Assembly (NCBI GenBank): GCA_018399955.1
Contig: JAGYNO010000008.1
Span: 1 to 42,925, forward strand
DNA: 42,925 nt
Direction of reading: 5' to 3'
DNA from: Halanaerobium sp.
Lineage (GTDB): Bacteria > Bacillota > Halanaerobiia > Halanaerobiales > Halanaerobiaceae
Below the pieces are notes generated by a model. That model was given only the letters and a program-made list of their open reading frames with translations. It did no database searches and was not told the origin of the DNA. Shown piece by piece: positions 1 through 42,925 of the stretch; the stretch's first letter is position 1, and each line of letters opens with the position of its first letter. The position numbers and the translations under genes are program-made.

Positions 1-93
1 TAGAAATAAGAAGGTATAATTTGTGAAATATATAATTATATATAAGAACAGTAATCATGGTTATGTTTTAAAATTAAAGGAGAATAATAACAT

Positions 94-999
94 ATGCAGA
101 AGATAAAAGGTAATATATTTGCGTTTTTAGGAACTTCAATATTTGCAGTGAATTTTGTTTCGATGAAAGTACTAGTAGATCTTTTACCGATTAGAATAAT
201 TATTTTTCTTAGATTTGCTTTAGCAAGTATATTTTTATTTTTCATTCTTTATTTAAATGGAATAAATTTTGAAATATCAAGTAAAAAAGATAAAAATCAA
301 TTAATTTTAACAGGATTTTTAGGAACAAGTCTTTATTATTTGTTTTTTAGTTATTCTCTGAAATATATTTCTGCTTCATTAGCATCTTTATTATGTTCAC
401 TGATTCCGCTGATTACATTATTTGTGGATTCTATTATTAATAAAGAAAAGCTTAGAAAATCAAACCTTTTTCTTTTTATTATATCTATTTTTGGTGTTTA
501 TTTAGTGGTAGACTTAAAAATAGGTGCTGATAATTATCTGCAGATATTAAAGGGGATCTTTCTGATGCTGATGGCATTGGCTGCCTGGATTTGCTATACT
601 ATCAAAGCAGAATATTTGCTGAAAAAATATAATACACTTGTAATCTTAGCTTATCAGTGCTTATTTGGATCTTTAATAACTTTATTATTCTCATTAGATA
701 GTATTTTTAGTATAAAAAATATATTTACGGCTTCAGAAGTTGAACTAATTTTAATGAATATAATATTCGTAAGTTTTTTCGCTTCTGCTTTAGCCTATTA
801 TTTTTATAATCTTGGCATAAGATATTTAGGAGTTACAATTTCTTCAGCTTATATGAACACAATGCCAGCAATAACTCTTTTTGCAGCATATTTTTTTATA
901 GGTTCAACTTTAAATTTTAAAAAGTTAATCGGGGTGTTTATAGTTACAGCTGCCACATTGATAGCTGCTTTAAAAGATAAATTTGAAATTAATAGATAA
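94..999 (+). CDS. DMT-superfamily (EamA) transporter, probable small-metabolite exporter
   Basis: This 301-residue, almost entirely hydrophobic protein has about ten predicted membrane helices arranged as two EamA repeats, roughly residues 5-138 and 150-292. That is the usual size and layout of drug/metabolite transporters. Family features visible are the early helix with FLGTSIFAVNFVSMKVL, and the second-repeat start around LMALAAWICYTIKAEYL. EamA proteins usually export amino acids, cofactors or other small metabolites; the substrate cannot be read from the sequence. The ATG is preceded by AAAGGAG, which supports this start. It stands alone and converges with the minus-strand nhaC gene about 55 bp downstream. 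I am confident of the family and have no basis for a substrate. Confidence 0.9.
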   Translation: MQKIKGNIFAFLGTSIFAVNFVSMKVLVDLLPIRIIIFLRFALASIFLFFILYLNGINFEISSKKDKNQLILTGFLGTSLYYLFFSYSLKYISASLASLLCSLIPLITLFVDSIINKEKLRKSNLFLFIISIFGVYLVVDLKIGADNYLQILKGIFLMLMALAAWICYTIKAEYLLKKYNTLVILAYQCLFGSLITLLFSLDSIFSIKNIFTASEVELILMNIIFVSFFASALAYYFYNLGIRYLGVTISSAYMNTMPAITLFAAYFFIGSTLNFKKLIGVFIVTAATLIAALKDKFEINR

Positions 1000-1053
1000 A
1001 AGAAATAGTAATGTTTTTAATAATGATTTTATAAATTATTTAATGGATCCTAT

Positions 1054-2406
1054 TTATTTTTCTTTGATTTCAAAATATGACACTAATAAATTTGAAAAAG
1101 GCAGCAGTAGAATAAAAAATGCAAAATACATGTAATCTAAGGTGTTGACGCCGAGAACTGCTGTCATCATTAGAGCATTTACATTCCAGGGAATTAATGG
1201 GGAAAAGACAAGGCCTGAGTCACCAAGTGCTCTTGCAAGGTCTTTTCTTTTTAAATCCATTTTGTCATAGTGTTTTATTAACATTCTAGCTGGAAGAAAA
1301 ACAGCTAGAAATTGGTTGCAGCCAAGTACAGCAGAAATAATGCTGGAAATGAAAGTTATAGAAATCAGGTGTAATTTTTCTTTAATATGTTTTAAAAATG
1401 GTTTTAATATACTGTCAAGCACTCCAATTTGCTCTAAAATACCGCCGAGAATAACAGCGAAAATGATAAGCGATATTAGTTCCAGCATACTGGTTAAACC
1501 ACCCCGTGATATAATATTATCGATGAAATCTATACCCGTCATTTCTGTAAAACCTCTGAACATGATATTTAAAAGTTCAGACCAGTTTTTTCCAACGAAA
1601 AATACGCCTAAAAATATACTGAAAATAATATTTAAAGATAAATTTATAATAGTTGGCATCCTCATTAAAGCAAGAATTATTATTACTACTGGCGGCAGAA
1701 GCATCCAAATTGAAATAAAGAAGTGTTCATTCAATAAAGAAATTAAATTACTAAAATTATTGGAGTTTGTGATAACAGATTGACTATTAAAACCAATTAT
1801 TAAATAAATCAAGGCAGCAGAAAAATAAGCAGGTAGGGCTGTATAAAACATGTGATAAACCATATCCATTAGATCTGCACCTGAACTGTGTGCAGTAATA
1901 TTTGCTATAGATGAAACTGGGGACATTCTATCTCCAACATAAGAGCCAGATATAATTGCTCCTGCAGCTAAAGGCATACTTAAACCAAGACTTTCTGCAA
2001 TACTTATCAAAGCAAGGCCAATTGTACTTGCTGTTCCAACTGCTGTTCCTACAGCCATAGATACTATTGAGGTTGAAATAAAGCTTAAAACTAAAAAATA
2101 CTTTGGATTTATTGTTTTTAATCCATAGTAAATCATTGTTGGTACAGTTCCTATAGCTATCCAGATACCAATCATCATTCCAATTAAAAATAATATCATA
2201 ATCACATTACCAATATTTTTAAAACTTGAAAACAACATTTTTTCAATTTCTGACCATTTATAGCCCCAGATTAAAGAAAGTGCAGCTACAATTAAAATCT
2301 CCAGAAATAAGGCAATTTGTATTGGAGAATTCCAGTAAGTTACAGACATTATAATTAAAAATATCATTGTAAATACAGGTAATAGAGCCTGTTTAAAAGT
2401 TAGCAT
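1054..2406 (-). CDS. nhaC: Na+/H+ antiporter, NhaC family
   Basis: The 450-residue polytopic membrane protein matches the NhaC antiporter family, which exchanges cytoplasmic Na+ for external protons and is common in halophilic and alkaliphilic Firmicutes. About eleven to twelve hydrophobic segments are visible. The central conserved block GTAVGTASTIG is followed by GSYVGDRMSPVSSIANITA, the NhaC core with its Asp residue in a broken helix. The length agrees with the family. The start is set by GGAGGC (complement of 2413-2418) just upstream of the ATG. The gene is divergent from the histidine kinase at 2810 and convergent with the DMT transporter. Related NhaC-type proteins can also exchange malate/lactate or arginine/ornithine, so the substrate is less sure than the family. 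Confidence 0.9.
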   Translation of the reverse strand: MLTFKQALLPVFTMIFLIIMSVTYWNSPIQIALFLEILIVAALSLIWGYKWSEIEKMLFSSFKNIGNVIMILFLIGMMIGIWIAIGTVPTMIYYGLKTINPKYFLVLSFISTSIVSMAVGTAVGTASTIGLALISIAESLGLSMPLAAGAIISGSYVGDRMSPVSSIANITAHSSGADLMDMVYHMFYTALPAYFSAALIYLIIGFNSQSVITNSNNFSNLISLLNEHFFISIWMLLPPVVIIILALMRMPTIINLSLNIIFSIFLGVFFVGKNWSELLNIMFRGFTEMTGIDFIDNIISRGGLTSMLELISLIIFAVILGGILEQIGVLDSILKPFLKHIKEKLHLISITFISSIISAVLGCNQFLAVFLPARMLIKHYDKMDLKRKDLARALGDSGLVFSPLIPWNVNALMMTAVLGVNTLDYMYFAFFILLLPFSNLLVSYFEIKEK

Positions 2407-2457
2407 TATTATGCCTCCAGATCTATATAAATTTCTTAAACAAGATTACACTTTTAT

Positions 2458-2486
2458 ATTATATCATAAAGTTTTATTATTTATAA
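2458..2486 (-). promoter_or_regulatory. Possible extended -10 promoter for nhaC
   Basis: On the minus strand a perfect TATAAT lies at 2458-2463, preceded by TG one base upstream (extended -10). A poor -35, TTATAA, lies at 2481-2486 with a 17-bp spacer. It is about 50 bp from the nhaC start. The -35 match is weak and the region is AT-rich, so this is tentative. Confidence 0.35.
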
Positions 2487-2809
2487 AAAATAACGTTAAA
2501 TATTTTATGAGAGTTCTACAGAAAAAAATAAGATATGTGTCTGAATTTTAAAAATCAAAAATTAAAATCAGCTCGGCATGTATAGTTTAGCCTAGAATTG
2601 TTAAAGCATGAATATTATTGGCGATTTTTATAAAAAGGTAAAATATTATCATATTTCTTTTATTATCAAAACAAGGTTTTTACAAGTATTTCTAGAATAA
2701 TACATGATAATGAAGTATAATTATTTTAGAAATTGATTTATTATTTGAAATAATTTTAAAGTACTTGGTTAAAGTTTAAAATAAAGAGTTTTAGATGAGG
2801 TGTTTTTAG
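2487..2809. other. Intergenic region between divergent nhaC and histidine kinase genes
   Basis: About 400 bp separate the two divergent start codons (2407-2809), the largest spacer in the window. Apart from the possible nhaC promoter I see no ORF, convincing hairpin-plus-T-run, or known riboswitch. The sequence GAGGTG at 2796-2801 is the likely ribosome binding site of the kinase gene. The rest is AT-rich and presumably holds the promoters of both genes. Confidence 0.5.
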
Positions 2810-5800
2810 ATGAATGATTTAAACTATAAAAAAATTATCGAGAGTTCACCTACTGCTTATGCATATCATCAAATAATTTTAGATGAAGAGAATAATCCAA
2901 TTGATTATATCTTTTTAGATGTAAACAGGAAATTTGAAGAACTGACTGGTTTAAGACGAGAAAATATAATTAATAAAAAAGTAACAGAAGTTCTTCCAAA
3001 TATTTCAGAAGGAAATTTTGATTGGATAAGTTTTTACGGGGATATTGCGCTGAATAAAGGTAGTGCTGAATTTGAACAGTTTTCAAAACCTCTGAATAGG
3101 TGGTATAAAGTAAAAGCTTTATCATCAGAAAAATATTATTTCACAACTTACTTTTCTGATATTGAAGAAGAAATGAAAATAGCCTCTACTAAAAATTATA
3201 TAAACAAAGAAAGTAATGAAGTTGATTTTCAGAAGGCTGCAGATAGAATAAGAAAAATATCTGAGGCAAAATATGTTTTCTTTAATATATATCAAGCTAA
3301 TAAAGATATTATTAAAACAGCTGCGATTTCTGGGAATAAAAAAGAAGTAGAGCAGGCAGTTGCAGTGCTTGGGTTTGAAATTATCGGCTGGAAGTGGGAG
3401 CCAGTATTGCTTAAGAACGAAATATTTCAAAATAATATTATAAGTGAATTTTCTTCACTAGCCGAAATTACTGGAGAAATAATACCAAAAACTATTATAA
3501 AAAAACTTGAAAATATATTTTCTTTAGGTAATACATATATTATAAAACTTGAGAAAAACAAAAATATTATTGGATATTTTATACTTGTTATGGAAAAAGA
3601 TAAAAAATTAAAAAATAGAAGTCTTATTCGAATATATACAGAACAAATAGCACTTATTTTAGAATCCGAAAAGAATAAAGAAAAATTAAATAGAACAGAA
3701 GAAAGACTAAAGCTTGCTATGGATGCATCTGAACAAATTTTTTGGGATATTAATTTGGATAAAGATAAAATATATATTAATCCTAAATTCTACCAAAAAC
3801 TTGGTTATCAAAATGGAGAATTATCATTAAAAGCAGATGAAATGCTTGATTTGATCCATCCTGATGATCAAAAAAATATCCTAGCTGGATTTGATAGATT
3901 ATTAGATAATCTTAATAATTTGAAGGCAGAAATCCGAATTAGGACTAAAGATGGGAACTGGAAATGGTTTTTAATCTTTGCTAAGGCTTTTGATACTGAT
4001 GAAGATGGTATTCAAAATAGAATAGTCGGGGTAAGTCTTGATATAAACGAGCGTAAAAAACAGGAAGAAGAGCTTCAACAGAGTCGAAAAAAGTTCTGTG
4101 ATCTTGCTGAGAAAGCTCCAATTGGAATTTTAAGCTGTGATATTGAAGGCAATATTGACTATTTGAATTCGAAGGTTGTCCAAATACTGGGCTCTCCAGG
4201 TCTAAAAGAAACAAAAAATATAAACTTACTTAAATTCCCCCCACTTAAAGCAAAAAAAATATCACAAAAAATAAAAAAAAGTATGGAAGAAAATACAACT
4301 GAAACATTTGAGATAAATTATACAACAAAATGGAAGAAAAATATTTGGACAAGGGTTCATGTTAGTCCTAAAAGAGAGAAAGAAAAAATTGTTGGAGCTC
4401 AGATAATTATTGATGACATAACTGAAAAGAAGGAGATCCAGGAAAGATTAAAAATTAATGAAAAAAACTTCAGAACATTTTTTGAGACTATGGATGATCT
4501 TATCCTTGTTAGTGATTTAGATGGGAAAATACTTTATACAAATAGTTCAGTATCTAAAAAATTAGGTTATTCGAAAGAAAAACTGAGAAAAATGAAAATC
4601 TTGGATGTTCATCCAGAGCAGAAACAGGGAGAGGCAGAAGAAATATTAAATGCAATGTTTGCAGGAAAAAAAGATATATGTCCATTACCTCTCTGCCGTA
4701 AAGATAAAACATTATTACCTGTTGAAACTAAAGTTTGGTTTGGCAGATGGGATGGCCAAGAGGTTATTTTTGCTATATCTAAAGATTTAACTAAAGAACA
4801 GGAAGCTTTACAGAAGTTCAATAAATTATTTAAAAACAATCCTGCCTTAATGGCAGTTACAACAGTAACAGATGGTAAATTTGTTGAAGTGAACAAATCT
4901 TTTCTTGATAAATTAGGTTATAGTGAAGATGAAATAATTGGCTGTAACAGCAGAGAAATTGACTTATTTTTAAAGCCTGAAATACATAAGATTGCTGTTA
5001 AAAAGCTTCAGAAAAAAGGAAGTATTAATAATATCGGACTAAAAGTTAAACGAAAAAATGGTGAGATTCTTGATGGATTATTTTCAGGAGAAATCATTGA
5101 AAGCCAGGGAAAAAAGTATTTTCTAACAGTTATGACAGATATTACAGAACAAAAAAAAGCAGAAAAAGAACTGGTAAAAATCAATAAAAAACTTCAAGAA
5201 TCTATTGATAAAGCAAATAAAATGGCAGCAGAAGCTAAAAAAGCAAATCAGCTCAAAAGTCAATTTTTAGCTAATATGAGCCATGAAATCAGAACACCAC
5301 TAAATATTATAATGGGTTATACAGAAGAATTGAATAAGGAATTTCATGGAGAAAAAAGTAGCCGCTATATAGAATCAATTAAGTCAGCTGGAGAAAGTCT
5401 TTTAAATCAGGTTAATGATATTCTTGATATGTCTAAAATAGAATCTGGTATGATTAATCTTAATTATGAATATATTGATTTAAAGGATCTATTTTTCAAG
5501 ATGCAGTCTATTTTTAAAAAAAGAGTGGAAAAAAAGAATCTTGATTTTAATCTTGAAATAGATTCACTGCCGGCTTTAGTAAAAATTGATGAAAGTAAGT
5601 TTAGACAGATTTTGATTAATTTACTTGATAATGCTGTTAAATTTACAAAAGAAGGATTTGTATCTCTAAAAGTTGTCAGCAGTAAAGTGATAGATAGTAA
5701 TAATAAAGAAAAATTAAATTTAAAAATTATAATCGAAGATTCAGGAATTGGGATTAAAGATGGAAAAATAACTGAAATATTTGATGCTTTTTCTCAACAA

Positions 5801-6376
5801 AATGGGCAGAGCACCAGAGAATATGGAGGCACAGGTTTAGGCCTTACAATTACAAAGAAATTAGTGGATTTAATGGGCGGGAAAATTGATGTAAAAAGTA
5901 ATGAAGGCAGAGGAAGTAAATTTATGATTAATTTTAAGAAATTAGATTATAGGAGCAGAGATAAGAAAAAAAGAAAAGTAAAAAATGAAGGCTATGATTT
6001 CTCAGATGCAAAGATTTTAGTTGTTGATGATGAAGAACTGAATCGTGAACTGATCAAAATAAAACTCTATGATAAAAATATTAAAATTGTTGAAGCTGAA
6101 AACGGCAGTGAAGCAGTAAAAATGGCAGAAGAAGAGAAACCTGACCTAATTATAATGGATTTAAAGATGCCTGTAATGGATGGGTATCAAGCATTAGAAA
6201 AGATAAAATCATTAAAACTTTTTGAAAAAGATTTTCCAATAATTGCGCTTACTGCAGCTGCTACAGATGATGAGCAAAAAATGTCAAAAGAAAGTGGATT
6301 TAGTGATTTTATTAGTAAACCATTAGTAGAAGGTAGGCTCTATGAAATTTTAGTAAAATACCTCATAAATGAATAA
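2810..6376 (+). CDS. Cytoplasmic multi-PAS hybrid sensor histidine kinase with C-terminal receiver
   Basis: This 1188-residue protein has no signal peptide or membrane helix, so it should sense a cytoplasmic signal. Domain order by eye: PAS (about 5-115), a GAF-like region (about 135-285), then four PAS/PAC units (about 300-415, 425-545, 550-665, 670-790), a coiled linker, HisKA, HATPase_c and a receiver. The phosphoacceptor is H825 in the motif NMSHEIRTPLN. The ATPase N box is around N937-N941, the G1 box DSGIG at 977-981, and GGTGLGL follows near 1008. The receiver has acidic D1073/D1074, phosphoacceptor D1117 in MDLKMPVMDG, and K1170. All catalytic residues are therefore present. There is no HPt domain or DNA-binding partner nearby, so the output route is unknown. 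The ATG follows GAGGTG. The CFA-like methyltransferase begins about 55 bp downstream and could be co-transcribed. Confidence 0.9.
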   Translation: MNDLNYKKIIESSPTAYAYHQIILDEENNPIDYIFLDVNRKFEELTGLRRENIINKKVTEVLPNISEGNFDWISFYGDIALNKGSAEFEQFSKPLNRWYKVKALSSEKYYFTTYFSDIEEEMKIASTKNYINKESNEVDFQKAADRIRKISEAKYVFFNIYQANKDIIKTAAISGNKKEVEQAVAVLGFEIIGWKWEPVLLKNEIFQNNIISEFSSLAEITGEIIPKTIIKKLENIFSLGNTYIIKLEKNKNIIGYFILVMEKDKKLKNRSLIRIYTEQIALILESEKNKEKLNRTEERLKLAMDASEQIFWDINLDKDKIYINPKFYQKLGYQNGELSLKADEMLDLIHPDDQKNILAGFDRLLDNLNNLKAEIRIRTKDGNWKWFLIFAKAFDTDEDGIQNRIVGVSLDINERKKQEEELQQSRKKFCDLAEKAPIGILSCDIEGNIDYLNSKVVQILGSPGLKETKNINLLKFPPLKAKKISQKIKKSMEENTTETFEINYTTKWKKNIWTRVHVSPKREKEKIVGAQIIIDDITEKKEIQERLKINEKNFRTFFETMDDLILVSDLDGKILYTNSSVSKKLGYSKEKLRKMKILDVHPEQKQGEAEEILNAMFAGKKDICPLPLCRKDKTLLPVETKVWFGRWDGQEVIFAISKDLTKEQEALQKFNKLFKNNPALMAVTTVTDGKFVEVNKSFLDKLGYSEDEIIGCNSREIDLFLKPEIHKIAVKKLQKKGSINNIGLKVKRKNGEILDGLFSGEIIESQGKKYFLTVMTDITEQKKAEKELVKINKKLQESIDKANKMAAEAKKANQLKSQFLANMSHEIRTPLNIIMGYTEELNKEFHGEKSSRYIESIKSAGESLLNQVNDILDMSKIESGMINLNYEYIDLKDLFFKMQSIFKKRVEKKNLDFNLEIDSLPALVKIDESKFRQILINLLDNAVKFTKEGFVSLKVVSSKVIDSNNKEKLNLKIIIEDSGIGIKDGKITEIFDAFSQQNGQSTREYGGTGLGLTITKKLVDLMGGKIDVKSNEGRGSKFMINFKKLDYRSRDKKKRKVKNEGYDFSDAKILVVDDEELNRELIKIKLYDKNIKIVEAENGSEAVKMAEEEKPDLIIMDLKMPVMDGYQALEKIKSLKLFEKDFPIIALTAAATDDEQKMSKESGFSDFISKPLVEGRLYEILVKYLINE

Positions 6377-6430
6377 TAAAAAATTATAGATATATGTAAT
6401 AAAATAACTATAAAAAGGATGGTAATAACG

Positions 6431-7477
6431 GTGGATATTGATAGTTTACTGGCAAAAGGTTGGATACCAGATCCTATTTTAAAATTTTCTGTCCAAAGAA
6501 TACTGGCAAAAAAAATTAAAGATCAACAAATAAACGATATAGAAAAAAGACAAAAAAAGCTTTTATCTTTTATCGAAGATTTAAAAAGTCAGCCAATTGC
6601 AGTTCAAACCAGAGAAGCAAATGAACAGCATTATGAATTACCACCAGAATTTTTTAAAAAAATACTTGGGGAAAATTTAAAATACAGCTGCTGCCTCTGG
6701 CCTGAAGATCATATAAAAGAAGAACTACCGCCATATTTAAATCAGGCAGAAGAAGATATGCTTGAGTTGAGCTGCAGAAGAGCTGAGTTAGAGGATGGCC
6801 AAAAGATTTTAGAACTTGGCTGTGGGTGGGGTTCTATGACTTTATATATGGCAGATAAGTTTCCTAATTCGAAAATTACTGCTATTTCTAATTCGAGATT
6901 TCAAATTAAATATATAAATCAACTGGCCAAAAATAGAGGAATCAAAAATATAGAGGTTAAAGCTGCTGATATAAATAACTATTATACTGAGGAAAAATTT
7001 GATCGAATCATTTCTATCGAAATGTTTGAACATATGCGAAATTATCAAAAGTTGATGAAGAAAATAAGAGATTTTTTAAGAAAAGAGGGTAAATTGTTCA
7101 TCCATATCTTTACTCATCATACATATCCTTTCACTTATCATGATAGGTCTTCTTCTGACTGGATGGCGAGATATTTTTTTAGTGGTGGGACAATGCCGAG
7201 CCAGAATCTACTCCATTATTTTACTGCAGGTTTGAATTTAGAGAAGCAGTGGGCAGTTTCAGGATGTCATTACAGAAAAACCCTTGAAGCCTGGCTTATT
7301 AAGATGGATGAAAAGAAAAAAGAAATATGGCCAATATTTGTTGACACTTATGGTCAAGATAATGCACAAAAATGGTGGAATTACTGGCGCTTATTTTTTA
7401 TTTCTACAGCGGAATTTTTTGCTTATAATAAAGGAAATGAATGGTTTGTCAGTCATTATCTTTTTAAGAGGTCTTAG
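6431..7477 (+). CDS. SAM-dependent methyltransferase, cyclopropane-fatty-acyl-phospholipid synthase family
   Basis: The protein has the CFA-synthase family fold: an N-terminal region with the conserved HYELPPEFF and YSCCLWP blocks, followed by a Rossmann methyltransferase core with the SAM motif ILELGCGWGSM and the later EMFEHMRNY block. Family members transfer a methylene or methyl group from SAM to unsaturated phospholipid acyl chains or small amines. This short variant (about 350 residues) resembles the CFA-like / coclaurine N-methyltransferase-like branch, so lipid cyclopropanation is possible but not assured. I chose GTG at 6431 because AAAAGGATGG sits at 6413-6422 at normal spacing; the in-frame ATG at 6419 lies inside that ribosome binding site. 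The DUF1385 gene starts 1 bp after its stop codon, suggesting coupling. Confidence 0.82.
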   Translation: MDIDSLLAKGWIPDPILKFSVQRILAKKIKDQQINDIEKRQKKLLSFIEDLKSQPIAVQTREANEQHYELPPEFFKKILGENLKYSCCLWPEDHIKEELPPYLNQAEEDMLELSCRRAELEDGQKILELGCGWGSMTLYMADKFPNSKITAISNSRFQIKYINQLAKNRGIKNIEVKAADINNYYTEEKFDRIISIEMFEHMRNYQKLMKKIRDFLRKEGKLFIHIFTHHTYPFTYHDRSSSDWMARYFFSGGTMPSQNLLHYFTAGLNLEKQWAVSGCHYRKTLEAWLIKMDEKKKEIWPIFVDTYGQDNAQKWWNYWRLFFISTAEFFAYNKGNEWFVSHYLFKRS

Positions 7478-7478
7478 A

Positions 7479-8219
7479 ATGAAAAAGAATGAAAACATCG
7501 GAGGTAGAGCCTACAGTAATGGACTTAGATTGATGAACAGCAGGCGATCTGTTAAAGTTTATTATAATAAAGATGGAGAGCTGCAGTTTGATATAAATAA
7601 CAGCAAAAAGAGCAAATATAATAATTTAATTAAAAATATTCCAATTATAAGGGGTGTTTTTATTATAATATATTCTCTTTGGGTTTTTTTAAAAGAGATG
7701 GTTAAAAATCCTTTAAAGTACTGGTTTATTTTTCTAATTATATTTTTGGATGCTTATTTCTGGTTCGGAGGAAATGGTGATGGTAGTACTTTGAACTTTA
7801 TTTTTCTAATCATATATTTTTCTCTACCATTAATTCTAATTATGTTTTTTCGCAAAAATATATCAGAAGTATTAAAATATCATGGAGCAGAACATATGGC
7901 AGTTAATTATTATGAAAATGATTTTAAAGGAAATATTGAAGATTATTCTAGACTCCATAAAAGATGTGGAAGTAATTTTGTGTTTTATTATCTTTTATTT
8001 CAGATTATAGCCTTATTTTTAAATTTAAGAATAAATTTTTTTATTGAACATCTTCTTTATCTTGGACTAGCCTATGAAGCCATGATTTATACTCCTGATA
8101 GCTTTTTGCCTGCTGTAACTATTATTCAGAGATTCATGACAAAAGAGCCCGATGAAAAGCAGCTGAAAGCTGCAGAAGCTGCCTTAAAAATTTTAACTGA
8201 GGATTATTATATGAGCTAG
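7479..8219 (+). CDS. DUF1385 family membrane protein
   Basis: The translated product is about 246 residues. It contains the DUF1385 signature: a start with GGRAYSNGLRLMNSRR, two or more hydrophobic segments, then KYHGAEHMAVNYYE and LHKRCGSNFVF, with a C-terminal EPDEKQLKAAEAALK. The conserved His and Cys residues have led to this family being called a predicted metal-dependent enzyme; no biochemical function is established that I know of. Start: ATG at 7479 with AAGAGG at 7466-7471, one base after the stop of the methyltransferase gene. The frame remains open further upstream, but that part lies inside the methyltransferase gene and has no start signal of its own. The tight spacing suggests co-expression, perhaps in envelope lipid metabolism (inference). 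Confidence 0.85.
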   Translation: MKKNENIGGRAYSNGLRLMNSRRSVKVYYNKDGELQFDINNSKKSKYNNLIKNIPIIRGVFIIIYSLWVFLKEMVKNPLKYWFIFLIIFLDAYFWFGGNGDGSTLNFIFLIIYFSLPLILIMFFRKNISEVLKYHGAEHMAVNYYENDFKGNIEDYSRLHKRCGSNFVFYYLLFQIIALFLNLRINFFIEHLLYLGLAYEAMIYTPDSFLPAVTIIQRFMTKEPDEKQLKAAEAALKILTEDYYMS

Positions 8220-8442
8220 TTTGTTTAATAAAAATCGAATACTAAAACTTAAGATATATTATATAAAATAATAATTATAAAAAATAGACATAATGTTTTG
8301 AAAATAATTGAAAACAGCAAAAGATTGTGATAATCTATAATAGATAAATTAAATTTAAATTATTTAAAATGATTTAATAGATAGAAGGTGATAAAGTATA
8401 GATAAAATTTTTTTATTTATAGGTATAAAAGGAGGATATATA

Positions 8443-9435
8443 ATGAAATTAAAAAATTTACTTATTATTTTTATTTTTTCACTATTACTAATTTTGACAA
8501 CTATTCTACCAGTATTTGCAAAAGATGCTTCTGATTATGATATGGTACTTATATTGCCTGGCTCTATTGACGACCAAAGTTGGAATGCTACAAATTATGC
8601 TGGTTTAGCTGCTGCAAATGAAGAACTTGGTACAAATATCGAATATGTAGAAAATGTACAGGCAAGTGATTATGAGTCAACAATGCGAAATTATGCTCAG
8701 CGAGGCTATGATCTTATTCTGGCAGCCGGAACACAGTTTGATGAAGCAGCACAGAGAGTTTCTCAAAGCTATACAGATACAACTTTTACAGTTGTAAATG
8801 GGGTAATTGCTCAAGAACCTAATTTAAAACCTGTTATGCCAAAAGAATATGAAGCTAGTTTTTTAGCTGGTATAATAGCTGGACATATAACAGAAAATAA
8901 GAAACTTGGTTTGGTTGGAGGATTTCCAAATCGTCAGATGATTAAATTATTAAATACTTATGTTTGGGGAGCAAAAAATGTAGATATGGATATTGAATCT
9001 ACACGTTCTTATGCAAATAGCTGGAGTAATGTTTCTTTAGGTAATCAAATGGCAAATTCTATGATTGATGATGATGTAGATGTACTCTTTTTCTATGCAA
9101 ATGAAGTTGGTTTGGGAGCTATTCAGGCTGCAGAAGAAAGAGGAGCAAAGTTTATTGGTTTTGCTTCAAATCAAAATGATGTTGCACCAGATACTGTTAT
9201 GGCGAGTATTTATCTAAATTTTGAAGGTCTATATACATGGATAGTGGAAAATTTCATGACGGGAGAATTAGAAGCAGTTCAAAACCAAGTTGGAATTAAT
9301 GAAGGTATTGTAGAAGTTGTTTATGGAGAGCAAATTGGGCAGGAAGTTAAAGATGATGTTAATCAAGCAGTTATGTCTATAAAAAATGGTGATGTTTTAG
9401 ATTATTTTTCAATGTCTCCAGAAGAACTTGAGTAA
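8443..9435 (+). CDS. BMP-family ABC transporter substrate-binding protein (nucleoside-type)
   Basis: The 330-residue protein begins with a clear signal peptide: KLKN, a hydrophobic core, then a type I cleavage site after PVFA. The mature part has BMP/PnrA family features: DYDMVLILPGSIDDQSWN, an AGTQFDEAA block, the FLAGIIAGHITENKKLGLVGG block and later GFASNQNDVAPDTV. BMP proteins bind purine nucleosides or related ligands and deliver them to an ABC importer. The next three genes encode that importer. Unlike the lipoproteins of Gram-positive bacteria (PnrA, Med), there is no lipobox cysteine, which points to a freely diffusing periplasmic protein. The ribosome binding site is an excellent AAAGGAGG. 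A long hairpin directly downstream probably sets its expression above that of the membrane components. Confidence 0.92.
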   Translation: MKLKNLLIIFIFSLLLILTTILPVFAKDASDYDMVLILPGSIDDQSWNATNYAGLAAANEELGTNIEYVENVQASDYESTMRNYAQRGYDLILAAGTQFDEAAQRVSQSYTDTTFTVVNGVIAQEPNLKPVMPKEYEASFLAGIIAGHITENKKLGLVGGFPNRQMIKLLNTYVWGAKNVDMDIESTRSYANSWSNVSLGNQMANSMIDDDVDVLFFYANEVGLGAIQAAEERGAKFIGFASNQNDVAPDTVMASIYLNFEGLYTWIVENFMTGELEAVQNQVGINEGIVEVVYGEQIGQEVKDDVNQAVMSIKNGDVLDYFSMSPEELE

Positions 9436-9467
9436 CAAAATTATAATAATTAATCTTATTAATCATT

Positions 9468-9505
9468 AAATTAAGGAGGTCTTTAAATAAAGACCTCCTT
9501 AATTT
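9468..9505 (+). terminator. Long perfect hairpin between binding-protein and ATPase genes (attenuator / RNA stabiliser)
   Basis: Two 18-base arms (9468-9485 and 9488-9505) are perfect reverse complements separated by two bases. The left arm contains AAGGAGGT, a near-perfect Shine-Dalgarno sequence that would be locked in the stem. The right arm ends in TTAATTT, so the hairpin can act as a leaky terminator. It lies 33 bp after the binding-protein stop and 45 bp before the ATPase start. In ABC importer operons such hairpins often keep binding-protein mRNA abundant relative to the rest. Confidence 0.75.
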
Positions 9506-9549
9506 GCATGTTAAAAATAAAGATAAGATTGCTTATATGGAGTGGTACA

Positions 9550-11076
9550 ATGAAATATTTAGATAATGTATTCATTGAAATGGAAAATATAAACAAGGTT
9601 TTTCCAGGGACTGTTGCAAATGATGATATTTCAATCAAAGTAAAAAAAGGAGAAGTAATTTCACTTCTAGGGGAAAATGGTGCAGGGAAGACAACTTTAA
9701 TGAAGATATTATATGGCATGTATAAAGCTGATAGAGGTGAAATTAAAATAGATGGAAAGAAAGTAAATATAAATTCACCTCAAAAAGCTAAAAAGCTGGG
9801 TATAGGAATGATTCATCAGCATTTTACTCTTGTACCTGTACATACAGTACTTGAAAATGTTTTGCTGCAGTTGAATGAGAGTTATGCTCCTAAATATGTT
9901 GAAAATAAAATCAAGGAGATTGGGAATAAATACGAATTAGTAGTAGATCCCTCCGCATTAATAAATGAACTTCCAGTAGGATTTCAGCAAAGAGTTGAGA
10001 TTATTAAAGCATTATTAGGTAATTCAAAGCTATTAATTATGGATGAACCTACAGCTGTATTGACACCTCAGGAAACAGAAAAACTTTTTAAGTTTATTAA
10101 TGAATTTAAAAGTGAAGGTAATTCAGTAATATTTATTACTCATAAACTAAATGAAGTAATGGAAATTTCTGATAGAATTATAGTACTAAGAGATGGAAAA
10201 AAAGTTGGTTCTATTAATAAAAAAGATGCTGACAGAGAAAAATTAACACAAATGATGATTGGAAGAGAATTTGATTTTGAAGTTAAAAAAAATGAAGCTA
10301 CTATCGGCAAAAAAATAATTGAAGTTGATAATGTTTCTATAGTAGGTGAAACAGGTAATCAAATTTTAAATAATATTTCATTAAATATAAGTGCAGGTGA
10401 GATATTTGGAGTTGCTGGTGTTAGTGGTAATGGTCAAGAAGAACTTGCTGATGCAATTGCAGGTTTAAAGAAAATTTCTAATGGTGATATAAGACTTATG
10501 GGTAAGTCAATTGTAAATTTAAATATTAGAGAAATAATTAATTCTGGGGTTGGTTATATTCCTGCTGATAGACATAAGGTTGGTCTTGTACTTGAAATGA
10601 CTGTTGAAGAAAACTTAATATTAAAAAGCACATATGGTCAAAAATATTTTAATAAGTACAAACTTTTAAAAAGCAAAAAATTAAAAATTGATACAGAAAA
10701 AAAGATCAATAAATTTAATATTAAAGTTTCAACTTCAAAAGCTTTAGTTCACTCTCTATCCGGAGGAAATCAACAAAAAGTTGTTGTTGCAAGAGAGGTC
10801 ACATTAGGCGATAAATTATTAATTGCTTCTCAACCAACAAGAGGATTAGATTTTGGAGCAGCTGCATATGTAAAAAGAACATTAGAAAAAGAAAAATCTA
10901 AAGGTAAAGCTATTTTGCTTATCTCAAATGAACTATCAGAAATCATGGAGCTTTCAGATAAAATTGGTGTAATTTATGAAGGAGAAATTTTAGATATTTT
11001 TGATAGAAATGAAGCTGATTTAAAAAAAATTGGTTTATTAATGACTGGAGTTAGAGGTGAGTCATTTGAAAAATAG
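9550..11076 (+). CDS. BMP-type nucleoside ABC importer, duplicated ATP-binding subunit
   Basis: About 508 residues with two ABC cassettes fused in tandem, as in RbsA/YufO proteins. First cassette: Walker A GENGAGKTT, Q-loop near HQHFTLVP, signature LPVGFQQRVE, Walker B LLIMDEPTAVL and switch His in FITHKLNE. Second cassette: degenerate Walker A GVSGNGQEE, strong signature LSGGNQQKV, and a Walker B region LLIASQPTRGLD in which the usual acidic residues are altered. Such asymmetry is normal in this family. It energises uptake of the ligand bound by the upstream BMP protein through the two downstream permeases. I chose ATG 9550 because GGAGTGG (9539-9545) precedes it; the in-frame ATG at 9508 has no ribosome binding site. 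The gene overlaps or abuts the next permease gene. Confidence 0.93.
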   Translation: MKYLDNVFIEMENINKVFPGTVANDDISIKVKKGEVISLLGENGAGKTTLMKILYGMYKADRGEIKIDGKKVNINSPQKAKKLGIGMIHQHFTLVPVHTVLENVLLQLNESYAPKYVENKIKEIGNKYELVVDPSALINELPVGFQQRVEIIKALLGNSKLLIMDEPTAVLTPQETEKLFKFINEFKSEGNSVIFITHKLNEVMEISDRIIVLRDGKKVGSINKKDADREKLTQMMIGREFDFEVKKNEATIGKKIIEVDNVSIVGETGNQILNNISLNISAGEIFGVAGVSGNGQEELADAIAGLKKISNGDIRLMGKSIVNLNIREIINSGVGYIPADRHKVGLVLEMTVEENLILKSTYGQKYFNKYKLLKSKKLKIDTEKKINKFNIKVSTSKALVHSLSGGNQQKVVVAREVTLGDKLLIASQPTRGLDFGAAAYVKRTLEKEKSKGKAILLISNELSEIMELSDKIGVIYEGEILDIFDRNEADLKKIGLLMTGVRGESFEK

Positions 11077-12172
11077 AAGCAATTCGGTTAAAGATCTATT
11101 TTTAGATAAATTTAATAATAAATTAGTACTAATATTAAGCAGTGTATTTTCCATATTTATGGGGCTTACAGTAAGCGGTCTGCTTATGCTTTTTTTAAAT
11201 CAAAATCCAGTTGAAGCATACAAATTAATAATAGAATTTGCTTTTATAGATTCTTATAACATAGCTAATATATTTGCAAAATCAACACCACTTATATTGA
11301 CAGCTCTTGCCTTTGGCTTTGCATTTAAAGCAAAACTTTTTAATATTGGGGCACAGGGACAATTTTATATAGGAGTTTTAGCTGCAGTTTTTGTTTCATT
11401 AAAGCTTGGCTGGATGCCTCCATTTTTCGTTTTATCTTTAAGTCTTGCCGCAAGTTTTGCAGCTGCTGGTATTTGGGCATCATTTATTGGTTATTTTAAA
11501 GCATATTTTAATGCTAATGAATTTCTTGTGAGCATGATGTCTACTTATGTAGCTGTAGCAATTATGGATTATCTTTTAAGAGGACCTTTGCAGGAAAGTA
11601 AAGGAGAATATCCACAAACAGATCTTATACCAAATACAGCAAAAATACCAACTTTCATCAATGGTACTCAGTTTCATTATGGTTTTTTTGCTGCAGTTGG
11701 GGCAGCATTAATTATTTATTATATTTTATGGCATACCAGACTTGGTTTTCATATTAGAGCAGTAGGTCAAAATAGAAATGCTGCAGAGTTTTCAGGGATT
11801 AATGAAAAAAAGATTTTTATAATTGTTTTTTTAATTTGTGGAGGATTAGCAGGTATAGCTGGCTTTATGCAGGTTAATGGAATTAACCATATGGCAGTTC
11901 AAGGTTTTGAAGCAGATATAGGTGCAGCTGGGATTGGAGTAGCGATTTTAGGGAATGCAAATCCAATTGGTATAGTATTTGCAGCATTATTATTTTCTAC
12001 TTTAGAGGTAGGTGGATTAATGTTGACTCAAACCAGCTCTCTTCCTTCAAGTATTATAGGAATTATGCAGGGCTCTGTAGTTATTTTTGTTGTGATTTCA
12101 TACTTTATTAATAATAAATTTAATATCCTAAAGAGAAAAAGAAAATTGATTAATAATGGGGAGGAGATCTAA
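11057..12172 (+). CDS. BMP-type nucleoside ABC importer, permease 1
   Basis: The 371-residue hydrophobic protein is a BPD_transp_2 family permease like YufP. After a short hydrophilic N-terminus it has about nine or ten membrane segments, with the family motifs AFGFAFKAKLFNIGAQGQFY and, later, RAVGQNRNAAEFSGIN, the cytoplasmic coupling loop contacting the ATPase. The GTG at 11057 (GGAG at 11047-11050) overlaps the end of the ATPase gene by 20 bp. A TTG at 11066 after GAGGTGA is an alternative start. The stop codon overlaps the ATG of the second permease by one base, which shows translational coupling. It forms a heterodimeric channel with that protein. Confidence 0.92.
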   Translation: MSHLKNRSNSVKDLFLDKFNNKLVLILSSVFSIFMGLTVSGLLMLFLNQNPVEAYKLIIEFAFIDSYNIANIFAKSTPLILTALAFGFAFKAKLFNIGAQGQFYIGVLAAVFVSLKLGWMPPFFVLSLSLAASFAAAGIWASFIGYFKAYFNANEFLVSMMSTYVAVAIMDYLLRGPLQESKGEYPQTDLIPNTAKIPTFINGTQFHYGFFAAVGAALIIYYILWHTRLGFHIRAVGQNRNAAEFSGINEKKIFIIVFLICGGLAGIAGFMQVNGINHMAVQGFEADIGAAGIGVAILGNANPIGIVFAALLFSTLEVGGLMLTQTSSLPSSIIGIMQGSVVIFVVISYFINNKFNILKRKRKLINNGEEI

Positions 12173-13092
12173 TGTCAATAATATTACTTTTATCAAGGGC
12201 ACTCCAGATGAGTACTCCCCTGATTTTAGGTTCTACAGCAGAAGTTTACTCTGAAAAAACTGGTGTAATGAATATTGCTATTGAAGGAATATTTTTGCTA
12301 GGAGCATGGGGCGGTTTTGTCGGAGCATATAAATCTGGTAGTATAGCCTTTGGTTTTATTACTGCACTTTTAGGTGGAGCGCTAATAGGAGTCTTATATG
12401 GTTTTATTACTATAAAATTAAAACAACATCAGATTGTTACTGGTGTTGCTTTAAATATTCTACTTGCTTCATTAACTGTTTTTATGTATAGAGTGATTTT
12501 TGGTGTACAGCTAACTCCATTAAGAATACAGCCTTTAGAAAGAATTTCTATACCAATACTAGCGAATATTCCATTTTTTGGAGAAATATTATTTAACCAA
12601 AATATTATGACTTATATTGTTTTGTTAATGGTGCCAATCGCATATTGGATTTTATTTAGAACAAGAGTTGGGCTAATTATTCGTTCAACTGGAGCCAATC
12701 CAGAAGCAGTAGATGCTGCAGGTATAAACGTAGAAAAAGTAAGATATACAACGATTATTATTACAAGCTCGATTACTGCTGTCGCAGGATCTTTTTATAC
12801 ATTGGGATTTTTAGGAATGTTTACAAGCGATATAATTGGAGGTAGAGGTTGGATAGCATTTGCAATATGTTTTTTAGGTAACTGGCATCCCATTGGTGCC
12901 TTACTTGGAGCACTTGCATTTGGATTAGCAGATGGACTTTCTGTTTTTTTTCAGACATCAAGTCTTAATTTGATTCCAAATGAATTTATTATTGCTTTAC
13001 CATATATTCTTACAATTATTGCAACAGTAGTAAGAAAAAAGTTTAATGTGCCAGAATATCTAGGTACACCTTATATAAAAGAAGAAGTATAA
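12172..13092 (+). CDS. BMP-type nucleoside ABC importer, permease 2
   Basis: The 306-residue protein is the second BPD_transp_2 permease, like YufQ. It has about eight hydrophobic segments, the N-terminal TPLILGSTAEVYSEKTGVMN block and the coupling-loop motif RSTGANPEAVDAAGIN. Length and motifs are typical. Its ATG overlaps the preceding stop (TAATG), and GGGGAGGAG at 12158-12166 is the ribosome binding site. It completes a four-gene operon: binding protein, double ATPase and two permeases. The operon closes with a strong hairpin 25 bp downstream. Confidence 0.92.
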   Translation: MSIILLLSRALQMSTPLILGSTAEVYSEKTGVMNIAIEGIFLLGAWGGFVGAYKSGSIAFGFITALLGGALIGVLYGFITIKLKQHQIVTGVALNILLASLTVFMYRVIFGVQLTPLRIQPLERISIPILANIPFFGEILFNQNIMTYIVLLMVPIAYWILFRTRVGLIIRSTGANPEAVDAAGINVEKVRYTTIIITSSITAVAGSFYTLGFLGMFTSDIIGGRGWIAFAICFLGNWHPIGALLGALAFGLADGLSVFFQTSSLNLIPNEFIIALPYILTIIATVVRKKFNVPEYLGTPYIKEEV

Positions 13093-13116
13093 TTCCAAAT
13101 ATATTTGAATAGATTA

Positions 13117-13150
13117 TAATTAGTACCTGCCAATTGGCAGGTTCTAATTA
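13117..13150 (+). terminator. Terminator after the ABC importer operon
   Basis: Two 17-base arms meet at 13133/13134 with a single mismatch. The core ACCTGCCAATTGGCAGGT is a perfect palindrome. The right arm ends in CTAATTA followed by TTTAA. It lies just after the last permease gene, and because it is nearly symmetric it could work in either direction. Confidence 0.7.
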
Positions 13151-13199
13151 TTTAACCCTAAAAACAAATAAAAATGCTAAAATTATAATATATAGAGGC

Positions 13200-13226
13200 A
13201 GGATATAGCCTTTATTTAAAGAAAAT
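13200..13226 (+). promoter_or_regulatory. Sigma-H-like promoter candidate before the activase gene
   Basis: AGGATAT at 13200-13206, a 14-base spacer, then GAAAAT at 13221-13226, placed 59 bp before the ATG at 13285. The known B. subtilis sigma-H pattern is AGGAWWW, about 14-15 bases, then GAAT. Similar boxes recur in this window (see findings). Confidence 0.4.
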
Positions 13227-13284
13227 ATAAATAAATAAGTATATATAAATTAATTTTAGAGTTAACTTAGTTAGGAGGATATAA

Positions 13285-16200
13285 ATGAGTTCAATTGGTA
13301 TTTGTATGGGAGCTTCTAATATAAAAGTTGTTAAAATAACAAGAAATAGTGAAGACTTAAAAATTGAAGATTATAATTCACAGTCACATGAAGGTAATGC
13401 AGCCAGGACTTTAGAAAAAGTACTAGCAGAATTTGATTTAAATGAAGATAATAATTTTGCTGTTACAGGAAGAAAATTTAAAGAATTTGTCAATTTGCCT
13501 TCTATAGCTGAACCTGAAGCTACAGAGCTTGCATATAATGAAATAAAAGATAAATATCCCTCTGTTGATGCAGTAGTAAGTGCAGGTGGAGAAACTTTTA
13601 TGGTTTATGAACTAGATGAAAAAGGTAAAATTGCAGATGTACACAGCGGTAATAAATGTGCATCTGGGACTGGAGAGTTTTTTTTACAGCAGTTAAAAAG
13701 GATGAATTTGAGTCTTGAAGATGCTATGGAATATGCTGAATTGGATAACCCTTATCATCTTTCAGGTAGATGTTCTGTATTTTGCAAAAGTGACTGCACA
13801 CATGCTCTAAATAAAGGTGAAGATAAGGGTAGGATAGTTGCTGGTTTGTGTAGTATGATGGCAGATAAAATAATGGAACTGCTTTCTAATTTTAAAGCAG
13901 AATCAATAATGGTGATAGGTGGTACAAGTAAAAATAGTGTTATGATTGATTTTTTAAGAAATAAATTAGCAAAGGTAATTGTACCAGAAGAAGCAGATTA
14001 CTTTGAAGCTTTAGGTACTGCACTCTGGGCAGAAAAATATGGAATGAAATTAAATAATAGCAAGCTTTACAGCAGGGATAAGAGTTCATTTGATTTTCTA
14101 CCCCCTTTAAAAGATTATCAGCATAAAGTAAGTTTTAAAGACATGGAAAGAGCTGAGGCAGAATCTGGGGATAGATGTATTTTAGGTGTAGATGTTGGTT
14201 CCACAACAACTAAAGCTGTAATTATGAGGGAAAATGATGATGCACTTTTAGCATCTGTTTATTTAAGAACAAGTGGTGATCCTGTTGATGCAGCCAGAAG
14301 ATGTTATGTTAAATTAATAGATACAATTGGCAGTACAGATATAGAAATCATTGGACTTGGAGTAACCGGTTCAGGCAGACAGATTGTTGGATTACATGCT
14401 CTTACAGAATCAATCCATAATGAAATAATGGCTCATGCAAAAGCAGCAGTTTATTTTGATAGTGAGGTAGAAACCATATTCGAAATAGGTGGTCAGGACG
14501 CTAAATACACTTATATTGTAAATGAAGTTCCTACTGATTATGCAATGAATGAGGCATGTTCTGCAGGAACTGGTTCATTTTTAGAGGAAGCTGCAGAAGA
14601 GTCTTTTAATATCAGTGTAGAAGATATAGAAGGAATTGCTATGCAGGGTGAGCGGCCTCCTAATTTTAATGATCAATGTTCAGCTTTTATCAGCAGTGAT
14701 ATTAAGAGTGCTATTCAGGAAGGGATTGCAGTAGAAGATATTTGTGCAGGTTTGGTATATTCAATCTGTTTAAATTATACAAACAGGGTAAAAGGTAATC
14801 GTGCTGTTGGAGATAAGGTTTTCATGCAGGGTGGTGTCTGCTATAACAAGGCTGTTCCCACAGCAATGGCAGCATTAACAGATAAGGAAATCATTGTCCC
14901 ACCTGAGCCAGGTCTTATGGGGGCATATGGTGAGGCACTAATGGTAAAACAGAGGCTTGACTTAAATCTGATTGAAGAAAAATATTTTTCCCTTAAAGAA
15001 CTTGCAGAACGAGAAATCAAATATCTTAATTCATTTATCTGTCAGGGAGGCAAAGAAGATTGTGATCGCAGGTGTGAAATAAATGTTATGGAAATCAAAG
15101 GAGACAAATATCCCTTTGGTGGAGCTTGTAATAAATACGTAAATTTATCCCAAGATTTAGAATATGATGTTAAAAAATTGGATTATGTACGTAAAAGAGA
15201 AAAGATGGTTTATGAAAAATATTTAGCTAAACCTGAAAATTACAATAAAAAAGGCAAAGTTGGTATTAATCGTTCACTGACAGTAAGTACTCTTTTACCT
15301 CTTTATTCTAAGTTTTTTGCTGAACTGGGATATGAAGTTATACTGCCTGAAGATGCCAATGAAAACGGCATCCAACAGCAGTCAGCTGCATTCTGTCACC
15401 CAGTAGGTTTAAGCCACGGCTATATGTATGATTTGCTGCATAATTATGAGACAGATTATATATTTCTACCACATGTGAGGGGTTTGTATGTGGAAAATGG
15501 AGCAGAGGAAAGTATGCTCTGTCCAATGGCTCAGGCTGAACCATATTATCTCTCTGCAGTCTGGCCTGAGTTAAAAGAAAATAACATTTTTTCTCCTGTG
15601 CTTGATTTTAAAAACGGTTTTTCTAGTGTGGAAAGTGAATTTATAGATATGGCATTAAAACTTGGCTCTAATAAAAGTCAAGCTAAAAAAGCATATAAAA
15701 GTGCTGTGGAATATCAATCAAAGTTTAATGAAGAACTGAAATCAAAAGGTAAAGAAGTGCTTGAATATTTAAAAGATAATCCTGATGAAAAAGCGATAGT
15801 TCTATTCGGAAGACCATATAATGCGTTTGTATCAGAGGCGAATATGGGCATTCCTCATAAATTTGCCTCACGAGGAGAAATTGTAATTCCTTTTGATATG
15901 CTCGAATTTAATGATAGAGAGGTTTCGCAAAAGATGTACTGGTCGATGGGACAAATGATTATGAAGGGTACAGAGTTTGTAAGTGAAAATCCCAATCTAT
16001 TTGCGGCCTATATCACTAATTTCAGCTGTGGCCCTGATTCATTTCTTTTAAATTATTTTAGAGATAAAAATGGAAGTAAGCCATCATTGACACTTGAACT
16101 TGACAGTCATACAGCAGATGCAGGATTAAATACTCGGATAGAAGCTTTTCTGGATGTTGTTGACAGTTATAGAAAACTTCAAGAAAAACAGGCAGCTTCA

Positions 16201-17574
16201 GCAGTAGCTGAAAAAGCTTTCAGAAAGGCTGAAGTGGAATATAATGACAATTTAAGAATTGTTGATTCAGAAGGAGAGAGTTTTTCACTTGATAATCAAA
16301 AGGTAAAGGTATTAATACCTTCAATGGGAGGGAATGCAAGTAGAGCTGTTGCTGCTGGTTTAAGATACAGTGGAATTAATGCTGCAGCTGCAGATGAACC
16401 TGGTGAAGAAGAACTAAAAAGAGGAAGAGCAAATTCCAGCTCTAAAGAATGTCTTCCTTTACAGCTGACTCTTGGTACCTTGCTGAATTATTTAGAAAAA
16501 AGAGAAAATGATGAAGAAGTATTAGCATATTTTATGCCTGAAGCTTCAGGTCCCTGTCGATTTGGCCAGTATAATGTTTTGCTTAATAATTTAATTGAAG
16601 ATAAAGAACTAGATAATACAGCAGTATTAACTTTAACTTCCGATAATGGTTATGCAGGCCTGGGTAAAAAGTTCACAATGCGAGCCTGGCAGGCAGTAAT
16701 AACTGCTGATGTGCTTGATGATATTGAGAGTGTAATATTGGCACTAGCTGAAGATAAAGAAATGGCTATCTCTCAATTTAGAGAGAGTGTTGATTTGATT
16801 TTTAATGCTTTTGAAAGCCATAAATGGTCTGATGTAAAATATATACTAAAAAATGAAGCAGAACAGCTTTCCAATATTGAATTAAAAGAGCCATATGAGA
16901 ATGCAAAAAAGGCTGCACTTACAGGTGAAATTTATGTAAGAAGTGATAAATTTTCAAGAAGATTTCTGGTAGAAAAATTAGCTAAAAAAGGTATTGTGAC
17001 AAAGGTTGCTCCAAATAATGAATGGCTCTATTATGTAGATTATTTAATAGAAAATGGTATCAATAAAAATAAACCTGGATTTTTAGATTCTTTAAAACTA
17101 AAAGCTAAAAACTTATTCCAGAGGCATGTTGAAAAAACAATTAAAGATATTTTTGCAGAAACTGGACTTTATGAATACAAGCTTACTGATGTAAACAAAG
17201 TTATTGAATCTGCTGAAAATGCGGTATCAAAAGAGTTAACTGGAGAAGCTGTTTTAACAGTTGGCAGCAGTATTGATGAGATAGTAGAAGAAGTGGATGG
17301 TGTTATCATAATTGGACCTTTTGGATGTATGCCGCATCGAGTTGCAGAATCAGTATTAACAAAATCACTTGAAAAAGAAAAGTTAAAAGAAGCCAGGGAG
17401 TATGGTAATAAATTCACGCAAAAAGTATTAGAGAGATTTTCTTCTTTACCCTTTTTGGCTGTTGAAACAGATGGTAGTGTTTTTACACAAGTTATAGAAG
17501 CAAGAATTGAATCTTTTGCACTTCAAGTCGAGAGAGTTAATCAATTTAAAAAAGAACTTAAAGAAAAACAATAA
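13285..17574 (+). CDS. Giant acyl-CoA dehydratase activase-related protein: tandem BadF/HgdC ATPases fused to DUF2229 / dehydratase-like region
   Basis: The 1429-residue protein joins two activase (ASKHA ATPase) domains and a long HgdB/HgdC-like part. Domain 1 (about 1-265) has C125 in NKCASGTGEF and C163 in SGRCSVFC. Domain 2 (about 300-555) has the phosphate loop DVGSTTTKA (303-311), EIGGQDAKY, C425 in NEACSAGTGSF and C465 in FNDQCSAF. In activases such Cys pairs, one per subunit, bridge a [4Fe-4S] cluster across the dimer. A Cys-rich stretch follows (C586, C593, C597, C615). Then come dehydratase-like blocks with Cys near FCHPVGLSHG, MLCPMAQAE, NFSCGPDSF, KECLPLQL and GPCRFGQ, ending with C1348 in GPFGCMPHR. 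Activases use ATP to drive low-potential electrons into 2-hydroxyacyl-CoA dehydratases or double-cubane reductases. The substrate of this fused family is not established to my knowledge. It appears monocistronic; the ribosome binding site is TTAGGAGG. Confidence 0.88.
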   Translation: MSSIGICMGASNIKVVKITRNSEDLKIEDYNSQSHEGNAARTLEKVLAEFDLNEDNNFAVTGRKFKEFVNLPSIAEPEATELAYNEIKDKYPSVDAVVSAGGETFMVYELDEKGKIADVHSGNKCASGTGEFFLQQLKRMNLSLEDAMEYAELDNPYHLSGRCSVFCKSDCTHALNKGEDKGRIVAGLCSMMADKIMELLSNFKAESIMVIGGTSKNSVMIDFLRNKLAKVIVPEEADYFEALGTALWAEKYGMKLNNSKLYSRDKSSFDFLPPLKDYQHKVSFKDMERAEAESGDRCILGVDVGSTTTKAVIMRENDDALLASVYLRTSGDPVDAARRCYVKLIDTIGSTDIEIIGLGVTGSGRQIVGLHALTESIHNEIMAHAKAAVYFDSEVETIFEIGGQDAKYTYIVNEVPTDYAMNEACSAGTGSFLEEAAEESFNISVEDIEGIAMQGERPPNFNDQCSAFISSDIKSAIQEGIAVEDICAGLVYSICLNYTNRVKGNRAVGDKVFMQGGVCYNKAVPTAMAALTDKEIIVPPEPGLMGAYGEALMVKQRLDLNLIEEKYFSLKELAEREIKYLNSFICQGGKEDCDRRCEINVMEIKGDKYPFGGACNKYVNLSQDLEYDVKKLDYVRKREKMVYEKYLAKPENYNKKGKVGINRSLTVSTLLPLYSKFFAELGYEVILPEDANENGIQQQSAAFCHPVGLSHGYMYDLLHNYETDYIFLPHVRGLYVENGAEESMLCPMAQAEPYYLSAVWPELKENNIFSPVLDFKNGFSSVESEFIDMALKLGSNKSQAKKAYKSAVEYQSKFNEELKSKGKEVLEYLKDNPDEKAIVLFGRPYNAFVSEANMGIPHKFASRGEIVIPFDMLEFNDREVSQKMYWSMGQMIMKGTEFVSENPNLFAAYITNFSCGPDSFLLNYFRDKNGSKPSLTLELDSHTADAGLNTRIEAFLDVVDSYRKLQEKQAASAVAEKAFRKAEVEYNDNLRIVDSEGESFSLDNQKVKVLIPSMGGNASRAVAAGLRYSGINAAAADEPGEEELKRGRANSSSKECLPLQLTLGTLLNYLEKRENDEEVLAYFMPEASGPCRFGQYNVLLNNLIEDKELDNTAVLTLTSDNGYAGLGKKFTMRAWQAVITADVLDDIESVILALAEDKEMAISQFRESVDLIFNAFESHKWSDVKYILKNEAEQLSNIELKEPYENAKKAALTGEIYVRSDKFSRRFLVEKLAKKGIVTKVAPNNEWLYYVDYLIENGINKNKPGFLDSLKLKAKNLFQRHVEKTIKDIFAETGLYEYKLTDVNKVIESAENAVSKELTGEAVLTVGSSIDEIVEEVDGVIIIGPFGCMPHRVAESVLTKSLEKEKLKEAREYGNKFTQKVLERFSSLPFLAVETDGSVFTQVIEARIESFALQVERVNQFKKELKEKQ

Positions 17575-17740
17575 TAGATATATTTTCTACATCTTTTTTA
17601 GCATTAATGAAATTTACTCATTATAGAAAGAAAATATTTTGTCGAAAAAAGTAAAAAAAGCAGGAATTTATATTTTTATCCTTAATTATATTAAGTGTAC
17701 GATATTTATTTAATCGAAAATTTTTATTAGAGGTGGTCTT

Positions 17741-18862
17741 ATGGATAGAAATTTGGGTAATAATTTTTATAAAATCCCAAAAGTTTCTTTAGAAGCAGCA
17801 GAAGAATATAAAGATAAACTTAATTTATTAATTGAAAAGGTAAATAATAAATTATTTTCAAGAGATGATCTAACATATCTTATTGGAGATAATCCAATTA
17901 ATAAGATGTACAATAATCATGAAAATCATGCTAATTTTATGTACAACAGCTTTAAGTTAAACGATAAAAAATTTGTTTACAGTACAATAACCTGGGTATA
18001 CAGAACTTATTCAAATCATGGTTTTTCATATGATTATTTTTTAGTAGAATTAAGTGCCTGGATGGAAGCTGTTGAAGAAACTTTAGCAGATAAAAAGGCA
18101 GAAGAAATTAATAAAGTATACAGCTGGATGATTGATCATCATCATGAATTTATAAGGGAATCTAAAATTATAGAGCCAGCAGAATTAGAAACTGAAAATA
18201 AATTTAGTGCTTTATATAAAGAATTTTTAAAATGCCTACTTCAGGGGAAACATAAATACTGTATAATTACAGCTCAGCAGGAAGTAGAAACAAAAGAAGA
18301 TATGCTTTTGTTTTTTGAAGAAGTAATTAGACCAACTATGTATAAAATTGGTAATTTATGGGAGGAAGGAGAGATTTCCACTGCTGAAGAACACCTTGCA
18401 TCTTCGATTGTATCCAGGATTATTTCTTCTTTATATTCAAAATTTATTTCTCTTGAGCATGACAAAGGAAAAGCAGTGATTTCTGCTATAGCAAATGAAT
18501 ATCATGAAATTGGGTCAAGAATTGTTGCTGATTCTCTAGAGATGGCTGGCTGGGATGTTGAACATTTAGGAGCAGATACCCCGACAGCAGATCTGATTGA
18601 TTTTATAAATAAAGAATCTCCTTTTTTAATAGGTTTATCAGCTGCTCTGCCATTTAATGTTGATAATTTAATCAAGACTATAAAAATAATAAAATCTAGA
18701 AATGATTTAAAAGATATTAAGATATTAGTTGGTGGAAAAATTTTTAATGATAATCCAGAACTCTGGAAAAAAACAGGAGCAGATGACTGGGCAAAAAACG
18801 GTAAGGAAGCAGCAGAAATAGCTGAATTATGGTGGAAAAAAAGGTGTAATGAATATGTATAA
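17741..18862 (+). CDS. Cobalamin (B12)-binding sensor protein, CarH-like light/cofactor-sensing module without DNA-binding domain
   Basis: This 373-residue soluble protein has three parts. Residues about 1-140 are a helical domain I cannot name, with conserved-looking NHGFSYDYFLVELSAWMEA. Residues about 145-235 are a four-helix B12-binding cap. Residues about 238-370 are a Rossmann-like B12-binding domain. The cap carries W207, then nine residues, then E217-H218: the W-x9-EH signature of adenosylcobalamin photoreceptors of the CarH/LitR type. The Rossmann part has E253-Y-H255-E-I-G258, matching (D/E)xHxxG, in which His ligates cobalt. GLSAALPFN and ILVGGKIF follow as expected. There is no MerR-type HTH, so output must go through a partner. 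The diguanylate cyclase gene overlaps its 3' end by 14 bp. Ribosome binding site: GAGGTGG. Cobalamin binding is well supported; light sensing is inferred. Confidence 0.85.
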   Translation: MDRNLGNNFYKIPKVSLEAAEEYKDKLNLLIEKVNNKLFSRDDLTYLIGDNPINKMYNNHENHANFMYNSFKLNDKKFVYSTITWVYRTYSNHGFSYDYFLVELSAWMEAVEETLADKKAEEINKVYSWMIDHHHEFIRESKIIEPAELETENKFSALYKEFLKCLLQGKHKYCIITAQQEVETKEDMLLFFEEVIRPTMYKIGNLWEEGEISTAEEHLASSIVSRIISSLYSKFISLEHDKGKAVISAIANEYHEIGSRIVADSLEMAGWDVEHLGADTPTADLIDFINKESPFLIGLSAALPFNVDNLIKTIKIIKSRNDLKDIKILVGGKIFNDNPELWKKTGADDWAKNGKEAAEIAELWWKKRCNEYV

Positions 18863-19805
18863 TGATATATATTCAAATGCACCTTATCCATTAAATTATT
18901 TTCTGGATAAAATATGTAATTATATAATGCTTAATCTAGATGAAGATTACAATATAATAGGTTTTAATGAAAAATTTAATAATCTTGTAAAAGTAGAAAA
19001 AGAAGATATAAAAGAATTAAAATTAAAGAGTGTTTTTAGTAATATAAATTTAAATGAAATTAATTTTGAAAATAATGAAATTTTTAAGAAATTTAATCTT
19101 TTTTTTATTGATGAGATTATTAAAAATCAGGTATATAATGATTATATTTGCTATATATTTGAATTAAGAACTGGCTATTATTTAATTGGAATTGAAAGAA
19201 AACCTGAACAGAGTGAAATTATAACTAAAATTTCTAAATTAAATAATGAACTTGCAAATATGACAAGAGAATTGAAAAAGAAAAATTCCAAGCTTAAAAA
19301 AGCAAATCAAAAAATAGAAGAATTATTAAGAACAGATAAGTTAACAGGATTAAGCAACCGCAGGCATTTTATGGAATATTTTGCAAAAATAATTTCTAAT
19401 GCAAAAAGACATTCTCTACCACTCTCACTTGTTATGTGTGATCTTGATAAATTTAAAAATATTAATGATAGTTATGGTCATGATGTTGGAGATAAGGTTC
19501 TGGAAAATGTGGGCGAACTTCTGCGAGATGAAACTCGAGATGAAGACCTGGCAGCTAGAATAGGTGGAGAAGAGTTCACTATTATTTTAAATGGTACTTC
19601 ACTAGAAGATGGTAAAAATTATGCAGAACGAGTTAGGAAAAAAGTTTCTAAACTTGATATTAATCAAATTTCTGGAAATATAACTATAAGTCTGGGTGTA
19701 AGTAAACTAAAAGAATCAGATGATCAAGAAAGTTTTTTAAAACGAGCTGATAAAGCTCTTTATAAGGCTAAAAATAATGGAAGAAATCAAGTCTGTGTAT
19801 TATAA
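18849..19805 (+). CDS. Diguanylate cyclase (PAS-like + GGDEF), partner of the B12 sensor
   Basis: The 318-residue soluble protein has a PAS-like N-terminal region (about 10-115), a charged coiled coil (about 120-155) and a complete GGDEF domain (about 158-318). The active-site loop reads GGEEF (239-243), an active variant. The inhibitory I-site RxxD is present as R230-D-E-D233 at the normal distance, so c-di-GMP feedback is expected. The metal and nucleotide residues DLDKFKNINDSYGHDVGD are intact. The start ATG at 18849 follows AAAGGTG and overlaps the B12-sensor gene by 14 bp, a sign of translational coupling. A second in-frame ATG at 18855 is possible. Making c-di-GMP from two GTP in response to the upstream sensor is a reasonable model. 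No c-di-GMP effector gene lies nearby. Confidence 0.92.
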   Translation: MNMYNDIYSNAPYPLNYFLDKICNYIMLNLDEDYNIIGFNEKFNNLVKVEKEDIKELKLKSVFSNINLNEINFENNEIFKKFNLFFIDEIIKNQVYNDYICYIFELRTGYYLIGIERKPEQSEIITKISKLNNELANMTRELKKKNSKLKKANQKIEELLRTDKLTGLSNRRHFMEYFAKIISNAKRHSLPLSLVMCDLDKFKNINDSYGHDVGDKVLENVGELLRDETRDEDLAARIGGEEFTIILNGTSLEDGKNYAERVRKKVSKLDINQISGNITISLGVSKLKESDDQESFLKRADKALYKAKNNGRNQVCVL

Positions 19806-19830
19806 ATTGAAATAAAGTCAGCGTATTTAG

Positions 19831-19866
19831 CACCTCTTTTGTCTTATTTGAAGAGGTGATTTTTTA
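19831..19866 (+). terminator. Rho-independent terminator after the cyclase gene
   Basis: CACCTCTT (19831-19838) pairs with AAGAGGTG (19851-19858) around a 12-base loop and is followed by ATTTTTT. It lies 26 bp after the cyclase stop and separates the sensor/cyclase pair from carB. Confidence 0.88.
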
Positions 19867-20004
19867 TGGGGAGAGAATATTATTTAGGGTTTGTACTTTG
19901 ATCTGTAATTCTGTTTTTTCTGAATATTAGCCTAGAAGCAGGAATTTTCTTCTTAACATCTAAAATATTATAAAGGTTAAATATTTTTGAGGAGGAGAGT
20001 AGTT

Positions 20005-23000
20005 ATGCCAAAAAGAAAAGATATTAATAAGGTTTTGATAATTGGTTCTGGTCCAATAGTTATTGGTCAGGCATGTGAATTTGATTATTCAGGGACTCAG
20101 GCATGTAAAGCATTGATGGAAGAGGATTATGAGATAGTACTTGTTAATTCTAATCCTGCAACAATAATGACAGATCCAGAAATGGCTGATAGAACATATA
20201 TTGAACCCCTAACTGTAAATAGTTTAGAAAAGATTATAGAAAAGGAAAAACCTGATGCATTATTATCAAATTTAGGTGGTCAGACGGCTTTAAATCTTTC
20301 ATCAGAATTATATGCAGCTGGAATACTTGATAAACATGGTGTAGAGATAATTGGTATTCAACCTGAGGCAATAGAACGAGGAGAAGATAGAATTTCTTTT
20401 AAAGAAGAGATGGAAAAACTTAATGTTCCAATGCCCAAAAGTTTGCCGGCTTATACTGTTAAAGAAGCAGAAAAAATTGCAAAAGATTTAGGGTATCCAG
20501 TTGTAGTCCGCCCAGCTTATACAATGGGAGGTACAGGTGGTGGGCTTGTTTATAATGTCGAAGAATTAAGAAATACAGCTGAAAATGGTTTGGCAGCCAG
20601 TATGATTAATCAGATATTGGTAGAAGAAGCTGTAATTGGCTGGGAAGAATTAGAACTAGAACTTGTTAGAGATGATAAAGGCAAAAAAATATCAATTTGT
20701 TTTATAGAAAATGTAGATCCTATGGGAGTACACACCGGAGACAGTTTTTGTGTTGCACCGATGTTAACAGTAGATCAAGAAGTACAGGACAGAATAGAAG
20801 AGTACAGTTACAAAATAGCAGATGCTATTGGAGTAATCGGAGGAGCAAATTTTCAATTTGCATATAACCCGGCTGATGATAGACTGGCTGTAATTGAGAT
20901 GAATCCAAGGACTTCAAGATCTTCTGCTCTTGCCTCAAAGGCAACAGGCTTTCCTATTGCAAGAATATCAACAAAATTGTCAGTTGGAATAACCTTAGAT
21001 GAACTCCCTTACTGGAAGGAAGGAACACTTGATAAATATAAGCCAAGTGGTGATTATGTTGTTGTAAAATATGCACGCTGGTCATTTGAAAAATTTCCTG
21101 GTGCAGAAGATAAGCTGGGAACTCAGATGAAAGCAGTTGGAGAAGCAATGAGTATCGGCAAAAATTTTGCAGAAGCGATGCAGAAAGCTATCAGATCTTT
21201 AGAGATCGATAGATATGGATTGGGTAATGTAGAGAAATTGATTGGATTAAGCAGAGAAGAGATAGTTGACCACCTGCGTACACCTTCAAGTGAAAGATTT
21301 TTCTTAATCTATCTGGGAATGCAGAAAGGACTCACTATTGATGATATATATGAGATAACTTTTGTTAATAAGTGGTTTTTAAGAGAGATTGAAAAACTGG
21401 TCGATTTCGAAAAAGAAATGAGCTTTTATAGAGATAAAGATATCCCAGATGATTTATTAGTTAAAGCTAAAGAACTTGGGTTCTCTGATAAATATCTTTC
21501 AGAAATTCTTAATACTGAAGAAAGTAAAATTAGAAGACAGAGGCTTGATACAGGTAAAACAGGTGATTTTGATTTAGTTCCGGTTAGTGGAGCAAAGGGA
21601 GAATACTATTATTCTTCATATAATATGCAAAACAGTTCTGTTGGAACTACGGATAATAAAAAGGTAATGATCTTAGGTGGAGGTCCAAACAGAATTGGTC
21701 AGGGAATAGAGTTTGACTATGCATGTGTTCATGCAGCTTTTACTTTAGATGATTTAGGTTATGAATCTGTAATGGTCAACTGTAATCCAGAAACAGTATC
21801 AACTGATTATGATATCTCGAATAAACTATATTTTGAACCTTTAACAACAGAAGATGTACTCAGAATTTATGAAAAGGAAAAACCTGATGGTATGATTGTT
21901 CAATTTGGAGGACAGACACCACTTAATATTGCTGCTGAATTAGAAAATGCAGGAGTTAATATTCTTGGCACCTCTCCAGCAAGCATTGATTTTGCTGAAG
22001 ATAGAGAACAATTTAGAGATTTAATGAATAAGCTTAATATTCCACAGCCAGAAAGTGATATTGCAAAATCTGTTGATGAAGCAGATAAGATTGCTGAAGA
22101 AATAGGATTTCCCTTGATGTTGAGGCCTTCTTATGTACTTGGAGGTAGGGGAATGGAAATAGTTTATGATAGAGATAGTTTAAATAATTATATAGAATCT
22201 CAGGTGGCTGAAGTTTCTGCTGAACATCCTATTTTAATAGATAAATTTTTAGAAGATGCACTTGAGGCAGAAGTAGATGCATTAACTGATGGTAAAGACA
22301 CCTTTGCAGCAGCTGTAATGGAGCACATTGAGGAAGCAGGAATACATTCAGGTGATAGTGCCTGTGCTATTCCATCTTTAGAAATTACTGATAAGCAGTT
22401 GGAAACAATTAAAGATTATACAGCAAAAATAGCAGAAGGTCTAAATGTAGTTGGTCTGATGAATATTCAATTTGCAATTTATGAAGATGAAGTATATATT
22501 ATTGAAGCAAATCCAAGAGCATCCAGAACAGTTCCCTTAGTCAGTAAAGTAACTGGAATCAATATGGCTCGGCTTGCAACAAAATTAATGTTAGGAGAAT
22601 CACTAGTTTCATTAAATTTAAAAGATAAAATTATACCTTATACAGGGGTAAAAGAAGCAGTTTTTCCTTTTGATAAGTTTGAGAATATTGATCCTGTTTT
22701 AGGGCCAGAAATGAAAGCTACTGGTGAAGTTATGGGAATAGCAGAAAGTTATGCACATGCATTTTACAAAGCACAGTCAGCAGCCGGGCTGGAACTGCCG
22801 CTATCAGGTAAGGTTTTAATTACTGTAAATGATAAAGATAAGCCAAAAATAAAGGATACTGCTAAAAAATTAGTTGAGCTTGGCTTTGAAATTACTGCAA
22901 CTAAAGGAACTCATCAATATTTACAGAGTGAGGGTATAGAGAGCAGTATTATAAATAAATTGAATCGAGGCCGGCCTAATATAATTGATGCAGTAAAAAA

Positions 23001-23211
23001 TGATGATATTCAGCTGATTGTAAATACTCCAGTTGGAAAAGAAGGAATAGAAGATGACAGTTATATTCGTTCTGGAGCTATAAAACATAAAATTCCATAT
23101 ATAACAACAACCAATGCTGCAAGAGCAAGTGTGGATGGAATAGAAGCAGCACTTAAAAGTGATTATGAATTAAGGGCAATACAGGATTATCATAAAATGT
23201 TAAAAGAATAA
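20005..23211 (+). CDS. carB: Carbamoyl-phosphate synthase, large (ammonia) subunit
   Basis: The product is about 1068 residues, the usual length of CarB. It has two homologous ATP-grasp halves. The first begins KVLIIGSGPIVIGQACEFDYSG and includes RPAYTMGGTGGG and MNPRTSRSSALASKATGFP. The second begins KVMILGGGPNRIGQGIEFDY and includes RPSYVLGGRGMEIV and EANPRASRTVPLVSK. An MGS-like allosteric domain (about 930-1068) ends the chain. CarB makes carbamoyl phosphate from bicarbonate, ATP and ammonia supplied by the glutaminase CarA, for pyrimidine and arginine synthesis. No carA or other pyr/arg gene is in the window, so the gene is unusually isolated. ATG 20005 follows GAGGAGGAG; the in-frame TTG at 19987 precedes that site and is rejected. 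Confidence 0.96.
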   Translation: MPKRKDINKVLIIGSGPIVIGQACEFDYSGTQACKALMEEDYEIVLVNSNPATIMTDPEMADRTYIEPLTVNSLEKIIEKEKPDALLSNLGGQTALNLSSELYAAGILDKHGVEIIGIQPEAIERGEDRISFKEEMEKLNVPMPKSLPAYTVKEAEKIAKDLGYPVVVRPAYTMGGTGGGLVYNVEELRNTAENGLAASMINQILVEEAVIGWEELELELVRDDKGKKISICFIENVDPMGVHTGDSFCVAPMLTVDQEVQDRIEEYSYKIADAIGVIGGANFQFAYNPADDRLAVIEMNPRTSRSSALASKATGFPIARISTKLSVGITLDELPYWKEGTLDKYKPSGDYVVVKYARWSFEKFPGAEDKLGTQMKAVGEAMSIGKNFAEAMQKAIRSLEIDRYGLGNVEKLIGLSREEIVDHLRTPSSERFFLIYLGMQKGLTIDDIYEITFVNKWFLREIEKLVDFEKEMSFYRDKDIPDDLLVKAKELGFSDKYLSEILNTEESKIRRQRLDTGKTGDFDLVPVSGAKGEYYYSSYNMQNSSVGTTDNKKVMILGGGPNRIGQGIEFDYACVHAAFTLDDLGYESVMVNCNPETVSTDYDISNKLYFEPLTTEDVLRIYEKEKPDGMIVQFGGQTPLNIAAELENAGVNILGTSPASIDFAEDREQFRDLMNKLNIPQPESDIAKSVDEADKIAEEIGFPLMLRPSYVLGGRGMEIVYDRDSLNNYIESQVAEVSAEHPILIDKFLEDALEAEVDALTDGKDTFAAAVMEHIEEAGIHSGDSACAIPSLEITDKQLETIKDYTAKIAEGLNVVGLMNIQFAIYEDEVYIIEANPRASRTVPLVSKVTGINMARLATKLMLGESLVSLNLKDKIIPYTGVKEAVFPFDKFENIDPVLGPEMKATGEVMGIAESYAHAFYKAQSAAGLELPLSGKVLITVNDKDKPKIKDTAKKLVELGFEITATKGTHQYLQSEGIESSIINKLNRGRPNIIDAVKNDDIQLIVNTPVGKEGIEDDSYIRSGAIKHKIPYITTTNAARASVDGIEAALKSDYELRAIQDYHKMLKE

Positions 23212-23244
23212 AATATAAAGAGCTTAATAGGAGTTGATCAGTTT

Positions 23245-23655
23245 ATGAGTAATCAGAATAAAGGAAAAAGATCACCATCAATAGATCAGTGGCTTAAAGA
23301 AGCAAAGTCTGAAAAAAATGCTTTGGAACAGGGAATGTATTTAGTTCACAATGGAGTTGTAAGGCAGAGCCCTAGAGAAAAAGTGAGAAACGGAATAGAT
23401 AATGGTTCAGTTGTCAAAGGAATGGATTTTGACTATGATTCTAAAAAAGTTGAGGCAGCAGAAGCTGAAACATATGAAATGGATGGTATTTTTTATGTTA
23501 GGACTTGGCTTAATAAAGGGCAGCTTGAAGTTGGTGATGACATCATGTATGTCCTTATTGGTGGAGATATAAGGCCACATGTAATTGAAGCACTTCAGTT
23601 TCTTGTTGGTAAAATAAAAAATGAATGTGTCAAAGAAATAGAACAGAGTCATTAA
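23245..23655 (+). CDS. MoaE-like protein (molybdopterin synthase large-subunit family)
   Basis: The 136-residue protein resembles the MoaE family found in anaerobes, by its GMYLVHNGVVRQSPREKV block and the C-terminal LEVGDDIMYVLIGGDIRPHVIEALQFLVGKIK. MoaE is the catalytic subunit of molybdopterin synthase, which takes sulfur from MoaD thiocarboxylate to make the dithiolene. I see no MoaD or other molybdenum-cofactor gene nearby, and the region between the two blocks is short, so enzymatic activity is uncertain. The gene starts 33 bp after carB with GGAGTTGATC as a modest ribosome binding site, so the two may be co-transcribed although no functional link is obvious. An AT-rich hairpin about 120 bp downstream may end the transcript. 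Confidence 0.72.
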   Translation: MSNQNKGKRSPSIDQWLKEAKSEKNALEQGMYLVHNGVVRQSPREKVRNGIDNGSVVKGMDFDYDSKKVEAAEAETYEMDGIFYVRTWLNKGQLEVGDDIMYVLIGGDIRPHVIEALQFLVGKIKNECVKEIEQSH

Positions 23656-23960
23656 TTTTGGTTTTATTTAAAGAATTAGTGATAGAAGCTAAAGTCTGCT
23701 CGCAAAACTGGTGGGCTTACCCCAAGGAGGGTCAATTAATCTCTTCTAGCAGGAATTATATTTAGTGAATTGGTCTAAAAAATTAAATTTTTTAGATTAC
23801 TTTTAGATAACTTTGATATAGTAGCATTTAATGCATGGAATTTAAGTAATATACACTAGTTCGTGACACTATGCTGTCATAGGACCGTGATATTATAAAA
23901 TAAGCTAAATAAATTTCAAAAGAAAAATACGCAATTAATTCTACTAAGGAGGAGAAAAAT
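23656..23960 (+). promoter_or_regulatory. 305-bp intergenic region before spoVS with possible structured leader
   Basis: No ORF is evident. The stretch 23695-23750 is more GC-rich than its surroundings; CTGCT near 23697 can pair with AGCAG near 23747, enclosing GGTGGG and ACCCC elements. CTATG/CATAG can form a small hairpin near 23871-23884. AGGAATT at 23751-23757 matches a box seen in other spacers here. I do not recognise a known riboswitch class. The ribosome binding site AAGGAGGAG for spoVS is at its 3' end. Confidence 0.4.
23774..23796 (+). terminator. AT-rich hairpin, possible terminator for the MoaE-like gene
   Basis: TCTAAAAAAT (23774-23783) and ATTTTTTAGA (23787-23796) are perfect complements with a three-base loop, followed by TTACTTTTAG. 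The stem has few GC pairs, so termination strength is doubtful. Confidence 0.45.
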
Positions 23961-24221
23961 ATGGAAACATTAAAAGTAGCATCTAGTTCTAATCCTAATA
24001 AAGTAGCAGGTGCATTAGCAGGTATTTTGAGAGAAAGTGATGTCGTAGAGCTGCAGTCTGTTGGTGCAGGAGCCTTAAATCAAGGTATTAAAGCCATTGC
24101 AATAGCTAGAGGCTTTGTTGCACCAAGCGGTATTGATTTAATTTGTATTCCAGCTTTTATGGATATAGAGATTGATGGTGAAGAGAGAACAGCAATCAAA
24201 TTAATTGTAAAATCCAGATAA
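23961..24221 (+). CDS. spoVS: Stage V sporulation protein S
   Basis: The 86-residue protein is a full-length SpoVS, highly conserved across its length: METLKVASSSNPNKVAGALAG, then SVGAGALNQGIKAIAIARGFV and the end IDGEERTAIKLIVKSR. SpoVS is a small Alba-like protein needed for late sporulation steps in B. subtilis, where it is made under sigma-H control. It is also kept in many bacteria that rarely or never sporulate, so its presence does not prove sporulation. The ribosome binding site AAGGAGGAG is excellent. It is flanked by a long leader and its own strong terminator, so it is probably a single-gene transcript. Confidence 0.96.
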   Translation: METLKVASSSNPNKVAGALAGILRESDVVELQSVGAGALNQGIKAIAIARGFVAPSGIDLICIPAFMDIEIDGEERTAIKLIVKSR

Positions 24222-24226
24222 AATTT

Positions 24227-24262
24227 AGGCCTGCTGATTTTTTTCGGCAGGCCTGTTTATTT
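24227..24262 (+). terminator. Rho-independent terminator after spoVS
   Basis: AGGCCTGCTG (24227-24236) pairs with CGGCAGGCCT (24245-24254), ten pairs with one G-U, around a T-rich loop, followed by GTTTATTT. It lies directly after the spoVS stop. Confidence 0.9.
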
Positions 24263-24339
24263 AAACTCATAGAATCATTTAAACCCGCAAATATCTTTAA
24301 CCAATACGCAGTTTGAATAAATTTTTCTTGCCTGTTTCA

Positions 24340-24366
24340 AGAAAAAAATATATTTTTTTCGAATAA
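24340..24366 (+). promoter_or_regulatory. Sigma-H-like promoter candidate before the Nudix gene
   Basis: AGAAAAA at 24340-24346, a 14-base spacer and GAATAA at 24361-24366. The -10 part fits GAAT well; the -35 part departs from AGGA at one position. A second box AGGAATT lies at 24373-24379, 76 bp before the GTG start. Tentative. Confidence 0.35.
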
Positions 24367-24448
24367 AATTAAAGGAATTCCGCTTAATATAATTAATAAT
24401 ATGATTAGAGATAGTTTAGTTTATTGAAAAATATAGGAGGCTTAAAAA

Positions 24449-24886
24449 GTGGAATATCCAGAAGTAGTTGTAGGAGCAGTTATATTAAATCCTGATGATA
24501 AGGTTTTGATTTGTCGATCTACTAAGTGGAACAAAAAGTATATTATACCAGGTGGTCATATTGAACTAGGTGAAGGCATGGAAGCTGCCTTAAAAAGAGA
24601 AGTGATGGAAGAAACAGGGCTTGAAATATATGATGTTGAACTTTTCAGTTTAAAAGATAGTCTAAAAAGTAGTGATCTAGATAAACATTTTATATTTATT
24701 GATTATCTCTGCAGAACAGATTCTTATGAAGTTACTTTAAATGATGAAGCTGATCTCTATGAGTGGATTTCTCTTGATGAATTAGATGAATATGATATTG
24801 GAACTTTTGTAAAAAAATTGTTAGAAGAATTACGGGATAAAAATACTTCAGAATATAAAACTGAAATTTTTTATGGGTTTAATTAA
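24449..24886 (+). CDS. Nudix hydrolase
   Basis: The 145-residue protein has a complete Nudix box, G-x5-E-x7-RE-V-x-EE-x-GL, read as GGHIELGEG then AALKREVMEETGLEI (about residues 34-57). Nudix enzymes hydrolyse nucleoside diphosphates linked to other groups, using Mg2+ held by the box glutamates. The small size and the lack of extra domains resemble MutT/NTP-pyrophosphatase-like members, but the substrate cannot be told. Translation starts at GTG 24449 after ATAGGAGG. The CDGSH gene begins 28 bp downstream without an intervening terminator, so the two are probably co-transcribed. Confidence 0.9.
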   Translation: MEYPEVVVGAVILNPDDKVLICRSTKWNKKYIIPGGHIELGEGMEAALKREVMEETGLEIYDVELFSLKDSLKSSDLDKHFIFIDYLCRTDSYEVTLNDEADLYEWISLDELDEYDIGTFVKKLLEELRDKNTSEYKTEIFYGFN

Positions 24887-24913
24887 TATTTTATTATAGA
24901 AAAACAGGATGTG

Positions 24914-25606
24914 ATGACAATCTCTGATGGAAAAATTAAAAAAATAAAAATTATTAAAAATGGGCCATATTTAGTAACAGGTGGTATAACAATAAAAGAA
25001 ATGATAATTAAGCCGGTTGGCAAACATTATGAATATGAGGAAGGGGAAGAACTTCCTCAATCTGAAAGTTATGCTATCTGTAGATGTGGTAATACTAAAA
25101 CACCTCCATTTTGTGATGGCTCACATAGAGATATTGAATTTGATGGGGAGGAAACTGCTACAAATAATAAATATGAAGAGCGAGCAGAAATTTTTGAAGG
25201 AAAAACAATTGATTTAATGGACGACCACCGCTGTGCACTTGCCAGATTCTGCCATACCGAAAGAGGAAGTACCTGGCAATTAATTAAAAAATCACAAGAT
25301 GAAGAAGATAGAAAAACAGCAATTAAATCAGCAAATGAATGTCCTTCTGGTAGGTTAACAATAATAGATAAGAATGGAGAAAAGATTGAAAAAGAATATG
25401 AGACATCAATAGAAATTCTGCAGGATCCTGAAAAAAATGTTAGTTCAGCAGTTTATGTCAAGGGAGGAATTGAATTAGAGTCAGCAGATGGCAGCATTTA
25501 CGAAGTTCAGAATAGATACACACTCTGCCGATGTGGAAAGTCAAGAAATAAACCATTTTGTGATGGTACTCATATCAGGTCTGCATATAAAGATGACGAA
25601 AAATAA
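24914..25606 (+). CDS. Tandem CDGSH iron-sulfur protein with central Fer4_19-like domain
   Basis: About 230 residues with two CDGSH motifs and a different cluster motif between them (numbers count from the GTG at 24911). First CDGSH: C57-R-C59-G, then PPFCDGSH. Middle: HRCALARFCH and NECPSGRL, matching the divergent single-cluster family Fer4_19 (DUF1271-like). Second CDGSH: CRCGKSRNKPFCDGTH near the C-terminus. CDGSH domains bind [2Fe-2S] by three Cys and one His and act in redox sensing or electron/cluster transfer; this combined architecture is known in bacteria and archaea, without a firm role. The gene follows the Nudix gene by 28 bp. The start is uncertain: ATG 24914 with AGGA at 24906-24909, or GTG 24911. 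Confidence 0.88.
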   Translation: MTISDGKIKKIKIIKNGPYLVTGGITIKEMIIKPVGKHYEYEEGEELPQSESYAICRCGNTKTPPFCDGSHRDIEFDGEETATNNKYEERAEIFEGKTIDLMDDHRCALARFCHTERGSTWQLIKKSQDEEDRKTAIKSANECPSGRLTIIDKNGEKIEKEYETSIEILQDPEKNVSSAVYVKGGIELESADGSIYEVQNRYTLCRCGKSRNKPFCDGTHIRSAYKDDEK

Positions 25607-25653
25607 CTTTTTAATTTCTATAAAAGAATTAATTCAGAAAAATCTTATATAAT

Positions 25654-25683
25654 TTGCTATTATAATTGTTTGTCTGCTATAAT
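25654..25683 (+). promoter_or_regulatory. Probable sigma-A promoter for the CofE-like gene
   Basis: TTGCTA (25654-25659), an 18-bp spacer and a perfect TATAAT (25678-25683), placed 52 bp before the ATG at 25735. Confidence 0.5.
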
Positions 25684-25734
25684 AAATTTTGGTCTTTAGA
25701 AATATAACTATAAATTTATTTGAGGTGAAATTAA

Positions 25735-26916
25735 ATGAGAACAATTGGAACTGAAGTACGGGGTATCAGAGCTCCAATAGTTAAAGAAGGAGACAACCTG
25801 GTTGATATAGTAGTTGATTCATTAAAAATTTCTATGGAAGAAGAAGGTTATGAGCTGAGGGATCGAGATGTAATTGGAGTGACTGAATCACTTGTTGCAA
25901 GGGCTCAGGGTAATTATATTGATGTTAATGATATTGCCGAGCAGGTTAAGGAAAATTTTAGTGGTGATTCTCTAGGGATAGTTTTTCCTATCCTAAGTAG
26001 AAACCGATTCTCGATGATTTTAAAAGGTATAGTGAAGTCTAATAAGAAAATATACATACAATTAAGTTATCCAAATGATGAAGTTGGTAACCCACTTTTA
26101 GATATGAATAAAATATATGAATATAATATTGATCCGTATAAATATGTTATTGAGGAAGAAGAATATTTCGAAAAGTTTGGTGATTTTAAACATCCATTTA
26201 CAGGTGTCAATTATGTTGAGTTATATAAAGAAATTGCTGAAGATATTGAAATAGAAGTAATTGCTGCAAATCAACCGGAAACCATTTTGAATTATACTGA
26301 TCAGGTTATTGCTGCAGATATACATACACGTGCTAGAACAAAGCAAATTTTAGAGGAGGCTGGCGCTAAAAAAGTTATAGGCCTTGATGAAATTTGTAAT
26401 GAAGAATCTAATAAGGGATATAATCAAGAATATGGTCTTTTAGGTTCAAATAAAGCTTCAGATTCCAAACTAAAATTATTTCCCAGAGATGGGCAAAAAT
26501 TTGTTGATGAAGTACAGAAAAAATTAAAAGAATTAAGTTCTAAAGATATTGAAGTTATGATTTATGGAGACGGAGCATTTAAAGATCCAGTTGCAAAAAT
26601 ATGGGAACTCGCAGATCCAGTTGTTTCCCCAGCCTATACATCTGGCCTTGAAGGCACTCCCAATGAAGTAAAATTAAAATATTTAGCAGATAATGATCTC
26701 AAAGAATTAAAAGGTGAGGAACTATTAAATGCAGTAAAGGATGAAATTAATGCTAAAGAAACTGATTTAAGAGCTAAGATGAAGTCTCAGGGAACAACCC
26801 CTAGACGTTTAACAGATTTATTAGGAAGTTTATGTGATCTTGTAAGCGGAAGTGGAGATAAGGGAACACCAATAATTTTAATCCAGGGATATTTTGACAA
26901 TTTAGCTGATGAATAA
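25735..26916 (+). CDS. CofE-like (coenzyme F420-0:L-glutamate ligase family) protein
   Basis: The 393-residue protein belongs to the F420 ligase family (PF01996). Recognisable blocks are the start RTIGTEVRGIRAPIVKEGDN, then DVIGVTESLVARAQGNYI, GIVFPILSRNRFSMILKGI, EVMIYGDGAFKDPVAKIWELADP and the C-terminal KSQGTTPRRLTDLLGSL. Archaeal CofE adds glutamates to F420-0 using GTP. Halanaerobial-type Firmicutes are not known F420 producers, and no other F420 gene is here. The protein is also longer than CofE (about 250 residues). It is therefore more likely a ligase acting on another substrate. It is a single gene with a probable promoter and a good terminator. Confidence 0.82.
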   Translation: MRTIGTEVRGIRAPIVKEGDNLVDIVVDSLKISMEEEGYELRDRDVIGVTESLVARAQGNYIDVNDIAEQVKENFSGDSLGIVFPILSRNRFSMILKGIVKSNKKIYIQLSYPNDEVGNPLLDMNKIYEYNIDPYKYVIEEEEYFEKFGDFKHPFTGVNYVELYKEIAEDIEIEVIAANQPETILNYTDQVIAADIHTRARTKQILEEAGAKKVIGLDEICNEESNKGYNQEYGLLGSNKASDSKLKLFPRDGQKFVDEVQKKLKELSSKDIEVMIYGDGAFKDPVAKIWELADPVVSPAYTSGLEGTPNEVKLKYLADNDLKELKGEELLNAVKDEINAKETDLRAKMKSQGTTPRRLTDLLGSLCDLVSGSGDKGTPIILIQGYFDNLADE

Positions 26917-27012
26917 TTATCATTCAACATATTTTTTAAAATTGAAAGTTTTTAAATGTAGTTTTTTTGAGAGTCATGCTTAAAAAATAGTTTTATATCT
27001 TATTTTATGTAA

Positions 27013-27042
27013 TCTCTAACTTTTTAGTTAGGGATTTTTTTC
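27013..27042 (+). terminator. Rho-independent terminator after the CofE-like gene
   Basis: TCTCTAACT (27013-27021) pairs with AGTTAGGGA (27026-27034), nine pairs with one T-G, around TTTT, followed by eight T. It lies in the 300-bp spacer 26917-27216, which otherwise holds only the promoter candidate listed next. Confidence 0.88.
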
Positions 27043-27102
27043 TATATATTTAGCTATAAATATATTAAAATTATCAATTATAAAGGTAAATTTATATTTT
27101 TG

Positions 27103-27131
27103 TTGAAATTTATTTATATATGGTTTAATAC
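27103..27131 (+). promoter_or_regulatory. Possible sigma-A promoter for the GNAT gene
   Basis: TTGAAA (27103-27108), a 17-bp spacer and TAATAC (27126-27131), 86 bp before the ATG. Reasonable but in AT-rich sequence. Confidence 0.4.
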
Positions 27132-27216
27132 AGATTTAATAGTGATAGGAAATTATAAAATTCTGATTTCAAAAAAACAATAAATTAAAATCTTAAAATA
27201 ATAAAGGGTGATATAA

Positions 27217-27768
27217 ATGCAGGACAATAATAATAATAATTCGTCTGGTCAAAATATAAATAATATTGATTGGCTAAAAAAAGTAAAAATTAGAAGTTTT
27301 AAGGTTAAAGATGCAGAAGAATGTTTTAGAATAAGAACTGAAGCATTCATTAAACTTTTTTATGATGATATGGGTTTGGGTGGAGTTGTCGCTGCAGTAA
27401 ATGATTATCTGCCAAATAAATATATTGAGCTTGCCAAAAACAACCCGTTTTTAGTAGCAGAAAAAGGGAATAAACCGGTTGGTTTTATAACTGGTAGAAT
27501 CAAAAATGAGAAAACAATTGAGATATTATTTTTGTATATCAAATATAGTTTTTGCAGACAGGGAATAGGCAGTAAATTGTTAAATCATTTCGAAAAAATA
27601 ATCAAAGAAGATTATAAAGAAATTAATAAAATCATTGTAAACCTTCCTTTTCCAGATCATAATAGAAAGTTTTATGAAAAAAAGTGTTTTAAAAAAACTG
27701 GTATTAGCAGCTGCTTTTATTCTGGTATAGAGCTTGATGCAGTTCAGCTTAGCAAAATTATCAATTAA
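27217..27768 (+). CDS. GNAT-family N-acetyltransferase
   Basis: The 183-residue protein has a 20-residue Asn-rich, probably disordered N-terminus and then a GNAT fold. The acetyl-CoA pyrophosphate loop appears as CRQGIGSKLL (R/Q-x-x-G-x-G/A pattern) after the strand EILFLYIKYSF, and the later NRKFYEKKCFKKTG is the usual C-terminal GNAT block. The acceptor substrate is unknown. The ATG is preceded by AAAGGGTGAT. The gene has its own putative promoter after the CofE terminator, and is followed by a decayed nagA remnant. Confidence 0.85.
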   Translation: MQDNNNNNSSGQNINNIDWLKKVKIRSFKVKDAEECFRIRTEAFIKLFYDDMGLGGVVAAVNDYLPNKYIELAKNNPFLVAEKGNKPVGFITGRIKNEKTIEILFLYIKYSFCRQGIGSKLLNHFEKIIKEDYKEINKIIVNLPFPDHNRKFYEKKCFKKTGISSCFYSGIELDAVQLSKIIN

Positions 27769-27824
27769 TATATTTCAAAACAAATATTTTTTATTTAAAA
27801 GTAATTATAAGCAGGTTTTATAAG

Positions 27825-28101
27825 ATGGATCTTAAGATTAAAGGGAATTCTGCAATAATAACTGCTTCATGGTTCTGGTGGAATTGACACTATGGATGCT
27901 GCACAATCTTCTCTCGATAATATCAGCAAAAGTGTTATAAAAAGTGGTGTAACCTCATATCTCCCCACAACAATGACAATGGATATCGAGATTATTTTTA
28001 AAGTTTTAGATAATATAAAAGAATATCTAAAAATAGGCAGCAGTGGTGCTCAAGTTCTTGGAGTAAATCTGGATTATATTTCCAGGGATTATTGGTTATA
28101 A
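27825..28101 (+). pseudogene. nagA: Remnant of nagA (N-acetylglucosamine-6-phosphate deacetylase)
   Basis: Starting at ATG 27825 one can read MDLKIKGNSAIIT, like the NagA N-terminus. The frame then breaks, and from about 27865 another frame reads LHGSGGIDTMDA followed by KSGVTSYLPTTMT and AQVLGVNLD, matching the NagA metal-site region HGxGGxDTMDA, GVTSxLPTTMT and GVHLEGP. The HxH motif region before LHGSGG is missing, GP is lost after GVNLD, and translation stops 8 residues later, so about two thirds of a 380-residue enzyme is absent. The 69-residue frame beginning at ATG 27892 is only part of this remnant. NagA normally feeds amino sugars into metabolism and murein recycling; this copy cannot be active. 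Confidence 0.8.
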
Positions 28102-28188
28102 GATTAGAACTATATTAGAAATTAATGATTGAATAGAAATTTGCCTATAGATTTGATATCTTTAGCTAAAGAGGTGAATCTTAAATAA

Positions 28189-28347
28189 ATGTCTAAGAAT
28201 AAAAAAATATTAATTATTGGTGCATTTAGTGGATTTTTAGCTTCTCTTGCAGCTCAAAATATTAAAAGTTGGTCTTTTTCTTTATTAACAGCTTTAGTTA
28301 TTGGAGCTATCGTAGGATTAATCGGAATTAATATTATGTCAGATTAA
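28189..28347 (+). CDS. Small membrane protein, 52 residues, unknown function
   Basis: A short frame encodes MSKNKKILIIGAFSGFLASL and continues to INIMSD. It holds two hydrophobic stretches (about residues 6-22 and 30-48), rich in Gly and Ala, giving a likely hairpin of two membrane helices with a positively charged N-terminus. The ribosome binding site GAGGTGA at 28171-28177 is good, with somewhat long spacing. I do not recognise a family. It lies between the nagA remnant and the MBOAT cassette, 88 bp before the MBOAT start, and could be co-transcribed with it. The clear ribosome binding site and membrane pattern make it more likely real than chance. Confidence 0.55.
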   Translation: MSKNKKILIIGAFSGFLASLAAQNIKSWSFSLLTALVIGAIVGLIGINIMSD

Positions 28348-28435
28348 AATTATTATCAATTTAATATATTATCATTACTTTAAATTATATAACAAATAAT
28401 TATTTAATAGCAATACTATAAAAAAGGTGAATCAA

Positions 28436-29905
28436 ATGATTTTCAACTCTTTACAATTTATTATTTTCTTTATAATAGTTATCACTACATATTTTACATT
28501 AAAATGCAAATACAGATGGATCTTACTTTTAGGGGCCAGTTATTATTTTTATATGAGCTGGAACCCAGCATATATAATTTTAATAATTTTATCTACTATT
28601 GTTGACTATTTTGCTTCTATAAAGATGGGGGAACTTGATAGTAAAGCTGAAAGGAGAAAATACCTATTTTTAAGCTTGCTAGCTAATTTAGGAATGCTCT
28701 TTTTCTTTAAGTATTATAATTTTTTCAGTAGTTCCTTTACTGGTTTGATAAGAAGTTTTAATATGAGTATAGGCTTACCAAATTTTGAGTTCTTACTTCC
28801 GGTAGGTATATCATTTTATACTTTTCAAACTTTAAGTTATACTATTGATGTTTATAGAGGTGATAAAAAGCCAGAAAAGCATTTTGGGATATTTGCTCTT
28901 TATGTTTCCTTTTTCCCCCAGTTAGTAGCTGGGCCAATCGAACGTTCAACAAGGCTGCTTCCTCAGTTTAAAAAGAAAATTGAATTTAATTCAAGCAGAG
29001 TAAAGAGCGGTCTGCAGCTTATGCTCTGGGGTTATTTTAAAAAAGTTGTTGTAGCAGACAGACTGGCTCTTTATGTCAATGGTGTTTATAATAATTTGGA
29101 AGGTTTAAAGGGTATTACTTTAATACTTGCTACTGTTTTTTTTGCTTTTCAAATTTATTGTGATTTTTCGGGTTATTCTAGTATTGCGATTGGGGCAGCA
29201 AGAGTTATGGGTTTTGATTTGATGACAAACTTTAGAAGGCCATACTTTTCTAAATCTATCCCTGAGTTTTGGAGAAGATGGCATATTTCCCTTTCTACCT
29301 GGTTTAAAGATTATTTATATATACCACTTGGTGGAAATAGAGTTGGGAAATTGAGATATTATCTTAATTTATTTTTTACATTTTTAGTTAGTGGTCTTTG
29401 GCATGGTGCTGCTTGGACATTTGTCATTTGGGGGGCTTTACATGGAATTTATCAAATTCTTAGCATCATTACTTCTGATTTTAGATCTAAATTAAAGAAA
29501 AGCCTGGGCATTATAAAATTTCCTCTATTAAATAAAATTATACAGATTGCCCTAACGTTTTCCTTGGTCAATTTTGGCTGGATATTTTTTAGGGCTAACT
29601 CATTAACAGATGCATTATATATTATTAATAATTTATTTGTTTCCTTAGGTACTCAATTAAGCAGCTGGGAAAACTTTAAAGCAGCAGTTGTAGGTTATGG
29701 TTTAAACCAATATGAATTAATACTTGCATTTGTAGTTATTGTTATTATGGAAAGTATACATCTACTTCAACGTAATGGTAGTGTTAGACAATTACTTAGA
29801 GATAAGCCATTAGTTTTTAGATGGACAGCCTATTATTTCTTAATATTATTAATTTTAGCTTTTGGTGTTTATGGAAAAACAGAATTTATTTATTTTCAAT
29901 TTTAA
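28436..29905 (+). CDS. MBOAT family O-acyltransferase (AlgI/DltB-like)
   Basis: The 489-residue polytopic protein is a membrane-bound O-acyltransferase of the AlgI/PatA/DltB group. Family blocks are YRWILLLGASYYFYMSWNP, LPVGISFYTFQTLSYTIDVYRG, FFPQLVAGPIERS, FWRRWHISLSTWFKDYLYIPLGG and SGLWHGAAWTFVIWGALHG. The invariant catalytic His is in the last block (H323; a second conserved His is H336). These proteins move an acyl, usually acetyl, group across the membrane and pass it to an extracytoplasmic SGNH-type partner, which acetylates a polysaccharide. The next gene looks like that partner. ATG 28436 follows AAAAAGGTGA; the GTG at 28427 lies inside that site. Confidence 0.93.
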   Translation: MIFNSLQFIIFFIIVITTYFTLKCKYRWILLLGASYYFYMSWNPAYIILIILSTIVDYFASIKMGELDSKAERRKYLFLSLLANLGMLFFFKYYNFFSSSFTGLIRSFNMSIGLPNFEFLLPVGISFYTFQTLSYTIDVYRGDKKPEKHFGIFALYVSFFPQLVAGPIERSTRLLPQFKKKIEFNSSRVKSGLQLMLWGYFKKVVVADRLALYVNGVYNNLEGLKGITLILATVFFAFQIYCDFSGYSSIAIGAARVMGFDLMTNFRRPYFSKSIPEFWRRWHISLSTWFKDYLYIPLGGNRVGKLRYYLNLFFTFLVSGLWHGAAWTFVIWGALHGIYQILSIITSDFRSKLKKSLGIIKFPLLNKIIQIALTFSLVNFGWIFFRANSLTDALYIINNLFVSLGTQLSSWENFKAAVVGYGLNQYELILAFVVIVIMESIHLLQRNGSVRQLLRDKPLVFRWTAYYFLILLILAFGVYGKTEFIYFQF

Positions 29906-29934
29906 AGAATAATCTGGATAGATAGGTGAGTTAA

Positions 29935-30996
29935 ATGAAAAGCTTTCTAATAAAATCATTTTTTTTTATAGTTCCACTGATAATATTAATTGTAATAACA
30001 AATTATTTTATAGACCCTGCTAATCTCTTTAATAATGACTATGAAAATGGTTTAGCAGAAACACTTCATAGTGGGAAAAATGCCGCCGGTGTTTATGATT
30101 ATAATGAAAGAATTTTTCAGAAACTATATATCGAGAAATTAGATGAAAAATTAGATATTGCCGTTTTAGGATCAAGTCGTTCCTTACAAATCAGGGAAGA
30201 ATTTTTTGATGGAGCTAGAATTTTTAATCACGGTGTATCTGGAGCTGTATTAGAAGATTATATTGCAATTACAGAAATATATAAGCAGAAAGAAAGATTA
30301 CCAAAAAAAATCATTTTGGGTTTAAATCCCTGGATTTTTAACAGAAATAATATAGAGACTCGCTGGAAAAGTATAGATGAGTATTATTATTCTTTTTTTG
30401 GTAGAGATGATAAAAATGATGAGATATTTTTAGAGAAATTATTTGGACGTTATTATAAACAGCTGTGGTCTACGACTTATTTCCAGGCTTCTGTTGAAAT
30501 TTTATTAAAAGCTGAAGCTTTTAGTGATTATTATAGTACAAATAAAGATAAGTTAGATTTACCAGTTAAGCGAAAAGATGGCAGTCTTGTTTATGAAGAA
30601 CCTAGGCGCCTCATTAGTAGAGAAGAAGCAGAAATTGCAGCTCAAAATTACATTAGAAATGGTGTGTATTCTTTAGAAAACTTTGATGAAATTGACAGGG
30701 AATATTTAGAGCAATTTACACAGTTAATTGATTTATATGAAAATGAATTTATAGAGATTGTTTTCTATCTGCCGCCATACCATCCATTAGTTTATAATTA
30801 TCTAAAAGATAGGGAAAGGTATAATATTGTCTTTGAAATCGAAAATTATCTAAATGAATTTGCAGCTGAAAATAATATAAAGGTTGTAGGCTCATATAAT
30901 TATAAAAATTTGGATTTAACAGAGGAAGATTTTCATGATGGAATGCATCCGAAAGAAAGGGTAATGAATAATTTATTTAGAAAAGATGTTTTTTAG
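29935..30996 (+). CDS. Membrane-anchored SGNH/DltD-like partner of the MBOAT
   Basis: The 353-residue protein has one N-terminal membrane anchor (about residues 5-24), then an extracytoplasmic domain. It has SGNH/GDSL-like features: a nucleophile-type LGSSRSLQI near residue 78-86 after a hydrophobic strand, an NHGVSGAVLEDY block, the strand IILGLNPW, and a C-terminal D335-x-x-H338 in HDGMHPKE. That Asp/His pair plus an early Ser is the usual triad of AlgJ/AlgX, PatB and DltD-type proteins, which work with an MBOAT. The gene starts 29 bp after the MBOAT gene with GATAGGTGAG. Transfer of an acyl group to a surface polymer is inferred from this pairing; the polymer is unknown. Confidence 0.75.
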   Translation: MKSFLIKSFFFIVPLIILIVITNYFIDPANLFNNDYENGLAETLHSGKNAAGVYDYNERIFQKLYIEKLDEKLDIAVLGSSRSLQIREEFFDGARIFNHGVSGAVLEDYIAITEIYKQKERLPKKIILGLNPWIFNRNNIETRWKSIDEYYYSFFGRDDKNDEIFLEKLFGRYYKQLWSTTYFQASVEILLKAEAFSDYYSTNKDKLDLPVKRKDGSLVYEEPRRLISREEAEIAAQNYIRNGVYSLENFDEIDREYLEQFTQLIDLYENEFIEIVFYLPPYHPLVYNYLKDRERYNIVFEIENYLNEFAAENNIKVVGSYNYKNLDLTEEDFHDGMHPKERVMNNLFRKDVF

Positions 30997-31104
30997 TAAT
31001 TATTATATTTGATAATATTATTTAAAATATATATCGGGAATTTGAACTGCATGGGGTTTATTAATTATCAAATATATCTTGAAAAACAAGGGGAGAGAAC
31101 AAAG

Positions 31105-32982
31105 ATGAAGTTTGCAGATAAAGAAGATACTAAGACTAGACTATTATTTGTATCAATATTGCTTGGATTTATTATTAAATATAGTTATTTATATTATTAT
31201 ATTTTTCAGTCACCACTTATCAGCAGCTTGATTATAAAAAATATTATTAATATTACCTTACTGCTGTTAGCCTCGTCATTTTTGTTTAAAAATAAAAAAA
31301 GAATTTATTTTACAGTTTTTATTTATTTGTTATTTACTTTATTCTTTTTTGCAAATTTATGGTATAATCGTTATTTTGGTAATTATCTAAGTATAACTGA
31401 TATTACAATGGGACAAGGAATACGGCCAATAAAGGTGATATTTTTTCAATTATATAGTTATTTTGATTTACTTTTTTTTATAGAATTTCCATTTTTAATT
31501 TATTTAGTATTTTCTATTTCAAACAATACGAAAGTTAAAGAAAATCCTAAAAAAGATGAGGGGAAACTTAGATTCAATAAAAATATAATTATAATATTTC
31601 TATTTATTATAATTATATTGGGTATACAGATATCTTATAGTTCTTCAGTATTTAAAGCAGATGGATTTTTAAGTCTTTTTGATTACAGCACACCTGCTTT
31701 TGTTAGTGTTTATGGGATTACTCCTCTATATATAACAGAATACAGATTATTAAAAATTAGAGAAAAGAATATAGTTGATGTAAAAGATGATAAAATAGAA
31801 ACAGATAAGAAATTAACAGGAGAATATACAGCTAAAAATATAGAAAATATAGTTGTAATTCAATTAGAATCATTAGATGAAAAAATTATAAATTTTGAAC
31901 ATAATGGTAAGGAAATAACACCCTTCTTAAATAAGTTAAAAGAAAAATCTCTTTATTTTAATGATATCTATGCTCAACATATAAATGGAAGTTTTGATGC
32001 AGAATTTTCATTTTTAACATCCCTTTATCCAATTAATAGAAACTATGCTTTTAAAACAAATGATATGGCTGAATTTAATTCTATTGTTAAAATATTAAAT
32101 GAAAAAAATTATCAAACCTTTGCTTTTCATGGTAATGAAGAAAAATTCTTTTATAGAGATAAAGGTTATTTAGAGATGGAATTCGATGAATTCTACAGCA
32201 GAAGTGATTTTTCTGCAAGCAGTGGTGAGATTGGAGAAGATACTTATCTTGGCATAAATGATTATGATTTTTTCAAACAATCTATAAATTATTTAGAAGA
32301 TGCCAAAAAACCTTTTTTTGCTTTTTTTATTACAGTTAGCAGCCATACTCCATTTGATTTTTATCCTGAAGAATATGAGATAGATGAATATCAAAATATT
32401 AAAAACCCACTTGTTAAAAATTATTTTAATTCTATGTACTTTGTTGATAGTTCTCTCAAAATGTTTTTTGAAGAGCTGGAAAAAAAGGAATTGATTGATA
32501 ATACATTATTTGTTATTTATTCTGATCATACTGCTGATATTAATAAGGCAGAATATAATTCTGGAGATAATTATAAAATTAATGGGAATATAAAAGAACC
32601 AGAAAATATACCACTTTTTATTTATTATCCAGAATTTGAAAGCAGAGAATATCTGAAAACCGGTTCACATACAGATATTGCCCCAACATTATTAGATATT
32701 TTAGGACATCAAGAAAAGCCAAAAGAATTTTTAGGAGTTTCTCTGCTTAGGGATTTAGAAAACCCTGTTTTATTTTTACATGAGATACCACAGATATTAT
32801 ATAAAGACCAATTATTTGCAAAAATGCCGGTTCAAAAAGATAATGAAGCTGTTTTTGAAAAAATTGGCCATAAAAAAGCAGAGGAAAATGAAAGTCTTTT
32901 ACTTCCAGATGCACAAAAAGAGAGATTACTACAAATTATTAATTTTATGCGTGAGGTTATGAATAAAATATTAAGCACTTAA
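31105..32982 (+). CDS. LTA synthase-like sulfatase-fold membrane protein (phosphoglycerol transferase family)
   Basis: About 625 residues: roughly five membrane helices (within residues 10-205) followed by an extracytoplasmic alkaline-phosphatase/sulfatase domain, as in LtaS and OpgB. Metal-site features are E255 in VVIQLESLD, D474-H475 in YSDHT, and HTPF after FITVSS. The nucleophile region reads NGSFDAEFSFLTSLYP, where LtaS has KTSDSEF; the catalytic Thr is replaced by S296. Ser is the nucleophile in phosphatase relatives, so activity is plausible but may differ. Family members transfer glycerol phosphate from phosphatidylglycerol to a polymer or glycan. It is third in a row after the MBOAT and SGNH genes (108 bp gap), suggesting joint envelope-glycan modification. 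ATG 31105 follows GGGGAGAG; upstream in-frame TTG codons lack one. Confidence 0.88.
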   Translation: MKFADKEDTKTRLLFVSILLGFIIKYSYLYYYIFQSPLISSLIIKNIINITLLLLASSFLFKNKKRIYFTVFIYLLFTLFFFANLWYNRYFGNYLSITDITMGQGIRPIKVIFFQLYSYFDLLFFIEFPFLIYLVFSISNNTKVKENPKKDEGKLRFNKNIIIIFLFIIIILGIQISYSSSVFKADGFLSLFDYSTPAFVSVYGITPLYITEYRLLKIREKNIVDVKDDKIETDKKLTGEYTAKNIENIVVIQLESLDEKIINFEHNGKEITPFLNKLKEKSLYFNDIYAQHINGSFDAEFSFLTSLYPINRNYAFKTNDMAEFNSIVKILNEKNYQTFAFHGNEEKFFYRDKGYLEMEFDEFYSRSDFSASSGEIGEDTYLGINDYDFFKQSINYLEDAKKPFFAFFITVSSHTPFDFYPEEYEIDEYQNIKNPLVKNYFNSMYFVDSSLKMFFEELEKKELIDNTLFVIYSDHTADINKAEYNSGDNYKINGNIKEPENIPLFIYYPEFESREYLKTGSHTDIAPTLLDILGHQEKPKEFLGVSLLRDLENPVLFLHEIPQILYKDQLFAKMPVQKDNEAVFEKIGHKKAEENESLLLPDAQKERLLQIINFMREVMNKILST

Positions 32983-33080
32983 ACATAGCTGGAGATCAGT
33001 ATATTTTAAGGAAAAGATTATTTAAAAAAAAGGAAAAATTGAAATAATAACTAATTATATAAATATAAGCAAAATATTAT

Positions 33081-33127
33081 ATTAATCAACTTTGCAAAAA
33101 GCAAAACAAATATTTTAGCTGATTAAT
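33081..33127 (+). repeat. Nested inverted repeats in the leader of the phosphofructokinase gene
   Basis: ATTAATCA (33081-33088) pairs with TGATTAAT (33120-33127). Inside it TTTGC (33091-33095) pairs with GCAAA (33101-33105). It lies 116 bp before the pfk start, in the 260-bp spacer 32983-33242. It may be a structured leader or an operator; low GC makes chance formation possible. Confidence 0.4.
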
Positions 33128-33242
33128 GAATTTAGAGTAATTTCTATTTTGAATTGGAAAAGTAGAGTTTTGAGCAGTCATATCTAAATTAGACTTAATA
33201 GGCATTTTTTATCAACTAAAAAACTAGAATTGGAGGGATAAA

Positions 33243-34487
33243 ATGAGTAAAAATAATTGTTTGATAGGACAATCAGGTGGCCCGACAGCAGTAATTAATG
33301 CCAGTCTAAAAGGAATAATTGATAGAGTGAAAGCTTCAGATATAGATAATATTTATGGAATGAGATACGGTATTGAGGGAGCTCTTGCGGGTAATATAAT
33401 TGATTTATCCCAAAAAAATAGTAAAGAATTAAATTTATTTAATAATACACCATCATCAATACTCGGTACCTGCAGGTACAAGATTGAAGATTATGATGAA
33501 AATGAGGACGATTATCATAAACTATTTAATTTGATGAAAGAATTAGATATTAAATATTTATTTTATATTGGTGGTAATGATTCTATGGATACAGTATATA
33601 AATTAAATAATTATGCAAAAGAAAAAAATATCGATTTAAAAATTATGGGAGTTCCGAAAACAATTGATAATGACCTTGTTGGCACAGATCACTGTCCAGG
33701 TTATGGCAGTGCAGCTAGATATATTGCTACTTCTGTGATGGAGATTGCCAGAGATAGTTTTGTTTATGATATTAAAAATGTACATATAGTTGAAGTGATG
33801 GGAAGAGCCACAGGTTGGCTTGCAGCCTCAAGCATACTGGCTTCAACAGAAAAATTATATACTCCAGATTTAATTTATGTACCTGAGATGGAATTCAGCA
33901 CAAGTGACTTTGTAAATGATGTCAAGAAAAAAATGGAAGAGAAAAAAGCAGTAACTGTAGTAGTTTCAGAAGGTATAAAAGATAAGCATGGTGAATATAT
34001 ATCTGCAGATTCAAGTACTGAACATGACAAATTCGGCCATAAGAAAATGGGTGGTGCAGCTTCGGTACTGGCACCATTTATTAAAGGTAATTTATGTAAT
34101 CGGGTTAAAGCAATTAAATTTGATGTAATGCAGAGAGCTGCTGCACATTGTGCTTCAGGAAGAGATATTGAAGAGGCTTATTTATTAGGTGAAAAAGCGG
34201 TAGAAGCTGCACTGCTGGGCGAATCTGGTTTGATGACAGCTTTAAAAAGGCTTTCTAATGATCCGTATAAAATTGAAATAATTAAAATACCTGCTGAAAA
34301 AGTTGCTAATAAAGTAAAATTGCTGCCAGATAAGTATATAAATGAAGAGAATAATAGAATTAATGAGGAATTCAAAGATTATGTACTGCCATTAATACAG
34401 GGAGAAGCTGGAGTACCCTATCAGAATAATCTACCAAATTATTCAGAACTAGATTCTCTAAATGAAGATTTAGCTTTAAGATTTTAA
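33243..34487 (+). CDS. Diphosphate (PPi)-type 6-phosphofructokinase
   Basis: The 414-residue protein is a phosphofructokinase beginning NNCLIGQSGGPTAVINASL. Two specificity positions point to pyrophosphate as phosphoryl donor: the GGDGS loop of ATP enzymes is GGNDS here (D113 where E. coli has Gly104), and the catalytic loop is PKTIDND with K139 where E. coli has Gly124. Bulky residues at these sites exclude ATP. Asp142 in TIDND is the catalytic base. PPi enzymes run reversibly in glycolysis and save ATP, common in anaerobes. The class I aldolase, the next glycolytic step, lies about 1.5 kb downstream in a separate transcript. The ribosome binding site is TTGGAGG. Confidence 0.9.
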   Translation: MSKNNCLIGQSGGPTAVINASLKGIIDRVKASDIDNIYGMRYGIEGALAGNIIDLSQKNSKELNLFNNTPSSILGTCRYKIEDYDENEDDYHKLFNLMKELDIKYLFYIGGNDSMDTVYKLNNYAKEKNIDLKIMGVPKTIDNDLVGTDHCPGYGSAARYIATSVMEIARDSFVYDIKNVHIVEVMGRATGWLAASSILASTEKLYTPDLIYVPEMEFSTSDFVNDVKKKMEEKKAVTVVVSEGIKDKHGEYISADSSTEHDKFGHKKMGGAASVLAPFIKGNLCNRVKAIKFDVMQRAAAHCASGRDIEEAYLLGEKAVEAALLGESGLMTALKRLSNDPYKIEIIKIPAEKVANKVKLLPDKYINEENNRINEEFKDYVLPLIQGEAGVPYQNNLPNYSELDSLNEDLALRF

Positions 34488-34526
34488 TAAAATTTATCTC
34501 CAACAATTATTTTGTTTAATGAGGAG

Positions 34527-35468
34527 GTGACTGTCATAGGTGCTTTTAGAAAAAGGATGATATCGGGTTTTAAAGCTGTGAATGTAAAAGAATACAAAAA
34601 ATCTAAATTTCAACAAAATAATAAAGTAATAATATTGTTATCAGTATTTATTATTGTTGAACAAATCTTATGTGCTCAATTTTTATGTGAGAAAATTTTA
34701 TATAAAAAAATATTTTATATCAATTCTCTGCTTATGTTCATGTTTTTTGCAGGAGCTATTTATCTTAATAGCAAAAACAAATTTGCTGCAGTTAAATTAA
34801 ATTATTTTTTCGAAATAGCAGTTTCTCTTGCAGCAGTGACAGTCATTTCCCTTAGGAGTATACTTATAGCTCAGGAAATTTTCTATTTACCCTCTGTATA
34901 TATTGCTGTTATATATGGTGCTGCAATATTTTTGGTTTTAGAATATAAACAAAGTTTTATAGTTTATTTTGCAGGATCAGTTTTTTTGATCTCATTAATA
35001 GTTCATTACAGGCCTTCTAGTGAATACAGCAGAGTTTTTACAGATGTAGCTGTAAACAATTTTATTGCCTGGCTGGTTTCAATTATTCATTATAAAAAAT
35101 CTATCAATGAGTTTAACCATTTAAAAATAATTGAAGATAATTATTTATCATTAAATAAAAGAAATGAGAGAATGAATAAAATCAATACTAAACTCAGATC
35201 AAAATCTATTACAGATGAATTAACTAAGTTATATAATAGAAGAGAAATAGAAAAGAATCTAGATTATCTTTTTGTAAAAGCAAATAGTAATATACATTAT
35301 AAATTTTCTGTAATTATGTGTGATTTGGATGATTTTAGTAAAGTCAATAATAGTTTTGGTGTATCATCTTATTCATTTGAAGATAATCGAGATGATTTGA
35401 TAAGCAGAGCAGATAAACGCCTTTACAAGGCAAAAGAAAGCGGTAAAAATAAAGTGGTAATGCGCTAG
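34527..35468 (+). CDS. Membrane GGDEF-family protein with in-frame deletion of the catalytic core; start codon unclear
   Basis: The protein has a basic N-terminus, about five to six membrane helices (roughly residues 30-190), a short linker, and a GGDEF domain that begins normally with ITDELTKLYNRREIEKN and MCDLDDFSKVNNSFG. It then jumps straight to VSSYSFEDNRDDLISRADKRLYKAKESGKNKV, the end of the domain. About 75 residues between, including the GGDEF loop and RxxD site, are missing, with the junction near 35354-35362. It cannot make c-di-GMP. The start is odd: the excellent GAGGAGGTGA (34521-34530) is followed at ideal distance by ATA (34536), not ATG. GTG 34527 overlaps the site and ATG 34557 has none at proper spacing. 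It is probably a decaying gene, though the truncated frame is still open. Confidence 0.75.
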   Translation: MTVIGAFRKRMISGFKAVNVKEYKKSKFQQNNKVIILLSVFIIVEQILCAQFLCEKILYKKIFYINSLLMFMFFAGAIYLNSKNKFAAVKLNYFFEIAVSLAAVTVISLRSILIAQEIFYLPSVYIAVIYGAAIFLVLEYKQSFIVYFAGSVFLISLIVHYRPSSEYSRVFTDVAVNNFIAWLVSIIHYKKSINEFNHLKIIEDNYLSLNKRNERMNKINTKLRSKSITDELTKLYNRREIEKNLDYLFVKANSNIHYKFSVIMCDLDDFSKVNNSFGVSSYSFEDNRDDLISRADKRLYKAKESGKNKVVMR

Positions 35469-35472
35469 TAAA

Positions 35473-35850
35473 TTAGAGCAGTTCAGCATAAATACAGCCA
35501 TTAATAAATTCTATACCATTTTCTCCTGCAAATCTTCTTATTTCTGCACTTCGGGCTCCAGGCTGCAGCCAGACATATTTAATATTATTATTTTTGATAT
35601 CTTCCATGATTTTGATGCCGATCTTTGGGTTTACAACTAGGTCGACTACGTCAATTTTATCATTAATTTTGTTTAAATCATCATAACATTTTTCTCCATC
35701 AATACTTTCCAAATTAGGATTAACTGGATAAACATTATAAGCATTTTCTTTAAGGCTTTTAAATATTTTATATCCGAACTTTCTTCTTTTATTTGTTGCA
35801 CCAACAACTGCCCAATTTTTTAATTCAATAGTTTTTTCTTTTAAATTCAT
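35473..35850 (-). CDS. CoA-binding domain protein (YccU-like)
   Basis: The 125-residue protein is a single CoA-binding Rossmann domain of the YccU/CoA_binding_2 type: WAVVGATNKRRKFGYKIFKSL at the start (nucleotide loop), VYPVNPN, then VVDLVVNP and VWLQPGARSAE, ending with an INGCIYAEL strand. The family resembles the CoA-binding domain of succinyl-CoA synthetase; its cellular role is unclear. The ATG is preceded by AGGAGG (complement of 35856-35861). It is one of only two minus-strand genes, sits 4 bp from the end of the convergent GGDEF remnant, and is divergent from the aldolase gene. Confidence 0.87.
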   Translation of the reverse strand: MNLKEKTIELKNWAVVGATNKRRKFGYKIFKSLKENAYNVYPVNPNLESIDGEKCYDDLNKINDKIDVVDLVVNPKIGIKIMEDIKNNNIKYVWLQPGARSAEIRRFAGENGIEFINGCIYAELL

Positions 35851-35934
35851 AATAACCTCCTTTTTATCTTCTAATGAGTGTCAATAGTTTAACAGAAAAT
35901 GCTTATTAATATTATATAATAAAAAATAGATAAT

Positions 35935-35963
35935 TTGTAATTAGACTGAATAAATTATATAAT
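35935..35963 (+). promoter_or_regulatory. Probable sigma-A promoter for the aldolase gene
   Basis: TTGTAA (35935-35940), a 17-bp spacer and a perfect TATAAT (35958-35963), 46 bp before the aldolase ATG. Confidence 0.55.
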
Positions 35964-36008
35964 TAATTATGAGAATATGACCAAAAAAATGAAATGGGGT
36001 GCATATTA

Positions 36009-36893
36009 ATGGATCAAAAACAACTTGATTTAATGAAAAATGGTAAGGGTTTTATTGCAGCACTTGATCAAAGTGGTGGAAGTACACCTGGAGCTTTAGA
36101 AGGATATGGAATTGCAGAGGATGAGTATAAGACAGACGAAGAAATGTTTGATCTAATTCATGCAATGAGGACTAGAGTTATAACAAGCCCTTCATTCAGT
36201 TCAGAACACATTCTAGGTTCAATTTTATTTAAGCATACTATGAATAACAAAATGGAAGGTAAATACACTGCAGATTATCTCTGGGAAGAAAAAGGAATAC
36301 TTCCTATACTTAAAGTTGATGAGGGCAAAGAAGAAAAAGAAAATGGAGTTCAGCTGATGAAAAAGATGGTTGAACTTGATGATTTGCTTGCAGAAGCTAC
36401 AGAATATAATATTTTTGGGACAAAGATGAGATCTGTTATTCATAGTGCTAATCCACAAGGAATTAAAGAAATTGCAGCACAACAGTTTGAATATGGAAAA
36501 AAGATTTATGATGCAGGATTTATTCCTATCTTAGAACCAGAGGTTAATATTCACAGTGAAGATAAAGCTGAATCAGAAAAAATATTAAAAGAAGAGATAA
36601 TGAAGCTTCTCAAAGATCTAGATGATGAAAAGTTCATGTTTAAACTTTCAATTCCAAGTGAAGCAGATTTTTATAAAGAAGTTATTGAGCATCCAAATGT
36701 AGTCAGGGTAGTAGCTCTATCTGGAGGTTACAGCCAGAAAGATGCAGTAGATAAACTTGCTGAAAATCATAATATGATTGCAAGTTTTTCTCGTGCACTT
36801 CTCCAGGATTTACATGTTGATCAGTCAGATAAAGAATTTGATAATGTCCTCAAAGATGCAGTAGTTAAAATATATGAGGCATCAATAACTTAA
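36009..36893 (+). CDS. Fructose-bisphosphate aldolase, class I
   Basis: The roughly 294-residue protein matches the bacterial class I fructose-bisphosphate aldolase family: [24 protein letters not shown] at the N-terminus (residues about 12-35), [12 protein letters not shown] in the middle, [11 protein letters not shown], and [14 protein letters not shown] with K212 the probable Schiff-base lysine. GGYSQKDAV and [12 protein letters not shown] close the TIM barrel. It cleaves fructose-1,6-bisphosphate without a metal ion. ATG 36009 is preferred because AAATGGGGTGC precedes it; ATG 35994 overlaps that site. A terminator follows, so the gene is probably a single transcript, in line with the PPi-PFK in the same region. 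Confidence 0.93.
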
Positions 36894-36951
36894 TCCATTT
36901 AAGATGATTATATAAATCATTTCATTTAAAAATATTAGATTATATATAAAG

Positions 36952-36978
36952 GCCTGGCATTAATTTGTCAGGCTTTTT
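36952..36978 (+). terminator. Rho-independent terminator after the aldolase gene
   Basis: GCCTGGCA (36952-36959) pairs with TGTCAGGC (36966-36973), eight pairs with one G-U, and is followed by TTTTT. Confidence 0.88.
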
Positions 36979-37055
36979 CATTTAAAATATATTTTAGGCA
37001 TTAAAGGTATTTTTTTGACTATCGATAAATATACAAATACAGGAGGTGCTTAAAA

Positions 37056-37508
37056 ATGAAGAAAATCTTGGTAGCTGTTGATGGCTCGGCAAAATCTAAA
37101 AAAGCTGCATTGAAAGCGTCTGAAATTGCTGAATTATTCAAATCAAAGGTAACAATTATGACAGTTCTTAAAGATCTAAAGTCTGTTTCGATTGATTCGC
37201 AATACAAAACAAGATTTCCTGAGGTTACTGAAGAATATATGGAAAAAGAGAAAAAAGATATGCATAGAAAAGCGGTAGAGATTACAAAAGAAGTGGCAGA
37301 GTATTTTAAAGATAAAAACATTGAAATAGATACTCTTATTAAATATGGCTATCCTGCAGATATTATTTGTCAATATAGTGAAGACAATAATTATGATTTG
37401 ATTATTTTGTCTGATAAAGGAGAGGGAAAGATCAGAAGATTTTTACTTGGCAGCACAACTGATAAAGTCGCAAGGCATGCAAATACATCAGTTTTAATTA
37501 TTAAATGA
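37056..37508 (+). CDS. Universal stress protein (UspA family)
   Basis: The 150-residue protein is a complete single-domain UspA: KKILVAVDGSAKSKKAALKA at the start and an intact ATP-type loop, LSDKGEGKIRRFLLGSTTDKV, before the final HANTSVLIIK strand. The loop fits the G-x2-G-x9-G(S/T) pattern of ATP-binding members, with SDKGEGK in place of the common MGxRG. Such proteins help survival in starvation or stress through nucleotide binding. The ribosome binding site AGGAGGTGC is excellent. A shortened relative lies at 40117. Confidence 0.92.
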   Translation: MKKILVAVDGSAKSKKAALKASEIAELFKSKVTIMTVLKDLKSVSIDSQYKTRFPEVTEEYMEKEKKDMHRKAVEITKEVAEYFKDKNIEIDTLIKYGYPADIICQYSEDNNYDLIILSDKGEGKIRRFLLGSTTDKVARHANTSVLIIK

Positions 37509-37526
37509 AATAAATCTCCAAAGTTA

Positions 37527-37555
37527 TTGACATATGTTAATAAATATTATATAAT
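37527..37555 (+). promoter_or_regulatory. Consensus sigma-A promoter for the CoADR-like gene
   Basis: Perfect TTGACA (37527-37532), a 17-bp spacer and perfect TATAAT (37550-37555). It lies 49 bp before the GTG start and is the best housekeeping promoter I see in the window. Confidence 0.85.
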
Positions 37556-37603
37556 CTATATCGTAATAATTAGATATAATAATCACAATCTGGAGGGGTT
37601 AAT

Positions 37604-38926
37604 GTGGAAAAACATGATGTATTGGTTATTGGTGGGGGACCTGCAGCAATCACGATTGCTAAAAATATGCAAGCTAAAAGAGATATTGGAATTATTAGAC
37701 CTGAGGATCATTCAATGATTTATTGTGCAATGCCGTATGTAATTGAAAATTTATTACCTTATGAAAAAACACTTAAAAAAGATGAAATTGTTACAGAAAC
37801 TGGTGCAGCTTTAATAAGAGATACTGCTGTAGAAGTTGATTTTGATAACAAAGTTGTTAAAACTCTAAACGGAGATAAATATACCTATAATGAATTGGTA
37901 ATTGCAGTTGGGGCCAGTCCAATATTACCGCCTATAAATGGAATTGAGTTAGAAAATGTAAGTACATTTAAAAGTGAAAAAGATCTAAAGAAAATTTTAG
38001 ATATTGTTGATTCAGGATTGGAAAGTGCCGCTGTAGTTGGTGCAGGAGCAATAGGTATTGAACTTGCTCAGGCATTTAACGAAAGAGGTATAGAGACTAA
38101 TTTAATTGATATGATGCCAACAGTTCTACCTAATATGCTCGACTCAGAAATGTCTAAAGAAGCTGAAGCTGAACTAAAAGATTTGGGGATAAATCTTTAC
38201 CTGGATAACAAAGTCGTTGAATTAAAAGGTGAGGATAAAGTCGAAGAGGTTATACTCGGCAGTGGTGAGGCTGTCAAAGCTGATCTAGTTATTTTTTCAG
38301 TTGGAATGAAGGCTAATCTAGATTTTTTAACTGATACAGATTTAAAATTAGGCAGAGATGGTATCTTAGTAGATGATCAGCTTCAAACAAATATTGAGGA
38401 TGTTTATGCATTAGGTGATTGTGTTCAGTTTGAAAGTGGGATTACTGGGGATGTTATTTCTGGCAAACTGGCCACAAATGCTGTGCCTATGGGAAGAATT
38501 CTGGCAAATAATTTATTAGGAGATAATAGAAGTTATAAAGGATTTTATAATGGTACGGCAACAAAAGTAGGAGACTATTATGTTGGAGGTAGTGGTTTAA
38601 CTGAGAAAAAGGCAGCAGAAGATTACGATATAGTGAGCGGTTATGCAGAATTTACAACTGCTTTTCCAATCATGCCCTTTTCTAAAAAGGTAAAGATGAA
38701 AGTTATTGTAAATAGGGAGAACCGAGAAGTATTAGGCGGCCAGGTTGTCAGTGGTGAACCGGTTACCGATAAGATAGATAAGATTACAATGGCCGTTCAA
38801 TATGGAATAAAAGTTGATGATTTACTTGGTTTTAGTTATTCTTCTCAACCATATCAATCTTTTTATCCTGCTCATAATTTATTAGTTAAATCCGCAGAAG
38901 AAATCGTGAAAAAGTTAGAAGGATAA
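37604..38926 (+). CDS. CoA-disulfide reductase / NADH oxidase-like flavoprotein
   Basis: The 440-residue protein is a single-cysteine pyridine-nucleotide-disulfide oxidoreductase. FAD site: VLVIGGGPAAITIAKNM at the N-terminus. The active Cys is C41 in HSMIYCAMPY, the position of the redox Cys in CoA-disulfide reductases, NADH oxidases and NADH peroxidases. The NAD(P)H site is AAVVGAGAIGIELAQA, the second FAD motif is VYALGDC, and a dimerisation domain fills the last 110 residues with SYSSQPYQSFYPAHN. Possible activities are reduction of CoA disulfide, persulfide or oxygen; the sequence alone does not decide. No rhodanese domain is fused. GTG 37604 follows GGAGGGG. A shorter overlapping frame beginning at ATG 37602 is spurious. 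Confidence 0.9.
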   Translation: MEKHDVLVIGGGPAAITIAKNMQAKRDIGIIRPEDHSMIYCAMPYVIENLLPYEKTLKKDEIVTETGAALIRDTAVEVDFDNKVVKTLNGDKYTYNELVIAVGASPILPPINGIELENVSTFKSEKDLKKILDIVDSGLESAAVVGAGAIGIELAQAFNERGIETNLIDMMPTVLPNMLDSEMSKEAEAELKDLGINLYLDNKVVELKGEDKVEEVILGSGEAVKADLVIFSVGMKANLDFLTDTDLKLGRDGILVDDQLQTNIEDVYALGDCVQFESGITGDVISGKLATNAVPMGRILANNLLGDNRSYKGFYNGTATKVGDYYVGGSGLTEKKAAEDYDIVSGYAEFTTAFPIMPFSKKVKMKVIVNRENREVLGGQVVSGEPVTDKIDKITMAVQYGIKVDDLLGFSYSSQPYQSFYPAHNLLVKSAEEIVKKLEG

Positions 38927-39043
38927 TATATTATTCCTTAATAATATAAAAGCAGAAATTCGCAGATATAAATAACTGATTAGATTTTTGTTTTTTAAGC
39001 AGTTATAATTTAGAATTATTTTTTATTATATTACTTCCAGTGT

Positions 39044-39073
39044 AGAAAGTCTGATTCAATAAACCGACTTTTT
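39044..39073 (+). terminator. Possible terminator in the spacer after the CoADR-like gene
   Basis: AGAAAGTC (39044-39051) can pair with GACTTTTT (39066-39073), with one G-U, across a 14-base loop; the T run is part of the stem. It is about 120 bp after the stop codon. Weak to moderate. Confidence 0.4.
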
Positions 39074-39208
39074 ACCTGGGAGTTTTAATTTTTTAAAATT
39101 GTAATTAATCTATGTTAAAATAGAATTGTAATTATTGAATTTAATATCTTAAACTGCAATATTATTTTTTAGACAAATTAATACATAAATAAAAGGATGG
39201 TAAGGTTA

Positions 39209-39973
39209 ATGGTAAAAGAAAAGATTATAAGAACAATAAAAGAATTTGTTAAAGAATATCAGAACAAAGAAAATATTAAAACTGGGTGGAGAGAACCATT
39301 AGTTAATTTTGCAGATGCTGAAGATGATTTGTTTTATAAATTAAAAATAGCTGTAAGTGAAAGTCATGTGCTGCCAAAAGATATTTTGGAAGGTGCAAAG
39401 ACAGTTATTGCATTTTTTATACCTTTTAAGAAAGATATTATAGATTCTAATGTGAATGGAAAATTCAGTTCTAGAAAATGGGCATTAGCTTATCTAGAAA
39501 CAAATCAGCTTATCAGTGACTTAAATAATCATCTTGAAAATATTTTAGAAAATGCAGGGTATAAGTCTTCAATTATTCCAGCTACCCACAACTTTGATGA
39601 AGAAAGTCTAATGAGTGATTGGTCACACCGTCATGCAGCTTATATTGCCGGTTTAGGGAGCTTTGGTATTAACAATATGTTAATCACTGAAAAAGGTTGT
39701 GCAGGGAGAATAGGCACAATAATTAGTGATATAGAAGTTAAAGCATCACCGAGAGATGAAAAAGAATACTGTCTAAATAAAGCCGGATATAATTGCAGCA
39801 GATGTGTTGAAAGATGTGTTAATAATTCTCTTAAGTTAGATTCCTTTGATAGATTTAAATGCTATGAAATTCTATTAGAAAATGATGATTATCATTCAGA
39901 TTTAGCTCTTACTGATGTATGTGGAAAATGCAGTGTAGATTTACCATGTTCTTTTAAAAATCCAATAAGATAA
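39209..39973 (+). CDS. Epoxyqueuosine reductase (QueG)-like iron-sulfur protein
   Basis: The roughly 254-residue protein resembles QueG and its short relatives. The N-terminal half has AKTVIAFFIPFKK and RHAAYIAGLGSFGINNMLITEKGCAGRIGTIISD, blocks of the cobalamin-binding catalytic region. The C-terminal part has a ferredoxin-like set of cysteines, CLNKAGYNCSRCVERC and later CYEIL and CGKCSVDLPC, enough for two [4Fe-4S] clusters. QueG reduces epoxyqueuosine in tRNA using B12. This protein is shorter than QueG (about 310-380 residues), so it may be a paralog with a different substrate. ATG 39209 is preferred, since AAAAGGATGG lies just before it; the ATG at 39197 is inside that site. Confidence 0.75.
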   Translation: MVKEKIIRTIKEFVKEYQNKENIKTGWREPLVNFADAEDDLFYKLKIAVSESHVLPKDILEGAKTVIAFFIPFKKDIIDSNVNGKFSSRKWALAYLETNQLISDLNNHLENILENAGYKSSIIPATHNFDEESLMSDWSHRHAAYIAGLGSFGINNMLITEKGCAGRIGTIISDIEVKASPRDEKEYCLNKAGYNCSRCVERCVNNSLKLDSFDRFKCYEILLENDDYHSDLALTDVCGKCSVDLPCSFKNPIR

Positions 39974-40053
39974 TATAATTTGAATTCACTACTTGAAACT
40001 TATGTAAAATTTTTGAAATATAGATAACATAAGTACAATATTTTTAAAAAACA

Positions 40054-40080
40054 AGGAATTTTTTTAAATGTGTCGAAATT
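40054..40080 (+). promoter_or_regulatory. Sigma-H-like promoter candidate before the shortened Usp gene
   Basis: AGGAATT (40054-40060), a 14-base spacer and GAAATT (40075-40080), within the string TGTCGAAATT. It lies 63 bp before the GTG. The clearest of the sigma-H-like boxes in the window. Confidence 0.45.
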
Positions 40081-40116
40081 TAAATATAGAGGCAGATAGA
40101 AAAGGGGGAAATCATA

Positions 40117-40350
40117 GTGAAAAAGATTTTAGTTGGAGTTGACGGATCTGATAGTTATAAAAAAGCAGCAAAAAAAGCTGCTGAACTTTTTGCTCATGAT
40201 GCTGAAATTACCCTGGTTAATGTCATTGAAGCTGCAGTTAAAGAAGATAAAATTAAAGAAATGACTCAAAAAAATTTAGAAGAAGAGGCACAGTATTTTA
40301 AAGAAAAAGGATTAAGGTATGCACAAACCTCTGTTTTAATAGTTAAATAA
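40117..40350 (+). CDS. Shortened universal stress protein with internal in-frame deletion
   Basis: The 77-residue product starts like a UspA protein, KKILVGVDGSDSYKKAAKKA, runs through ITLVNVIEAAVKEDKIKEM and AQYFKEKGL, and then goes directly to YAQTSVLIVK, the last strand of the domain. Compared with the intact 150-residue Usp at 37056, roughly 50-60 residues are missing just before the end, including the whole G-x2-G-x9-G nucleotide loop. The junction is near 40308-40322 and the frame is kept. The start GTG follows AAAGGGGG, so it should still be translated. A folded, nucleotide-binding Usp is unlikely. It may be a degenerate gene or a small protein with a different role. Confidence 0.8.
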   Translation: MKKILVGVDGSDSYKKAAKKAAELFAHDAEITLVNVIEAAVKEDKIKEMTQKNLEEEAQYFKEKGLRYAQTSVLIVK

Positions 40351-40423
40351 ATTTTTTAAACTATATTTCTATTATTTTATTATATTTTAAATATTTTATA
40401 ACTAATTGAGGAGGGCATAATTT

Positions 40424-40717
40424 ATGGATTTTATAATTAATAGGATTGAGAAAATTGAATATTGGCTTACGGATATCGAAAAGTTTGTGGAAGAACTTAG
40501 AGAATTAGATATTGATGCTGATCGATTAGCTGAAAAATACTCTTTAGAAAAGAAAGCTGAAGAAATCCACAAATGCTTAGAAACAATTAAGATAAGGGTT
40601 AAAAATGGTCAAATAGTTGAAAAAACTGATTATTTGAAATTAAAACAGATGGAAAATCAATATGAAGATCTTGTTGAATATTTAAGTCAACATAAAAATA
40701 TAAATAAAAAAAGTTAA
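40424..40717 (+). CDS. Hypothetical helical protein, 97 residues
   Basis: The protein is highly charged and appears all-helical, with heptad-like stretches (IEKIEYWLTDIEKFVEELRE near the start; later LKLKQMENQYEDLVEYLSQ). There is no signal peptide, membrane segment or Cys/His motif. I do not recognise a family. The ribosome binding site GAGGAGGG is strong and a good terminator follows, so it is a genuine gene. It follows the shortened Usp gene by 73 bp and might share its transcript. Confidence 0.75.
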   Translation: MDFIINRIEKIEYWLTDIEKFVEELRELDIDADRLAEKYSLEKKAEEIHKCLETIKIRVKNGQIVEKTDYLKLKQMENQYEDLVEYLSQHKNINKKS

Positions 40718-40749
40718 AAATTGATTTAAATAGTAATTATAATTCCTGA

Positions 40750-40785
40750 GCATCAGCGTAAAATGCTGATGCTTTTGTTCTTTTT
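40750..40785 (+). terminator. Rho-independent terminator after the helical protein gene
   Basis: GCATCAGC (40750-40757) pairs with GCTGATGC (40765-40772) around a 7-base loop, followed by TTTTGTTCTTTTT. Confidence 0.9.
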
Positions 40786-40789
40786 AACT

Positions 40790-40817
40790 TTGATAACTTT
40801 TTCTTAGATGATATAAT
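40790..40817 (+). promoter_or_regulatory. Probable sigma-A promoter for the TraB-family gene
   Basis: TTGATA (40790-40795), a 16-bp spacer and a perfect TATAAT (40812-40817), 93 bp before the GTG start. Confidence 0.55.
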
Positions 40818-40909
40818 AGATATTGTTAATCTTTGTTGTAAAGATTAATAGTTAAAATAATAGCAATAAAAATAATACAGTTTTGATAATTCAAAAGGAG
40901 CTGCTTTTT

Positions 40910-42076
40910 GTGAATGATGATAATTTGGTAAAGCTTAAGTATCAAGAAAAGGAAATAATATTGATTCCAACTGCACATATTTCTAAAAAAAGTGCAGATC
41001 AGGTTAAAGAAGTAATTGAAGAAGAATTACCTGATAGTGTATGCGTAGAACTTGATGAACAAAGATTTAATTCCATAGATGATGAAAATAAGTGGAGTGA
41101 AATGAATATATTTGAAGTAATTAAACAGAAGAAATCACTGCTTTTACTTGTTAATTTGATAATAAGTTCATTTCAGAGCAGAATGGCAGAAAAACTGGGT
41201 ATAAAAGCTGGTCAGGAAATGAGACAGGGGATTCAATCAGCAAAAAATATAAATGCTGAACTTGTACTTGCTGATAGAAATATTCAGATTACCTTTAAAC
41301 GGGTTTGGGCAGGGCTCAGTTTCTTTGAAAAAATTAAATTAATGTTTCAAATAATTACGATGCTGTTTGTAGATGAAGAGATAACAGAAGAGGAGTTAGA
41401 TCAGCTTAAATCTAGTGATTCCTTAAATATCATCTTATCTGAAATGGGCGAAAGTTTTCCAGGCATCAAAAAACATCTAGTCGACGAAAGAGACCAATAT
41501 TTAGCTAATAAAATAAAAAATGCTCAAGGAGATAAAATTGTTGCAGTTCTCGGAGCGGCACATGTACCTGGGGTGAAAGAAGAATTATTTAGAGAACAGG
41601 ATTTAAAAAAGTTAAATGAAACTCCTCCTAAAAAGAACTGGACTAAAATAATTTCTTGGGGGATTCCTATTCTGGTTGCTTTTATTATAATATATTCATT
41701 TGTTAATAATGTGGCCACCGGAATTGAAGTTACAAAAACCTGGATACTCTGGAATGGCTCGCTTTCGGCACTTGGGGTTATAATTGCACGAGGTCATATT
41801 TTAACAATTGTTACAGCTTTTCTTGCAGCACCATTAAGCTCATTGAATCCTACCTTAGCAGCCGGCTGGTTTGCTGGACTTGCCGAGGCTTATCTTCGCA
41901 AACCAAAGGTTAAAGACTTTCAGAGTTTATCTGAAGGTATAAGCTTTAAAAATATCTGGACAAATAAAGTTACAAGGATTCTTTTGATTGTTGTTCTTGC
42001 TAATCTTGGTAGTGTATTGGGTACTGCGATAGCTGGTGCCAATATCTTGAAAATATTTTTAAAAATATTTAATTAA
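40910..42076 (+). CDS. TraB/PrgY family membrane protein (TIKI-like fold)
   Basis: The roughly 388-residue protein has an N-terminal soluble domain (about 1-235) and a C-terminal membrane domain of about four to five helices. The soluble part shows TraB/PrgY motifs: LIPTAHISKKSADQVKEVI (the GTxH-like motif at the start), VCVELDEQRFNSI, LVLADRNIQITFKR, and IVAVLGAAHVPGVKEEL near the end of the domain. These conserved Glu, His and Arg residues are shared with the TIKI/EreA metalloprotease-like clan. In enterococcal plasmids, TraB/PrgY limits pheromone activity; the role of chromosomal copies is unknown. GTG 40910 follows AAAAGGAG (40893-40900). The Nudix gene follows by 48 bp. Confidence 0.88.
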   Translation: MNDDNLVKLKYQEKEIILIPTAHISKKSADQVKEVIEEELPDSVCVELDEQRFNSIDDENKWSEMNIFEVIKQKKSLLLLVNLIISSFQSRMAEKLGIKAGQEMRQGIQSAKNINAELVLADRNIQITFKRVWAGLSFFEKIKLMFQIITMLFVDEEITEEELDQLKSSDSLNIILSEMGESFPGIKKHLVDERDQYLANKIKNAQGDKIVAVLGAAHVPGVKEELFREQDLKKLNETPPKKNWTKIISWGIPILVAFIIIYSFVNNVATGIEVTKTWILWNGSLSALGVIIARGHILTIVTAFLAAPLSSLNPTLAAGWFAGLAEAYLRKPKVKDFQSLSEGISFKNIWTNKVTRILLIVVLANLGSVLGTAIAGANILKIFLKIFN

Positions 42077-42124
42077 TAATAATTTAGTATTGGATTAAAG
42101 GTAAAGAAGAGGAGATGATATTAA

Positions 42125-42748
42125 ATGCCGGAAGAACCTAAATGGCTGCAGTATGCAAAAAAGCTTCAGGCATTAGCCCAAGCTGGTTTGGAGTATTCTA
42201 ATGATAAATATGATATAGAAAGATTTGAAGAGATCCGTAAGATTAGTGTAGAAATAATGAATGATTATACTGATTTGGAAAAAGGGAAGATAGAAAATCT
42301 ATTTGCTGGTGAAAAAGGATATCAGACACCAAAAATAGATGTTAGAGCGGTAATCTTTAAAAATAATAAAATATTACTGGTTAAAGAGAAAATTGACGGA
42401 CTCTGGACTTTACCTGGAGGATGGGCTGATATTGATTTGAGTTTAAGCGAAAATTTGATAAAAGAAGCCAAAGAAGAGGCAGGTGCTGAAATAAAACCAA
42501 GAAGAGTAATAGCAATATTAGATAGAAAAAGGCATAATACTCCTCCAAATCCATATGGTATATATAAAATATTTGTAGAATGTAATTTGAAAAGCTTTAA
42601 TTTTAAAGAAAATATTGAAACATCTGCTGCAGATTTTTTTGATCAAAAAAATTTCCCATCATTATCTAAAAGTAGAACTACCAGAGAGCAGCTCAAAATG
42701 TGTTTTGAAAGCAAAAACAAAAAAAATCATGAATGTATATTTGATTAA
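42125..42748 (+). CDS. Nudix hydrolase with N-terminal Nudix_N_2 domain (YjhB-like)
   Basis: The 207-residue protein has a helical N-terminal domain (about 1-65, LQYAKKLQALAQAGLEYSND then RFEEIRKISVEIM) of the type that precedes some ADP-ribose-pyrophosphatase-like Nudix domains, then a Nudix domain. The Nudix box reads GGWADIDLSLSEN then LIKEAKEEAGAEI: the first box Glu is replaced, as in this subfamily, while the EE pair that binds metal is kept. It probably hydrolyses a nucleotide-sugar or similar diphosphate; the substrate is unknown. The start follows AGAGGAGATG. It may be co-transcribed with the TraB-family gene. Confidence 0.88.
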   Translation: MPEEPKWLQYAKKLQALAQAGLEYSNDKYDIERFEEIRKISVEIMNDYTDLEKGKIENLFAGEKGYQTPKIDVRAVIFKNNKILLVKEKIDGLWTLPGGWADIDLSLSENLIKEAKEEAGAEIKPRRVIAILDRKRHNTPPNPYGIYKIFVECNLKSFNFKENIETSAADFFDQKNFPSLSKSRTTREQLKMCFESKNKKNHECIFD

Positions 42749-42925
42749 AATTAAACAAAAAAAATAGACAAAATAAAACAAGGTTCTGACGAATCTTTCT
42801 CAACTTCTTGTTCGTAGTTGGTATTTTTACTCTTCTTATTTGTTCTTTTTACTTCTGATTTAGTCCTCCATTACTATTTTTGATTTCTTCAAAGAATCAT
42901 CTTAAAAAAGGCTATCTCTTAAGAT
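42749..42925. other. Right edge of window, no feature identified
   Basis: The last 177 bases hold no open frame of useful length on either strand; frames read from the right edge on the minus strand close quickly. The plus strand is unusually rich in CTT/TTC from about 42780 to 42890. It may be the flank of a gene or element beyond the window. Confidence 0.4.

Follow-up and report, generated by a model that had tools for sequence, protein, structure and literature searches.

The window analysed here, i.e. the whole stretch of 42,925 nucleotides from Halanaerobium sp., contains a trio of consecutive open reading frames, all on the + strand, encoding an MBOAT, an SGNH-like and an LtaS-like protein. 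The relevant features are the following:

28436..29905, + strand: MBOAT O-acyltransferase of the AlgI/PatA/DltB superfamily (PF03062, 2.7e-29; DltB structures as best PDB relatives)
29402..29404, + strand: codon of the catalytic-type His of the MBOAT protein (LWHG), His323 counted from ATG and 326 from GTG
29885..29902, + strand: C-terminal FIYFQF, by motif comparison an FXYXXF acyl-shuttle hexapeptide whose Tyr would carry the acyl group
29935..30996, + strand: membrane-anchored SGNH-like acyltransferase partner (alignment, hydropathy, predicted fold)
30175..30177, + strand: codon of Ser81, the block I nucleophile, invariant in 23/23 alignment rows
30937..30948, + strand: block V Asp335-x-x-His338, with His338 invariant in 23/23 rows
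31105..32982, + strand: LtaS-family phosphoglycerol-transferase-like enzyme, paralogue A, 625 aa (Pfam Sulfatase PF00884, 5e-47)
31867..31869, + strand: codon of metal ligand E255, invariant across 21 rows of A1
31990..31992, + strand: codon of Ser296, opposite the catalytic Thr of LtaS (alignment to solved relatives)
32524..32529, + strand: codons of metal ligands D474 and H475, invariant in the same 21 rows of A1

The three genes and the residues named in the preliminary description are borne out by ORF calls as well as Pfam and PDB matches, which also confirm the family assignments of the MBOAT and LtaS-like proteins. Translation of the MBOAT gene could start at GTG 28427 or ATG 28436, of which the ATG has the better position, following a Shine-Dalgarno-like AAAGGTG; judged by eye, such a stretch precedes each of the three starts. 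The genes are separated by gaps of 29 bp (MBOAT/SGNH) and 108 bp (SGNH/LtaS-like), and no terminator-like site lies between them or behind the LtaS-like gene in a scan that returned two sites in 6.4 kb versus 1.5 expected by chance. The block is bounded by NUDIX and PFK genes, which lie 149 and 137 bp apart in genomes G002 and G004, where the block is absent. In the window, the interval between them amounts to 8.4 kb and also holds unrelated genes (a CDGSH protein, an F420 ligase, a GNAT protein and a nagA remnant); hence, the neighbourhood alone says little. Since the source genome is a draft of 76% completeness, misassembly of the trio is possible. A plasmid search for a close relative gave 73 records, all below 60% identity.

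Among solved structures, the MBOAT protein is closest to DltB 6bug (8.8e-26), and it reaches 150.7 bits with the NCBIfam DltB equivalog, below the cut-off of 375. The role of its His is assigned by analogy to His315 of PatA, as described in PMC12148441. Both the WHG motif, likewise kept in the window protein, and a terminal FxYxxF occur in 78/78 MBOAT relatives; these stem from the best 80 loci of at least 576 confirmed candidates, some with short flanks, of which L105 and L111 were dropped for having no MBOAT ORF by the criterion used. By chance, an FxYxxF ending arose in 25/20000 composition shuffles. The hexapeptide FIYFQF had been overlooked in the preliminary description. Its acyl-shuttle mechanism is outlined in PMC12148441, where fusion of FXYXXF to the MBOAT protein is linked to systems held to use acyl-CoA, the alternative being a separate DltX.

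The SGNH gene matches nothing in Pfam, with E values up to 10 allowed, and nothing among PDB sequences; its class assignment relies on alignment, a relative (L090) belonging to DUF1574 and the predicted fold, which together uphold the proposed family. The protein displays a single N-terminal hydrophobic segment (hydropathy) and a GSSR motif at 79-82, in which Ser81 is the invariant Ser. This specifies the "Ser near 80" proposed earlier, and D335 and H338 were found as predicted. Across the 23-row alignment, in which the partner is 11-21% identical to its 22 relatives, G79, S81, P281 and H338 are invariant. A structural model of middling confidence (mean pLDDT 71.6, falling below 50 at residues 30-54 and over most of 150-222) aligns with DltD 6pfx (Z 13.6, 248 aligned, 5.8 A) and PatB 8tlb (Z 12.0, 170 aligned, 3.9 A); its rank 1 match is a designed scaffold. 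Of the suggested "DltD/AlgJ-like" character, the DltD half agrees with the predicted fold, while the AlgJ class was rejected because of the residue order Ser81 ... D335xxH338; according to a review, AlgJ and AlgX are permuted, their His preceding the Ser, and carry DXH. AlgJ/AlgX do not appear among the 50 structure matches listed for the model, which carries no evidential weight.

An SGNH-family ORF lies directly 3' of the MBOAT gene in 63 of the 78 relatives (the best of at least 576 confirmed candidates), as detected with a profile that was widened across six rounds and has some doubtful members; several of the other 15 loci are near contig ends. By its motifs, the pair is a complete, ordinary MBOAT-SGNH acyltransferase and a common gene pair. 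Within the 14 family genomes, a full-length MBOAT gene and the SGNH gene occur together in one and each in no other, G007 carrying an MBOAT fragment; PF03062 occurs in 2/38 genomes of the order, one match being a fragment, and an SGNH scan of the genome contigs confirmed no relative. The pair was probably acquired horizontally.

In the LtaS-like protein, five N-terminal hydrophobic segments (hydropathy) precede the PF00884 domain. LtaS is its best relative in both NCBIfam and PDB, the best solved relatives being of the LtaS family (2w8d, 3.2e-41), and the protein belongs to this family rather than among unrelated phosphatases, the placement named beforehand as speaking against the assignment. 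With 221.1 bits it does not reach the cut-off of 970 of the LtaS equivalog (NF053595); the model for phosphoglycerol transferase I (OpgB type) gives 34.8 bits versus a cut-off of 572, and the YejM model 36.6 bits. A sulfatase function was considered because the Pfam model bears the name Sulfatase. Formylglycine-type sulfatases carry the motif C/S-x-P/A-x-R, which the site NGSFDAE does not fit, and this candidate was rejected. E255, S296, D474 and H475 are located as previously described, Ser296 standing opposite the catalytic Thr in three alignments to solved relatives, and a Phe is found at the contact made by Trp354 in LtaS.

LtaS-like proteins are present in 24/38 genomes of the order, the other 14 giving no match. 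Ser occupies the nucleophile position in all 35 full-length proteins found there (a broken copy in G001 was neither aligned nor counted), and their clade has a support of 100 in the phylogeny. Hence, the nucleophile initially regarded as altered is not peculiar to this gene, a defect or sequencing error is ruled out, and Ser at this position is, judged from alignment and phylogeny, an old trait of the lineage. Elsewhere in Bacillota, Ser occurs in 7 of 25 loci, a non-random sample comprising the top scorers among the loci retrieved from the 139 of 299 genomes that gave a match. The window protein groups with the paralogue A proteins (SH-aLRT 93, not starred); paralogue A is full-length in 9/14 family genomes, its own included, and broken in one, and its sister type occurs in 14/14. 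For the gene downstream of paralogue A, the label "AsmA" was dropped, having no Pfam support. A GDPD gene adjoins 21/26 non-A relatives, which points to glycerophosphodiester chemistry; the window's own gene is flanked by the SGNH and PFK genes, with no GDPD gene beside it. Among the literature titles and abstract openings listed, none describes an LtaS clade with Ser as nucleophile in this order or an LtaS-GDPD pair.

All 35 proteins of the order retain the metal ligands, H342, R351 and H414, and most glycerophosphate contacts, and all 35 lack the second glycerophosphate site SxNH. According to PMC4192460, removing this site from Listeria LtaS abolishes lipoteichoic acid (LTA) production, and primase-like enzymes are devoid of it. 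As an exact SxNH is also missing from 23/25 loci elsewhere in Bacillota (again the best-scoring ones fetched), its absence may not prove a lack of polymerisation.

The host bacterium probably has an outer membrane; LpxC in 14/14 family genomes supports the diderm premise of the preliminary description. Its doubt about lipoteichoic acid as product is likewise strengthened by the uniform absence of SxNH and the missed LtaS cut-off. That the LtaS-like protein is nevertheless a genuine LTA synthase making polyglycerolphosphate by way of a Ser nucleophile, on whose polymer the MBOAT-SGNH pair would act like DltB-DltD, agrees with LtaS as its best relative, with the five LtaS-like hydrophobic segments and with the high rank of DltD in the structure comparison of the SGNH model. 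Yet this is quite improbable, given the LtaS and DltB scores below their cut-offs, the missing SxNH and a hexapeptide fused to the MBOAT protein, as in presumed acyl-CoA systems, instead of on DltX. Moreover, DltA exceeds its cut-off in 0/38 genomes of the order (weaker matches in 16/38, none in the window's own, 76% complete genome), which together with the DltB score led to rejection of a Dlt D-alanylation system. Equally improbable is a regulatory or phosphatase homologue acting, as YejM/PbgA, in outer-membrane lipid or LPS homeostasis: YejM, a phosphatase-active relative of LtaS in diderms (PMC7576196), and the LpxC of the family genomes would be in keeping with it, but the LtaS model scores far above the YejM model, and the conserved metal ligands and glycerophosphate contacts as well as the GDPD neighbours of non-A relatives speak against it.

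The preliminary description had further treated the three genes as a cassette, to be checked by gene order in relatives. No LtaS-like gene was found in the fetched flanks of the 80 MBOAT relatives (0/80, the best of at least 576). The stretches retrieved for 34 LtaS-like relatives, 4.8 to 17 kb long and in some cases truncated at contig ends, contain neither an MBOAT nor an SGNH gene (0/34). Within these stretches a conserved three-gene cassette is ruled out, and the trio is a local juxtaposition. One functional cassette newly assembled in this strain, placing acyl and phosphoglycerol groups on the same envelope glycan, would fit the common strand, the short gaps, the Shine-Dalgarno-like stretches, the scan for terminator-like sites and the block-free NUDIX-PFK junctions of G002 and G004. 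It is nonetheless unlikely in view of the missing linkage and the unrelated genes within the 8.4 kb. Since gaps of 29 and 108 bp allow cotranscription and a joint substrate, "two separate modules" would be too strong a wording if both applied.

The reading preferred here, with a probability of roughly 0.6, is that of two adjacent envelope-modifying modules: a probably acquired O-acylation pair and a native Ser-type non-polymerising phosphoglycerol transferase. For these, we infer donors, acceptor and single transfer as follows. By means of its His, the MBOAT protein would transfer an acyl group (acetyl from acetyl-CoA being the likeliest) onto the Tyr within its C-terminal FIYFQF, at the outer face of the inner membrane; from there, the anchored SGNH protein would accept it on Ser81 and hand it on to a surface glycan. 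In the LtaS-like protein, a native enzyme of a diderm lineage in this scheme, Ser296 would attack phosphatidylglycerol, a lipid reported in Halanaerobium congolense (PMC10782966), and release diacylglycerol. Glycerophosphate, held covalently on Ser296 at the E255/D474/H475 metal site, would then be passed once to an acceptor, making the enzyme a phosphoglycerol transferase and not an LTA polymerase. Against this two-module reading stand the low OpgB-type score, Phe in place of Trp354, the missing GDPD neighbour in the window, the 14 genomes of the order without an LtaS-like match and the 23 other Bacillota loci without an exact SxNH.

More tentatively, and with odds well below even, much of a Bacillota order with an outer membrane might have kept (in 24/38 genomes) and re-tooled the LtaS family into a Ser-type non-polymerising phosphoglycerol transferase, usually encoded with GDPD, which decorates an envelope glycan or lipid, an OpgB-like role derived from an LTA enzyme; in this strain, the acquired MBOAT-SGNH pair would acylate the same polymer. 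If true, this would show the fate of the lipoteichoic acid enzyme in Bacillota having an outer membrane. The family offers a natural test of Ser replacing Thr as LtaS nucleophile, and of whether enzymes missing the second glycerophosphate site transfer once rather than polymerise. As for the MBOAT-SGNH pair, it adds one more ordinary example to a known type of machine.

Compared with known systems, the pair shares superfamilies with DltB-DltD, and DltD ranks near the top of the structural matches; it differs in an MBOAT protein below the DltB cut-off, a shuttle fused to it and an order without DltA over the cut-off. With PatA-PatB and other MBOAT-SGNH O-acyltransferases (AlgI-type MBOAT), it has in common the WHG His, the fused C-terminal FXYXXF and an adjacent anchored SGNH protein, the latter being distinct in its 11-21% identity to 22 relatives and lack of a Pfam match. 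LtaP, the Listeria LTA primase (4uop), belongs to the same family as the LtaS-like protein (1.8e-37; the tree was built without LtaP) and equally has no SxNH site, whereas the window protein has Ser for Thr. Relative to LtaS of S. aureus, B. subtilis and L. monocytogenes, it carries Ser where they have the catalytic Thr, has Phe in place of Trp354, lacks the second glycerophosphate site and scores far below the equivalog cut-off, while sharing the five N-terminal hydrophobic segments with PF00884, the metal ligands and most glycerophosphate contacts.

Gene calls in the region under discussion were as follows.

27868-28098, 77-residue remnant of nagA (N-acetylglucosamine-6-phosphate deacetylase), upstream of the MBOAT gene
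28436-29905, + strand, MBOAT
29935-30996, + strand, SGNH-like protein
31105-32982, + strand, LtaS-like protein (E255, S296, D474, H475)
34512-35468, GGDEF protein

The MBOAT, SGNH-like and LtaS-like genes are consecutive, and they and the residues singled out in the preliminary description are present as described there. By eye, a Shine-Dalgarno-like stretch precedes each of the three starts, which favours ATG 28436 as MBOAT start. The source genome is a 1.87 Mb draft, 76% complete, of which the window is one contig.

The first two genes form a standard MBOAT-SGNH pair. The MBOAT carries the LWHG His, and the FIYFQF at its C-terminus fits the acyl-shuttle hexapeptide pattern FXYXXF exactly; an LWHG-type His and FXYXXF recur in 78/78 relatives that yielded an MBOAT ORF (from 80 loci, the best 80 of at least 576 candidates), and an SGNH-family ORF lies directly downstream in 63 of these 78. 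According to the account of PatA in PMC12148441, the shuttle Tyr is acetylated from acetyl-CoA and the group is then passed to a Ser of the SGNH partner. The SGNH-like protein has a single, N-terminal hydrophobic segment, and its G79, S81, P281 and H338 are invariant in an alignment of 23 sequences. Its predicted model (mean pLDDT 71.6) matches DltD (6pfx: Z 13.6, 248 aligned, 5.8 Å; 3bma: Z 13.4, 220 aligned, 3.5 Å) and PatB (8tlb: Z 12.0, 170 aligned, 3.9 Å) as well as many GDSL esterases, where matches within 1 Z count as tied and the top-ranked hit is a designed scaffold.

Full-length MBOAT and full-length SGNH partner each occur in 1/14 family genomes, PF03062 is found in 2/38 genomes of the order, one of the two being a fragment, and the 80 best MBOAT relatives (best-segment identity 46-68%) are spread over many phyla. 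From this patchy distribution, we infer that the pair was probably acquired horizontally. MBOAT fragments in two family members (G007:C25:1076-1210 and G012:C27:16996-17196) suggest gain and loss. A close relative of the window's PFK exists in only 2/13 other family genomes, G002 and G004, where NUDIX and PFK, the genes on either side of the block in the window, are 149 and 137 bp apart as against 8.36 kb in the window; hence, the window's block is absent from both. The nagA remnant (2vhl, E 7.2e-7) is a sign of past rearrangement here. The GGDEF protein may have an internal deletion: Pfam matches its domain as two pieces, and inspection by eye reveals no GGDEF/GGEEF motif.

The proposal that the trio acts as one cassette failed its linkage test in the fetched loci: MBOAT/SGNH genes occur in 0/34 other LtaS-like loci of the order (8 paralogue A, 26 non-A; stretches of 4.8 to 17 kb), and no ORF flanking the 80 best MBOAT loci matched the LtaS profile. 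The genus has two LtaS-like paralogues, A, the window's type, and B or B-like. Paralogue A is full-length in 9/14 family genomes, own included, is broken in G001 (L041, G001:C13:5556-6694, in several frames) and turned up in neither G005 nor G010, which belong to the same genus; B or B-like occurs in 14/14, own copy on contig C64. Across the order, 24/38 genomes have an LtaS-like match (20/29 near-complete ones). In 8/8 A loci (L031-L038), the next gene encodes a 428-463 aa protein; P0003 and P0004, the two examples checked, match no Pfam family. A search of the window's draft genome yielded no copy of this gene. In the A loci, riboflavin-synthesis-like genes, by eye, lie beyond it. A GDPD gene follows in 21/26 non-A loci (L039, L040, L042-L053, L170, L172-L177; not L171, L178, L179, L180, L181); two of these genes match Pfam GDPD, at 4.6e-40 and 4.6e-37, and one inspected GDPD protein has an N-terminal hydrophobic segment. 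No GDPD gene adjoins the window's LtaS-like gene.

Nor is the "altered nucleophile" peculiar to this gene, as Ser occupies that position in all 35 full-length LtaS-like proteins aligned from the order. In a 60-protein tree of these and 25 best-scoring other Bacillota loci, calculated without the nucleophile column, the 35 form one clade (SH-aLRT 100), in which the window's protein groups with A proteins (SH-aLRT 93, not starred); among the other 25, Ser is confined to one clade of 7 and Thr occurs in the remaining 18, requiring at least two changes. Judging from this pattern, Ser296 is an old trait of the lineage. Ser was noted as possible nucleophile in related YejM (PMC7576196).

LpxC in 14/14 family genomes makes an outer membrane with lipid A likely, and Halanaerobiales are described as diderm with LPS (Antunes et al. 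2016, PMC5007114). The earlier doubt about lipoteichoic acid as product is strengthened. As reported in PMC4192460, Listeria LtaS requires a second glycerophosphate site (Ser486, Asn488, His489) for LTA production, a form with Ser486 replaced still cleaves phosphatidylglycerol but has lost nearly all polymerisation, and primase-like enzymes are without this site. Its motif, SxNH, occurs in 0/35 LtaS-like proteins of the order, and the window's protein misses the LtaS equivalog cut-off (221.1 bits vs 970); both argue for an enzyme that would transfer phosphoglycerol without growing a chain. However, SxNH is also absent from most other sampled LtaS-like proteins (exact in 2/25 other Bacillota loci, nearly exact in one more, L211), and an OpgB-type model scores the protein at only 34.8 bits.

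An acquired O-acylation pair beside a native Ser-type phosphoglycerol transferase is the best reading; the two may or may not cooperate. The more interesting object is the lineage's LtaS family, Ser-type, SxNH-less and often GDPD-linked. The window's member combines a PF00884 domain with five N-terminal hydrophobic segments and has LtaS as its best relative. The metal ligands are kept, as are H342, R351 and H414 (the His, Arg and His holding glycerophosphate), while Phe replaces the Trp that contacts glycerophosphate in LtaS.
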